Source: Pseudomicrostroma phylloplanum
Taxonomy: Eukaryota; Basidiomycota; Exobasidiomycetes; Microstromatales
NCBI GenBank assembly: GCA_039545275.1
Contig: BCHS01000007.1
Span: forward strand, 310,001 to 374,000
DNA: 64,000 nucleotides
Direction: 5' to 3'
A program made the position numbers and the translations under genes. The notes below the pieces were generated by a model that was given only the letters and a program-made list of their open reading frames with translations, was not told the DNA's origin and ran no database searches. How positions within the stretch are numbered: position 1 is the stretch's first letter; each line of letters starts with the position of its first letter. Positions 1-64,000 of this stretch are shown one piece after another.

Positions 1-760
1 GAAGGTATGAGCGTACTGCATCAGGACTGGGCTGCAGACGGGAAGCAGGCTTGGATCGGTAAGTCATGCAAAGGGGCCAAGATCGTATCTTTGTGTTTGC
101 TAACGTAGCCTTGCCCTGCTGCAATGAACAGATCCGTACGATGTCTCCCTGACGGTTCCTCCCTCATCAGCAGGAGCGCGCCATACATCCCTATTCGAAG
201 TCACTACACTGGGAGCAACACCTCCCGCATCGTCTCTTGGCCTTGACCTCCAAGGACGACAGGAGTCACACTATCACGCCCCCACAACGACGATCCTACG
301 TATGCTCGCTCAGCCCTTCACCAAAGAGGCCTATGATCTTGAGGAATTCCTTGATCATTCTTTCGGAACCCTCATCGAAACAGAAGCAGCGAGGTCCCTC
401 AAAACTCCTGGTGGCAAGAAGCGGACTAGGGACCCTGCAGTCAGATTCTCTCTCTCGACGGCGGCTGGCAAAAGGGTGAGAGTGTACCCAAGGAGAGTTG
501 ACCAGCGGCCGACAGACGTTACGGGCGTCTCAGCAAGCCTTGACGATGCTGGAGATGCGGAGGAGCCTACGGGCGATTCAGTGTCCCTTGCCGGATTGGA
601 CGCGGAGGAGATTGAGGCTCATGATGCTATGCAGGAGGTAAAACGAGCGCAGGCTCAGGCTTTGCAGGAGAAAGAGTACCAGGGCGAGGTGTCGAACTCA
701 GCGGGAAGCGTCTTGGCCTTGTGGTCGTACTGTCCGTCGCTCAAACATTCCCGAGTGTAA
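1..760 (+). CDS. 3' part of an unrecognised conserved-looking protein
   Basis: The gene enters from the left edge and is partial. The first exon ends at 58 (donor GTAAG at 59) and the second runs 132-760. The intron has a GCTAAC branch-like site and ends in ACAG, and the frame joins perfectly across it (Trp-Ile-Asp-Pro-Tyr). About 229 residues are visible. The middle part, around FTKEAYDLEEFLDHSFGTL, is dense in charged and aromatic residues and looks like a folded conserved segment. It is followed by a Lys/Arg-rich patch and an acidic Ala/Glu-rich tail. The last residues before the stop at 758-760 look less constrained, so another small intron near 690 is possible. I do not recognise the family and assign no function. 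Confidence 0.6.
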
Positions 761-1104
761 AGAAATTATTGAGATACTCCCCAAACATTGTAGTAGTGGC
801 AATCTATCAGGAGTCCGACACCGTCAGCAAAGGAAGCGTAGCTTGTGGAAGAATCTGCGGGTTGCCACAGCGTACCATATTACCGCACCGTATCAGCAAT
901 AGGAGATAGGTCTAATCGACACTCTCATGGCATCGATCCCATTGATCACGTCAACAGCAGCCTCTGGCGCAGAAGTTAGATAATGGCGCAGCTTGCCCTG
1001 TACTCCCTGACGTGTTTACCCAAGTCGCTTTCATACAGCTCGCTGTATCTGTTGCCGGCCAATGGTATCGGCGCAGTTGCATTGCGAGAAGGCCTTCCTG
1101 GATA

Positions 1105-1430
1105 CTCTACAGTACAGTACAACACCAGTACTGTGCCGGATCGAGAGTGCTCGATCGGACTTCAATGGTGTTCCCTCCTTGTAACAATGCTGTGTTTCAG
1201 TAAGTACAGTACAGTATGCTTCACGCAGATTGACGGAACGAAACATGATCATAGTACTGTATACAACAGTGTAGTACTGTACAGTACTGTACAGTATAGT
1301 GGCGTACCAAATTGCAATCTCCTCTCATACAAGACTTTGCTATTCCTGTACTGTACAAAATTGTGGTACGCGTTGCAATGGAAGACCCTTTCGCACAGTC
1401 CCTGTGTCTTTCTGTATGTACAGCACTGTA
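1105..1430. repeat. palindromic TACTGTACAG-type repeat cluster
   Basis: The decamer TACTGTACAG and variants recur, separately and in direct tandem (around 1276-1301 it repeats head to tail). Because AGTACTGTACT-like words are near self-complementary, the tract can be read equally on both strands and could form cruciform structures. Further copies occur near 1704, 3132, 4022-4120, 4325 and 4401, all within this gene-free region. Function unknown. Confidence 0.6.
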
Positions 1431-1433
1431 ACG

Positions 1434-1710
1434 TGCCCCTGTCGTCACTCAATCTCAGCCAAATGACGTTGAACTTGGCAATTTGACTCATATTCCAAAA
1501 GCTCGCCTTGCGCCGCAGTCATCCGAGCGTGAGGCTAAGCCGTACTCTCGCAAACTTCAGGCATCAGTGTAGTGTCCGGCTTCCGAGCTCGATGTCAAAG
1601 CTTATAAGAATTAATCACTGTATCTTCGGGCCTGATACTGTCAAATTGTGAGGCACTCTGTCGATCCTGACTGCAGCTGGTTATGCCCCAATGACGAGGA
1701 AAGCAGTACA
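1434..1710. mobile_element. degraded MITE-like element, copy A
   Basis: The left end (GTCGTCACTCAATCTCAGCC near 1441) matches the left ends of copies B and C. The right end near 1690-1710 (CCAATGACGAGGAAAGCAGTAC) is a diverged inverted match, preceded by CTGCAGCTGGTTAT, which also precedes the right end of copy C. The ends are too worn to define exact borders. Confidence 0.45.
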
Positions 1711-1770
1711 GTACCTGTGTGGTGTCGAGCTCAGACACGCGACATCAGCAACGAAGAAGCGGTCCGCGTT

Positions 1771-2007
1771 GTACTCTTTTTGTCACTCGATTCTACCCAA
1801 ATGAGATGCAGATTGCGAGGCTTCTGTGAAGCCTGGCAACCTGTTTCGCACTTTAGTCTTTACAGTAGCAACGACAAGGCACTAGAGCAGTGTTTGCCTG
1901 CCAAAATCGCACGTGCTGGCTGCCAAGGTATTCTTTCTTGGTTCAGAACCTAAGCGCGGTGGTAATCTGACGTGCATTTCGCTAGAAATGAGTGACAAAA
2001 AGAGTAC
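1771..2007. mobile_element. MITE-like element with perfect 18-bp terminal inverted repeats, copy B
   Basis: GTACTCTTTTTGTCACTC at 1771-1788 is the exact reverse complement of 1990-2007. The element is 237 bp and has no coding capacity. If the outermost TA of each GTAC is the target duplication, the termini begin CTCTTTTTGTCACTC, reminiscent of Stowaway/mariner ends (CTCCCTCCGT). The interior shares words with copy C (AAGCCTGGCAACCTG; CACTAGAGCAGTG), which supports common ancestry. It is a non-autonomous element; no transposase is in the window. Confidence 0.75.
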
Positions 2008-2043
2008 AGTCGCCTGCTCGTACAGGGATCTTCCACAAGACGC

Positions 2044-2306
2044 GTACTCCTTTTGTCACTCAATTCTCGCCAAATGCACGTCACACTACAGTAGCAGTGT
2101 GGCAAGAAGTCTGGCAGCCTGCCTCGGATTCTGACAATCTGAGCATGGTTTCAAGCCACAGGATAGCCAAGCTTGGGCACTAGAGCAGTGTCATGCGGCT
2201 ACTTCTAAACATGCATGCTGCCAAGATATTTTTGGCCTGGCTGGTATCTGGGGCCTCCGGCTAAAGATCGCTGCAGCTGGCTACAATTGAGTGGCGAAAG
2301 GAGTAA
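2044..2306. mobile_element. MITE-like element, copy C
   Basis: The left terminus GTACTCCTTTTGTCACTCAA (2044 onward) and the right terminus at 2285-2306 are inverted repeats over 22 bp with three mismatches. The interior resembles copy B, including CACTAGAGCAGTGT. The 263-bp length is similar to copy B. A lone left terminus of the same type is also visible at about 2469 (CTACTCCATTTCCCAATCGA) with no clear partner. Confidence 0.7.
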
Positions 2307-3489
2307 GTTCACAGAGATCATTGCAAGCTAGAAGCGCCCTTGCATCTTAAACGTATTGTAGAATGCAGTACGGCAAAGTAGGCTGCTGCGATCAACGGAC
2401 CAGGGAAGAAACCTCCAGATACCAACGGCAGGCATTCCTGGTGTCCGATTTACGCAAAATGGTGCAGCGCTACTCCATTTCCCAATCGATTCTAGCCAAC
2501 AATTTCGTTTTGGAGCGCAATACGGGATGTCATTTTCAGACCTGCACAGCTGGATTTGGCTCTCATTCGCACCCCTGTTTGCAACGCAATGCCTGAAGAT
2601 TGCACAAGATGCGTGATCTCTGCGAAAACGCGTAAAAATGGCAATGCAATTGCGAATTTGTGCACCACAACGCAGCAAATGCTCAAGCCATCTGCCTGAG
2701 ATCATCTGATACTAGACTGTACTGGACTGCCGTCATTGAAGTTTGTCAAGCACCACGCTGCGCGACTTGAAGTGCAATGCTTCCTACCTTGCTTCATTCT
2801 GGGTGTCAGATCAAGCTGCTTCTGATGCCAGATACCTGAGAATACCACTAATTGCGCAACCTCCGCCCACGGAGTGCTGTATTATTCCGCGCTTGGGCGC
2901 AAGCAATGACTCGCAGCTCTCTACGTGCTTCGCAATCGAAAGCGTAAGGATGGCAAGAGGTGTCTGATTTTGCAGCCTCAATGAGTAAATGTTGCAGCCA
3001 ATTGCGTAGGCTTTGCATTCAGGCGTAGGTTTGCATGTCAAATGAGTAGAGTTTCAGCCCTTTGCTGCAAATTCGACAGTATCTCTAGACAGCATCTATA
3101 AAGACAGCACTATATCTTTCTGCCATCATAGAAGTACTGTACAGCTCAATCACTCTCCTGGGAGCTATAGTCAGGCATACAAAAGCTATCACGCTAGAGG
3201 TAAGGTGTAGTTCCAGTATTTCTTTGCAAATCGTGCAAAATAACGGAGTTGGAATGCTGCTTTTACGCATGACTTTGCAAACATAGGCACGTATGCAGGG
3301 CTTACGCAATTGACTGCGAACATGACTCAAATCTGCAGCAAGAATATACATTCGGGTGCAACGGAGAGCATACAGAACAGACATTTGAGAGTCGACACAA
3401 CTGCACCTATCTCGACTCAAGGCATGTCATGATCTGTCACCACCAACGGCAGCTGCTGAGCAGTATGTCCGATGTGAGATCTATACACT

Positions 3490-3743
3490 GTAACTCCTGC
3501 GTCTCACAATCGAAGCCCAATGAAGTTCAGATTGTCAGCTGTTTGTGAAGCCTGGCAGCGTGCCCCGCCTTGAGGTCAGTTGAGCCGCAAATCAAGCCAC
3601 AACCTAGCACAAAGCAGTTTTGAGCTGCCAGAGTTAGACCTGCAGGCTTCCAGAAGATTTCTGCGCATTTTTGCGCGTGCTACAATTTGAGGCAACTGGC
3701 TAGATCTTAGTACAGCTGGCGAGAACTAAGTGAAGAAAGAGTC
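3490..3743. mobile_element. strongly degraded MITE-like element, copy E
   Basis: The left end resembles the family consensus (GTAACTCCTGCGTCTCACAA), followed by the shared interior words GAAGCC, CAGATTG and TGTGAAGCCTGGCAGC. The right end near 3724-3743 (AACTAAGTGAAGAAAGAGT) is a weak inverted match. It is an old copy with approximate borders. Confidence 0.45.
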
Positions 3744-4160
3744 CTGCAAAGTACTCATTTGTTGTGCAACACTACCTACGCGCTGCAATTGCCACGCAGT
3801 CGAACGCAAAGATCGTCCATCAGAATTGCCCAAGAAGTCGCTACAGTATCTGCAGAGAGTCCCCTCTTTCGCAACCTAGGGGATGGTTTGTGTGATACTG
3901 TAGCAGAGTGTGGAGACAACTTTACATACAGCACCATGTCCAGTAAACTAACGGCATGGAGGTATAGTTTGAGATTCACGAGAGAGACTCACTGATCTTG
4001 CTGCCTTCCCACGCTGCTTGTTCACTGTACTGGGCAGTACTGTACGATATTGTATCGTCTAGCGCAGTACTGCGTGAGCCAAAGCAGCAACTTTTTTTTT
4101 GTACAGTCTTGTACAGTACGGCAGAAGCTGCAGGTACTGGTGCTGTATCTGCGATGTTGG

Positions 4161-4199
4161 TACTCCTTTCGTCACTCAATTCTAGTGACGAAAGGAGTA
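4161..4199. mobile_element. terminal-inverted-repeat remnant forming a 16-bp perfect hairpin
   Basis: TACTCCTTTCGTCACT (4161-4176) and its exact reverse complement (4184-4199) are separated by only 7 bases (CAATTCT, the same bases that follow the left terminus in other copies). This looks like an internal-deletion derivative of the MITE family in which the two ends have been brought together. Confidence 0.75.
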
Positions 4200-4703
4200 G
4201 GTCGCTTTGTGTCGTACAGTAATGTAGGGGCGTGCCAGACGACTGGTGCAATAGCTCGTGTTCTTCAGCAACCAGCGACTCACAAGCACACTTTGTCCTC
4301 GTGCATCGAGAGCTACATCAGAAGGTGCGACGTACTGTTACTGTACAGGCGAGGGAACAGACAGTAGCCTCCAGAAGTCATGAAGGGGAGCATTGCAAAC
4401 GTCGTACTGTAACAGGAAAGGATACACCGCAAAACGTGACTATCGCACGTGACCTTGCTCCACTGTCTATCTTTAAGGGAATTTGCTTTCGCTGCCAGGG
4501 CGTCTGGACTTCTGGCCTCAAGAATCAGTCTGATGCACGATCGCCTCTCGATCACTCGGAGAGACCATTTGGGATACCTGTAAACTAGTTGAATTTGCAA
4601 CAGACAGCAGCGAAGATCATACAACCCATTTGAAAGACAGCTACGAAACACCCATTCGATTCAAGACAACCCTGGTCGAGCTTGCGCTCCTCGCCTCTGT
4701 CAT

Positions 4704-6331
4704 CTAAGCATATTCCGTCTTGGTCAAAACAGCATGGCTGTGGCCTCCGTTCACTCCTTTCTTTCCAGCCAGGTCCTCCTCAGAGCTCGACTGAGCGGCG
4801 GTGGTTGGTGCAGGCCCAGCCGTGACGTCCGTTACGGCTTCGACGGTGGTGGCCGCGGCAGCACGTTCGAACGAGGCTCCCTTCTTCTCGGGTCCAACGG
4901 CAGCAGTGAGAGCGAGACCGATGGCGATGATTGCAGTGGCAATGCCCATGACCGGACCGTAGGCTGGAACGATTCGACCAGTGTGGTTGCGAATGGTGTG
5001 GCTGTCCGACAGTGCGTTGATGATTTGAGTCGATGGAGCAGAGATTGCATTGCCCAACTGGTAAGTCAGGCCAACGAAGATAGCACGGAAAGCCGGTGGA
5101 GAAATCTCCGAGAGGTAGACGGGCACGACACCCCAAGCACCTTGGACGAAGAATTGAAGCATGAAGCCACCGGCCTCGAGACCGCTCTCGCTCTCCGGCA
5201 AGATCCAAGCAGGAATCAAGCAGCAGACCATGAAGCAGGCAATGATCATTGCGCGACGGCGTCCGAGCCACTGACTGAAGTAGCCTACGAAGGTGCCTCC
5301 GACGACAGCCCCTGTCTTCATGAGGATGGATGCACGTGAACTTGCGGCGTTGTTGAGTCCCTTGCCGACGAGCATAAAGGTAGTGTAGCTGTCTTGAGAG
5401 GTGTGGGAGAACCAATTGAACCAACTCATGAGAATGATAGAGTATACACAGACCTTCCATTCGAGCTTGAGCATCTTTCCAAAGTTCTTGGCGAACTGGG
5501 CAGTACCGGCACCCTTGCTGTTCTGCCTTGCTTCGATAAATTGCTTCGATTCTGGGAAGACGAGTCGCGCAAAGCCAGCAGCGAAAGACATAGCTGCACC
5601 GACCCAGAACATGATTGGCCAGGAGCTGGTTGCACCGCCGACGCCCAAGTTGGTGCAGGCGGCTAGGACGTAGCCGAAACTGTATCCTTGTTGGAAGATG
5701 CCGGACATGAGACCGCGAGCTTCGACTGGAATGTTCTCAAGGGCCATACCTGCGGCGGCTCCGCTGTGACAGACAAACAAGGCGAGCACGTCTGCATCAG
5801 TTACCATAGACGAGCTGGTATCGCAGCGCTCAAAGTGGACACTCACTAAACACCGCCCATTCCGAGACCGAAGAGAGCGCGAATGGCCAAGAAGGTGTTC
5901 CAATTCGGTGCATAGATGGACCCAACCTGCAGGGCACCAAGAATCCACATGTTGATTGTGAGGGGGTATTTGCGACCGAAGTAGTCAGAGAAGACTCCGA
6001 AAATTGCCGCTCCTACGGATCGGAGGAGTAGAGTCAAGGTGACTGCGGTGGAGATTTCGGTCCTAGAGATTTCAAAGTGCTGAGACAACTTGACGGTCTG
6101 AATCGATAGCGCATGGAAATCAAAGGCATCCGCCGTCCAGCATAGGAAGCCGATAATGTAAGCACCCCAGCCGAGCAGCGTGATGCTTCGAAGAAGGCGG
6201 ATGGGATTGGGAGGTGTCGAGGGGCTCTCGAAGGTGACGTGTTCATTTCCGTGTTCGTCTACAGTGACAGTACGCTGACGCCAGCGGAACAGGTCTCGGA
6301 CGGACACTTGAGTATCCTTGATCATACCCAT
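4704..6331 (-). CDS. monocarboxylate:proton symporter, JEN/SHS family (MFS)
   Basis: Two exons, 6331-5847 and 5763-4704 (intron 5846-5764), encode 514 residues. The protein is a plasma-membrane major facilitator transporter. A cytosolic N-terminus of about 65 residues precedes hydrophobic segments. The MFS loop motif appears as FSDYFGRKYPL. The sequence NWFSHTSQDSYTT, near residue 275, fits the signature Nxx(S/T)Hx(S/T)QDxxxT that defines JEN lactate/pyruvate and dicarboxylate carriers. EARGLMSGIFQQGYSFGY after the splice junction is also typical. The start MGMIKD was chosen because the upstream frame is low-complexity promoter sequence containing a TATA box. The C-terminus is Ala/Thr/Ser-rich. 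The likely substrate is a short monocarboxylate; which one cannot be told. Confidence 0.88.
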
Positions 6332-6497
6332 GGCGAGGCTCAGTAGGAAGGTCGAGCAGGTTTCAGTGGGGCGTGGACTTTGATGAAGGGCTTGACAATG
6401 GGAAGAGCCGCGGACAGGTAGAAGAAGGTGGCGAGGGGAGGGTGAGGTAGGGAATGAGCTCGTTGTTTCCTTGTCTGCTGGTCTCTTCCAAGAGCGT

Positions 6498-6527
6498 GTG
6501 GGGCCCCAGGGGCCCCACGTTATATAG
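6498..6527 (-). promoter_or_regulatory. TATA box and 21-bp GC palindrome upstream of the JEN transporter
   Basis: On the minus strand CTATATAA (6527-6520) lies about 190 bp upstream of the start codon. Next to it, 6498-6518 is a perfect palindrome around one central base, containing CCCCAG/CTGGGG. That word fits SYGGRG, the Mig1/CreA carbon-repressor consensus. Carbon repression is common for JEN genes, so a repressor site is a reasonable inference but is not shown. Confidence 0.5.
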
Positions 6528-6599
6528 CTTTCCGAACAGGGGTCTTCTCCTGCGATGTACAAGAGCAGGCTGAACGCTGGAGGACAATCGATCAGTGGT

Positions 6600-9297
6600 C
6601 ACAAGTTGCTCTCCACGCCTGAGACAAGCCTGCTCTTCCCGCTGTCCTTTTGCTTGCTGTGCACCTGTGCATATTATTTCGGATATGCCGAGTGGGGCTA
6701 AAGTGCATTATGTTGGGGTGCAGGGTTGCTGCTTCTGTCAGGGCTAGCGTGCGGAGGTCAACAGCAGCCCGACTTCATCCGAAGGAGTTATGCTCGAGAG
6801 CAGAGGAAGCTCGGGCCTCCTTTGCCTACCGCACTTAGGTGCGCCGTGAGTATCGCCAGCGCGAGAGCGGTTGACTGCAGTGGGGAAGGCGCTGTTACCG
6901 AAGGGGACTGCTGCATAGGGCAAAGAGCCCTGAAACCCAAAAAGGGCGTCGAGGCGTTGGTTGGCACAAAGCAGCAGCTTGCGGACGCTGCAGGACGCCC
7001 CCGTATGTGCGGGGCCCCCGTTCAGATCGTTCCTGGGGAAGTGCGGGTGGCGCCGGTGCCAAGCAAAAAGCGGAGCCCGAGATCTTCCATCCGTCCGAGG
7101 CAGTAGCGCGGCGACCTCCCCAAGACGCAAGACAGCAGCAGCTTTTCGCATCGCTTGCGCCACGCCATACACCCCAGGATTAGCCCTGCGAGTCTTGGCA
7201 AATCATAATTCGTACACAGCTACCCGAAAGCTACCCGTTGCCTTTCGGAAAACTGCCGCCCTGCCATAGGAGGGCGGCCGTCCCGTCTGCACCGGCAAAT
7301 GCTAGTGCCAAGCCTCCTAGCTTCCGTCGAAGCGTGGCGTAGCAATCGGGGTGAGGGTGGCTCTGAAGTGTTCAGGGCGAGACTGCGCGGCGTTGTGCGC
7401 AGGCATCATGCATACGATCGCGGAGGTTCGGTATAACTCAGGCAGACCGGACCGTCAGGGAGCTGAGGCTTGTTGCCTTCTTGACATACAGAAACAAAGT
7501 TCGGGCAGCGGAAACATCTGACCATGAGAAGGGAATGCATCCGAATTCTCCCGGTCCGTAAGCTACCCCAGGTTAAAGCACGGGCTGTGCCCAAGTCCTA
7601 CATTCATCTGAAGTTGGGACAGTCCTCCCGTGCACAACTCGGGTACCGCACACCCGTCAGCAAGTCTGGGTCGGCAGCAACCGGAAATGGCTGTCAGCCA
7701 AACGAGGTTCCCCGCTCCAGCGCCTCTTTCTCCGATGAGAGGAACCGGACGGGAACGAGAGCAAGTTCGGGTCGAAAGCTATGTCAGCATGTTGCCCTGA
7801 GGCTTTGGTTTTTAAAGGACACAGTCCCCAAGCTGAAGGGCCTCAAGCAGGTGGCCGCGACATGATCAGGCAATTCTGCCAAAGGGCGGGAATTCTAGGC
7901 TCTGTTGCGCATTATTGGCGGCTTTTGCTCAGCTGCGTTCGAAGCGACCTACAGGTTTATCCCAACAATTGTTTCCGCGATGCTCGTGAGACGGGGACCG
8001 CCTCTCGATTGCTGTCCAGGGGCAAGGCGGGCACCCTATGCTCATATGAAAGGGTCTGGGTGGGGGGCGGGGGGATTCCATCGTCATACATACTCACAGG
8101 GATTGGCATGAGAAAAGCCAGGTGGGTCTGAGCCAAGTGCCGGCGCCGCTAGACCTGTCTACGTTGCAGAGTCTGCTCCAATAGACGATCGCGACAGATG
8201 TATCACATCAAAGGCAGTCACCGCCCCGAGCTCAACCTTCGCGATGTGACCTTCGCTAGCCTTCTCCTTCTGCCATGATATCCCTGGATGAGCGGACTGT
8301 CTAGCCCAGGTGCGTGTTTGTCTTTGACATTGCAGTGCGACGGACAGGGCACACATTGAGGCTCTGTGGCAGGACAGGTACCCTACTGTCCCTCTGATAC
8401 TAATTCTGCGTCTCTCAGATAAGACAACGTACATTGGGCCTTGTGTCGTATCAACATCACTGTCGACAAGTCTGCAGGTATTGACTGGACTGCTGAGCAC
8501 CGCACTTACTCGATGTATAAAACGGCACCAAGTCATCGCCATTGTGCACAAATCCTCGGTATTGCTAAGCTGACGCAGAGTCCCGCACGATGGGAATGAG
8601 GTGGTATTGAGTAACCGGCTCGCTCATGCGGCATGCTCTTTTGCGAGACATAGGCTCTTGCCAACACTCTCATCGCTTCCCCTGAATCCGACACCCAGAT
8701 CAGAGACACTGTCATCAGCCTACCGACCGCACTCAGGGGTTCCCTAGCAGGATCTTCCCGCCTGACCACGTGCCAAGGCTTCGACACCCAGGTTCTTAGA
8801 CGCTAAGACAGGCACAAGCAGAGACCAAGTGTCGAGAGTCTCAGGCTTTCAATGCTGGCGGCGATACTCAAGAGGGCAGCTGTGCGGCAAGTAGCGAGCC
8901 CGGCCAACGCTGGAATGGAGGTTGCAGCAATCTCACACGCCCATCTGTCCCCGCTTCAAATTAGTCTCGATATACGATACACCAAGCTTCTGCCAAGCTT
9001 CTACCCCATTCAGGAAAGTGCTGTGGACGATTGCGTGTCATGTCTTCAGGTGGACAACATAGACAGACACGGCGGAGACCTGAGATGCACAACGTAGAAG
9101 CTCAAGCGAACGATGGTCGATGGCACGACAAATGGTATGATAAGGGTATCTGGGTATCAAGGGTACAGTCCATGCCTGCATGTACTGGCTATTAACACTG
9201 CGCTCATCGCTCAGGCTGAAGGCAGACCTCTTTGGAAGGAAAGGAGGGAGTAGATCAGTAAAGGATCGCCTGAAGAACTGCTGAACATGCGGCAAAC
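6600..9297. other. intergenic sequence without recognisable gene
   Basis: About 2.7 kb between the transporter and the small secreted-protein gene. Open frames are short, mostly lack good starts, overlap on opposite strands and show no family features. I saw no tRNA, no clear repeat and no transposon ends. Confidence 0.6.
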
Positions 9298-9828
9298 TCA
9301 CACGTCTGACCAGTCGAGGGAAATCTGGGTAGTGGCATAGACCTGCGAGCTTGTCGCCGAGGTCCGTGTTGAGGTGGAAGTGACAATCGAGCTGGCCTTG
9401 TCGCTCGAGGTGGAAGTGACAATCGAGCTGGCCTTGTCGCTCGAGGTGGAAGTGGTTGTCTTGGCCTTACTGCTGGGAACTTGCACAGTCGTCTTGGCAG
9501 TCGTGCTGGCAGACTTGGCTGAACTCTTGGAGGTCCCAGCGACTGTGCGGCCGGGATGACTCTGGGGGCTGGCCTTGGTAATTGGTAGAGGAATCCTGGG
9601 AGATGGGGTCTTCTTGGCCTTGGTGCTAGCACGGTTGTGGCTACTGGAAACCTCCTTCTTGTGGGAGTGCTTCCTCTGCTCGAGCTGCTCAAAGGTGTAT
9701 ACATCTCGAACTCCCGGCACAGATCCCGATGCAGGCTGCAGTTCGATGGCGGACATGCCGATTGGCGCAGCACTGACGGCGGCTGCCAGAAGGAGCGAAA
9801 CGATGACTGAGATGTGAAGGTACTGCAT
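9298..9828 (-). CDS. small secreted Ser/Thr/Lys-rich protein
   Basis: A single-exon frame of 176 residues. The first about 20 residues form a typical signal peptide (hydrophobic stretch ending Ala-Val-Ser-Ala-Ala). The mature part is rich in Ser, Thr and Lys and lacks cysteines. It contains two identical 12-residue repeats (STSSDKASSIVT) from a 36-bp tandem duplication and ends in YATTQISLDWSDV. Such sequences are typical of O-mannosylated wall or secreted proteins; no specific function is recognised. A TATA box lies about 125 bp upstream. A GTGAGT donor overlaps the stop, so a spliced C-terminal extension downstream cannot be excluded. Confidence 0.6.
   Translation of the reverse strand: MQYLHISVIVSLLLAAAVSAAPIGMSAIELQPASGSVPGVRDVYTFEQLEQRKHSHKKEVSSSHNRASTKAKKTPSPRIPLPITKASPQSHPGRTVAGTSKSSAKSASTTAKTTVQVPSSKAKTTTSTSSDKASSIVTSTSSDKASSIVTSTSTRTSATSSQVYATTQISLDWSDV
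9371..9442. repeat. 36-bp tandem duplication inside the secreted-protein gene
   Basis: Positions 9371-9406 and 9407-9442 are identical and in frame, giving two copies of a 12-residue Ser/Thr-rich unit. A third partial copy (GAGGTGGAAGTG) follows from 9443. Confidence 0.85.
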
Positions 9829-9948
9829 AATGAAGTGTGCGAGGGCGAGGGCGGGTACAATTGGTGATGATTTGGCGAGGAGAAGGGAGTAAAGAGGAGC
9901 TGTGTAAAGTATAGAGATTGATGTTTGAGTCGCATGCCAACGGGATAG

Positions 9949-9956
9949 CATATATA
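9949..9956 (-). promoter_or_regulatory. TATA box of the secreted-protein gene
   Basis: TATATATG-type sequence (plus strand GCATATATAGG) sits about 125 bp upstream of the start codon at 9828, the only such box in this intergenic region. Confidence 0.5.
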
Positions 9957-9961
9957 GGCAT

Positions 9962-10971
9962 TCGCAGCCTCTCAACCTCGCTAGGGTTGCTATTTGTTTG
10001 TGTAGCCGAGGCACAGGCCGTGTCTCACTCCCCGAAACATCGCTGGTGTTTCATGAAGTTCTTGACGTGTTTGACAGTCTTGACATGTCGGAAGCATTGT
10101 GTGCCGCCTGCTGCTCGTTGTTGGAGTTGCTCCTGTCTCAAAGCCGGGCGCGAGCAGGTGGATGTCTTAGGCGTGTCTCAGCGCGTACCGCCTCGTCGGC
10201 AACACTGCAGGATGCTTTTGTGCGCCGAGCAGCGACGAGATGCAGGAGCGGAGAATTTTCGTCATGCGCGGGTGCGGTCGATGTCAGACCTCAACAAACG
10301 TTAGGTCTCAGAGAGGCGGGCGGAGGTGGCACTTGCCGGTGGGCTGGGTGTAGTAGCATAGTCTTCGAGTTGTCAATGATGATTTGTGCCGGCGGAGCTG
10401 CCCTCGCGGTTGCAGCTGCTTGTCCAGAGACATACAGCAGATCACGGCGCAGTACGGGCGCTCGGAGCAACGACGGTGAAAGGATGTGGAGTAGGGTCCC
10501 GGTCGAAGAGCTGTCTGGGCGAGAAGATTGCCTCGTATGTCGATGGCGGTGGCATGAGCATCGTCAGAGGTTCGGCACCTCGGCACATTACTGTCTACCA
10601 TGGAAGCCTTGGCTGACGTCGAGGAGCGACAGAATTGCTGCCATCGGAAGGGAAGCCTGCCTGATCTCACTCAAGCACACGCGTGCGGGTGGCTGCCATG
10701 GCGCGCGCCGGCTGAGGCGAGACCAAGGCGGCCGAGCCACACGCTCGTTCACGGCCTGTAAGAGTCGTGGCCGCCCTTTCCGCATCCTCGTCGGCAATTC
10801 CATCTCCCCCACCTTCTCGCAAAGGTTTCCTTCCTCCTCGTTGCTTTGAGGCAATCTCGGCTAAACTCTTGCCTTGCACAGGCTTCTTGTACAGGCATAT
10901 TTACGCTTCGTTGTGGTTCAAGTTGATCGAATCGTGAAGTCCGGTGGCTTGTAACGGCAGCGACAGCAATC
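9962..10971. other. intergenic region, no supported gene
   Basis: About 1 kb upstream of both the secreted-protein gene (minus) and the DUF2408 gene (plus). A 283-codon open frame exists on the plus strand, but it lacks an ATG at its start and has the composition of non-coding GC-rich sequence. Confidence 0.5.
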
Positions 10972-13737
10972 ATGGTAGGCGTTTCTCGGAGCATGTCAGC
11001 CATCCCGCCAGAAGAGCTGCCCATCCTTGAGTCACTGATCAATATCAGGAACCGCCTCACGGCTCTCAAGAAGAACTCTTCCGATTACATCCGCGCTCAA
11101 GATGTTCAGAACCTGTATCAAGCAGTGATCAAGCAAGGTGAGTCGGCGCACCCATCTCTCGTGCTTAGCCACAGGAAGCCTGATGTCCGTCCGTCCATCC
11201 TCCGCCTTCTTCTCTCCTCACTTTCCTAAAAGTGTCCAAGCTGAACAGCATAAGAGATGAGAGGGACTCAAACGAAGGCATACGCCAAGCTCCGTCCGCT
11301 GCTTCCGGGGTGGCAGGAGACGTACAGGATCCTCTCTCTCCTTCCGCCAAAGCATCCTCTTCTTCCGCTCCCACTAGTACGAACCCTCTTCGCCCGGAGG
11401 TCGAATCGTCTGCCATACAAACCAACAGGGTGGATACCACTCTTCAGGATGTCTTCAGTCTACTCAGCCTCTTCTTCCTCACCATCGGAAAGAGCAGAGA
11501 GACGCCAGCAACCTTCAGCCAGCTGGGAAGCATGAAGGTGAGGGGCGGAAGCGCCTGGTCTCCGCTCACGTCTATTATACCCTCTTGCTGACCGTCTTCT
11601 ATCAACGTGGATCCATTGTAGCAATTGCTGGACCATCTCGCTGAATCAGGAGTGAGTGACCGACCTGCTTGGCGATCGTTGCTGCCCACGTACTGCGACT
11701 GTTCTGATCAAATATCTGCCAATCACCACAGATATATACCGAGACTGACCTTCAGCCTTTCGCAAAGCGCCTGTCGGAGCTGCGAGAGATCATTCGAAGG
11801 GACACAGAACAAGGCAAGCATCCCACGCAGCTAACAAAACTCATGATGCGCAAATTAGAAGGTTGCGAGAAAGTCCTTCAGCAGCTACAAGGTACCTTGT
11901 CCGTACTTTCCGTTGAGCTAGTGCCTATTCATCAGAAGCTCGTCTCGATCAGAAGGCAGATAGCAGCCGCTGCCGCCAAGTTAAAGCCAGCGAGGGGAGA
12001 AATTCGCAAATTGCAAGACGAGCTCAGAGCCATCGACTCGAAGAGGGTTGATGGCAAGTTTCTGGGACCAGGAGGCTCTTCGGTACCTGCAGGTCAAGCC
12101 ATCCTGGTCGGTCTTCTCGAGGAATGCTTCGAGATCTGTCACGACGCAATCATCCGCAACGACGAGGTTCCGATGACGCTCCAACCAATTTACGATCGAC
12201 TCACAGAGATCAAATCGCAGCTCGAGCATCTTGTCTTGACGCACCGGTGGACCCTGCGCGAAACCGACCTCTGGAATTATCAAGTAACCCTGAAGGAGAT
12301 CGACCGATTGAGAGTCGATGGCAAGTTCGTGGACGCAGAGGGAAAACAACCGGAAGGCCAGCTGGTGAGTCAGCCCAGCGCTTAGCTAGAAGATGGAAAT
12401 CTAATCTTGAGGCACCTCTTTCCCTCCTGCAACAGGTCCTGCTGTATCTATTGAGGCGATGCTATGGTCTCGTGTATCGTCTTGTGGCGAGCAGCGAGCC
12501 GATCAGCGAAGAACTGATGCCAATTTCGAACAAGTTGTGAGTTTTGAGCTCTTTGACCGTCCTGGGGAACCTTTCGTATCTGACCGCCATTGTTCACTCT
12601 GTCAGATCAACTGTGTCTAAGTGTCTCAAGGAGGTGTCCAAATACGGCGGCCCCTTTACGATGCGCGACTTGTACCCCTATCGTCTGGCTCTCCATCAAA
12701 TCGACAACATGAAGTCTCCGGTCCTCGACAAGGATGGCAACGACACCGGCGTGAAGAAGTGGTTGGGGAGGGATGGCTCTGTACCAGAAGGGCAGGCAAT
12801 TCTGAGAGCTCAATTCGAAGAAGTCGAGCAAACAATCAACGAGAGTGAGTACGGAGACCCAGAAGAGGAAGAAGTGCCCATAAATGAAGCCGTAGCCTAC
12901 ACTCTCACAGTGCTCAACCGCGAGGAAGATTCTGACGATGAAGAGGACGACTACAATGGCGCAGTGTCCGATGAAGACTGGCAGTCTGGTGACTCAGGCT
13001 CGTTCTCAGACGAAGCTGAAGACTCTGCCTCTGAGTCAGAGGCGGCTGCTAGCGGTTTTCCGTCTCGGGAACTTTCTTTGCCCGGTAGCCCAACAGGCAC
13101 GGATATCCGCCCTCAAGCGACATTGAGTGTTGCAAGCGCTTTGCAGGGAGTCGGCCGCGGGCTGCCAACGCCAACAAGCCCACCTACCGGCTCTCCCAGC
13201 CTTCTCAGACCTGAGAATGGCACAGCCAGCATTACGGCTTTGGACATGCCGCCGTCCGTTACCGCACCCACCCCTGCCAGCCTGTTGAATGCCTCGGACC
13301 CGCTCCCTCCGGGAGCTGCAACCTTGGCGGTTCCAACGCCTGCCCAGAACTCCTTGACCGCTGCTGCCGTCTCCTTGGAAGCGATGAATCCTGCACATCC
13401 GCCCATCGGTGGACCGTCATCGCCTCTTCCTCCCCAGGATTTGGCCCCAGCTAGACATGCGGGTCCTCTAATGCCTGCGGGCACAACAGGTTCAGGATCA
13501 ACATCTCCCAGCCAGAGCGCAGACTCCACGACCTCGCAACCTGTCCATCCATCAAGCAACGCGATGGCGGCCGGGCCGACCTCTCATGCTCGCGAAGGGT
13601 TTCCCGCACAGACTACAGCCTGTCATCATTCTATTGACGGTGTTGGCTTCGGGTCATCGCCGGGGTCGACCGACATGGCAAGCAAAGAGGACATTGCTCA
13701 GCAACTAAAGGCGAAGTTGGCATTGGAGGAGTCATGA
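10972..13737 (+). CDS. DUF2408 family protein
   Basis: Six exons, 10972-11137, 11233-11537, 11622-11651, 11732-12364, 12436-12536 and 12606-13737, give 788 residues; all five introns keep frame and have good GTGAGN donors. The N-terminal part is helical and conserved. It has a repeated module in which a helix is followed by (V/K)DGKF...G..(V/E)P.GQ: SKRVDGKFLGPGGSSVPAGQ, LRVDGKFVDAEGKQPEGQ and KKWLGRDGSVPEGQ. These are hallmarks of the fungal DUF2408 family (yeast Cub1/YPL260W relatives), whose molecular role is poorly known. After about residue 520 there is an acidic stretch and then a long Pro/Ser/Ala-rich disordered tail. The third exon is only 30 nt. The start could also be the internal ATG at 10993. 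Confidence 0.85.
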
Positions 13738-13938
13738 CTTCCGGAGACGATCTAGCAGGCTCATCGGCGGCGAGGATGATGTTCCGGGCTTCTGATGAAT
13801 TTCAAATTGTAATGTCATCCACCTACGTCTCACCTCTCACCCAGCAATAGCAACATCGCTGTTCAGTGCGGTACGGCTTTCGAAAAATTGCATGTATTCA
13901 GCAGCATCCCGAACATTTGTCGCTCCTCTGCTTTCGAG

Positions 13939-16900
13939 CTACAATGAGCCGGAGAGTACAGTCGGCGTGAGAGTGGGGGTGCCCATCTTGCTCACCTGCC
14001 CGTCCCCGGCTCCGGCAGCAGCAGCGACAGGCGGTCTCCAATTGAACCTCTTTCCCGCTTCGTACAGGTCTTCCATCACGTCCTCCAGCCTTCCGTCCCG
14101 TTGGAACGTCTCATAGATCCTGTAAAGGTGTAGAGCGGCACGAGCGTCCTCGATCGAGTCGTGCCCATGTATGACTCCAGTCCCGCCTCCTTCGCCCGCC
14201 TTTTCTGCACCGGTACCTTGGATGTCTTCCTTGAGGAGGAACCAGCTCAGGAACCGCAAAGAGAGTTTGCGTGCCTGCAGAGCTGACGAGTACAGATCGA
14301 CCGTGTCGATGACCTGATTGGGAGGCACGTGAATGTTGATGATTCTGAAGTCCTTTTTGAGTCCATGCCCAATGAAGACGCATCCCAGATCTACCAGCAG
14401 CCTCAGCTTCTTGTACGCAAGCTTCTGCGGGATGACGGTGTGCCTCGACTTGGCCGGGTCAAGATCACCATCGACGATTCCTGAGAATTGGGTGAGGTAG
14501 TCGAAGATCCTCTCCCGTGTGACGATGTGGTCATCGATGAATGGCTCACACTCCTTTGGCCCTTGACCGCGCAACACCGATACTCGAGCCAGAGACATTG
14601 TTGTCGGTCTGATCAGCGATCGGGTACCGGACGAAGACAGCTCGAGCTCTTCGGGGTTGAGAGCGACAAACTCGGCGTCGATTGCTACCAGGTCGCCAGG
14701 GGAAGGGATCTCATCGGTGGTCAAGACTTGATGGCGAACACTCTTTGGGTCACGGTGTAGTGAGACATTGAGATCCTCGGTGAGCACCGGCAGATCCTTC
14801 TCCCAAGGGATTGAGGCGATGTCGATGACTTGAGTGTCCACCCGCTCGTAGAAGACCACGGCAGGGATGCGCCATGTCGCTGCAGGGAAGCTTAGAGCCT
14901 CTGCTTCCGAAATGGGCCGGACTAGGAAGTCGTTGTACAGATACCATGTAGCAGACTCTGACGGTTCGCCGGCAGCTGATGAAGTATCAGGTACTGTGGA
15001 TCGAAAGGAAGGCAAAATCGCTGAGTCTAGGTGGACAAAACAGTCCGCGCCGAGTGTGCTCACCTCGTGCAACCGAGACTAGATGCGCCGCTTCCTTGGG
15101 CGCCTGAATCTGTGTCACCATCGACTGTTGGATCAAGAAAGCCCAAACGTCAGCTCGAGACAACCACCAATGCCTTCCGTACTTTTCTTGGTACTGACCT
15201 TGAGCTGATAGATTGCCGAACCCTCAGGAGCTGTCGCACCATCCCGCAGCTCCATGATCGTCGGCTGCCCTCCGTCGACCTCCGCCGACTTGATGCTCAG
15301 CCTGAAAGGCAGGTACGTCTGTTTCTCTTTGGTTTTGCCGCTCCCAATGGACTTGTCAATCCAGAGACTCATCTGCTCCTCTGTGATGATGTTGGCGTTA
15401 ACGCTCAGAACTTGAGGCAGCTTGCTCGTCTCGACTAGTTGTCTCCTTGTGCGGATGCTGGCCCCGGTACTACTGCAGAACTTGCAGGTGGTCTTGGTGA
15501 CGCTTTCCCTCACCAGCGATGCCTTGAGCACCGAGGCAAAGTCGGAAGGGATGACTGGCTCATTCGAGAGCGATTTGCGTGGATAGACTAGGTCGATGAC
15601 GAGTGCTTTGGAGGGCCTCGACACTACTTGTCCGCAGGAGAGACAGACCGAGTCGACGCGAGTGGTGGGCGCGAGAGCATCTTCCATAAGCCCAGGCGGA
15701 ACGGACATCTTCCCACTGTCGACTTGTGATGCGACCGCCATCTCGGCCCAAGATGAGGCTGCCGAATCCAGTAGGAAACGGTTGACCGTCTGGATCAGAT
15801 TAGCATAAGCCACATCCGAGATATGCGACGAGGATGGGGACAAAGCGTCGTGATCCATGAGCCCCAAAGAGACAGCTAGAGAAACACGCGTCAGAGCAGA
15901 GCGTCAGCAATGTATCTTCGACATCGTCCCCTTCGGGTTTCCATGTGTCTCACCCTTTCCGCTTTTCGCAAATGCCCGCAAGAGATTCGTCGCCTGGCAG
16001 TTGGCGCCCTTTGCATCCCTTAGCATCATGAAGAGGAACGCAAGCTCGCAGAGAAGACAGTCGTCTCTTGCGCATCTTGCCTTGCCGCCAGACATGGTGT
16101 GAATCTCAGCGAGGGATCTTAACATCGGAAGTTGGTAGAGGCATTGTAACAATGAGTTGAGGTAGCAGTTGGCGATGTGTGTCTCGAGACCCGACTGATT
16201 CGTTTTGTTGTAGAATCTACAGAGAGGAGAAGCGTCAGAAAGCAGATCCCGACTTGTCGAGTCTCGCATCAGTGACTCACTCGAAGTCGAAGTCCTCTAC
16301 CCCGAACTTGCTGTAAACAATGTCCTTCTTCCGCCAGTACTGCGGAGGTCCCCCTCCGAGCTCTTCGACGGCTTCCTCCTCAGCCTCTCCATCTGCCAAG
16401 CCACCTTGATTGCGCTGCTGTGCCTTGATCTTCTCGCTGCGGAACATCGGTGTACGCAGCCCCAAGACCCGTGACTCGCCCCGGGCTGCAGAGCCGGAGC
16501 CAGCCTGTAGAGCAGAGCCCCTACCCGGAGGAGGCGGAAAGCCTTTGCCGGTGACTTTCGCAACGTTTCGTCTTCCTCGCAGATGCCTGGGCAGAGGACC
16601 AAAGTGGAGGCCATCCACAGCTCGTACGGAGCTCAGTACGCCGGCATCGACCTTGGGGGGAAAAGGGTTGAACAATGGGGAGCTCTGGGCGGCATAGTGC
16701 TCGAAGGGGAAGACAGAGAGCAGAGGCGCATCGTAGTGCGGAAGTCCTATTGAGGATAAAGATGTCTCTGCTGTCCAGTCAATTGCCTTCCTTGTCTCCG
16801 CCTCAGCCGGCAGCTCGAGAGGCTGCGAGCTGTACAAGTTGAACTTGGGAGTGCTGCTGATTGTCTCTGGGTGATTGAGAGCAGCAGCCGCCTCTGAGGT

Positions 16901-18084
16901 GGACCATAACCTGACACTGCCGTCTCCTTCACCAAAGGCAATGTACTCTGCCGAGGGAGCTATACTGAGAGACTTGAGGGAAGAGTTGGAGCCTGCAATG
17001 TTCATCTGATAGAAGCTAGCCTCTCCTGGATTGTTCATGTCGACGATCTGCCACGCTCCTGTCGGCGCTGCGACTACGACTGTGGAGCTGAGCCGAGGAT
17101 GAATGTCTAGTAGCGCAGGGCCTCCTGGGGCCGCAAAAGGTATAGGGACCATTGCTCGCATTGACCGCAGGTCGTGGACTATGATGAGGCAGACTGATCA
17201 GCAAGCAGACTTCGACCTGCCCAGCACTTCAGCTCGGCCAGCTTCTCACCTTTGATCAGCGGCTCTGGCACCGGATGACCTAGCCTCATTGTCCACCCGA
17301 CACTCCACACCAGACTACCTTCGCTCTTCAAATCTATCACCCCTCCAGGATGAGCGTGCAGCCGGTGCTGTATCTCCAGGCTTCTCGGGTCTCTGCATTG
17401 AATATGACCACCCGGAGTCGAGCTGAGCAGATACTTCTGCGACTTTCTTACTTGCAGGATAGGTCCTCCTGCGCTACTCTTCCTCGTGACTTGACCGCCC
17501 ACATGCCTGTTGATGCTGAAGACCTGTTGGTCTCTTTCCAATGAGGTGGATCCAGATACGATGAGCTCCGAGGTGGAGTGCGCAGGGGAAGCGCAGATGC
17601 TGCCGAGTGATAGGGAAGGATGACCCATTGCCGTCACGTCCTGACTCCATTTAGCCAGGCCCTTTCGGCTGGCACAGTGTACCCCGCCTGGGGTGACAGA
17701 GTAGATGAACCCAGAGTCATTGTAGATTTCAGCTATACCGCTCCGCACATTCGCATGATGTTGATGTGACAAGCTGGGAGTCTTCTTCCAGCTGGTCTGC
17801 AGCTTTCGTTGTCCAAGAGGCGCGTCCTCATCTCCGGCCCCCTTTGAGGCAGCAACGGTCTGCCGAACGTCTGCTCTCCAGGCGGTGTACCTCCCCAAAG
17901 CAGGGCCATACCAGCTGTTTACACCCCCATTGGAGTTACCAGTGAGCAGCAGCTCGGCAGAGGTATCAAAGGCAACAACGTTGACTGCCGGCGAGGGAGG
18001 CGGAAGGGCTCCGAGGTACGCGGGCGGTTGCGGCGGGGGTACGGCGAGGATGTGAGCAATCTCGTGCCATGATGAGGACGACAT
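13939..18084 (-). CDS. PAN2: PAN2, catalytic subunit of the PAN2-PAN3 poly(A) nuclease
   Basis: Six exons, 18084-17250, 17178-16281, 16216-15954, 15875-15199, 15124-15064 and 14993-13939, give 1262 residues, a normal PAN2 length. The order is classical. It starts with an N-terminal WD40-type region, then the PAN3-binding linker. The pseudo-ubiquitin-hydrolase domain follows, starting near TNQSGLETHIANCYLNSLLQ with Ala in place of the catalytic Cys, as in PAN2. The C-terminal DEDD exonuclease is recognised by IDAEFVAL near residue 1017, GHGLKKDFRIIN and the HDSIEDA box. The enzyme trims mRNA poly(A) tails in the cytoplasm. For the last intron two acceptors keep frame; the one at 14994 was preferred because it gives a 70-nt intron like its neighbours instead of 37 nt. 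Confidence 0.93.
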
Positions 18085-18432
18085 GGCGTCTCGGGCACGA
18101 GGGGCAGGAGACGTCTACCCTGCTTCACTCTTAGACGAATGGCGTACAGGGGTAGGGAAAGGAGTTGTGAGGATCACCGTGAGGATGACAGTGGTACGCT
18201 GGATTCTGATTGGGCCACGATCTTCGGGCAATTGAGGCGGAAGCAGCCAGGCGCGACCAGGCGGGTGATCCATGCGAGGCGCAACAGCCACACCCGAGAC
18301 GAGGGAGGCGGAGGGAGATGACGATTCCATTCTTTACATTGCACAGCGGGAAATGAGGACACGATTGGTCTGACGCTTCCCCATTCACCTTCTCTTCTGT
18401 CACTTGCGGTACTCAGAAGAACACCCCACGCT

Positions 18433-19416
18433 TTACTCCTTTGGCATCTCCGCAATCCAGTCGCGGTTGGCCAGAACATTCTGCACAATGGGTCCCTCTG
18501 TCGGTGACTTGAGTCCAGCGACAAAGGCGTCCCTCTCCAGCAGCCGGTCAAGCCATTTGTTGACGCTGTCGGGTACTTCGCTGCGAGGAATGCCTGCAAA
18601 TCCATGGGCAAAGACCCAACTTGCCGTTTTAATGTCGGCCAGGGTGTACTTGCCTCGGCCCTCCCCGACGAGGTAGTCGCGGTCCTTGAGGCGCAGGTCC
18701 AGGACACCATACAGTCGCTTCGTCTCGTTGATGTAGCGGTTCAAGGCGTAGGGAACGTAGTTGTTGCTGCCCACGCCTTGCATACGGAAGTGATTAGCTT
18801 GGCCTTGCATCGGTCCGATACCGCCATGAGCGAAGAACATCCACTGCAGGACTTCGTTCCTCAGGTCCTCCGCCTGAGGATTGCTGCTGGGCCAGGAGAG
18901 AGCATGGTCCGGGTCATACTTCTTCTCCAGGTAGAGGAGAATGGCAGAGGTCTCAAAGACGGCAAAGTCGCCATTGTTGGGGTCGACGAGGGCAGGGATA
19001 CGGCCTGCAGGACAATGGGCAAACAATGTCGGCTGGGCGGCGAAGGCTGTAACTCTCAGAGAGGGTCTGACTACTCACCATTGGGGTCTAGTATCAGTCG
19101 GGCGCGAAGAATAGATGCAACTTGAGATATCAGCACCAACGAAGTCCGCCTGCTATACCGGCCATGCTGCCTCTCACTCACTGATCTTGAGGAACCAGTC
19201 CTCCTTCTGCGTGTTCTTGCCAATGTCTATGGCCTTGTCCTCCCACTTGAGCTCTGGGTTGACCTTCTTGAGCTCCTCGAGAGCGATGGAAACGCTCCAG
19301 CCATTGGGCGTTGCGGCAGTGTAGAACTGTAGAGGCTGCATGGTGAGTCTGGATGTGGAAGTGGAAAAGCTTCGCAAGAGTGACGGGGTTGTACAGCGTA
19401 GGGACGAAAGAATCAT
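18433..19416 (-). CDS. Ure2-like glutathione S-transferase
   Basis: Three exons, 19416-19182, 19087-19079 (only 9 nt) and 19004-18433, give 271 residues. The N-terminal thioredoxin-fold domain contains FYTAATPNGWSVSIALEELK and, created by splicing through the microexon, KINPNGRIPALVDP, the conserved GSH-site loop of the Ure2p/YfcG-like class. It is followed by FETSAILLYLEKKYDP and an all-helical C-terminal domain with LADIKTASWVF. The first 25 residues are basic and Ser/Thr-rich, resembling a mitochondrial presequence. A second ATG (MQPLQFY, 19341) begins exactly at the domain, so both mitochondrial and cytosolic forms are possible. It probably conjugates or reduces electrophiles with glutathione. 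It starts 455 bp from the divergent VPS9 gene. Confidence 0.9.
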
Positions 19417-19871
19417 CGAGTGATGAGGAGTGGGAGAGGATGTCAAGCCCGGCTTTCGAAGCTCCGTTGCATCTGAGGGAAACTGCTCTTCCTAGGCAAC
19501 CGGACCACCTAGGCTACGAAGTGGAGGAGGATTATGAGCGAATCGCCGCCAGAGTCGAGGCGCCCGCGCGGTCGGACATGACATTTCCCACAAGTACGAC
19601 TGTCGACGACTGTGCCCTCAACAGTCGTAGAGAGGCCCTCGTGTGAGCATTCCAGGCAGCATTGCAACGATTCTGACAGCTGGATTTCCCAGGGTACTGG
19701 TGACATCGAGACTTGGCCAGGAGCGAGCCACGAGAAAGGCGCCTTGTCGTCCCTGCGATTCCGCTCCGAGGTGCAGCTTCGCCTCCACAGCCGACGCCCG
19801 TGCGCCGGCGGAGAAGTCCAAGTCCTTGGCAGCCACGCCTCCTCTTCCGTAGAGGCAAGTGGTAGGACACC

Positions 19872-22800
19872 ATGGCAGACGCACCCGAGCAAGGCCGCGG
19901 AGCACAGCCAACGCTCGGCGCTCACAATCGCTCGACTGCGGCGCCCTCGTCCTCTTCGCCATCACCAACATCACCCTCTCCACCCACCATCCCCCCTCGC
20001 CCAGTCATTGATGTCTCCGAGAGCGCAGCTGCTGCTCCCCCCGCCGCTGCCTTGACAGCTCCTTCTATTTCTCTCCTCACCCCGCGTCCGTCATCGCCTT
20101 CACCAACGGTCGCAATTGCGTCTGCGAGTCCTGACAACGTCACTGCCGCCAGCTCATCCGCTACCTTCCCTGCTGCAAAACTGAGCTATGTTCCTCGAAC
20201 TCCACGCTCCTCTTCGGCCATGGGCTCGTCACGTAGTAAAGATGGAGCCAGCAGCGCTCAGCAAGCGCTGCCTACGACGCAACAGCGAGCCTCACATTCG
20301 CCTACCTTGCCACCGTCTCACCCATCATCGACTGCTACCGCGCCTCCCCCAGACTCTGCCCCTCTCACTCAGTTGCTTGAGCGGTGTCAGCAGCTTGGTC
20401 TCGGCCCTGCCTCGCCCGGGTATGCACTGGTCAAGAAGCTGGCAGACTCTACCGAGCCAGAATGGAGAGCTCTCAACGCACTCCTGACTCAAGGACAGGC
20501 AACGCTTTTGCTGCCCGTGCAAGCCAAGTCATCCTCCTCCTCTTCAGTCAAGGAAGGAGACGCCGCTGTTCATGCTGCCCCTTCTTTGTCCTTTGCGCAG
20601 GATCACATCTTGTTGAGTCCATCCTCGTGCCCCACCTTGTCGTCGGATCCGCCCGAGAAAGGTCTTGCGACGCTCTCCGGACTCAGAGGATGCTTGCAGA
20701 CTGGCATGGATGTTGCAACCCGCTCCACTCAGGGGCAAGACTCTGATGATGCAGCAGCGCCTGCTGGTCTATTCATCAAGAGCTTCGTCAACCGCTCAGA
20801 TCGAGCCTGGGCGGATCAGCTCAGAAACGCCGCTGGCCGGAGGTGAGTACGGCTTTGGCCTCGGTCCTGAATGCTGCTACTTTCTTCACCGAGCTGACCT
20901 CTGCTTCCCACTCGCAGGCATCTCTTCTCCAGCCTATCCCCACTCCCAGCGGCATGCTGCTCCGACTATCCCTACCCCAACTACACCATTTTGTGCGAGT
21001 CAACCCTCGATTTCCCTCCACCTCGACACTCATCGGCACACAAACGTACGCCCTCTGGAATGGCAAACAGCATCGTCGCTCCGAACCTCGGCCTCGAAAG
21101 CTCAAGCCCAAGCCGTAGCGCGTCTTCTTCTGGTGCGTTTGCGCAGCTCTTTGGTGGAGGTGCCAGAGGCAACCGCAAGGGCCTGCCCACCTCTGTTCAT
21201 AATAAAACCTCGGATTCTACAGACGCCAATGCAGCAGCCGAGTCGTCGAGTGCAAGAGTGCAGGTATGGGTGATTGATAGGCCTCTACGCAGATCCCGTG
21301 CCGTCCGGGGTATGACTTACTCAGTACAAGCTCGCCTTCGCACGCAACTTGAGCGAGAGGCCGGTGTCCGTCCTGAAGTGGGAGAGGTCATCGGATCCTT
21401 CGCCGGAGCCTTCTATCCGCCAGTTGAGTCGTCCAGTCGCTCTACGGACTCACCCTCTCGAAGGGGAGTGCAGTTCGGCAGTGGAAGATTGCAGCTGCCG
21501 AGGACACCTCACTCTCCCAACACGCCGAAGGAGTGGCAGGCCACGGCCATGTTCTCTGCAGATTCGGATGAGGTATCCTCAAGCTACCAAGATGTCCTGG
21601 CTTCTGTGCACTCACAGCTGCGGGCAAGCCATGATTTGCCTCCGGAGGAAGCGCAGGAGGCGAAGGCCCTTGAGCAGATGGAGATCGTAGAGAGACTGCT
21701 CGTCGAGGAAGTATACGATCGGTGAGTCAAAGCTGTCCGTGTACATCAATCGGAAATGTATGCTGACTCATCACTTCCGATAGACTGCTATGCCCTCCCC
21801 AGTCTTTGGATCATCAAGCTGATGAGAACCTGGCGTCGAGAATCGCAGCTCTGAATATTCTAGGACTGGGTTGGGAAGGCCTGGGTCTCAGATTACCCTC
21901 TCCACAGGACCCCTCTTCAACCACGAAAGCAGACACAGCCGCTGATGCTACTAGTGAGCAATCTTTCGTCAAAGAGGGTCTTCAAAAGATCATGGATGAT
22001 TGCCATGAGGAGCTTGAGCAACTTCTTCAACGCGATCATATGGCTCCACGCAAGAAGCTTGAGGTGCTAGTGGGTATTCATCGCATCATTGTCGATGGTC
22101 TGAGCGAGCTGCCTCGTATCACCCTTCAGGAGGATGAGGCCGACCGCCGTGAAGACAGCTCAGAAGTCACGAGCAGCGAGCTGCAGCAGGCACTGGACCA
22201 GCCGGAAGCTACTCACAAGGCGCAGAACACATCTTCTGCAGATCTGATATTGCCCCTTCTGATCAGACTCATCGTCCTCGCCAACCCAACGGGTCTTGCA
22301 TCCCAGCTGATGTTCATACAGCGATACCGATACGACCCACTGCTCAAGAACGGAGAAGCTGCTTACTGCCTCATCAACTTTCAGGCAGCCATACAATTCA
22401 TTGAGCATGCTAAACCTTCCGAACTGGGCCTGGAAGATGGGACACTCCCAGACTTTCCCCAGCAGCTCGCACCGGGTGGCGCTCGAGAAGGCAATGAAAA
22501 GAGCGCTGCAATTGAGATGCTGCGAAGCGTTAGGAGGGGCGAGAGTGAGCATGAAGCCGACAACAGGACGGCTCCGCCGTTACCAATAGGTGGAAGGCTG
22601 AAGGGCTTGACAGGCGGTAAGCGCTTTGATTTCTGTACGACTTCGTCATGCTCTTTCTGACCCTCCTCCCCTTTACTACCAGTGGTCAATTCTTCTTTCT
22701 CTGTCCTCGGTCGAGTCATTGGCTCTGGAGCATCAGCAGGTATGGATGCATGGGACCGCTCTTCGAAGAACCTCGACACCGCTCGGGGGGTGGACGACAT

Positions 22801-24333
22801 GAGGGGCCTACTCGCATACAGCGTCATCAAAACTGCCACTGCTGGCGGATCAGTGGTCAACAAGATTGTCGAAATGGAAAAGGAAGGCAATCGAGGAGAA
22901 GGAGCCGATGGCTCTCGACCTTCGGCCTTGAGATCGGCAAGCGCCCCCAGCGCATCTGACCTCCGCCGGAGCTCCTCTCATGAGCATGGCTCTGGCAGCC
23001 TCGCACCAAAGGCTGAGGCATCGGCGATGGAGGTGACTCCCTCGCGAGACAGCGGCAAACTCAGCCTCAGTGATCGGTTGGCCAACTTGAACTGGAAATT
23101 CAGCTCCACAGCATCAACCCCGTCGGCGGAGCCCGATGCATCTGCAGAGCCTCTGAGCACCCAGATAGGAAGCTCATCAGTGCCTGCCCTCAATGCCTCT
23201 ACCTCCAGCCCACTTGAAGGCGATGACGTGTCCACACCGAAGAGTGTAAGCACGGTACATGCTACAGATCCTACGGTCACTGCTGAAGGGACCACTGCTG
23301 CTGTGCCCTCGTCGGTGAGTAGTCTCCTCCCCGAAAGCATGTTGAGCCGATCCAGAGCTGACTTACCGCCAAAATTGCTCACGCTCTCCTCCAATCAGGC
23401 TGCTTCTGCAGCGAATGCCTCAGAGCGTCCTCTACCAGCCTCCCTTCAGTCACCCTATCCGCCCTTGCCTTTCCCGCCCACGCAAAGCAGGCCGCTGCAT
23501 GTCGTTCTGGCGACCTCAGGAAGCGTAGCTTCCATCAAGTTGCCCTTGATCGTCGAGCGCCTCTTGAGCTATCCGAATGTCCGGGTGCAAGTCATCCCCA
23601 CGAAGTCCTCATTGCACTTCTTCGGCACAGATGAGATCGCAATGTTGAGTAGACGAGCTGCAGAGCAGCAAGATGTACGCTCTGCAGCCGGGGAGGAGGA
23701 ATCCTACACTCTGGCCTCTCTTGCGGCTGAGAACGCCGCTGCGAGCGCAGGTGACTCGCAAGCGTCTACTTCAGCTCCTCTGGCTCATCTATGGACGGAC
23801 GAAGACGAGTGGACTTCCTGGGGCAAAGTGGGCGATCCTATTCTGCACATCGAGCTGAGGAGGTGGGCGGATGTAGTCCTCGTGGCGCCTTGCAGCGCAA
23901 ACACGCTGGCGAAGATTGCCGGGGGCATATGCGACAATCTGTTGGTAAGTAGCGCCGAGACCATCAAAAGAAGCCTTGCATGCTCGCTCGCTCACTCGAC
24001 ATCGCCCTATCCTCTTAGACCTCCTTCCTGCGCGCCCTCTCCTCTAGCACGCCCACCATCCTCTACCCAGCGATGAACACGCTCATGTACGCGCACCCGC
24101 TGACGGCGCGCCACCTCGACGTCGTCGAGAACGTCATTGGCTACGAGGTGCGGGGTCCCATTGAGAAGAGGCTCGCGTGCGGAGACCTGGGTGCGGGAGC
24201 GATGGTCGAGTGGATGGACATTGTGGGAGAGGTGGTGCAGAGGTTCGGGCTGGAGGAGAGGGGAGGTGCTGTGCGGGAAGGTGCGGAGCAACAAGTCGAG
24301 GGTGAAGAGGGAGCTCACAAGGTGACGGCATAA
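19872..24333 (+). CDS. VPS9-domain Rab GEF continuous with phosphopantothenoylcysteine decarboxylase
   Basis: Exons 19872-20842, 20918-21721, 21784-22616, 22683-23314, 23399-23944 and 24019-24333 give 1366 residues. Residues about 1-590 are Ser/Pro-rich. The VPS9 domain (about 590-870) shows ENLASRIAALNILGLGWEGL, ADLILPLLIRLIVLANP and GEAAYCLINFQAAIQFIE, typical of GEFs for Rab5-type GTPases. After a linker, a complete PPCDC/Hal3 flavoprotein domain follows (about 1105-1366): LHVVLATSGSVASIKLPLIV, the catalytic His in LHIELRRWADVVLVAPCSAN, PAMN near 1280 and the Cys in ACGDLGAG near 1314. PPCDC is the coenzyme A synthesis step forming phosphopantetheine. No stop codon separates the domains in any splice form I can build; the 84-nt candidate intron 23315-23398 is a multiple of three. 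Two overlapping transcripts remain possible. Confidence 0.8.
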
Positions 24334-24456
24334 TCATCCGACCTGAGAAGAGCACGCCACTAGCGATCCACAAGATCTCTTCCTACATACTATCAATCAA
24401 TTACATTGTCCTGGTCACCGCTATTCTATAAGTTACAGTGTCTCTCGTCCATGGCG

Positions 24457-25495
24457 CTATTGCCAGCTACCCCTCTCTTCACCCTGCAGCGTCTTGACCA
24501 CCCTGGCCGGGCTGCCCACTGCCACTGAAAAGTCGGGGATGTCTCTCGTGACGATGGATCCCGCTCCTATGGTGCACGCCTTGCCAATTTTGACTCCGGC
24601 TCTGTGACAGGTGAGGTACGGGAGCAGAAGCCGGGCGAAGGAGACCGGTGAGTCGAACTCAGAGAGAGCAAAGAGCGGGCTTTTCGCTGCTGTGCGAGGC
24701 ATGAGACTCACTGGATGATCACTCCTCCGCCTACCCAGGTGTCTGCTCCGATGGACACGGGCAGCGCTCGCTCTAGCCCTGCCTGTCGCTCTGGCAGAGA
24801 TACCGTGTGGGTTCCTCCGTAGATCGAGACGCTATGGGGAGGAAATACACCAGGTCAGATAATCCACATGAATGCGCTCATTACAATGCCCGTCGACCCA
24901 GAGATGCCGCGCATTACGACTCACTTTGGGCCAAAGAGGACTCCGTTGCCGATGGTGACTTCTGCGCAGTCGAGGATGACCGTGTTGAAGTTGGCGTAGA
25001 AGGCGCCTTCTAGCTTGATGTTGTGGCCATAGTCGCAGAAGAAGGGTGGCTGGGGAGGTAGACCTCTGATCGATCAGCTAGACTTTTGGCAATGAGGGGC
25101 AGCTGTGTCCTGCCGCTGCGTCAGTGCCTCACCTCAATCTCGACAATCTTGCTCTGCTCCTCGCTCAACCCAAAGAGGTCCTTGAGGATCAGCCTCCTCT
25201 CCTCTGTATTCACCCCAGGCACGTCCGCCGCCCCCTCCCCCGCAGCCGAAGCTACACTGCCTCCAGCCAGCAAGCTCTGCCCCTCCTGCAAGTCCGGCGG
25301 GTCGTAGCTGTTCGGCGCCGTCTGATTGTACTTGAGGAAGAGTCTTCGCGCTCGTAGGCGCGCCCGTACCAGTGCTGGCTCGCTCGCAAGGTATGGAAGG
25401 CCCAAGAGGGACTTTTGCGTCTCGCTCAGGGAGCCTTGCGGGTCATGAGCGTGCTCTGAATCGACTTGTGCGAAGCGGGCGGAATTGTTGGACAT
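24457..25495 (-). CDS. maltose/galactoside O-acetyltransferase-like protein (left-handed beta helix), paralogue 1
   Basis: Four exons, 25495-25133, 25049-24925, 24831-24712 and 24601-24457, give 250 residues. An N-terminal helical cap ([20 protein letters not shown]...[10 protein letters not shown]) is typical of the maltose acetyltransferase/NodL group. The hexapeptide-repeat beta helix follows: [61 protein letters not shown] and the closing [10 protein letters not shown]. The family transfers acetyl from acetyl-CoA to sugars; the catalytic His of the family is present in GGTHTVS. The substrate is unknown. It is divergently transcribed from the paralogue at 25859, with 363 bp between starts. 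Confidence 0.85.
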
Positions 25496-25858
25496 GACGG
25501 GCGGAGTCGGTGGAGGAGAAGGGGAGGAGAAGGGGCCGACGGGAAGATTGAGAGACAGACTCGACACGGCTGCGCAAGCTGCTACGGGAGCGTATGAGCA
25601 GAAACGAGGTCGACGAAGAGGGAGAGCTGTATACCACTCGGCTGAGTCTCGCCGAGGAAGCCGCAACAGAGCAAGGAAGGTTTGAGGCCTCCTCTCCTCG
25701 GCTGCACACACAATCTCTCCGGACGTGAGCACTGTGGGGCTCCGCTTCCTCCTCCGCCCCCGCTTTCCGCTTGGCATGCACGAGGGCGTGAGCGATAAAA
25801 GGGCGCAAGAAGATCCCAGAGAGCGCCTCTTTGCCTCTCTGACCGCAACAGCAGCGAT
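25496..25858. promoter_or_regulatory. shared divergent promoter of the acetyltransferase pair
   Basis: The two paralogous acetyltransferase genes start on opposite sides of these 363 bp, so promoters must lie here. The sequence is GC-rich; GAGCGATAAAAGGGCGC (25789-25805) contains a TATAAA-like word about 60 bp before the plus-strand start. Confidence 0.4.
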
Positions 25859-26749
25859 ATGGATCCTTCTCTCGAGCCTCCTTCTCAGCCTCTGAAGGTC
25901 GGCTTCACCGCCACGCAGAGATTCGACGCTGTAGATGCCAAGTATGCCGACCGCCTGGCAGGCATGTCAATGGAGGAGCGCGGCCTTCTTGGCCTCCCCT
26001 ACCTGCCCAACGACCCAAAGCTGATGGCGCAGCGCCTGCGAGCCCGCCAGCTCGAGTACGAGTACAATCACTCACCCCCCGGCGCTTCATCTCCTTCGAT
26101 CGACCGGCAAGGCAACGTGCTCGATGCGGAGGAGAGCCCCCTGCACGATGTGGCCAACCGTCAAAGGCAACGCATCATCGGACAGCTCTTCGACCTGAGC
26201 AAGGAGATGAGCAAGCGGATTTTCCTCGAGCCGCCTTTTCACGTCGACTTTGGCTTCAATATCAAATTCAAGGGAGACTTCTTTGCCAATGCCGGACTCT
26301 GCATCCTAGACGTCGCAGAGGTCACCATTGGGCAGGGAGTCCTTTTCGGACCGGCGGTACACATCTATGCCGCAACCCACAGCGTCAGTGTGACTGAGCG
26401 GTCAACGGGCTTCGAGAGGGCGCTTCCAGTGTCCATCGGAGACGACTGCTGGGTGGGAGGAAACAGCTGCATCATGTGAGTTCAGATACTCGTGACTAGC
26501 GCCCTGTGCTGCACTACAGCTCAGGTCATTGACCATGGCTCTTCGCTCGGCTCCTGGCTCGGCCTCCCCTTCTGCAGGGCTGGAGTGACAATCGGCCGGG
26601 GCTGTACCGTTGGAGCAGGCAGCGTTGTCACGAGGGACATACCAGATTTCTCAGTCGCCCTTGGAAATCCTGCGAGAGTGGTCAAGACCCTAAACGCCAC
26701 TCAGCAGGGCGACCTCACGGGGGAGCGGAAGAGTACCATAGCGCTCTGA
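25859..26749 (+). CDS. maltose/galactoside O-acetyltransferase-like protein, paralogue 2
   Basis: Two exons, 25859-26475 and 26578-26749, give 262 residues. The architecture matches the neighbour: helical cap with [20 protein letters not shown] and [10 protein letters not shown], then beta helix with [25 protein letters not shown] (catalytic His), [39 protein letters not shown] and [10 protein letters not shown]. The last intron sits at the same position and phase as in paralogue 1, just before AGV(K/T)IG. Paralogue 1 has two introns absent here. This supports an inverted duplication followed by loss or gain of introns. Probable cytosolic acetyl-CoA-dependent sugar acetyltransferase, substrate unknown. 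Confidence 0.87.
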
Positions 26750-28300
26750 GGAATAGCATAGATGAGACCAGATGCGATAGACGTCATGTTGAGCAAGGTT
26801 ACGTATATACTGAGACTGCCTCTGCCGGGCGTTCTAGTGGTGAAATGGTCTGCAATGAAGCTTTGATCTGTCCTATGCGTGTGTTGCAGCCCTCGACAAA
26901 GGGTTGATTCAGCAGTGGCTTCTGAGGCCCTTCCAGCACGACTCTTCCGATGGAGCATCGCATTGCTATACTCTGACGTGGAACTTGCAGTCCAGCTAGT
27001 ATAGCGGTGGGGCAGCATTTGAGACAACAGTGCCTCTGACTCCTGAGAGCCTGTGCCTTGAAGATCTGGCTGCTTGATCCCCAGGGAAGTTTCTGAGGTC
27101 TTGCTTCCTGTTCGCTGTGACAGAGGTATGTAGATGCGTGCATGACTCTTGCTTTGTACACTCGTAATCTCTTGTCCGACTTGAATATCGAAGCCGTCTT
27201 CCCTCGCCGACTTCGCTATTGTTGCTGCCGGAGCTGATCCGACCCCTGACATGGCAAAGCTCAAGACAGGATAGTGCAATTGCGATGGGCGCAGTAGCGA
27301 ACGCAGACCCAAAGGCAGACCCAAAGGCGAACGGGAGCGGTAACTCACGGCATGAGGGATGAGGCTTCGTCTGCGAAGCAGCGAGCCAGATAGCCCAAGA
27401 CGGTATGCTGAGCCCACTCTGTCTGACTGACTCTGCCTGTTGCGTAGTGAGCGTCACTATGCCTACACCTTTCGACCACTGTGGCAAGCAGGTCTGATGG
27501 ACCACACTGTTACTGACCAACAGTGCCCACCTGACTCTTCTTCGCACGCCCTGTAGCCTGAGGGCCTTGCCATGTAGGACGAGAACAGGTCACGAAGTCG
27601 TAGACTATATCTGCGAGGAGGGAAGCGAGTTCATGTAGTGAGGGAGCTTGTCAGCAAGGAATAGTAAGCCATATTGTCGGACACATCAGCTCTTCACGGA
27701 GCAGGAGACCATAGCTTCATTGCTCACAGCTTCATTGCTCACACTTCACTCGACTTCGACGGTAGAGGCCAGAGGTGGTCTCAGATTCGCGACGGCATTG
27801 ACTGAGTGCTTACATCGAAAATTGGAACTGAAACAGCAACACTTGTGCTAACAAACATCAATGCCCGACCATTCAACTCACCATGCCTGCCGTACAGGCT
27901 GCGGCCTCTTTGCACTGCGCTGTCAATACCCAGTCTCCCGATCACACTAGTGACTGTGCTTCGCGTGGCTTCATACTTGCTCGTCTGTCTGCATGTATTG
28001 GTGAAAGACGGCTCCAGATCGTCCAACAGACGATGCTCGGTTTACGATGGCCACTCTCTTTCTTGCACACACTATGCTAGCAAAGCCCAGAGCTTCACTA
28101 TTCAGCAGACATTGCCTAGCGTACAACGTGGACGCAGTTCGTCGCTCTTGCTACGCTCGGTAGCACAGCTCAGCATGTTGACATTCAGCCAAGTCTGACA
28201 ACTCCCTTTGCCTTCCGTCTAAAGCTCCGGACCATCAACTCTCGATCCTTCTACCTTTGCTCTGCGGGAAGGAGAAGATCGAGTGACGTCAATATGGGCA
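26750..28300. other. intergenic region without recognisable gene
   Basis: About 1.55 kb downstream of both flanking genes. Open frames up to about 238 codons are present on the minus strand but have no motif, weak starts and overlapping alternatives. A short direct repeat (GCTTCATTGCTCACA, near 27714-27742) was noted. Nothing else seen. Confidence 0.55.
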
Positions 28301-29329
28301 TCAGGGTAAGATGGTGGTGGTCACGCCAAGGCCACGTACGATTTTATCAGATCTGGCAGGTCCAGCACTGTTCTCCGGGGCATCATCGTGCAAGGCGCGC
28401 GATGCGACCTCTGCAATGAACGTGGAGGGAACCTCCCAAGGCTTGACCGGCACCAGCCCTGCTCCTGAGCGATCTCCCGTCTTGGAACCCACGACGGCCT
28501 GACACCAGGAAGGGTAGTATCCAGCGTATTCCCAATCGATAACGTACATGACGCGAGGTCGGTCTTTGTAGCAGATGACATTATTCGTAGTCAGATCTCC
28601 GTGGCAGAGTGGAAAGGCTTGCGCGGAGAACGGGCTGGGTGCATTGTAGAGGGCGAGGATATCAGCCGCGTGGTTATGCGCACAAGGTGGTAGACAGAGC
28701 TGAGGTGCGAAAGACTTGACCGACTCGCTGGTATCTTCTTCTAGCTCGTCAGCGTAAGACACCAGCTCTCTGGCTACTTCGGCCCTATCCTCGGGTAGCT
28801 CGAGGTGCTGAGCGACGATCCCGTCGACCCAATCGGTCTGCAGACGACCCACTTCTGGATCTTTTGGGTCTCCGTAAGGCTGGAGTACAGGCACTGAGTG
28901 ATTAGCCCGGACGTACTCCATCGCTCGGCCCTCGTTGTACAGCCGAGACCTTGGGCTGGCCATCCCAGGGATAATACACTGCTGGGCGAACTCTTCGTCG
29001 GACATCTCAGTTTTCTTGATGAAGAAACGGGTACCATCGAATAGAGTAAGGTCTACGTATTCCTTGTCCCAAGTCCGCCAGGTCTTCTTGCTCCTTTTGT
29101 CTTCCGTCGGGGGTCGGTAAGTAGCAAAGAACTCGAGGAAAGCTCGATCTTCTTCTTCCGATAGCGTCACGTCTTTGTAGAGCGGGCCAAAGAGGCTTTG
29201 GAGACGTACTCGAACCTCGTCGCTATCAACAGGAGCTTGCTTGTCATCGATAGATTTCGGCAAGTCGACTGCGTGTGAGACGTCATCGGAGCCGCTGGCA
29301 TGGGGGGACAGGTCTGAAACAAGAGACAT
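28301..29329 (-). CDS. aminoglycoside/choline-type phosphotransferase (APH fold kinase)
   Basis: Intronless, 342 residues. A kinase-like N-lobe (YVDLTLFDGTRFFIKKTEM, with the probable nucleotide-binding Lys) is followed by the C-lobe with the Brenner motif CHGDLTTNNVI (H-x-D-x4-N) and the metal-binding segment VIDWEYAGYYP. These are diagnostic of the APH/choline kinase/fungal phosphotransferase family (PF01636). Fungal members are numerous and their substrates mostly unknown, so no specific reaction is assigned. It is divergent from a small hypothetical gene, with 158 bp between starts. Confidence 0.88.
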   Translation of the reverse strand: MSLVSDLSPHASGSDDVSHAVDLPKSIDDKQAPVDSDEVRVRLQSLFGPLYKDVTLSEEEDRAFLEFFATYRPPTEDKRSKKTWRTWDKEYVDLTLFDGTRFFIKKTEMSDEEFAQQCIIPGMASPRSRLYNEGRAMEYVRANHSVPVLQPYGDPKDPEVGRLQTDWVDGIVAQHLELPEDRAEVARELVSYADELEEDTSESVKSFAPQLCLPPCAHNHAADILALYNAPSPFSAQAFPLCHGDLTTNNVICYKDRPRVMYVIDWEYAGYYPSWCQAVVGSKTGDRSGAGLVPVKPWEVPSTFIAEVASRALHDDAPENSAGPARSDKIVRGLGVTTTILP

Positions 29330-29487
29330 CTTTGTGAATGCGCACGGTGCAAAGGAGCCAGTACGAGGAAGACCGTGTGTGTATGTGTCGACGATCGAGG
29401 TGCTCCTCAGGATAGAGCGAGGGGGGTGTCGCTCAGAGTCTGGAGGAGAAAAGGAGGTTGAGAGCAGTCCAGGCAGGGTAGACCACC

Positions 29488-29939
29488 ATGCGCTCGCTCA
29501 GCTCGACCTCGCGCGCGCCTGAGGGCGACCTCGTGGCCCTTGCCTCCGCTCCGAGATGCTGGCCTCTGTCGGTAAGGTAGCAGATGGCGGCTCTTAGTGA
29601 GAAGTGAGGAGACACAGATCGTTTTCGACTTGGAAGATTCAGATTGACAGTACATTCTCGCCCTCGCCTGCATCTCCGCCTATCAACGCGGACGACCCCG
29701 AATTCATCGACGTCGTTGCAAGGAGGTGGCGGAGGTCAAAGGGCACCCCTCCCGAGGCAGAGGTCGCGCGAGATCAAGTGTGGCTTGCAAATCGTAGCGA
29801 AGAACAGCTCTTCCGCCCCTCGGCGTGGCCGGAAGGGGCCGAGGTCCGGAAAGACCGGCGCAGAACTAGACTACCGGCGCGGAAGTACCAGAAATGCCAG
29901 GCACCGTTTGCTATCTGCCCTGCCCTGGGGCTATGCTAG
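29488..29939 (+). CDS. small hypothetical protein, two exons
   Basis: Exons 29488-29571 and 29643-29939 join in phase 0 through a 71-nt intron and give 126 residues. The second exon contains a segment with coding character (DDPEFIDVVARRWRRSKG, then DQVWLANRSEEQLFRPSAW), unlike the surrounding noise frames. It ends in a basic stretch and a Cys-containing tail. No family is recognised. It shares a short divergent promoter with the APH kinase, which may imply co-expression. The splice model is by inspection only. Confidence 0.4.
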
Positions 29940-30175
29940 GACGTGGGGAGACCAGGAGGAGTGAATGGCCCCCTGAGCACAGGCGGTGTAATCCCCACTC
30001 TCTGGACTTTGCTAGCACAACGCCAGGGGATGACTCGGTACGGCAGGCTCTGTCGGCGTGATAGCGACGTGCCACCGCCACAGGCGAGACGAGGAGCGCT
30101 GGTCGTGCACGCTAGGCACGGCCGATGTGATGTTCCAATGTTGAGGTTTGCTAGCGCAATGACGAGAGAGGGTAG

Positions 30176-30233
30176 ACCCCTACCAGCCAGGCACCGATGG
30201 CGTAACACCCCTACCAGCCAGGCACCGATGGCG
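30176..30233. repeat. 27-bp direct repeat
   Basis: The 27-bp sequence beginning ACCCCTACCAGCCAGGCACC occurs at 30176-30202 and again at 30207-30233, with four bases (TAAC) between. A looser pair, TTTGCTAGCACAA and TTTGCTAGCGCAA (near 30009 and 30148), flanks it. No gene overlaps. Confidence 0.8.
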
Positions 30234-30371
30234 GGAGGCTCAGACTATGGGCATTGCGTGCGCGACGGGCGAGACAAAGGCTGCTCAGCCTCGTGCCATG
30301 CCACATCGAAGTGCAGGGTATAAGACTCCCCCCTTCCTCCCTCGCTCTATGCCTTTTCTTCGTCACCTCAC

Positions 30372-30419
30372 CTTCCCACCTCCCCACCACCTCATCTTCC
30401 CACCTCCCCACCACCTCAT
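30372..30419. repeat. 24-bp tandem repeat, pyrimidine-rich
   Basis: CTTCCCACCTCCCCACCACC plus CTCAT-like ending is repeated head to tail (30372-30395 and 30396-30419) within a longer C/T-rich, almost G-free stretch extending to about 30470. Diverged third and fourth units follow. Confidence 0.7.
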
Positions 30420-30627
30420 CTTCCTACTTGCTCACAACTCCGTCTTCCTACCTAGCGACCACCTGCTCTCGCCTATCACTCCTCTCGCAGCCTCTGTGCG
30501 CTACTGCCCACTCTCGTGGCTGGAGACTACTAGAGCTCATCGTGGGTACAGGGGCCTGCTACCACTCAACGAAGACTATGCTGAGCCTCACTGACTCTGT
30601 CCTACTTCGGCTACCCACAGCTAAGCG

Positions 30628-31105
30628 ATGGAAGATCCAATCCCAGGTCACGACGTGGAGTACAACAGCCAACACTGTCTCACTCTATCACTACCCTTGT
30701 CAAGCTGGGTATGCCATGTGAGTTCAGAAGGCGTACGCAGTGGGCCAAGCACCACTGACCACGCCCATCTTTGACATCTTGCGTCTACCAGACTGATCAC
30801 TGATCTAGATCAAGTGAGTGTGACTGTCGAGTCCGAAGTATAGGGCTTAGGCTGAGCATCATTGATCGTGCCCACCTTTGCCGTATCTCACCTTACTAGA
30901 ATGGTCAACATGTGGACAATGAAGGTTGTCCAGTGCCAGAACTGTTATTACTAGTTCACGACGACCACTGAGACTTGTCTCTTCTGCGACGCCGAGGGGA
31001 AAGACCTCAAGATCGAGGGGGCCCCTTCGACGCCGCGCCCGGGGGATACGAGGGAGATACGGGCACAGAGGGCAGAAGTGGCACGCCACTCCCCAATACC
31101 AAGGT
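30628..31105 (+). pseudogene. decayed zinc-ribbon repeat unit with in-frame stop
   Basis: From 30915 the frame reads MKVVQCQNCYY, stop, FTTTTETCLFCDAEG. This aligns residue for residue with the two intact CxxC-x10-CxxC ribbons of the downstream gene, with a TAG replacing a codon between the two CxxC halves. Upstream, an ATG at 30628 opens a short exon ending at a GTGAGT donor (30719), and an exon-intron pattern resembling the one at 31106-31285 follows. This suggests that a whole exon-intron unit was duplicated and this copy decayed. Splicing that avoids the stop cannot be ruled out. Confidence 0.4.
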
Positions 31106-31286
31106 AAGTCTGATTCGAGTACAGCAACCAGAGCCTCTGCTGAGCGTCCCTGACCGTCACCACCCTTCGCCTCTTCCGTCTACTAGATCAACTTCAAGTG
31201 AGTCCGACTCAAGTGTCAAAGTGAAGCTTCCTGCTCAGCCTCACTGACCGGCGGTGCCTTCACCTGCCATCCACACACAGAACGAA

Positions 31287-31958
31287 ATGGACGCACCCCT
31301 CACGCTGAGCATTGTACAATGCTCCCGTTGCCGATACTTCTACTCAGCAAGCTCGGCCTCCTGCATGCATTGTCCAGCCCAACTCTCTGATGCGATTCCA
31401 GCCAATCACATTCTGACCATCAACGCACACGACACCGGAGAGGACGCACCACTCGCCCTTAGCATTGTGCAATGCTCCCTTTGCCATTACTTTTACTCAG
31501 CAAGCTCGGCCGCATGCATGCATTGTCCTGGCCAACTCCTCGATGCGATACCTACTGATAAGATACTCTCAGCCCGCAAGACAGCGCGTCGTAGTACCTT
31601 CACGCGAATGTCTGGACACGTCGTCTTTATCTCGACGACCCGCAGGCTTAGTTGTAGCTGCCTCGCAGCCTCACTCTGTTTCTGCTCGTCTTGCGTAGGA
31701 CTTGAGGCTCATGCTGCGCATCTCCGACGAGGCTACGAATACCAGCTACCATGTACCGCCATACTTTGCTCATATCAAACTAGAAAGGCTTTACATCAAT
31801 CAACTCTCCCCCCTACTGTGTCTACCAGCGTGATTGAGGCTACAGAATTCCAAGGTGAGGAATGCTTCCTTCCCAGTCGCGGGTCTAATGTGATGGGCTG
31901 GCAGAGATTTTCGCCTCGTCGGAGGAGTGAGACCCGTGGTGAGCGTAGATGTTCCTAG
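31287..31958 (+). CDS. protein with two tandem CxxC zinc ribbons
   Basis: The frame from ATG 31287 to the stop at 31956-31958 is 223 residues if unspliced. Two almost identical units occupy about residues 1-85: (D)APLTLSIVQCSRCRYFYSAS...CMHC and DAPLALSIVQCSLCHYFYSA...CMHC. Each has the spacing CxxC-x10-CxxC, expected to bind one zinc as a ribbon. The units are also similar at DNA level (about 31290-31420 and 31440-31570). The remaining C-terminal part has several cysteines but no recognisable domain and may contain introns. An upstream exon beyond an AG at 31280 is possible. Function unknown. Confidence 0.45.
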   Translation: MDAPLTLSIVQCSRCRYFYSASSASCMHCPAQLSDAIPANHILTINAHDTGEDAPLALSIVQCSLCHYFYSASSAACMHCPGQLLDAIPTDKILSARKTARRSTFTRMSGHVVFISTTRRLSCSCLAASLCFCSSCVGLEAHAAHLRRGYEYQLPCTAILCSYQTRKALHQSTLPPTVSTSVIEATEFQGEECFLPSRGSNVMGWQRFSPRRRSETRGERRCS

Positions 31959-32201
31959 TCACCTGCCTTGTTGCCCTTGTCTATCTCGATGTGAGGATGG
32001 TCGAGTAGCGTGAGTAGCCGCTGCTTTGGCTCGTAGCTTCCTCTGCCCGCACTTTTCTCCTCAGCACGAAAAATCGCCTGGCTTGTTTCACCTTGTGCTG
32101 CACGGATCACCTGTGCGTGCGGAGGAGAAGGTGCTCCTAGAGGTTGAGCATGTTCCCCACCTCTACCACATTCCCCACCTCGTATCACTTTAGTGGTGGT
32201 C

Positions 32202-32236
32202 ATGGTCCAGCGCCATGACCTCGCAGGAACAGATAC

Positions 32237-32269
<33 letters not shown>

Positions 32270-34418
32270 GCCACTAGCTCGCCGCCCTCACCCTCGCCAA
32301 CGCCATCGACTGACGCACCTCCTCCGCGGCCACACCTCCGACGTCAAGTCCCTCCACGCCACCTCGCTCCCTCTACCCAACGGCGGCGGAACAGTCGAGG
32401 TCATCTTTAGCGTATCACGGGACTCGACTGCACGGACGTGGTATCGCCGTGCGCCTGGAGGAGGAGGGGAGAAGCGAGAAGGAGGAGGGGCAGAGACCAG
32501 CAGCGCGGCGGCTCGGACAGGCTGGAGGAGCGGTCCTACCTTTGATGGTGGTGGCCGATACCTCAACTCAGTCACCTTCGTGTCGGGCGAAGAGGCTCGG
32601 TCAGGCAAAGGTCAGTCAGTGAGCCTTCTATACTCCAGGGGCTGAATAGAGCTGACCCCTCTTTAACGCGCCCTCCCTCGCCAGGCCAGCTCATCCTGGG
32701 AGGTCTGGACAGCCTCATTCGGGTGTACGGCTTCGATGCTGCCACCCTCGTAGACTCTACAGACACTAAGTCCACCAAAGCAATCAATTCCGAGCCCTTC
32801 CAGGTGGTGCAAGAGCACTATGACAACGTCGCCTGTCTACGGTCCTACACCTCCACTGCTTCTGCGTCTGGCTCTGGCTCTGCTTCTGCCCAACCAATCT
32901 CCTCTTCGGGTCCGCCGCTGCTCCTCTCGGCCTCCTGGGACGCAACCGCTCGCTCCTACAGACGAGACCCAAAGGGAAAATGGAACGTACAGCACGTGCT
33001 CAAGGGCCACAAGAGTGCGGTATGGGGAGTGGAGTGCATTGATGCTCGTCCCGGGGAGGAGAAGTATCTTACTGGTGAGTGGGAGGTCAGACCGAGTGCA
33101 TCCTGTGAGGTGCCTTTGGTAGCTGACATGCGCTCTACTGCTGGGTGATGGGTTGCAGCTTCTGCGGACCTCTTCATTCGACTCTTCCACGGCGAGGAGC
33201 TAAAGGTGATTTGGGCAGGCCATCAAGACGTTGTGCGCTCCCTCGTCCTACTGCCTCCCACCCAACCAAGTCATCCAAAAGGCAATGGCACTTCCCAAGA
33301 CGAACTTGACCCGCTCTTCCTCTCCACGAGCAACGACCCGCCCCTCCTCGTCAATTCCCTATCCCCGAATGCACGCCCGCCGAACCAGCCCACGAATGGC
33401 GGCGAGCCAGTCAGGATCCTCGAGGGGCACACGAGTATAGTCTACGAGTGCCGTCTCTGCCCAGCGCCCTTCTCTTCGTCCTTCTCAACTTCTCCTAAGG
33501 AACGCGAAGCTAGCAGAGTCGTCACCTCCTCAGAGGACGGCACGCTCCGCTGGTGGGACTGGACCGTACCGCATTCAGACAGCGCGTCGGCTCTGGTGGA
33601 GACGGTGGAGATGCCAGTAGAAAGCGTGTGGTGCGTTGCCTATCTGCCGCTCAGCGGGGACGTCGTTGCGGGCGGAAGCGATGGTGTTGTGCGGGTGTAC
33701 AGCTCTTCCTCAGCTGAGCACACCACAGGAGAAGATCAAGAGATTGGAGAAGGACAAGGAGAGGGAGTGCCAAGTGAGGCGGAGCGCCAGGAAGAGGAGA
33801 GTCTGGTAGAAGAGGTGGCTCGCAAGAAGGGCCGGAGGGGCGGTGGGTGAGTCTGGCTCTCGTCTTGCTCGGCCTCGAGCTAGTGGTAGATCTCGCTCTG
33901 TACTTTCGCTGAGTACTCTTCCATCGCCTCCCTCTACTCTACTGCACAGCGCCCAGACTTCGGAGCTTGTAGCTCTCCCTACCACCACGACCAGCAGCTC
34001 GCACCATCCGGACCCACCCGCCAGCTCATCATCATCAACAACAGCAGCGCCACCATCCTCAGCGAAAGAGCTCCACCCGGAAACAGGCGAGGCATACGAC
34101 GTCCTCCTCCCCATCGACATCTCCGACGATCACCCCGAGCCACTCCTCCTAGGCGTGAATAGAGGAGGTGAGTTGGTCCGCGTCGGCAGGCTTGACTGGC
34201 TGCAGACCTCTCTCGGAGGAAGCCTGTGAACCTGTCGTGAACGCGGTGGACTGACTGACTCATGCCTTCCCTTTGCTCCACCCCTGAATCCATCCTGAAT
34301 AGACGACCCGGCCCTCATAGCCCGGGAGTTCCTCGCGCGCAACGGTCTGGGTGAGAGCGAACGGTACGTTACGGACATTGTCGCGTTTGTGGAGATGATG
34401 CTGCCTGCTGCTTTGTAG
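32202..34418 (+). CDS. WD40-PFU protein resembling Doa1/Ufd3/PLAA, lacking the PUL domain
   Basis: Five exons, 32202-32610, 32685-33074, 33159-33846, 33950-34167 and 34303-34418, give 606 residues. An N-terminal WD40 propeller is visible (LLRGHTSDVKSL, VLKGHKSAVWGVEC, IWAGHQDVVRSLV, ILEGHTSIVYECRL, VTSSEDGTLRWWDW, GDVVAGGSDGVVRVYSS). The C-terminal part reads YDVLLPIDISDD, PLLLGVNRGDDPALIAREFL, ARNGLGESERYVTDIVAFVE. That is the ubiquitin-binding PFU domain of Doa1/PLAA, which works with Cdc48/p97. The Cdc48-binding PUL domain that normally follows is absent: the stop comes directly after PFU. The N-terminus carries nine consecutive Gln. The last intron (135 nt) splits PFU at NRG/DDP. Confidence 0.82.
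32241..32267 (+). repeat. (CAG)9 microsatellite encoding polyglutamine
   Basis: Nine uninterrupted CAG codons near the N-terminus of the WD40-PFU protein. Pure trinucleotide runs are usually polymorphic between strains. Confidence 0.9.
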
Positions 34419-35084
34419 CGAGTAGTGGGAATATCGGGGACGAGGGTCTGGCGAGCGGGAGTCTCAAGTATTGATCGTCTGATTGGTGAAGACACCCGAC
34501 GCAACAAGAGACTCAGACAGAGACCGGGAGCAGATATGGATGACATGCTCTTCATTTCATTAGACCTCGTTGCTTAGTCCCTACATGCCTTGAACTTGAA
34601 AAACATCTGGATGCTCTCCTTGTGCGAACACGACACGACCGACGTACTGGCGAATTATTCCGAAATGACGAAGAGATCTTCGGGGAAGTGACTAGTGACT
34701 AGTGAGGGGAGGGGGCCATATTAGCGGTGACTTGAAATTAGGGTATGGGAGGGTATGGTATGGTGGCCGAGGCCGGGGAATAGGATAGAAGGAGTGTTAT
34801 ATCTTACGAGCCATTGAAGAGACTGGAAGAAGGAGAGAGACACATAGGTCGCTAAGCTTGCTCAGATTGATGACGATGAGGCGATCTTGGGGTGACAATG
34901 GAGTCGAACTTCTGCTTGAGGAGATCGAATCTTGATGACTTCGGCTGTAGTGAGGAGTGCCAGCTCCTTGCTTGCCGTGATCCCAAGGAAAAGGAAAAAT
35001 AGGGTGCTTAAAGCGTGATTTTGGTCGGCGTCCGATTAGGTATCGCAAGAGTGCTTCGGCTTGGCTACTATGCCGATCTCCAGC
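34419..35084. other. convergent intergenic region
   Basis: About 670 bp between the ends of the WD40-PFU gene and the Rua1-type gene. It contains a TAGTGACTAGTGA repeat (near 34690) and a GGGTATGG repeat stretch (34741-34763). No gene seen. Confidence 0.6.
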
Positions 35085-35218
35085 TCATCCGCTGTCATCG
35101 CTCGACGACAAGCCTTTAGCGCCAGTGATGACGGCGGAAGCTCGTACTGCAACTGCGCCAGTGGAGTCAGAGGAGGAGGAAGTAGCGTCCTGCTTTGAAG
35201 ATCCTGCCTGAGTCTGAC

Positions 35219-35249
<31 letters not shown>

Positions 35250-37711
35250 TCGAGCTGCACCCTGGTTCGTAGCCTGATCCTCCTCTTCCGCCTCGCCTTC
35301 TTCGTCAGGGGGAGCAACCTCGCGATGGCACTTGGCGGCGTGGACGTAGTAGTTGGTGGCTTCCTTGAGACCGAAGACGATCCATTTGCTGCAGATACCG
35401 AGGAAGGGAGTCAGCTCGATCCTGGCGGTGTTGTTCGAGGTGGACAGCTTTGGGCAGCAACTCACCCACAGGTACCGCACTGCCCTTTCAGCTCAGTGCC
35501 CTCACCGACGCGTGTCTCTGTCATTGGGTTTCGTCTGACAGTTTCGACTGGCTCGACGAATGGCATGAAGGTCTTGGGAGAGATGCCATGCTGTCGGATG
35601 AGGTGGTAGCTGCATTCGATGAGGGCAGTGCGTCAGCGGTGTCAGCTGAACAAGCCGCTCGTTCGGCAGCCCCACGACTCTTGCCTTGAGCGCCGACTTA
35701 CCGATAGCTGGAGTTTCTCAAATTGAGCCAGCCGCCGGTCTCGGCCTTCTTCCTGTCTCCGCCACCAGAAGTAGTGTCGATCGTTGCCGATGTAGCAGGC
35801 GGACAGAGCCCACACCAGCCTTCCTTACTCCCAGCACTGCCCGCAGCGCTGCCCCTTCCTGCCGATTTGCCGGCTCGGACGATAGCAGGGGTGTACAAGT
35901 CTCCTACAAAGCGCGCGGGCTGGTAACGATCTGTGAGGAGAACGGCGAGAAGATATCAGAGAGAGCACCAGCGTTGTCGCACTACGAGACTTCGACTCAC
36001 GCTTCATGCATTCGGGCTCGCCATCGCGCCTTGGAGGCGGGCGAGAGTTGTCTCGGCCTTTGCCGAAGATTCGCCTTGGGAAGAGGTCGTTCTTGCCCGT
36101 AGAACCTGCGCCTGATGATGCTGAAGGCAGTGTCAGACCAGCCTGAGGTGGTTTCATGCTGGCCTGAGATTGCTTCAGTTCCCTATCGTTGTCTGCTCGG
36201 TGGTTCGAGGCAGGGCGTTCATGGCTGGATCGATGAAGTATCTTGACCCTCTTTCGAGCCTTGTGCTTGTCGATAGTAGCGGTATTTTCGTCTCCACTTG
36301 AGTCTGACTGGTGAGAGACGGTAGGCGTCATAACGAGGGACGGCATACGGTTCTTGAAGGTGACACTGCGAGAATGTCGGCCCGAGCGAGTCATGGTGAT
36401 GGTAGGTGCCATGTTCTCCGACTCATCAGACTCAACGTCGTTCTTTGCCTTGTCGATTTGATGACCTTTGACATTCGCGCGAGACGACGACTTGAATGGA
36501 CGAGGAGCAGCAAGGGAGCCGAATGCCGGACCCTCGTCGGCATCGCTATCTTCAGCGTGGGTTCCAGGCAGAACAGCAGGCCCAGACTTGCTGGCTCGGT
36601 CGTCCGTCGAGTGTCTGATGTTACCGTCGTCTGGCAGCTTCTCGACGCTTGGCAGTCTGCCTTTGCGCTTCTCTTGCTCTCGGTCATGTCGCTGCTTCAA
36701 GATACCGTCGATGTTATTGGCAATGGTGTGGAGTGGGACTTCAGAGCCACCCCATCGTCGGACAGCAGGGTGCAGGAGTGCCGACTGAGCGGCTCCATTT
36801 GGGCCGGTGCCCCAGAAAGACGTAGAGCCAGGAGGGACATTGACGTAAAGACTTGCGCTAGCGTGTGCTAGTGATGACGAGAGATGACGAGGCACAGGTT
36901 CCAATGGCGTGCCACGCAGAGAGTTGTGATTGGCGTAGGCCGAATTGCGAACGTGTGCGCCAACGGTGTAACCGCGGTAGAAGCTGGACCTCCTGGTATG
37001 ACTGTTGTAGTCGACGGGCGCGCTTGTGCTACGCTGCATTGGTACCCAACGAGAATCGATGAGAGCAGCGCCTCGATGAGGGTCAGGTACAGGTGCGGAT
37101 CGAGGGTATGAAGCGCTGCGAGTCATGCCGGGTGCCACGTCAAAAGAGGCTGTGGAGCTAGGATGAACAGCGGACTGTGCCTGTCCAGGAGAGGGTGCGT
37201 TGTTGATCTCCGCGGTATCTTGAGGAGCGGGCGAGGCGGATGACCTCTCGACGATCAGGTCTGCTCGTCGTGCGAGTGGCGATGACGGAGGCACCTGGAG
37301 GGGTCGTGGAACAGCCAGCCTATCTAGGCGAAGGGGTGCAGCGATGTTGCCAGCGAAGGAGCGAGCCTTGCCACCTCTCAAGACTCCAGGAATAAAGGGA
37401 CCAGCCCTCTTACGTAGGTGCTTGTTCGAAGACTTGAGAGGTCGAGTGGGAGGCGGGCTCTTAGGGATGGGTCTGCCGACTAGGATGGCGTTGTAGGCCA
37501 GCTGGATGTCTTGACGAAGCTCGTCAGACTCGATTTGAGGGACGAGATGATGGTGTGGAGCGGCAGCTTGAGAAGAGTGCGAACTCCTGAGGTGCTCTTC
37601 TTCGATTGCGAGGATGTCGTGGGTATCGTGTTGAGGGTGAGGGGCCGAAGTGGCGGGTGGCTGCGGGCCTGTGATGGGAAAAGAGTGCAGATCAGTAGTG
37701 AGGGAGGCCAT
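35085..37711 (-). CDS. Rua1-type transcriptional regulator (C-terminal C2H2-like zinc-finger region)
   Basis: Four exons, 37711-36001, 35930-35702, 35609-35466 and 35388-35085, give 795 residues. The first about 570 residues are Ser/Arg/Pro-rich and probably disordered. The conserved C-terminal region spans three splice junctions: YQPARFVGDLYTPAIVR, KEGWCGLCPP, GGWLNLRNSSYRYHLIRQHG and GQCGTCGKWIVFG...YVHAAKCHRE. This Cys/His arrangement is that of the Rua1 C-terminal domain (DUF4451), known from the U. maydis activator of ustilagic acid genes. The tail has an Ala-Gln repeat from a CCTGAG microsatellite. The start MASLTTDL is the first ATG of the frame. No secondary-metabolite cluster surrounds it, so its targets are unknown. 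Confidence 0.82.
35213..35248. repeat. TGAGCC hexanucleotide repeat (Ala-Gln codons)
   Basis: Five or six copies of TGAGCC inside the last exon of the Rua1-type gene encode an Ala-Gln dipeptide run on the minus strand. Confidence 0.8.
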
Positions 37712-38676
37712 CAAATGTCTGAAGGAACGAGAGGAAGGAAGAGGACGTGAAAGAGTGGGTAGAGGACGGCGCTGCTGGTATCGGAGACGTGGAGGTCGGG
37801 ATGACAATCAGCAGTGGTAAGAGGATACGGAGAGGGGAAGGAAGATGAGCAGGGATGGTGGGGAGGTAGAGGTAGCGAGGTAGCAGGGGTGCTCAGTCGA
37901 CGGTGAAGAGACGAGTCCAGCCAGCCAGCGAGGTCATCTGCACAGCAGCAGTAGCATGCACACGCACCACGGAGTGATTCTTCACCCGCCATGGCTGTCC
38001 ATGCAAACACGGCATCGGATGTGGGACCTCTGCGGCGTCTGCTTCTCACCCTGCCAGCTTGCAGCTACGTCCTGGCGCCGACACCCCTAGTGCTTGTCTC
38101 GATAGCTACGCCATGTAGTCCAGTAGTCAAGGCTTTGCGTCGTATGGCTCGCCTGGCAATCGTCAGAAGAGGTACCATTCGGATCGTGGTAGCTCGTGGC
38201 ACGCGCATTTGACTGCAGCAGCAATGGCCAAGGTAGTATTCGGCGCCACAGCTCATGCCCACAGCCACAGAGACTGGGTGTGCGAGCTCCGATGGAGATA
38301 TGCTCTTGACGTAGCAGATTCCACGTCTACCTGGCTCATTGCTTGTAGACGTCGGCCGAGGGTGTTTCGAATGTACTGTCTGAACGGGTATAGTTGCCTG
38401 TCTTGGGCTGGAAAAGAGGCTGCCCCGTGCTTTCCCCCATGGCGCGTTGGCTGGGTGGAGTGGAGCTGCGCGTGGAGCGGGGCGCATGGACAAGACAGAA
38501 TAGGAACATCAGGTCGTGGTAGACTACATCCTCGCCTCACTCCGTATTGCCATCTGCCTCGCACCGCCGCTGTCATGTTCTTACGCTCATCGTAGATTGG
38601 CGTCAGAAGAACCTATTTCTTAGCACCTCATCTGCCTCCCACTGGACCATCTCCATCAGCCCAGCCGAGACCCAGC
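37712..38676. other. divergent intergenic region
   Basis: About 965 bp between the starts of the Rua1-type gene (minus) and the Dsl1-type gene (plus). It must hold both promoters. No TATA box, repeat or further gene is evident. Confidence 0.55.
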
Positions 38677-41600
38677 ATGGCTTCTGCATCGTCCTCATCC
38701 ATCCCACTCCCGCCCTCGACGGACCGCACTCCAAACGTCGCCTCTTTTCTGGCACAGCTCGCAGCAGGACCTTCTGCTTCGTCCACGCTGCCTTTCGAGG
38801 CTCAAGCGTCTCTCATCTCGGCCCAGCTTTCCAATGTAGAGACGCAGACCGCCGCACTCGTACAGCAGCGCAAAGGAGATCTAGCCAAGCTCATCGATCA
38901 GAGTGAGGTCGCAGAGCAGAGGCTGGGTACACTAGTGGGCAGGATAGAAGAAGTGGAGTGTAGTACACTGGGTGATGCAAAAGCGCAGGTGAGCTCGGGA
39001 CAGTACTGCAGCAGTGTAGACGAATAGGGGACTGACCTTTGAGCCTGGTTTGGGTCTCTCCCTCTTCTTTAGCTTCTGAGCCCAGCCCTCGGATCAGCAT
39101 TGCAGCAGTACTCCGACTGCCTCTATACAGTTCACCGCTCCGATCATCTCCTACAAGCCTTGCAGGTGATACATACCGCATTGTCCGCCATCGAAGCATT
39201 GGAAGATCAGGTGGCTCAGGGCCGCCTAGAAGCAGACGCATACGCCCAAACGCTTGCTCAGACCGAGACAGCCTACGCCGGCCTTCTGAGCCATGACACG
39301 TCGTCGTCCTCAAACGGCGCTGCGAGCTTCGCATGGCTCGCGGGAAGCGAGAGCTCCAGAGCAGTCGCAGACCTACTGGAAAGGCGCCAATATGCCAAGG
39401 CAGCGGCGGAGGCAATGATCGAGAGGGGCTGGGAGCAGAGCGTGAAAGTGGGCAAGCAACCAGCTGATGATGGAGTCTGGATGTTGAGAATACTTCAAGC
39501 AACTCGGTGTGAGTAGACAAGTCACCTGATGAGATCGTTGATCAGACTTTACTGACACCTCCTTGCAGTATCCGAGAATGGCGACCACTCTGTACCCCTC
39601 GACAGCCTGGCTCAGTCGCTGCTCGCCAACGGCAGCCTCAATGGCAAGCTGTCACATTTCGCGCACTCATTGATCAAGATGCTGTCCGCAACATGTTTGT
39701 CCGTCTCCTCTAGCGAAGGATGGTCGGCGACGCTGGACTCAAGCAGCGAAGATCAGGCGCTGCTGATCAGCCACTCCAATGGCAAGGCGGGACTGGATTG
39801 TCTCGAGACCGTCTTCGAATGTCTCGGGAGTCGCCTGCTCCCTGCTCTTGATCCTCGAGCTGCTACTCACTTCTCAAGAGCGTTCCTCCCTGTGCTGATA
39901 CCTCTCATCTTGACGAAGCTCCGGGCGTTGCTTCCGTCCTCGCTGCAGATGCCGGAAGGTAGCAGCATCACAAAGGACCTGACAGCACTCAAGTCTTCCA
40001 CAGAACGTATCTACTCCTCTCTCGAGGTAAGCAGACTGATACCTGCGCCTCTTGGTGAAGATTCAGAAGAAGCAGAGCTCCTTGGCAGCCCGCATGCACT
40101 CCTTCGCTTCGCGTCCTCAGTCCACGGCCAGTTCAGCAACAAAGTGGCAGCATCAGCCCGCGATCAGGCTCGGCGACTGTGCATGTCAGAGGACGAGACT
40201 GGATGGGATACTGAGCAGATTGAAATCGAAGAATCACTACCGCTCCTCGAAAATGACGAGGAGTGGGCCGTCGAGGAGCTCCTGACTCATGCCGGGGTAT
40301 CCACTGCGATGCATGCGATGCAAGACAAGGGCGTGACGAATGGGGACGATTGGGACTGGGGCGAGGCTGAAAAAGACGTCGAGGTCCCTCAGCCTCGGTT
40401 GTCGGCTCCCACAACTATGGCGCGGTCAACATCTCTGAGGAGCTCGACCAGCTCTGCAGATGGAGGCAGCTCATATAGCCGATCCAGCTCCTCTGCTGGC
40501 CAGCGTCCAGGAAGATCGCTGCCAATTAAGAAGGGCAGGGGAGCGTTGGGAGGGGTCAGGGTGATCAAGCCTTCTGACCAGATGGGAAGCGGACCCCTGC
40601 CAGGCGATGAGGATGGCGTTGATGCATGGGGTCTCGACGACGATCTGGCGGAGGAGCCTCCGAAGACTCCTGTCATCAAACAACCGGATGTTGCGGATGC
40701 CTGGGGACTCGATGAAGAAGCTGAACCTGTACCGCCAGCGGAGTATCCCTCTCAAGGACCCACAACGGAAGCACGTCGCTCTCTTGATGTTGCTGCTCCG
40801 ACAGACGACCTGGACGACGCCTGGTTCACAGAAGAGGTCGATGCCGACGCTCTTCCATCCGTGCCTACTTCTCAAGTACCAATGGTGGCTTCGTCAAGCA
40901 TGTCGTCTACTGCATCCTACCCATCGATTGACGACCTGGACGAGGACGCCTGGGGTTTGTCAGAAGAAGAGAAAGCGGAGCGTGCTGCGAAGAGAGCAAG
41001 TATGATGGGCATACCGATCGGGTTCAAGATCCCCACTGAAGAACCAGCTTCGTCCAAAGAAGTCGCTACGGTGCTCAGAGCGGTCACAGAACAAGCAAGC
41101 GAGCAGGAGAAAAGCACAGAGGATATATTGCCATCAACTCGCGGACTGGGAGACCCTCAGCCGCTCACTGAAGCAGCGTCATCGTCTTCCATTCCTATGC
41201 AAGTCTCATTGAGCCGGGACACATCCTTCAGCTTCGATGACGAGGACGAGCTTGATGAGGACGCTTGGGGCCTCTCGGCAGAAGAGCAGAAAGAACGCGC
41301 AGAGAAGCGCGCTAGCAGGCGGCTGACACTTGGACAGGTCAGCGGCCTCTCTTTCCTCCAGCCGCCGGCAACGACGAATGACGAATCCGCCAAGGCAGAA
41401 GCTGGTCTCGCACCCGAGCCTGTATCAGTATCGAGCTCAAAGCCAGAAACGTCAGAAAGGGACGCACTCACAGCAGACAATTTGGAAGCGTCCGGTGCAG
41501 AACATGGTCAAGACGGAGGCGAACTCCACAGTGCTGCGGAACGACAGGGACGGCTCTCAGCAGGTCTTACCCCGGTAGGATCGATTGATGTGGCGCCCTC

Positions 41601-44082
41601 TGACGCCCATCTGTCTGATCTCGATTCTATGCACGATCACCTCCCTGTCGAGGGCTCAAGAGGTATCGAAGCTGCCCAAGAGATACTGGACAACGTCTCG
41701 GTCGTCAGCCATGCCTCTGCAAATCAGCCATTCCCCCTAGAATCAGCTCTGCCCCAAGATGTGAGCTCTCGTGCAAGCGAGGCTGGCTCAGAAGCCGTCT
41801 TGCCTGCTACGCCCCAGTCGGAGAGAAGTGAGCCCACACCCGGTGACGATGCTGCTTGGGAGCCGGAGACTATGTCCGTTCACGAAGGCTCCATCGACGG
41901 GGATCGTGGAGGTGAAGGCAAGAGTCTCTTCCAGGTCGAGTCCGCACTCCCCATCTCATCAGCCTCGTCAGTGGCCACTGGCTGCGCAGGCCCGCCGTCT
42001 GTCGGGTCCCTCCCACCAACTCCCAAGGCAGAGGCAGACTTATCTCTCGCTGATGAGAATCTCCCGACTTTTGCAGGTCTAAGCTCTACTCCCCCTGTCC
42101 GCGGCTATTCGTCTTCATCGTCAGCCATGGCAATGAACTCCAGGCCGCAGACGCCTCTCGGTGTAGAGAATCAGGGCAGCGAGCCGCCTTTCCCTGTGCA
42201 CTCCGCTTTCCCTTATCATGGCACACTCAGAGGGAGCGTCATGGGGACTGGCCCATCGTCTGTTGCTTCTGGATTCGAAGGCAGGAGCGATATAGCCTTG
42301 CCTCCGTCGCCTCCGCCTCCTATGGATGACGATATCGAAGATGGTGCAGGTAATCTGCTCAGCGCGGTCCGAAGCCCCACGCAAGCTCAAGCTCAGCAAG
42401 GCCTGTCAGACCAAGGCGAGGAACTCACTGATCGAGACTCTGCTACTGGCACTGATAGTCAGCGGGAGACACATCAAGCTACGGATCTGGTAGAAGAGGA
42501 CGATCCGTGGGGTGATGCGGATGCTCAGTGGGAGGCCGAACAGCAGTCGCAAGAGGCTCAACGCAATGTCTCTCACCCAAGTGAGAGGCACCCCGTGGCA
42601 GCATCAAGCGCAGCAGGAGTTCCAGCAGAAGCGCCGGCACAGAAGAGCGAAGAGCAGGACGCTGATGAAGATTGGGGCTGGAGCGACGAGCCTACGCACA
42701 CTGCAGCAGCTCAACAAGCAGCCATGGACGCAGCGGTAGGCCCGACTGGAGCAGCACCCTCGGTAGCTCGTAGGGCCATCAAGCCTCAGAAGGGCAGATC
42801 CTCTTCTCCTTCAGGGGCATCACCCCAGTTGCGGCAGGCCACACGAAGAAGCGCTGAAGCAGCTGCAGCCGCGGCGGGCCTTGCTGGACAGGGCAGTCGC
42901 AACGTACAGGCCCAAGGCTCCACGACTAGACTCACAGCTGATGCCTTGGCCCGCAATGGCGATGGTGCAGGCATCAAGAGTGCCGATCAGCAGAGTAGTG
43001 CAGCGTCAAATGCCGCTGTGCCCTCGTCGAAGCGAAGAGTCGAGTCGTGCAAAATCTCCAAGCGATCGCGCGAATTGATCAAGCTTGCTCACCGGGTGCT
43101 GGACGATGCGGTTGCTCTCGCCGAGACCGACGCTGGCACCGAGTCTGAGGCACCGCCACCATTGCCTCTTCTGCGCTCCCTTGCAGACATCTTTGAGCTG
43201 TACCGAGCTCTGATGCCTACTCTGCACTACCAGACGCTCACTCAGATCCCTTCTCTGGCAATGCAATTCGCAAACGACTGCCGCTTCCTCTCCAAAGAGA
43301 TTCTTCTCCTCAACGACCGTCTCCACCACTCAAGTGCCCTCCTCCGTCTTCTCAACACTTCGCCCAGCGTGCTCGACCTCCCACACGAAGCGAGCCTCAT
43401 GACAAGTCTAGGCAAGCAAGTCTTCGAGTCCCAAATGGCCTCGCAGGCCTCTGCACTAGACGAGCTCCTGACACAGACGGACTCCCTTCTGCGTGTATAC
43501 CAGGAGGAGCGCTTCTCCGTCTGCTCTAAAGTCCTCGCTCAACTAGTGCACCATCTCACCGCCCTGCACAGGGGGTGGAGTGAGGTCCTCACCCCTTCGA
43601 GTTGCGCGGGCGCGCTGGGAACGTTGGTGGAGGCGGTGCTCCTCAGACTGGGGGGAGACGTGCTGGAGATTGACGATATCGGGGAGCGAGAGGGGGAGCG
43701 ACTCGCAGAGCTCATTCGTCTCCTCGTACCGCTGGAAAAACTCTTCCCTATCAGCGGAAAGCAGAGCCAGAGTCACGCTTCTACCGGTGCAGGAGAGGAG
43801 CCCGACACTCCTACGAGCAGCAGCAGTGTCGCCTCCTTTGTCCCCTCCTGGGTGAAAATCACCGGCTACCTCCCCGAGATCCTCCTTGGCTCCCTAGCCG
43901 ACGTGGAGTTCCTCCTCTTTGAAGCTGGCGGACTCCTGCTTACCCGGATCGAGGGAGCAGGTGCAGGTGCAGGCGCCTCGATGGGTTTCACACGAGAGGA
44001 GGCGAGACGACTGATCAGGAGCACATTTGCCGATACGCCTCGTAGGGCTGCTCTCCTGGGCCGGGTCGAGAGGGGTCGGTAA
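38677..44082 (+). CDS. Dsl1/ZW10-type vesicle-tethering subunit with expanded acidic-tryptophan coatomer-binding region
   Basis: Three exons, 38677-38988, 39073-39508 and 39569-44082, give 1753 residues, unusually large. The N-terminal 400 residues are helical (coiled coil with ISAQLSNVETQTAALVQQRK). The C-terminal about 340 residues resemble ZW10/Dsl1 (LRSLADIFELYRALMPTLHY, LAMQFANDCRFLSKEILLL). Dsl1 tethers COPI vesicles at the ER. Between about 505 and 1295 lies a disordered insert with nine acidic Trp motifs: NGDDWDWGEAE, DAWGLDDDL, DAWGLDEEA, DDAWFTEE, two DEDAWGLS(E/A)EE, DDAAWEPE, DDPWGDAD and DEDWGWSDE. In yeast Dsl1 a few such Trp/acidic motifs in the lasso loop bind alpha- and delta-COP, so the same role is inferred. 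Confidence 0.75.
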
Positions 44083-44409
44083 GCGGAAAGACAGATGCTA
44101 GAGTAGAGCATTCTTCGAGTGAACAAGAGGGAAGGCAGAAGATGGTACAGAATGTGTAATGAGCGCGGCCGCAGAATGATATGAAACAATGCATGATGAC
44201 ACGCAGATGATTCGAGTACAATTGATGAGCCTGGCGGCCTCTTTTGAGAAACAAGAAATGATTGAGGACTGAGCGCACTCAGATTACTACTGGCAACACT
44301 GCAAGTGGCCATTAGGTTGTGAATGGCAGAGAGGAGGAGATCCGCCCTGGGATACCCCACCATCACCTCTACCCCTTCCACCTCCTCCCCCCACCCGCTC
44401 CTCACACTC
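44083..44409. other. short convergent intergenic region
   Basis: 327 bp separating the ends of the Dsl1-type and DENND11-like genes. It contains 3' untranslated sequence of both and nothing else recognisable. Confidence 0.6.
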
Positions 44410-47400
44410 TCACCCACCCCACCCACTCCAAAACCTCCAAGGACTATCCGTCCTAACCTCCCGCCCCGTCCACCCACGCACAAGGTCCTCATCGGGTGCG
44501 TAGCGTGTATTGAGGTTAGCCACGGCGTAGATTTCGCGCGAGGTGAGTGGGGGGAGATCATCATCTGCCTCTGGGCCTGGGCCCTCGCGAGTGGTGGTGG
44601 TGTCTTCACCGAGCTGGTCGGCTGCGCCAGAGCCAGGCCTGCCAGAGAGGAGTGAAGCGTCGGAAAAGGAGCGCTGTACTCCTCTTGGCTTGGTGACACC
44701 AGCAGGGACAGGAGAAGCAGGAGGTGAGCGCAACGTCTCGAGTGCCTCTACAAGCTCGTGCAGCCATTCGGCCCAGGCTGTGAAGATGGCTCGGGCTAGG
44801 CACGTCTCGCGTGGGTCGAGGGAGAGGAAGATCTGCGCTGCGCTAGCGTCGCCGTTGCCGTTGCCGGCTGCTTGTACTAGCCTCGGTGCGCTCTGCAGTT
44901 GCTTTCCGCTTGAGGAGCGCGTACGAGGGCTTGTGGCGTCCTTCGGGTCCAGCCGTGCCCGTCCTGCGCCATCGGAAGCAACCCCAGGCAAAGCAGGCGT
45001 GAGCGTCGCGGTGCTCCTATTGAGATCCGCACTGCCATCTCGGGAGGCATCGCTGCCCTGCGCCTGCCTGCGGTCAGTGCCCAGCATCGCGCCCTTGACC
45101 GCCTTCGGTCCAAGCCCAGGGCCAGGTACGCCCGCCTGCCCAGAGGCAATGAGCGCCGCCGAGGCCACTTCATCGCTCCACGCCCTGTCCCTGCCTGCGC
45201 GTCGTGAGCTGGTACGACTACTGCTGCTCTTCCGGCGGCCCAAAGAGTGCCCACTGGCGCTCGAGCCCGAGAAGGAGCTCCGTGCCGCTCTGCGGCTGGA
45301 GGAATGGCCAGAGGGACTGGCCCCGCAGGCTGCGAGTATGGGATCGAGGTCGCCGCCGCCGGAGCGACTGCTCGAAGGCGAGCGCATAGGAGGCGAATTC
45401 ATGTCCGATCCGTAGCTCCGGTCGTCGTCGTCATCATCGCTGTCTTCCAAGTCGGAGAAGGGGTTGCGTTCTTGCCGGCGATGGGTAGCAGGCGAGATCG
45501 AAGAGGCAGGGTGAACTTGGAGTAAGCCTGGAGAGGACTTCTGTGCGCCATCCCGCGAGGCCGTCCGTTCCAGTGGCAGTCGCCCTGCTCTGAGTGTGCT
45601 GACCTTTGACGCCGCTCCCTCGCCATCGCTGCCGCTGTCGTCCACCTCACTGTCGCTGCCGCTCTCACTGTCTTCTGGCAAGAGCATCAACCCAGCTTGC
45701 ACACCTCCATCTGGCCTGATGCTCAGAGGAACATACCCATAGCTCTCTCCTCCGAGGCGTATCCGGTCATGGAGATGGAATCTCCAAGGGCGCGGTAGGA
45801 TCGCACGAGTCGAGAGGTAGTAGTGGACCAGATCGATCAGGATAGAGAGGTACCTGGACATCTGGCCAGTGATGGGGATTGAGCGCGAGCGCTGTCGACT
45901 GAGCGCTCCTTGGCCAGGATTCATGCCCTGTCCACCACGGGGTAACGGTTGAACATCTCCATCTGCTGTGTTGCTACGAGATGGCACAGAGCCTCGGCTG
46001 CCCCTCCTCCCATACCGCTTGGGTCGACTCTCGTACGCCACGGCCTTGAGCTCATTGTCTCGATAGACGCTGAAGTCCCGGGCATGCCAAGTCTGCTTCT
46101 TCAGCTTGGCAGGCAACGGTCGTTTGCTGGCGCTCCCCGATGTATGACCACTGGCAAGAGATACGTCTGGTCGCTCCACCCTGTAGAATACAGGAGCGCC
46201 ACTGCCTGCTTTGCTGGAGCCATCATAGGCAGACAGCACCGTCAAGCTCTGCCCTGCGCCCACAGCAGAAGAGGAGATGCCTTGGCTCAAAGGCGTTAGG
46301 TCTAAAAGGCAATCATACAGGTCCGCTTTGTCGAGATATAGCTTGTCCGTCGTCCAGGCGATCCAGCCTCGTTTTGGCTTAACCCCGCTCATAGTAGCGG
46401 CTTGCTTCCTTCGACCTTCTTCGTCTTGCAAGTTCGAGATTTCGTGCAGTCCAATGATCCCTCGTACTTGGGGTATATGTTGGTGCAGCCTTTGTTGCTT
46501 AGGGCTGAGGGGAGCCTCATCGTCTCCCTCTTCACCCTCATCAGCACTGGTGAGAGCCGCTTCCACGATCTCGGCCAAAGCCCAGGCGATACTAGCTGCA
46601 CTCCTCGTCTCTACACCTTGAGGCGAGAAAATGAGCAGTCTTGTACCGGACATGAGCAGTGATCTGAGCACATCGGGCAGTATGAGGCCGAGGGCATTGA
46701 CGATCGAAGGCAGGTCCAAGAGGGGGTCATATAGGGATTCGGGCCATCTTGTCAGCGGTGCAGGAGAGCGCGTATGGAGAGATGGGAAACATGCCGAGGA
46801 AGAAGCAGTGTTGAAGCGATGTGACTCCAGGAACGTCTTAAGGATCGAGTGATTCCGTGGCTGAAGAGACGAGGCGTCTGCTATCAGGGAGAGGGCTTCC
46901 AGGTGCGGCAGGACTGCAGCGAGCTGGTGAGAAGGGATGGATGATTGACTCGCTGCGCGGGAGAAAAATTTCAGCGTGAGAGGAGGTGGTTGTCTGAGTG
47001 TTTGAGGCTATACTTGATCCGTCCTACGCTACTGTCTTGTACTCACCTACGATGACCCCCACTGCAGTCATACGAGCTCCCCTCTCATCCAATCTCCTAG
47101 CTTCCTGCAGATCTCTATCACCGTCTCCCATCTGCTCCGTCTCAGCATCACCCTCTTCCTCCGCACTACCCGTCAGCTTCCTATTCCTGAAGCATGCCAC
47201 TCCCACTTTATCATACCCATGTCCCTCGCCTTCTGCGCTGTCGGAGAGTGTGAACCAGAGCAAGTCCGAAGCGAGGGCGTGGGATCCGCTGGGTAGGACC
47301 TTCCATTCTACGCCGGCGAGATCGAGATCGTGGCCTGATTGGAAGGTGAGCTCGTTGCCTCTGCGGGTGTGAAAGTGGGCTTGGAAGATGGTGAGGAGGT

Positions 47401-47470
47401 TCGAGGGCCGTGGAGGGTAAGAAGAAGACGAGGATGAGGCGACGGCTGCAGCGGAGGCGGGTGCGGCCAT
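44410..47470 (-). CDS. DENND11/LCHN-like protein (DUF2347 with fungal DUF4484-type C-terminus)
   Basis: Two exons, 47470-47047 and 46952-44410, give 988 residues. The N-terminal part (LLTIFQAHFHTRRGNELTF, LAGVEWKVLPSGSHALASDL, RMTAVGVIVG) matches the DENN-like longin portion of LCHN/DENND11. The middle (VLRSLLMSGTRLLIFSP, IIGLHEISNLQDEEGRRKQA, RGWIAWTTDKLYLDKADLYD) is the conserved core. A Ser-rich insertion of about 350 residues follows. The C-terminal segment (LARAIFTAWAEWLHELVEAL, then LNTRYAPDEDLVRGW and EVRTDSPW) resembles DUF4484. DENN-type proteins usually act on Rab GTPases, so a membrane-traffic role is likely but the target is not known. The start MAAPASAA was chosen as the first ATG adjoining conserved sequence. 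Confidence 0.82.
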
Positions 47471-47922
47471 TGTCGACCCGGGGCCCTGCGTATCAAGCGT
47501 CCGTCTTGGAGTGATGGCGGTTCTAGTGGTGGTATGTATGCTGTGATGCTGCGGTGCTTGTGGTATCACTCGGTCTGTACGATGATGTTCGGTCGTGGTT
47601 GCTGAGTGAGTCGTGGTGAGCGTGGGATTTCAAAGCATGAAATCCTGTGCACCTCGCCGCCTCGCACGGACGACCCAAAGGTGCAAGACAAGGCGCGTCT
47701 GCAGCCACTCGACTCGACTCGACTGTGTCTCACTCCGCGCGGCAGAGGCGGCAAAAGGCAGCGAGCGGCAAGGGCGGATAGGATAGACTACAAGTAGACT
47801 AGATCAGCCATCACCACCAGACCATCATCCTCCTTCTCGCCATACCAACGGAACGAAGCTCAAGTTGTGTGTCTAAGCAGCGTCCACTCTCACTCGTTCT
47901 TTACCACCCACGCATTCACAAC
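47471..47922. promoter_or_regulatory. divergent promoter region of the DENND11-like and NC2 alpha genes
   Basis: 452 bp between two start codons on opposite strands. A CGACTCGACTCGACTGTG repeat lies at 47707-47728. No TATA box is obvious. Confidence 0.4.
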
Positions 47923-48517
47923 ATGGTCAAGAGGGGAGGCGCGTCCAAATTTCCCGTCGCGAGGATAAAGAAGATCATGCAGGCCGATGAGGATATTGGC
48001 AAGGTAGCACAGGCCACACCTGTAGTCATCTGTGAGTAATCACTCGGGAGGTGGACATTCAGAGGTCGGAAGACACCATGATATCTGACTCTCACTATTT
48101 CATACCTTCTACCTCCCAGCAAAAGCCCTCGAGCTATTCCTAGTCGACCTCGTCAAATCCACCGCGGCCGAAACGCGCTCCAGCGGCGCCCGCAAAGTGA
48201 CTGCCTACCACCTAAAGCGCGCAGTGCACCTCCGCGATACCCTCGACTTTCTGAAACCCATCGTAGAGAGGGTCCCCGACCCCGTACAGAACGAAGGAGG
48301 AGCCGGGAGTGGAAGAAAGAGGGCAGGAACGGGTGCGGGTGCGGGCCGCGGGGGAAAGAAGGAGGAGGAGCAGGAGGAAGGAGATGATGCGGCAGGAGTG
48401 CATACCAGCAGGTATGCTTATGGTGCTACAGAGGAGGATAGTGAAGAGGAAGAAGATGATGAGGAGGAAGAGTATGAGCCACAGGGTAGGAAGGGCAAAA
48501 AGGTCAAAAGGGAATGA
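47923..48517 (+). CDS. BUR6: NC2 alpha / DRAP1 / Bur6, histone-fold subunit of the TBP-binding NC2 complex
   Basis: Two exons, 47923-48031 and 48120-48517, give 168 residues. The histone fold is clear: [38 protein letters not shown] (the splice junction lies inside it) and [20 protein letters not shown]. It pairs with NC2 beta, binds TBP on promoters and inhibits preinitiation complex assembly in the nucleus. The tail is Gly/Lys-rich and then strongly acidic (a run of Glu/Asp), ending in a basic [14 protein letters not shown] stretch, probably a nuclear localisation signal. CHRAC/NF-Y C-type histone-fold proteins are close relatives, but the [10 protein letters not shown] start and acidic tail favour NC2 alpha. 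Confidence 0.88.
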
Positions 48518-49519
48518 GGGACTCGATCTCCGAGACGGTACAGTCCAGGCCAGTCTGTTGGTAACAGCTCTCTGGCAGGAATTCCAGGATCATCTCGTCA
48601 AGACTTCACTGAGACGCAAGGCACCAGAGACGCAAGAGACAGCGAACTATTCTTGATGAGACGTCCAGCAGCGACAAACCTGCGCAACAGCCATCACATC
48701 CGCCCAAGGTCATTTAATCTCATGATATACCCGCGTTCATTCGCATCGCCAACTCCAGTCAGCAAGGGCAAGAGCAGGAATGTGCTTCAAAAATGCAAGG
48801 CGCCTTCGCACCACAAGCCGCTTTTGGGTCTGTGATTCGAAGACAATCATATGTTTACATCCAGAGCGGCTCGTACACCTACACCTACACCTACGTCTAC
48901 ACCTACGCCTACGCCCATACCAGCAGCGGCTGCATTTCCTCGCACCGCACACTGAAGGTGGACCGACGAGCTCCCAGTGCAAGAGCTACTTGCCTTGCTC
49001 AGCCTCGCAAGTCTTCCATAGGTCGCAAGGGCGAGAGGAGGCGAGGCAGGGCGACCAGCGGTACGAGGCTCTACGACAGAAGGGATGATAGGACCGCGGA
49101 GCCGGGGTATGGACACGAGTAGCGCTGGAATGGCAGGCAGGGCTGGTGGGACACTGATTCCTTGGCTGTGTGCAGCGCTAAGCAAGAGAGAGAGTGTGAA
49201 GGTAATCACTATATCCAAATTTTTGGTCCCACCTCAGATGCCTGAGATTGTGTCATGCTGCCGTACCGTTCGACATCCTCTGCGGCCATTGGCGAGCAAT
49301 GAGCGGTGCGATGAATATAGATGTCCAATTGATCTACTGCGCTCGAACAACAAAGCTCTGCAAGGCATCCTCTTCTGGCTAGACCATCCCGTCTTGCCCA
49401 ATTCGGAGCGTCCTGGGCCCACCGTCTGCTATGCCTCTCCCCCTCCCCCTCCCTCTCTCACGCCTCCCTATCACCCCTATTACCCAGCTTGAGTCTCTCT
49501 CTTTCCGTCCAGCTGCCAG
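48518..49519. other. convergent intergenic region with a hexanucleotide repeat
   Basis: About 1 kb between the NC2 alpha and MMS2 gene ends. It contains the TACACC repeat annotated separately and a CCCTCCCCCTCCCTC stretch near 49440. No supported gene. Confidence 0.55.
48874..48915. repeat. imperfect TACACC hexanucleotide repeat
   Basis: Five to seven units of TACACC/TACGCC/TACGTC in tandem. It lies in non-coding sequence. Confidence 0.8.
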
Positions 49520-50257
49520 CTAGTAGCTAGTCCCCTCTGCAGGCTGGGGCAGCTTGCGGTTACTGGCACTGCCCATGTCCCTCCTCAGCTCCACGAGGAT
49601 CGTCTCGAGGGTGTAGTCCCTCCTCCAGTTTGCCAGGATGGGGAAAGCGCGGTCTGATACCTGAGAACAAGGACGGAGCAGGACAGTCGGATGGAATCAG
49701 CACCCGTCTCTCTTCTACAAGAGCTCCCCTTCGGAGCGTCTTCGGATTGCTTTCTACACTACTCACCTTTCCATCCCCACCAACACAAGGCAGATTGATC
49801 CTCGTGGTGAAGCGCACAGTGGGCGGTCTGTCTGGGTAGGACTCTCCGCAGTGCATCTGGAGCGAGTAGATGCGGTTCTGGTGCACAGAGTGCGAGGGGC
49901 CGATGATGGTTGCGTTCCAGTTGGACATGACTGGTCAGGAGTGGAGAGAGGGGCACCATGAGTAGGAGGAGGGCAGATGGGGGGAGGTGGGAAGTCAGGA
50001 TCGAGGTCGTTGCTTTCTCCCTGCGACGGACAGGCTACGATGATGTCACCATCCACTCACGGGTGTCTGTACCGTCATCGAGTCCATAAGAACAGCTGCC
50101 ATCTCCAATGCCCTTTTCTCCCTTCTCAAGCTCCTCCAGCAGGCGGAAGTTGCGCGGGACTGTTCAGCAGAAGGGGGTAAAGGCCAGCAAGGTCAGTCTG
50201 ATAGCTCAGTGCGAGAGAGCGGGAAGCGTCAGGAGGGCAAGACTCACTCTTGGCCAT
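49520..50257 (-). CDS. MMS2: MMS2, ubiquitin-conjugating enzyme variant (UEV)
   Basis: Four exons, 50257-50248 (10 nt), 50159-50061, 49930-49767 and 49660-49520, give 137 residues, the normal MMS2 length. [50 protein letters not shown] and [11 protein letters not shown] are characteristic. The catalytic Cys of true E2 enzymes is absent, as expected for a UEV. The C-terminus [20 protein letters not shown] and [10 protein letters not shown] matches. With Ubc13 it builds Lys63-linked ubiquitin chains, for example on PCNA in error-free DNA damage tolerance. The start codon lies on a 10-nt first coding exon (Met-Ala-Lys plus one base), which a simple open-frame search would miss. Confidence 0.95.
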
Positions 50258-50854
50258 GGTGGTATCCTACCTGAAGCAGGGGCAAGTGTAGAGGCGGAAC
50301 GCGGTAGGTCCCTTTCAATGAGCTCTCAGCAGCGGACTGAGCTCGCGGATAGGGTATATGCGTTCCTCGATGGAGCGTCTGCCTTATGTTATCTAGTTGG
50401 ATGTGACAGTAGGCTCTGTGTGCGGCTTGCCTGACGATGAGCAGTATTCGTGAGAGGTCGTACGAGTCTTGAGAAGAGTAATGGTACAGTAGTCGAGCGA
50501 GGGCGGTGTCTGCATCTCACTCACCTCGCCTTTGCCTCGCCTGTGAGTGAGTGATTGGCATTGTTGCGCCCAGCCTTGCGCCCAGCCACTCCACACCCAC
50601 ACATTGCTCACCCACGCTCAGCCCCGGGCAATATTTCTTCCTTCCGGTGATTAGCAGACTCTGACGCTCATACCGACTGCCGATCGACAGCATTGCCTTG
50701 GTGTAGCTCGACGGTATTGCACTCGACAGGACGGAAATCATACAAGAGCGTCAAAATAATAGAGGCTACCTGATCACGGTCCTCTCTCATGACCTACCGG
50801 TAGCCCTGAGCCGCATCACATAGCTCCAGTAGAGCCCAACGCCACGCAAAGGAG
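50258..50854. promoter_or_regulatory. divergent promoter region between MMS2 and CMC2
   Basis: About 600 bp between two starts on opposite strands; both promoters must lie here. A GCCTTGCGCCCAGCC direct repeat occurs near 50560-50585. No other gene seen. Confidence 0.4.
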
Positions 50855-51312
50855 ATGCATCCCGTGAGTGACCGACTCAAGCACGCTATAGGCTTTGAAA
50901 GGCCATAACGAGAGAAGAAGCTCACTCCTTCCCTTCTGATCTTTCCCATGTTTCGCCCCGCTCGTCTGTAGCACCTCGTCCAAGGGAAGCAAGCCCGTAA
51001 GTCCCCTCGCCAGGCCCTCGGGCAGATTCCACCACTCACCTCAGTCACTCTAACCTCCGCATCCTTTGTACCATTTCCTCACCCCTTCTCCGCTCCACTC
51101 CAGGCTGCGCCTCCCTCGTCCGCGCCCTCGAGGAGTGCCATTCCGCCGGTCTCATCCCCCGCCTAACAGGCAAATGCAACGATATCAAGCAGCAGCTCAA
51201 CCTCTGTCTCCGCGAGGAGCGCATCGAGCGAACGGGAAGGAATGCGGAAAAGGCAAAGGAGCGACAGAAGGAGGTGAGGAAGGTATGGAGTGAGATTGAG
51301 CAGGAGGGATAG
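50855..51312 (+). CDS. CMC2: CMC2, mitochondrial twin-CX9C protein for cytochrome c oxidase biogenesis
   Basis: Three exons, 50855-50863 (9 nt, Met-His-Pro), 50972-50996 (25 nt) and 51104-51312, give 80 residues. The N-terminus MHPHL matches the usual MHPQL/MHPHL of CMC2. The twin motifs are CASLVRALEECH (C-x9-C) and CNDIKQQLNLC (C-x9-C), followed by a basic helical tail. Such proteins fold in the intermembrane space through the Mia40 pathway and support complex IV assembly. The first two coding exons are extremely small, so the gene is easily missed. Confidence 0.9.
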
Positions 51313-51513
51313 AGGTGGGGGTAGGATTGCACGGGAGGGGATGGAGAGATCGGAGGGTAGGTGAGGTGACGCGGTCTAATAGGGGATCATCACCGACGAG
51401 GTAGGCTCAGAGGCGAAGCGGTCATGCCACTACTTCTTCATTTCAATGACACACTAGTCATGCATCGTCGAACATGATATTATCGTCACCCGAAGCAGCA
51501 CGCAATGCTCGCT

Positions 51514-52877
51514 CTACATGACAACACACTCCTCGTCTCCCGGCTGTCCACTACCTCCTGCACCGCCGAAACCCGGGATGTTCTCCAGCTCTGCAGGCAT
51601 ATCACCCACTACCTCTGGCGGAGGAGAGCCGCTCTCTTGCATCTGTTCCAACGGAGGAAGAAGACGGAAGGACGTGTCAGTAAAGCAAGGCATGAGCATC
51701 TGCCGTTCTCCAGTGTCGACTCACCTGGTTCATCAGCTCGCTGACCCGATCCCGCAGCTCCTTCTTCCTGCTCTCGCTGCCGCTGTCGAATTCTGGATCC
51801 TCGAAGAGCTTGACCACCTTCGACACACAATCGTGTTGGTCGTGGTAGCGTTGCAGGTCGTCTTCCGTCGGGGCAGGCGATGTGGGGGGAGAGGCGAAGT
51901 ATGGCGGGTACTAAAGGGTGGAAGAACAGACGGGAGAATGATGATCATGATCAGTAAAGCGTCCAGCAACTCGCTCTGCCCTCTTGCTGCTACTCACCTT
52001 GTCTCTCAATTCCTTCAGAGGCTCGTACAGCACCTCCTTGCTCATCAGCTCGCCCATCATCTTCTCCAGCATACCAGCCATTCCCTCTTCGCCTTCCGGC
52101 AGTCCTCCTTCTCCACCGAGCCCCTGCAGTAGCTTAGCCATGTCCTCGTCGCTGAAGTCGGCAAATGGATCCGCACCTCCTGCTTTCGACGAAGATCCTG
52201 CTCCGGACGAGCCCTGCGATTGCCGCAGACGTGACATAGTCGACTTGATCGCATCCTGGAAATTGGCAGGATCGCCCGAGCCTGAGGGTGCAGATCCGCC
52301 GGCGGCACCTCTTGTACCGGCTGGTGGAGCTGCGCCCCCAGCAGCAGCGCCGCCGCCAAGGGCGGCCATGCCTTCATCGCCGAGTCCCATCTCCTGCATG
52401 ATCTTCTCAAACTGCTTCATCATCTCCTCTTCGCTCATCTCTGGCTGTCCTCCACCAGATCCTGCAGCTGCACCTGCTCCAGAGCCTCCAGATGCAGCGG
52501 CCGCTCCTGCGCCTGCGCCGAACATGTCCTCCATGCCCTTTGCGAGCTCCTTGGCGAATTGCTGCGAGAGTAGGTCATCGAATTCAGGAGTCAGGCCGTC
52601 CTCTTCAGGGCCATCCTCGACTTTCGCTCTGCCGGCTGGAAGCTGCTGTGACGCTGTTGTGGTAGTCGTGGCGGGCTTGGCAGCCGAAGTGGACGACGAC
52701 GGATCGAATTGATCGAGGACATCTGAGGGGGAAAAGCACGAGCCGGCCAGGAGTAAGCCTTCACGCAGAGCAGCGCTCCATCTTGCCAGCCTTGCCCCAA
52801 CACTCACCATCGAGCTCATCGACGTCATCATCATCGTCTTGCGCCTCCTCCTTGATGTTCCTGTGCGAAGAAGACAT
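51514..52877 (-). CDS. PEX19: PEX19, peroxisomal membrane protein receptor
   Basis: Four exons, 52877-52808, 52722-51998, 51910-51725 and 51642-51514, give 369 residues. The order fits PEX19: an acidic N-terminus with DDVDELDDVLDQF (PEX3-binding region), a Gly/Ala-rich middle, helices with FAKELAKGMEDMF and DFSDEDMAKLLQGL, MMGELMSKEVLYEPLKELRD, YPPYFASPP, and HDCVSKVVKLFEDP. The protein ends in Glu-Cys-Val-Val-Met, a CAAX box for farnesylation, known to strengthen cargo binding in PEX19. It works as cytosolic chaperone and import receptor for peroxisomal membrane proteins. The family is about 300-370 residues. Confidence 0.94.
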
Positions 52878-54767
52878 GTTGGGTATATCTGTGCGTTCCG
52901 AGATGATGTGCCTGGTGTTGTAGAGAGGGATTTGTAACGAAGCGAGGACGAGACGCGGGGAATCCAAGATGGTCAGATCACACACATCACGGCAACGCAG
53001 AGTGTGGAGAAGCGAGAAAAAGCCGGACACGCGAGCCGGAAGAGCCGAGCTTTCAACGAGATTCCACGCACCTCTAGTCTGCTGGTCTACCACCTCGTAT
53101 ATGACCAGAGTCAGCAGACAAGGGCGGATCTGCCTCCGCCATACTCATCGCATCGACCTTTGATCGTAACATACAGGGGCCTGACCGGCGTCCTGACCGG
53201 CTCGTAGGTCGTAAGAGCAAGCTTGAGGGCCGGATAACAAGGCTCAAATTTGCCCTTGCTATGCCCACGCAGCAGGAGGACTCGATGGAGCTACAGCGCT
53301 GAGATTTCCCACGAACAGCCTGTGAACTCGAGAGGATAGCAATGTTCACATCGTGGGGTGGTCAAAGTGGGCGTCAAGGTGCTCACGCAGGCGGAACACT
53401 GTGCAGCTTGACAGCAACTACTGACGATCTTGCGGCAAGGAGACTTCCAGGAGACTGGTCATGCACAAGTACGTTGAGGCTCGTAGCTGGACGAACTCTG
53501 CAGCGATGCTGAGCAACCTCAGCGCAGCCTTTGTAACCCTGCTTGATTCTCACGTACGACGTTGACTGTCAGCAAAGGATCTGCCTAAGATCTTGTGAAT
53601 GATGAGAGCAAAGACAATCTGACCCACCCCAGATAAGAGGCACAAGCAACGACCGATTCTCTCGGCCGAAATTGTACGGTGATGCCAACGATCGATGGAA
53701 GCCTGTGTAGATCAAAGCAGAGATGACCGAGGACCCTCCCGCCTGCGCTTGTCGCGAGCCTGTCATCGGGAGTAACTCGTTGCCCCAGCAAAGACGTCTA
53801 ATCTCTGTGCTTCCGCACTACTGACTGCTGCTCTCAACAACGGGAACCCATTGCTTTCGATGCCCACTTGAACTTGAGCCTAGCATCGCAGTCAAGGATA
53901 GGCCAGGGGATCGATCAAGCAAAGACACTTCTCCGCTGCCGATGACGATTCGGACGCCGGCAGTAGCAAGATCGTCAGAGCCTTCTGCGCCAGATTTAGC
54001 GGGATTGCTGTCACTCACCTCAGCGGATCTGTGTCTGTCTGACACGCCCTTGCTCTTGCCACGTTGACTCTCCGTTATCCACCCTTGCTTTGAGACGGTG
54101 GGATTAGCGGCTTCGTTGATGAGACTTGCAACGTATCAACCGGCTGGACAGGAGACTAGCCGATCCTCAACACTGGTCCTTGGCTTTGCGCCATCGCTTC
54201 TTGCTAGTCTGCAAGCAACTCGGCTCTCCCAACAAGGCGAGCAAAGCAACGCCTCGGCTTCTGCGGGCAATGGCTGTACCGTCGGCTGACAGCTGTTGAG
54301 CAAGTGACATGTCAGCGCCTGTCCCGAGGACAACGGCGCAATGGAGCAACTTCGTCTTGCCAGTCTGGTTCGAACCCCAGCTCTCGCATGAGCAATCCTC
54401 TGCTCGGTGAAACATATATAGCCACCTGTTCTGCTCTTGAGTAGACCGTTCCTTTCAGCTCCCAAGCAGTGCTCAGCGAGTCCATTCTTCCAGACCCTGT
54501 CACCCATCGAGCTTGAAGCTCGGCACTTCTTCGCCAGCAGAGCTGGTCTCGGCAATCTTCCATCGCCACTAGATCCCTGTCTCTGTCCCCTGCTGCTCAT
54601 CACCAGCAGCTACCACCTACCTACTCAGCATCAGAAGCTGGATCTTCTGCTTCACAGTAGCTTCACAGCCACTTATACCGCAAAGGAAGCATCGACATTT
54701 GTCAACATCCCTCTCCCCCAGCTCTCGCTACAACTCTCCTGCCATTCCTACTTCTCACGTAACCAGT
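52878..54767. other. long divergent intergenic region
   Basis: About 1.9 kb between PEX19 (minus) and the secreted precursor gene (plus). Open frames on both strands are short and featureless. A TATA box belonging to the precursor gene is annotated separately. A GGTTCGAACCCC word near 54367 resembles a tRNA T-loop, but no tRNA can be folded around it. Confidence 0.55.
54414..54420 (+). promoter_or_regulatory. TATA box upstream of the secreted precursor gene
   Basis: AACATATATAGCC is the clearest TATA element in the region, about 350 bp before the start codon at 54768. It implies a 5' leader of roughly 300 bases or an unseen leader intron. Confidence 0.45.
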
Positions 54768-57700
54768 ATGAAGCTCAGCGTCAGCATCGTCTTCCTTGCA
54801 CTGGTCCTGGGTGGTGAGGCTGCGGTGGGCCTTCCCGTCGGCTCGAACGAGTCCTCAGGAGGTCAGATCGACAATCGCAACCAGACTGAAAGCTCTGAGC
54901 AAGCACAAGGTCGCACTTATGAAGACCAGCCAGCTGCTGGTGCCCTCGTCGCCCGAGGAAGGTCTGGACGTAGCTTCGTGCTTGGCAGAAATGCTGGTGG
55001 ACAAGTGACTTTCGACAGCACACTGGAGTCTCGAGAAGTAAGTGAGGTGTTCTGTCGGTGATGCCAGTGCCATCAAAAATCCCGGAATTGACTTACCTTC
55101 GTCTGCATTCATGTTCATTAGCCTCGCCCAATGCCTCAAGGACGTTTCAATATGCGTAAGTTTGTTCATCGATTCAAATGGCCGGATCGTAAAAAGCACA
55201 AACACACGGATGGGTCGTACCATCGTGTCGCTGAGCCATACCATGAGTTTGCTGGCTGGGTGTTCGATGCCACGGGAGGTGGAATAGCTGGTAGTTTCGT
55301 CAATGCCGCTCTTGCCGATAAGCCGATGCCGGGCACACAGGCACCACCTAATTCGCCAGCTCGTCCGCCTGCCAAGCCCGCTGGGGCCAAAGCAGTGACT
55401 GAGCCTGTCAAACCAGCACCACCAGCTGCCAAGCCAACACCTCAGACTGTGAAGCCAGCACCTGATCACCCAGCTCCAAATCGGAGATCCAGCCTAGCTG
55501 ATGATGAGTCGTTGGGGGATTCTTCCGATGAGCACCGGGGCAGTCATGATAAGGGAGGAGAGGCGGATAGCAGGCGTGAACCTCATGGTCGAGGGAAAGG
55601 CGTCGATGATGGTGAGTCATTCACTTGAGACACATGCTGACGTTGTACCTCTCCTTTTCTTTGTGTTCCTCTCGCTCACTCTTGCAATTTGCTTCACTCG
55701 ACACAACGCACTCAGCACAAGAGCTCGATCGCCGAACGCCCACGCCTGGCGCGGGACGCACTGCAAAGAGCTTAGGTTTCAGCGTGATGGCTGGAGCCTT
55801 CGGCTCTTTCGTCAATGCCGCATCGCAGAAGATTTCGATGGGTCTCAAGGCCACTCCCTATCGCAAGCGCAGTTTCGAAGAAGACGAAGAGGACCTCTCT
55901 GGTCGAGGCTCAACGGCTCTCTACGACAAATTTACTAGGAAGCTGGTGAGTTGAGAAGGAGGAGAAAGTCGCCGAGGAGTAGTTTCTGACAATACCCTCC
56001 CTCTCGACTGAACATCACCACTCGTGGTGAGTTTGATAAACTCACTTGGAATGTCATCCATGGCTCCATCATCAAACAGGGTACCCGCAAAGCCAAGATC
56101 ATGATGGGCAAAGACCCCGGCGGTGACATAGTGGTGCACCGCTCCATCGCGGACCAGGCCGATGACCAGGCTGATGACGCGATCAAAGCTCGAGCTGCTG
56201 CATCCGGTGCTGGTGGAGCAATTGCAGACGCAATCTCGAAGTCCACGCTCATAGATGGCTTTAAGAAAACGCTCGTGAGTGATGCTTGGGATCTGACGCA
56301 GACTTCACCGGGATCGCTGATCAAAAGCTCTTCCTTCCCGCTCTTACTTTCCTCTTTGGTGCGTCAAACCTTGCGCGAAGGAGCCACGTCAATCATCCGA
56401 GGCTCCACAGATGCAAAGGCTCGTCACCGGTATCATCCGCGGGCCCATGACCGGTCAAGGAACGTCATATCTCATGCAGAAGATGGGCAAGGTTCCGTTC
56501 GGCAAGAGAGACCTCACATCATCTGACGAGGACGAGGCCTCTGTCGATCGCCGTGGATCTGACGCCTTGTTCCGCAAGTTCCAAAAGAAGCTCGTGAGTC
56601 ACAATAGCCCTCGGGCCACCAAGCTTGCATTTTTCACTGATCTCTTGGGCGTGAACCCCTTACAATTTCCTCTCTCTCCCACTGCCCCTAGGAACGCCGA
56701 GAGCAGGTGGACAAGCTCGTCTGGAACGGCATCAGCGGCGCTCTCAACAAGCAGGGCACCATGTGGGCGGAAAGGAAGATGGGCAAAGACCATACGGCGT
56801 TCGAGGGCGCGCCCCCAAAGTACATCTACCCTCGCGACCTTGTCACGGCTAATGACGAGGTCGAGGCTGCTGGCTACGTGGCTCGCGCAGGCACATACCC
56901 TGATGGATCTTCTGATCTTCTGGGCGACGTCGAGGTGCGCAACGCACCTGCTGCTGCCGCTCGGACTGATGCTGAAGATGTCGAAAGACCTCAAAAGCGA
57001 GCTGCTGAAACTACTGAACACTTGGCTGACCGTACTCCCGACAACTCTATCGCGGTTGAACGCGAAGACGAAGAAGACGACGACGAGTCTCTGGCACGAC
57101 GAGACTTCGACGACCTCGATGCCTCTGCAGCTTCCGTGAAGGAGCGAGAGGAGCCCAACGTCGACAGTGCCCAAGAATCCCTCGAAGCTCGCGCCTTCCG
57201 CAACCCCTTCACCGGCCAATACTACGGCTCCAGTGGCTTCGGCAGCGACAAGAGCAAAACCTCTCCTCCGACGTCGCCCCCTCATGCAGGGTCTTCCTCT
57301 CGCTCCAAGTCTCCCGCTCGTCCGAGATCACCACCCCGTGCAAAGTCCCCAACGCGTAGTAAGTCCCCCGCTCGTGCATTGTCTCCACCTCGCTACGAAT
57401 CTGCACCTCCTTCTAGCGCTGAACGCCAGGCAGAACTCCGCGTTGCTAGGGCAGCTCAGGCAAACAGTGCTGCTAGTAATAAGGCATACGGAGCTTCAGC
57501 AAAGGACAAGCTAGCGCGTCGAGAGCAGGAGGACGACAATGACCACATCCTCACCCGCTCCATCATCGATGGTGAGACAGACCTTGAGATGGACGCTGTC
57601 GACAAACGTCTCAGTACCGGTTTTGCTCTGAAGGCTGCCTGGAAGCACGGTATGCCCATGGCAAAGAAGTACGTAATTCCTGCAGCCAAGAAGTTCGGAC

Positions 57701-58919
57701 CCAAGTATGCAACGATGGCCATGAAGCACGGTAAGCCCATGCTGGGCAAATTCGCAAAGAAGGCAGGGCCCAAGGCAAGCGTCTACGGAGCCCAGTTTGC
57801 CTCGAAGCTCGGACCTAAGGCGAGCATGTACGGAAGCAAAGTAGCAGCCAAGTTCGGACCTGCTGCCCAGAAATACGCTGGACCTGCGTTCACAAAGTAT
57901 GGAGGCAAGTTCGCTGACAAGTTTTCGACGTCTTGGGGAAAGAGCGTTGGGGCAAAATTCGGCATGCCTTTCCGCCGTGATCTCAGTGAAGATGCTGGAG
58001 GTCGATGGGTGAGTACTACTGCAGAGCCACAATGCTGAGCGTCGAAGAGATGTTGACATCTTCACTTCCCTTTTGATTGACGTATCACAGACCGACGAGA
58101 CCTCCATTGCTTCCCGTGCGCCCACTGAGCTGGAGGCAGCTGGTATCTACGTGAGTCCCTCTCCAATCTTGGTGTCTAGAGATGGCCTCTTCGAGGCTAG
58201 TAATGAGGACGAACTCCAGCAGCGAGGCACATTGTCTTCGGGCGCCTGGTGGCTTGCCAAGAAGACGATGCTCAACAACCCTGCAGGAATGGGAGCCAGA
58301 GGTGCATGGTGGCTCGGAAAGAAGGTGGTTGGCAGAGGCTCCTCGAAAGCCGCATCCAAAGGCTTGAAGAAGGGCGCAAAAAAGACCTCATGGTTCTGGC
58401 GCCGACAGGCTGCACCGCGCGCTGGCAGAGGGTCTGATGATGAGGTGAGCCGGAAATGAGCTGAAGTTATCAGAAGCTGTTACGACAAGTATCTGACCAT
58501 CCTCGTTTCCGCAGAACGACGGCAATGACGCTCCTCAACTTCCTCGTGAAGTCGATGACAGCATGCAAGACCCTCAGGCTCTGCTGGGTCGTGATGTAGA
58601 AGACACAAGGAGTTCCTGGTATCGAAGGGATGTCACAGGCGCTGCACCTCAGGTCCAGGATCAGGTGAGTAAGCGAGGCTTCTTCACATCATCCACAACA
58701 TGGGGAGGCAAAGCTCTGAGCAGCTTGAAGACGGTGTCGAAGAGGGTCCCTGCCAAGCTACCTCGCATGCCGAAGCTGCCGAAGATGTTTGGGCGTAAGT
58801 CCGACAAGTATGGCAAGTACGGGAAGCACGGTCGGCACGGCGACTATAGGTGGGGCAAGAACATGCATTACTACCGGAGGAATGCTGTCGAGCCGGTGTA
58901 TATGGTCTCCTCCGTATGA
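54768..58919 (+). CDS. secreted modular precursor with dibasic sites and highly cationic segments
   Basis: Eight exons: 54768-55037, 55122-55611, 55716-55945, 56032-56274, 56411-56593, 56692-58008, 58091-58444 and 58515-58919, about 1163 residues. A signal peptide (residues 1 to about 22) is clear. The mature part has many KR/RR sites (for example 304-305, 443-444, 777-778, 900-901). Exon pairs 3-4 and 5-6 are related: exons 3 and 5 end in RGSTALYDKFTRKL and RRGSDALFRKFQKKL, and exons 4 and 6 begin with FDKLTWN and VDKLVWN, then a shared MGKD. Residues 779-899 contain 23 Lys, one Asp and no Glu, built of GPKAS.YG-type repeats. Exon 7 has two GAWWL(A/G)KK units. It looks like a polyprotein releasing cationic amphipathic peptides; activity is unknown. 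The exon 4 acceptor (GAG at 56031) is non-canonical. Confidence 0.65.
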
Positions 58920-58970
58920 GATGCAACAACATGAGGTGGTAGTTGGTTCAATGCTGCTGATGTGATGCAG

Positions 58971-59366
58971 TGTGCCGTCGCGTGGCGTCTACTGGCTCGC
59001 AAGACTCCGCATGGCTTGGTATGGCTCTGGCTGACTTCGGTGCCTCTCGTTCGCTTGGTTCGCTGTGAGCTGCAGTCGTACATCTTCATGCGACAATCTG
59101 AGCCCAACCAACAGCACCAGAAGCCTCCGCCGTCACCAGAGCCGAAGCCACACCCTAAGCCCGAGCCAAAGCCAGACTCTAAGCCGCCTCCGCCCCAAAA
59201 GACCGCTTGGCAACAGACGGTGCGGTATGCCAAAGTTACCAAAGATGCGTTAGCAAATCTCGCAGGGTGTAACTTCATGGGGTCGTTCAATATATGGACG
59301 TACTGCAGACCCGTTGGGACCAAATTTGCAGCCCCGAGCTACGAGGCTGGGATGTGGCGTGTCTGA
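58971..59366 (+). CDS. probable further exons of the cationic precursor locus
   Basis: A GTATGA donor at 58914 would bypass the stop at 58917-58919 and splice in phase 0 to 58971-59018, then (57-nt intron) to 59076-59366. The encoded part is an aromatic/basic segment, a Pro-Lys repeat (PEPKPHPKPEPKPDSKP) and a Cys-containing tail ending in EAGMWRV. The Pro-Lys linker resembles the proline-rich linker in exon 2 of the precursor, which supports one locus. Whether this is an alternative C-terminus or constitutive cannot be told. Confidence 0.35.
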   Translation, partial: CAVAWRLLARKTPHGLVWLWLTSVPLVRLVRCELQSYIFMRQSEPNQQHQKPPPSPEPKPHPKPEPKPDSKPPPPQKTAWQQTVRYAKVTKDALANLAGCNFMGSFNIWTYCRPVGTKFAAPSYEAGMWRV

Positions 59367-59524
59367 GCTCGCACAAGAGGTCAGCAATGGTCGAGGTCGG
59401 CTAGTATTTCGCTCTTCAGTACGCAAGGCGTCTCTTTTCTCGTTGCGGACTGTCGCGGCACACTGTCATTGACGCTGGCAGCTGACCTTCTCGTCTCCCC
59501 CTCGCTTCTCACCCCCTCCTACAG

Positions 59525-60067
59525 AGTCAGCCCCTGGATCCTCAAAGTGCTCAGACGATCTCTTCTCTCTCCGACACCTTGAGAGCCGGTGCACTCAAGA
59601 CTCTCTCTGGTGAGGTCGCCTCCCAGTCGACGAAGCTACTGCAACAGGGCACAAGTGAGCAGGACGACAAGCAGCGGCTACTGGCGGCGGCGGCGAAGCT
59701 TGGCATCCACCCGACTGGCCTGCCGCAGAACCCCGATGCACAGCAGGATCTCAAGCAGCTGACTGACGCGATTCAGAAGTACGAGTCGCAGAGTCCGAGT
59801 GCTCAGCATGCCCTTGAAGAGTCGTTCCAGCCTGCCAATGCTACCACTGGAGCCCCTGGCGCACCTACAACTCCCTCTCCTCCCAAGCCAGGCGACCTCG
59901 CAAAGCTTGCTCAGTGCCTTGAGAACGTCATGGAGTGTTTCGCCTCGTACGTCAGAGCCTCGGCTCATCGACCTCTCCCTGGCGACGAGGAGGTACTGCG
60001 CCTTCTCAGTCGTCGTGACGAGGAGCCTTCGGTGGCTGATCTCCTCCAGGCTCGTCGTGACGCAGAG
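59525..60067 (+). CDS. exon of the precursor locus or an adjoining gene
   Basis: A strong polypyrimidine tract and ACAG at 59524 start a 543-nt frame of 181 codons ending at a GTGAGC donor (60068). It encodes SQPLDPQSAQTISSLSDTL, an Ala/Gln-rich helical part, a Pro-rich linker, LAKLAQCLENVMECFASYV (two Cys) and EVLRLLSRRDEEPSVADLLQ. The RRD site resembles those in the precursor. The exon to which it is joined upstream is uncertain, because the preceding frame stops at 59366. Confidence 0.4.
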
Positions 60068-60280
60068 GTGAGCTGATTGAGCTTGAGACGTTTGTGGGTG
60101 GGCGAAGGGGACGATTTACCTCTCACACCCCTCTCTTCTCCCCACATCCACACACCCGCCTGTCCTGTCCTCTCATGTGTTTCTGAAAACATCAACGTCC
60201 ACCATCCCAACATCGAACAACGAACGTTCAACATCCAATATCCACCACCCAAGCTCGACCTCGACCCTCGTCTCCTCCCC

Positions 60281-60553
60281 ATGGCGGCCGTCGCAGGTGA
60301 AATGGGTCTCAAGTTCCTCGGCAAGAAGGTCGTCAAGCTAGGCGCCAAGAAGCTGGGCAAAGTCGTCTCGAAGCAGGCCGTCAAGTCGGTTGGGCGACCT
60401 GGGCCTAAAGGCGTGGTACGCAAGGTGGCGACGAAGGTGGTGAAGGAGCAGACGAAGGATTATGCGCAGGATCAGCTCAGTAAGGCCTTCCATGGGCTCT
60501 TTGGTCGAGATGTCCATCACACGGCGGCCGGTGGGGGAATCTACTGGAGGTAG
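60281..60553 (+). CDS. small Lys/Val/Gly-rich cationic frame, last exon or separate gene
   Basis: ATG 60281 (context CCCCATGG) opens 90 codons. The first 60 residues are strongly basic with regular KK/hydrophobic alternation (GLKFLGKKVVKLGAKKLGK), then an amphipathic DYAQDQLSKAFHGLFGRD and a Gly-rich end. The composition matches the cationic segments of the precursor directly upstream. It could be its terminal exon or a separate small protein. It lacks its own signal peptide, which favours the exon reading. Confidence 0.45.
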   Translation: MAAVAGEMGLKFLGKKVVKLGAKKLGKVVSKQAVKSVGRPGPKGVVRKVATKVVKEQTKDYAQDQLSKAFHGLFGRDVHHTAAGGGIYWR

Positions 60554-61157
60554 GTACAGCTCCTCCGAGCAGCAGGGCGAAGCGTCCACACACTCCTTTT
60601 CTCTCAGCCCCCGCAGCCTCTACTTCCCAAACCCCATCCCATCTCACGTCTTCAACTCACTCTATCACCCAATTCAGTCTGACACCGACAATCTATCACT
60701 CACAGCCTACTGCTCGCCCCAGGAAGCGACCCTGAGTGACCGACTGACCGAACGGTCGACCGAGCGACAGATCGAGCATGGCTCACGAAAAGCAAAGAGA
60801 CATGAGCGTAGATGAGATAGGCATAGATGTCCTCGGCAGAGTACAGGGTGAATCGGACAGGAAGAAGGCAAGCAAGAGAGAGATTTACAACAATGTGGCC
60901 GTGGACCGCAGATCACTCGCCTCGATGCAGGAAGGAGAGGAGGGTGGAGAAGAGGGGAGGCTCGATGCGTCATGGTATGGCATGGTATACTCTTGATAAT
61001 TTGTGGTGGTGTGAATCATCCCCGCGGTGCGTACTGGAATCCCATCTCTGCACCTTCCATCGCTCCGCTTCGCGACTGCCCTTCTCCATCCCTCTCCCTC
61101 TCTTCCGCGCCAGCCTGCCCTACCCTCACTCCCCTCTACCATCTAGACCTCCTCGCC
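60554..61157. other. convergent intergenic region
   Basis: About 600 bp between the precursor locus and the kinase gene end. It has a GACCGACTGACCGAACGGTCGACCGAGCGAC stretch of GACCG-type repeats near 60737-60768 and ATGGTATGGCATGGTAT at 60971-60987. No gene seen. Confidence 0.55.
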
Positions 61158-63822
61158 TTACGGAGGAATCTCGTTCGCCATCAGATCAAAGTACGGATGC
61201 TTTAGCGCATCCGCGACCTTTATCCTATGCGCCGGGTCAAACTCCAGCAACCTCCTCAACAGATCCACAAAGCGCTCATTATGTTTCCTCCACGCATTCG
61301 CCTTGCTCACAATCTCCCCCAACCGCCTCATCCCACTGACGTACTTTTTGGAATTCTTTGGCGTCTCGGCATTTGGGAAGTCCAAGCGGGAATTCTTAAA
61401 GTATTCTGCCTTGTAGGTCTCGGCTTTTATGCGGAAGTTGTCTGGCATGCCGCCTAGGACTTGTTCCATCATGGCTAGATGCTCGAGATTGTCGTGCGTT
61501 TGGAAGAGGGCGTCGCCGGTGTAGAACTCGATGAGGATGCACCCGATAGACCAGGCGTCGCAGGGGAAGGACCAGCCCATGTTGAGGATGATCTCCGGAG
61601 CACGGTAGTGCCGTGTGCTCACCACTTGCGAGTGATACTCGTCGTTGAACGTCGCCGAGCCAAAGTCGATGAGCCGGATGTCCGTGTCTTTTAACACCTT
61701 CTTCCGCCGTGCATTGGCCCGCCGCGAGGTCGCTTGCCAGTCGTAGTCTGAATTCACCAGGAGGATATTCTCTGGCTTCAAGTCTGTATGCACAAGATTG
61801 AGACGATGCAGGAATGCGACGCTCTTGAGTAACTGTTGCGCAAAGGACCAGATGTGTTGAGGCGGGAAAGGGTTGAAGGTGTTGTCTTTGAGGAAGTCAA
61901 AGACGGACTTGCCCAGCAGCTCAGAGACGATGCAGACGTGATTCCGGAAGGAGAAGGTATCCAGCAGATGGATGCATTTGCTGGAGGTGAGAGGATCGGC
62001 AAATGCAGGTCAGCTCAGATTGTACGATCGTTGCTTACTCCCCTCGGCGCACTCACTTGTCATTTCTCGGATCGTTGGCACTGAGTGTCTTTAACACCCT
62101 GATCTCAATCTGACTTGCGTCCCTGTACTTCTGCACGGCACGAATGACCTTGATGGCGACGTACCGCCGTTCCAGTCGATCATAGCACTCCACGACTTTC
62201 CCAAATGTACCTTGTCCTAATTGCGACAGGATTTGGTCTGATGGAAAGGCAGAGAAGGGGAGAAAGTCAGAACATCTGCGGTGCGAAGCGGTTCACCATG
62301 GGTCGCTAGACTCACATCGGTTCTCGCCGCCTCTGGGATCGCTGATCCAGTCCTTCTCCCGCACGATGAAGTGACCGTCCTTGTCGTCTACGGGTAATGC
62401 TGGTGCAGCAACAGGAGCAGGCGCAATCGGCGGCTGATGATACGGCGGTTGAGGGTAGCCCTGCTACGAAAGTCGGTACAAGTGACGCGAGCAAGGCATT
62501 GTCAGCGCGGGCCTCGCTAATCCTGCCCATTCCGAGTCGCTACTCACCATCCTCTTTGCGGCATCACCAGCATGCTGCACGATCTGCTGCCGACTCGACG
62601 ACCCAACACCATTCGGCACCACGCCATTGCCGCCTGGATATCCACCCCGATAGCTCGATCCTGAGACAGCTGCTCCTCCGCTACCGCTACCTACTGATGC
62701 ACCCGGAGGCAGATACGGCACGTTGCCTTGATGCGTCTGGTTCATCCAGGATTGACGTGCAGCAGCGGCCTGTGCCGCGCTGGTAGGTGGAGCATACCCT
62801 GCGCCAGAGGGTTGGCCATACGGCTGCGCATATCCGCCGCCAGCTATTGGCCGCGATGGTTGAAGGTCGCCGCTCAGTCCACCTCTGTCGTCCGCCGCCG
62901 GGTCCTTCTTCCTCTTCTTGGCGGCTTGAGCTGCCGCTGCCGAGCTTCCCGCCGAAGTGTTATCATAGGAGGAGAGGGACGATGTAGACTGCTGTAGTGG
63001 TAGCCGCGACGGTGGCACAGGCTGGGGCGGTGAAGCTCCCGCTTTCCTCTTGGGACGTGCGGCTGCGTTTGTTGATCCGTTGCCGTTGAGAAGGTGATGC
63101 CGCCCATTGCCGTTGTTGTCTGCTTGAAGATCGGCTGCGAGCGGCCGAGCAGGAGGCGCATCGCCATCGTCATCTTGACCAGCCGACTCGTCATCGTCGT
63201 CTATGAGGAATACTTCCTGAATCTAGGCGTGGTAGACGCAGCGTGAGATGCAAGTGGAGAGAATGGAATGTCAGCTGATGTTGCCTCGCAAGGTAGCGGT
63301 ATAGCAGAGAGCGGCTAGCTTTGACCGATAGCCCTGCTTCGTGGTAGCCAGCAGTGACCGTTCATGCGGCCGCTTGATGCGCCAGAAGCAAGTGCGACTG
63401 CGTGACTCTGCCCCCTTCGTCCCCCTGTACCACTGAGACGGGTACCGCTTTAGGCGCGTGCGATTGCTGCGCCTACGGTCTCCGCCCAGTTCTCCCGCGC
63501 TAGCTTTCGCCCTCTGACCGGCTATGATCGCGATGTCTTACGAGCAATGACGCTGCCCGTCCCTTGCTCGAGGCCGTCCCTGCTGTATCTCTCACGCGCC
63601 ATGGTCCTTGCCAGCTCGCCCTGCGTGTTTGCCGTGTATGACCAGCACCGCGGCTGGCTGTCTGCCTCCTCCACTCACTTTTCCTCCGACGACCTCTTTT
63701 ACGCTCCTGAGGTTCCTTGCGCTCCGCCTGAGTCCAGCAGCTGTTGAAGTGGATCCCATGAGCGACGAAGAAGACGTCGATGCGATGGCATTGACGTTGC
63801 CATCTTGCTCGTCGGGCGCCAT
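61158..63822 (-). CDS. LAMMER-family dual-specificity protein kinase (CLK/Kns1/Lkh1 type)
   Basis: Five exons, 63822-63679, 63222-62548, 62463-62316, 62237-62057 and 61980-61158, give 656 residues. An Ala/Gly/Ser/Gln-rich N-terminus with basic patches precedes the kinase domain (about 320-640): LGQGTFGKVVE (P-loop), YVAIKVI (Lys), ELLGKSVFDFLKDN, LVHTDLKPENILL (catalytic loop), LIDFGSATF (DFG) and TRHYRAPEIIL. The family signature reads EHLAMMEQVLG, with Gln where EHLAMMERxLG usually has Arg. Such kinases phosphorylate SR proteins and regulate splicing, ribosome synthesis and filamentation. The first intron (456 nt) is by far the longest in the window and the first exon is the least certain part. 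Confidence 0.88.
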
Positions 63823-64000
63823 GGCCGAGCGAGAAGGAGGGGGATGAGTATGCGTTGGTGGGGCGGGGTAAAGGGGAGACGGGATGAGATGGGGGGATGC
63901 GGTGCGTGTGTGCCGCGAGACGCGAAGAGGTCCAGTGGGCTAAGCCGGCAAGAGGGCGAGACTATAGGGATAGATGATGGTGATGGGAAGGTGAAGGAGA

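Follow-up and report, generated by a model that had tools for sequence, protein, structure and literature searches.

A Pseudomicrostroma phylloplanum gene predicted to encode a secreted, kexin-processed precursor with an arginine-free cationic segment

The question raised by this locus was whether a long spliced gene of Pseudomicrostroma phylloplanum encodes a secreted polyprotein from which cationic peptides would be freed by a Kex2-type protease, as an initial annotation had proposed. The gene lies in a 64,000-nucleotide stretch of contig BCHS01000007.1 (the window), where it was found to be intact, occupying positions 54768-59366 of the forward strand in nine exons and encoding 1185 aa (Table 1).

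Table 1. Positions in the window of the exons and sequence features of the precursor gene
Feature	Coordinates	Strand	Remarks
TATA box (TATATA)	54415..54420	+	In a stretch without ATG
Exon 1	54768..55037	+	ATG at 54768; GTAAGT donor
Signal peptide, residues 1-19	54768..54824	+	Predicted; cleavage point estimated by eye
Exon 2	55122..55611	+	His/Lys/Arg-rich stretch, GSFVNAA unit, Pro/Ala/Lys-rich linker
Exon 3	55716..55945	+	Model and P0001 comparison
Module B	55907..56115	+	Split by intron 3; B vs D z 16.5, 0/1000 shuffles
Exon 4	56032..56274	+	GAG acceptor; TRKL^FDKL junction agrees with P0001
Module C	56242..56491	+	Split by intron 4; C vs D z 12.5, 0/1000; B vs C z 5.1, 1/1000
Exon 5	56381..56593	+	Start shifted upstream according to P0001 (EPRQSSE)
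Module D	56555..56790	+	Split by intron 5; similar to B and C
Exon 6	56692..58008	+	Model and P0001 comparison
SPxR-repeat region, residues 686-716	57301..57393	+	Similar runs in P0001 and P0002
KR directly before large cationic segment	57604..57609	+	DKR in 3/3 orthologues
Large cationic Arg-free segment, residues 789-909	57610..57972	+	Net +22; 15-residue periodicity; amphipathic at 100 degrees
RR directly after large cationic segment	57973..57978	+	RR in 3/3 orthologues
Exon 7	58091..58444	+	Model and P0001 comparison
LQQR, LxxR-type site preceding WW segment	58214..58225	+	LRQR in P0001
WW segment (GAWWLAKK...GAWWLGKKVV...SWFW), RR next	58226..58399	+	54/60 residues identical to P0001 (fragment with RR)
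Exon 8	58515..58664	+	Model and P0001 comparison
Exon 9	59076..59366	+	Stop codon; Pro/Lys-rich linker, then conserved two-cysteine C-terminus

Three protein searches, each scoring the 7994-7995 candidates with the most shared words, returned two orthologues only. One was P0001 (BCV69DRAFT_283252), a hypothetical protein of Microstroma glucosiphilum that is 73% identical across 68% of the first model; the other was P0002, a fragment of metagenomic origin. The order of segments in P0001 is identical to that of the precursor, while P0001 differs in having an additional repeat stretch in the cationic segment and an insert in exon 8 ahead of the last RR, and its deposited model is without exons 1-2. 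Searches of Pfam, NCBIfam and PDB gave nothing above threshold: at E 1 or below, exons 1-8 as first drawn matched nothing in Pfam, exon 9 and P0001 gave just weak unrelated Pfam rows below the cut-off, and PDB gave no match up to E 10. The initial annotation had recognised no homologue, which holds for the families searched, but with two orthologues the precursor is not an orphan.

The 3' end was corrected by comparison with P0001. The gene had been drawn as far as 60553, including a frame at 60281; P0001 supports the junction 58664^59076, which ends the gene at 59366 and leaves that frame outside this transcript. The frame at 60281 may be an alternative 3' end or a separate gene. Two other gene ends, 60553 and 58919 (the latter by reading through intron 8), were dropped for the main transcript on account of the P0001 junction, although either could belong to an isoform. 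A further candidate, exon 9' (59525-60067), was rejected as a homologue of exon 9, 686 of 1000 shuffles being equally good; its similarity to P0001 (0/300 shuffles) is gapped and of low complexity (tblastn E 0.075) and was not accepted, though it may be real. Codon usage gave no clear support for the frame of the gene.

The signal-peptide-like start at 54768 described in the initial annotation was upheld. The 12-residue Kyte-Doolittle mean at the start of the precursor is 2.94, and an equally hydrophobic stretch this near the start occurs in 3 of 838 ATG open reading frames (at least 60 aa, in 264 kb), the precursor included, and hence in 2 of 837 others. Exons 1-2, and with them the signal peptide, are covered by neither P0001 nor P0002, and a composite homology search that included exon 2 gave no match up to E 10. 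It could accordingly be supposed that the protein is not secreted (nuclear, for example) and that exons 1-2 are mis-joined or from another gene; the deposited P0001 model, which begins inside exon 3 and has no signal peptide, would fit this, as would the SPxR repeats, the regions of which we take to be reminiscent of histone tails. Such a protein is, however, very unlikely, as exons 1-3 have compatible phases and no stop, exon 2 and exon 3 (unit A) have a GSFVNAA unit in common (2/1000 shuffles), the hydrophobic start is accompanied by a TATA box and an ATG-free leader (the closest upstream ATG is 380 bp from the start codon), and the excess of LxxR sites considered below persists when exons 1-2 are removed (11 vs 3.43 expected). 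The precursor is thus, from its sequence, very probably a secreted protein.

The central feature of the precursor is its large cationic segment. The initial annotation had placed 121 residues with 23 Lys, one Asp and no Glu at residues 779-899; this composition was confirmed, and the corrected model, in which exon 5 begins 30 nt earlier than first drawn, numbers these residues 789-909. The segment is made of Gly/Pro/aromatic repeats and is helically amphipathic, with none of 500 shuffles as strong. For comparison, 63930 windows of 121 aa were taken from 593 other frames free of stops, across all six reading frames of 264 kb. At most one acidic residue was present in 903 of these windows, none of which had at least 15 Lys (maximum 11), and shuffling the protein 5000 times never yielded a 121-aa window with so few acidic residues. 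A net charge of at least +22 occurred in 719 of the control windows and is therefore not rare in itself, the unusual trait being the Lys-only, acid-free composition. Arg accounts for 0 of the 23 basic residues here (hypergeometric 4.9e-8), 1 of 30 in P0001 and 0 of 24 in P0002, and when the absence of KR/RR from the segment by definition was allowed for, 26781 random labellings never gave fewer than two Arg. The absence of Arg, the LxxR sites and three tandem modules are traits that do not appear in the initial annotation.

The evidence for processing differs between the two types of candidate site. The precursor has 14 KR/RR sites (4 KR, 10 RR) against 13.4 expected, and 46 of 77 control frames, which are long stop-free frames rather than verified genes, scored at least as high, so the earlier argument from "many KR/RR sites" does not carry. 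Ten of 11 dibasic sites are conserved in P0001, which is near the level of general Lys/Arg conservation. LxxR, which is an expanded Kex2 motif in the available part of PMC8528282, occurs 13 times against 4.33 expected (2/5000 shuffles) and 12 times against 3.82 in P0001 (0/5000), with 10 of 10 alignable sites conserved between the two. No control frame of the 77 was as enriched (pooled control ratio 0.99), although this test was not blind, the motif being known from the literature and some sites having been noticed by eye beforehand. With sites that are also dibasic removed, the counts were 9 vs 3.65 (41/5000) and, in P0001, 9 vs 3.16 (9/5000). The excess in P0002 is weak (5 vs 1.8; 1/77 controls as high), and the related patterns L.R and I..R were also above expectation (21 and 14 of 1000 shuffles, respectively).

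The KR/RR sites lie where the charge changes. The charge contrast across them is 3.86 compared with 1.85 at random positions (1/5000 random sets as high) and 1.91 at 449 control sites. A kexin-like gene is indicated in the genome by a P-domain match, in a frame that, reading its motifs, we take to have the kexin layout. It is likely, on these sequence features, that the precursor undergoes Kex2-type processing, for which LxxR is better support than the number of KR/RR sites. The chance-level KR/RR count would also suit a cationic matrix protein that is secreted yet stays essentially uncut, adhering to wall glycans or surfaces through its Lys- and SPxR-rich regions, and the joint conservation in P0001 of long linkers, the SPxR region and the C-terminus points the same way; the conserved SPxR region and C-terminus are left unexplained by a simple peptide store. 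We nevertheless regard an uncut protein as quite unlikely given the LxxR enrichment, seen in 0/77 controls, the charge switch at KR/RR sites and the Arg-free core segment.

Beyond the large segment, the precursor carries several other units. The WWL(A/G)KK duplication reported earlier is real and is also conserved in P0001, the amphipathicity of the WW segment being weaker than that of the large segment (18/500 shuffles as strong). Modules B, C and D (n=3) lie in tandem with an intron position common to all. In a comparison of 21 pairs, five stood out (each at most 2/1000 shuffles), namely B-D, C-D, B-C, exon 2 with unit A of exon 3, and exon 10' with WW, while 15 were at chance and module B vs exon 2 was weak (20/1000). 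Amphipathicity was not significant for modules B, C and D taken singly (109, 103 and 201 of 500 shuffles) or for residues 261-303 and 388-411 (66 and 464 of 500). The fragment carrying the SPxR region is not helix-like, and in fragment 486-585 an acidic tail is joined to a conserved module.

Over 36 non-overlapping windows of the protein, charge correlates with identity to P0001 (Spearman 0.44, P 0.007), and the spacers are less conserved than other parts. There was no convincing paralogue in the genome: contig C6 gave weak matches (E 0.063 and E 1.88), and a match on contig C2 (E 0.058) was rejected as it reads as a cation-transporting ATPase frame. Searches of genome and viral contig collections with two short patterns each gave 75 and 48 pattern matches and no relative, and UstYa (DUF3328), a gene of which would be expected close to a cyclised RiPP precursor, had no match in the genome, control genomes giving none either. 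The small number of relatives found, the less conserved spacers, the signal-like start and a Kex2 layout like that of class 1 in the part of PMC8528282 available might suggest a precursor of host-directed effectors or toxins in a fungus associated with plants. This is improbable in our view, since the present data hold no pointer to a plant target and, of nine frames examined, the closest neighbours that Pfam recognised were Pex19 and a protein kinase.

On balance we lean, from sequence, towards a charge-balanced secreted Kex2 polyprotein that would release cationic amphipathic peptides. The precursor would enter the ER by way of the signal peptide, for which the support is the sequence of this window only. 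A Golgi kexin would then cut after KR/RR and after the Arg of LxxR, both site types being proposed because LxxR is enriched and conserved, sites lie at charge borders and a kexin-like gene is present. The predicted products are acidic spacers, the 121-residue Lys-only Gly/Pro/aromatic segment, the 58-residue WW segment and smaller module pieces. Before cleavage the spacers may neutralise the charge of the cationic pieces, as predicted fragment charges total +5 when the dibasic cut-site residues are excluded; the uncut protein has a net charge of +33, so that the balance is only partial if the cut-site basic residues are counted. Once freed, the cationic peptides would most likely attach to anionic microbial membranes or wall polymers, against competitors, and a membrane-active or antimicrobial function is conceivable, although we put it forward tentatively. 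More doubtful is a new fungal precursor architecture, that is, a charge-balanced mosaic with dibasic and LxxR kexin sites, acidic spacers masking cationic peptides and, as the largest product, an Arg-free, Lys-only Gly/Pro/aromatic helical repeat polymer that kexin could not cut internally, the products serving Microstroma-type fungi as membrane-active weapons or as armour.

The initial annotation therefore stood as regards the start, the segment and the WW duplication, and fell as regards the number of KR/RR sites and the 3' end. Its suggestion of an undescribed secreted Kex2-type family retains the signal-like start, LxxR, the charge switches, the kexin-like gene and the lack of a family match, and loses the KR/RR count as a basis as well as the 3' part.

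Among known systems, the protein from which Candida albicans makes candidalysin, Ece1p, is described in the available part of PMC12153327 as having 271 aa and seven KR sites. To that extent the precursor resembles it in its signal-like start, dissimilar peptides between candidate kexin sites and an amphipathic helix-like piece, and differs in its 1185 aa, mixed KR/RR/LxxR sites, acidic spacers and predicted products of which one has 121 aa. This likeness is one of layout, and shared ancestry is not claimed.

Closer in taxonomy are Rep1 and Hum3 of Ustilago maydis, in the same subphylum, which the part of PMC4617103 available presents as amphipathic imperfect-repeat precursors with Kex2 sites, the peptides from Rep1 being located on the surface of hyphae. 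With this precedent and three tandem modules in the precursor, Kex2-freed amphipathic peptides could be thought to coat the wall or form fibrils in the style of smut repellents, altering hydrophobicity or attachment. The sites here are candidates, however, and the series of 12-17 Kex2-bounded repeats is lacking, the main piece being Lys-rich and Arg-free. Cutting would not free the three modules as similar fragments, the fragments between dibasic sites being mutually dissimilar (largest cluster 1), and Pfam gave no match to exons 1-8 as first drawn and no hydrophobin domain, as in Hum3, in these, exon 9 or P0001. The heavy Lys charge is, in our judgement, ill-suited to a water-repellent coat, and Pseudomicrostroma glucosiphilum is yeast-only under the conditions given in the available part of PMC7766764, from which the species of the window may differ. 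A surface-structure precursor is thus unlikely.

The favoured Kex2 polyprotein also shares with the K2PP effectors, as far as the same portion of PMC8528282 describes them, candidate use of LxxR beside KR and RR, while its sites span the whole chain instead of ending a single N-terminal pro-domain. KEPs are defined, in the available parts of PMC6339444 and PMC7329392, by a signal peptide (SignalP) and at least three similar repeats between Kex2 sites. The precursor resembles them in its signal-like start and numerous candidate Kex2 sites, but in a simplified version of the published tests (KR/RR fragments of at least 8 aa) the largest cluster of similar fragments was 1, among 15 KR/RR and among 26 any-dibasic fragments. 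Since those surveys, in the parts available, require repeated units, and this gene fails the simplified repeat test while having a conserved kexin-type signature, such precursors could escape them. A simple screen would combine LxxR excess over shuffles and control frames with charge switches at sites. If the pieces are active, they would form a new source of such peptides in a basidiomycete group that has been little studied.

The exon chain of the putative secreted polyprotein gene was built on GT-AG sites and phase within the window (bases 310001–374000 of contig C7, in a genome of 17.08 Mb and 20 contigs) and was then corrected against P0001. This orthologue, BCV69DRAFT_283252 of Microstroma glucosiphilum (1015 aa), was the sole named relative in a database of 5.8 billion proteins (7995 candidates scored), with 73% identity across 68% of the first gene model. 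The nine exons encode a product of 1185 aa, followed by a stop codon. From exon 3 onward the junctions agree with P0001, among them exon 4's GAG acceptor and the join from exon 8 to 59076, and the C-terminal end of P0001 (EAGMWxV) lies at the same place as the gene end, which puts the stop at 59366 and not at 60553 as in the initial annotation. Support for exons 1 and 2, whose phases fit, comes from the window itself, as the deposited model of P0001 has its first Met inside exon 3. Of the signal-peptide start proposed initially, the strongly hydrophobic N-terminus stood (equalled by only 2 of 837 other ORFs); the deposited P0001 model lacks it. Upstream, the nearest ATG stands 380 bp before the start codon, a distance reached by 56 of 7485 ATG-to-ATG gaps (its own gap counted), and there is a TATA box at 54415, 5' of the start codon.

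Exons of the gene and examples of predicted basic fragments
Feature	Position	Strand	Support
Exon 1	54768-55037	+	GT-AG/phase, this window alone
Exon 2	55122-55611	+	GT-AG/phase, this window alone
Exon 3	55716-55945	+	GT-AG/phase + P0001
Exon 4	56032-56274	+	GAG acceptor, matched in P0001
Exon 5	56381-56593	+	GT-AG/phase + P0001
Exon 6	56692-58008	+	GT-AG/phase + P0001
Exon 7	58091-58444	+	GT-AG/phase + P0001
Exon 8	58515-58664	+	GT-AG/phase + P0001
Exon 9	59076-59366	+	Junction from exon 8 and gene end both matched in P0001
Basic fragments	Residues 261-305, 318-414, 415-454, 470-485, 650-759, 789-911, 967-1026		

Where no homologue had been recognised before, protein searches found P0001 and a third orthologue, P0002, a metagenomic fragment of 426 aa covering exon 6 only. 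Strong matches in the genome searches were all at the gene's own locus, and no relative was found in PDB, genome_contigs or viral_contigs. No Pfam family reached E 1 with exons 1–8 as first drawn; exon 9 and P0001 gave only rows far under the curated cut-offs (best E 0.041), as also with NCBIfam. Titles and abstract openings yielded no paper about the protein; an excerpt of PMC9816061 describes an analysis of the P. glucosiphilum secretome.

The many KR/RR sites reported initially are present (14), in a number at chance level (13.4 in shuffles), and 46 of 77 control frames (long stop-free frames) are as rich or richer. Their conservation in P0001 (10 of 11 within the alignable part) is near general expectation, as identity in general runs at 89% for Arg and 86% for Lys. 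What is unusual is their placement: the mean charge difference between the ten residues before and after a site is 3.86, against 1.85 at random positions (1 of 5000 random position sets as high), 2.08 at 63 lone Arg and 1.91 at 449 control-frame sites.

LxxR was chosen for testing because it is named as an expanded Kex2 motif in the excerpted text of PMC9816061 and PMC8528282. In a test that was not blind, some sites having been spotted by eye beforehand, it occurs 13 times in the gene product against 4.33 expected (2 of 5000 shuffles as high) and 12 times in P0001 against 3.82 (0 of 5000). Four of the 13 coincide with RR; non-dibasic sites only, the counts are 9 against 3.65 in the gene product (41 of 5000) and 9 against 3.16 in P0001 (9 of 5000). 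All ten alignable sites are conserved in P0001, the remaining three lying upstream of its start. None of the 77 control frames has an equal excess (pooled ratio 0.99), and the signal is weaker in the P0002 fragment (5 against 1.8; 1 of 77 controls as high). Among comparison patterns, L...R (2) and L....R (1) showed no enrichment, while L.R (9 against 4.2; 21 of 1000) and I..R (6 against 2.1; 14 of 1000) were also in excess. The genome holds one P-domain match, in a frame which, from its motifs, we take to have a kexin layout.

In silico cuts at both site types gave basic pieces, several of which are separated by acidic pieces. The fragment charges sum to +5 without the dibasic cut-site residues, the whole pro-protein carrying +33. 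Among alignable fragments, residues identical to P0001 number 479 of 582 at net charges of at least +4 and 213 of 314 at −2 or below, sums that leave out one net-0 fragment (8 of 12); charge and identity correlate at 0.44 (P 0.007; 36 non-overlapping 25-residue windows). The rule has exceptions: fragment 486–585 joins a conserved module to an acidic tail.

The large segment (residues 789–909) had been described correctly, with K23 A22 G16 F10 P9, D1, E0 and R0 in 121 residues. No other 121-aa window combines at most one acidic residue with at least 15 Lys (63930 windows, 593 stop-free frames, 264 kb); a net charge of at least +22 alone occurs in 719 of these 63930. None of its 23 basic residues is Arg (hypergeometric 4.9e-8, with 93 Lys and 88 Arg in the whole protein), and Arg makes up 1 of 30 and 0 of 24 in the orthologous segments of P0001 and P0002. 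Pieces between KR/RR sites lack such pairs by definition, which was allowed for: among 200000 random labellings of the 23 residues, 26781 had no KR/RR, every one with at least 2 Arg. DKR precedes and RR follows the segment in all three orthologues. Its amphipathicity at the helical angle is equalled by 0 of 500 shuffles, and it has a 15-residue periodicity (score 0.59; maximum 0.19 in 200 shuffles), P0001 having an additional repeat stretch. Tandem Repeats Finder detected no array in the segment; a repeat finder gave a 24-nt pair (88%). At lag 15, the codons differ in 11 of the 27 identical residue pairs, a pattern that does not suggest recent copying of DNA as the source of the repeats.

Tandem modules B, C and D, which show no significant amphipathicity, align mutually (B-D z 16.5, C-D 12.5, B-C 5.1), and each has a phase-0 intron after FTRKL, FKKTL or FQKKL. 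Introns 3, 4 and 5 (55946–56691, +) are somewhat more alike than shuffles (0, 10 and 1 of 300), to which their shared GTGAGT start may contribute. The aligned modules and the mutually alike introns at a common place indicate a probable duplication of an exon-intron unit within the gene, of which introns 3–5 are a possible fossil. A run of SPxR units at 57301–57393 (+), inside the predicted secreted protein and similar in kind in P0001 and P0002, is in our view reminiscent of histone-tail motifs.

Downstream of the gene, the open frame of exon 10' (60254–60550, +) resembles exons 7–8 in GKKVV, KLGAKK and L(L/F)GRDV (4 of 500 shuffles as good), and LxxR occurs 5 times against 1.66 in joined exons 9' and 10' (53 of 3000 shuffles). 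Donor 58665 can join in phase to 59525 as well as to 59076, so that the gene may have an alternative 3' end; 59525–60067 and 60254–60550 (+) are possibly alternative 3' exons of the gene, or a second gene of like kind. A composite protein query of exons 2 and 9' had no match up to E 10. The basic end piece of these frames carries LFGRDV. Intron 8 is open at its start (58665–58916, +), with a Lys/Arg/Tyr/Gly-rich peptide bearing KR sites, and a form retaining it would stop at 58919; this peptide has zero LxxR and does not clearly match P0001 (equalled by 86 of 300 shuffles). Elsewhere, frame 9301–10050 (−) combines a stretch resembling a signal peptide (MQYLHISVIVSLLLAAAVSAAP) with LEQR and a tail that is basic and rich in Ser/Thr; it has no Pfam match.

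For a case argued from sequence only, the evidence for the predicted secretion and kexin-type processing is good. The gene product does not qualify under a simplified form of the KEP repeat criterion. Charge, the amphipathic large and WW (58226–58399) segments, and analogy with fungal secreted antimicrobial effectors and with Ece1p, as treated in an excerpt of PMC12153327, suggest that the products may be membrane-active or antimicrobial peptides.
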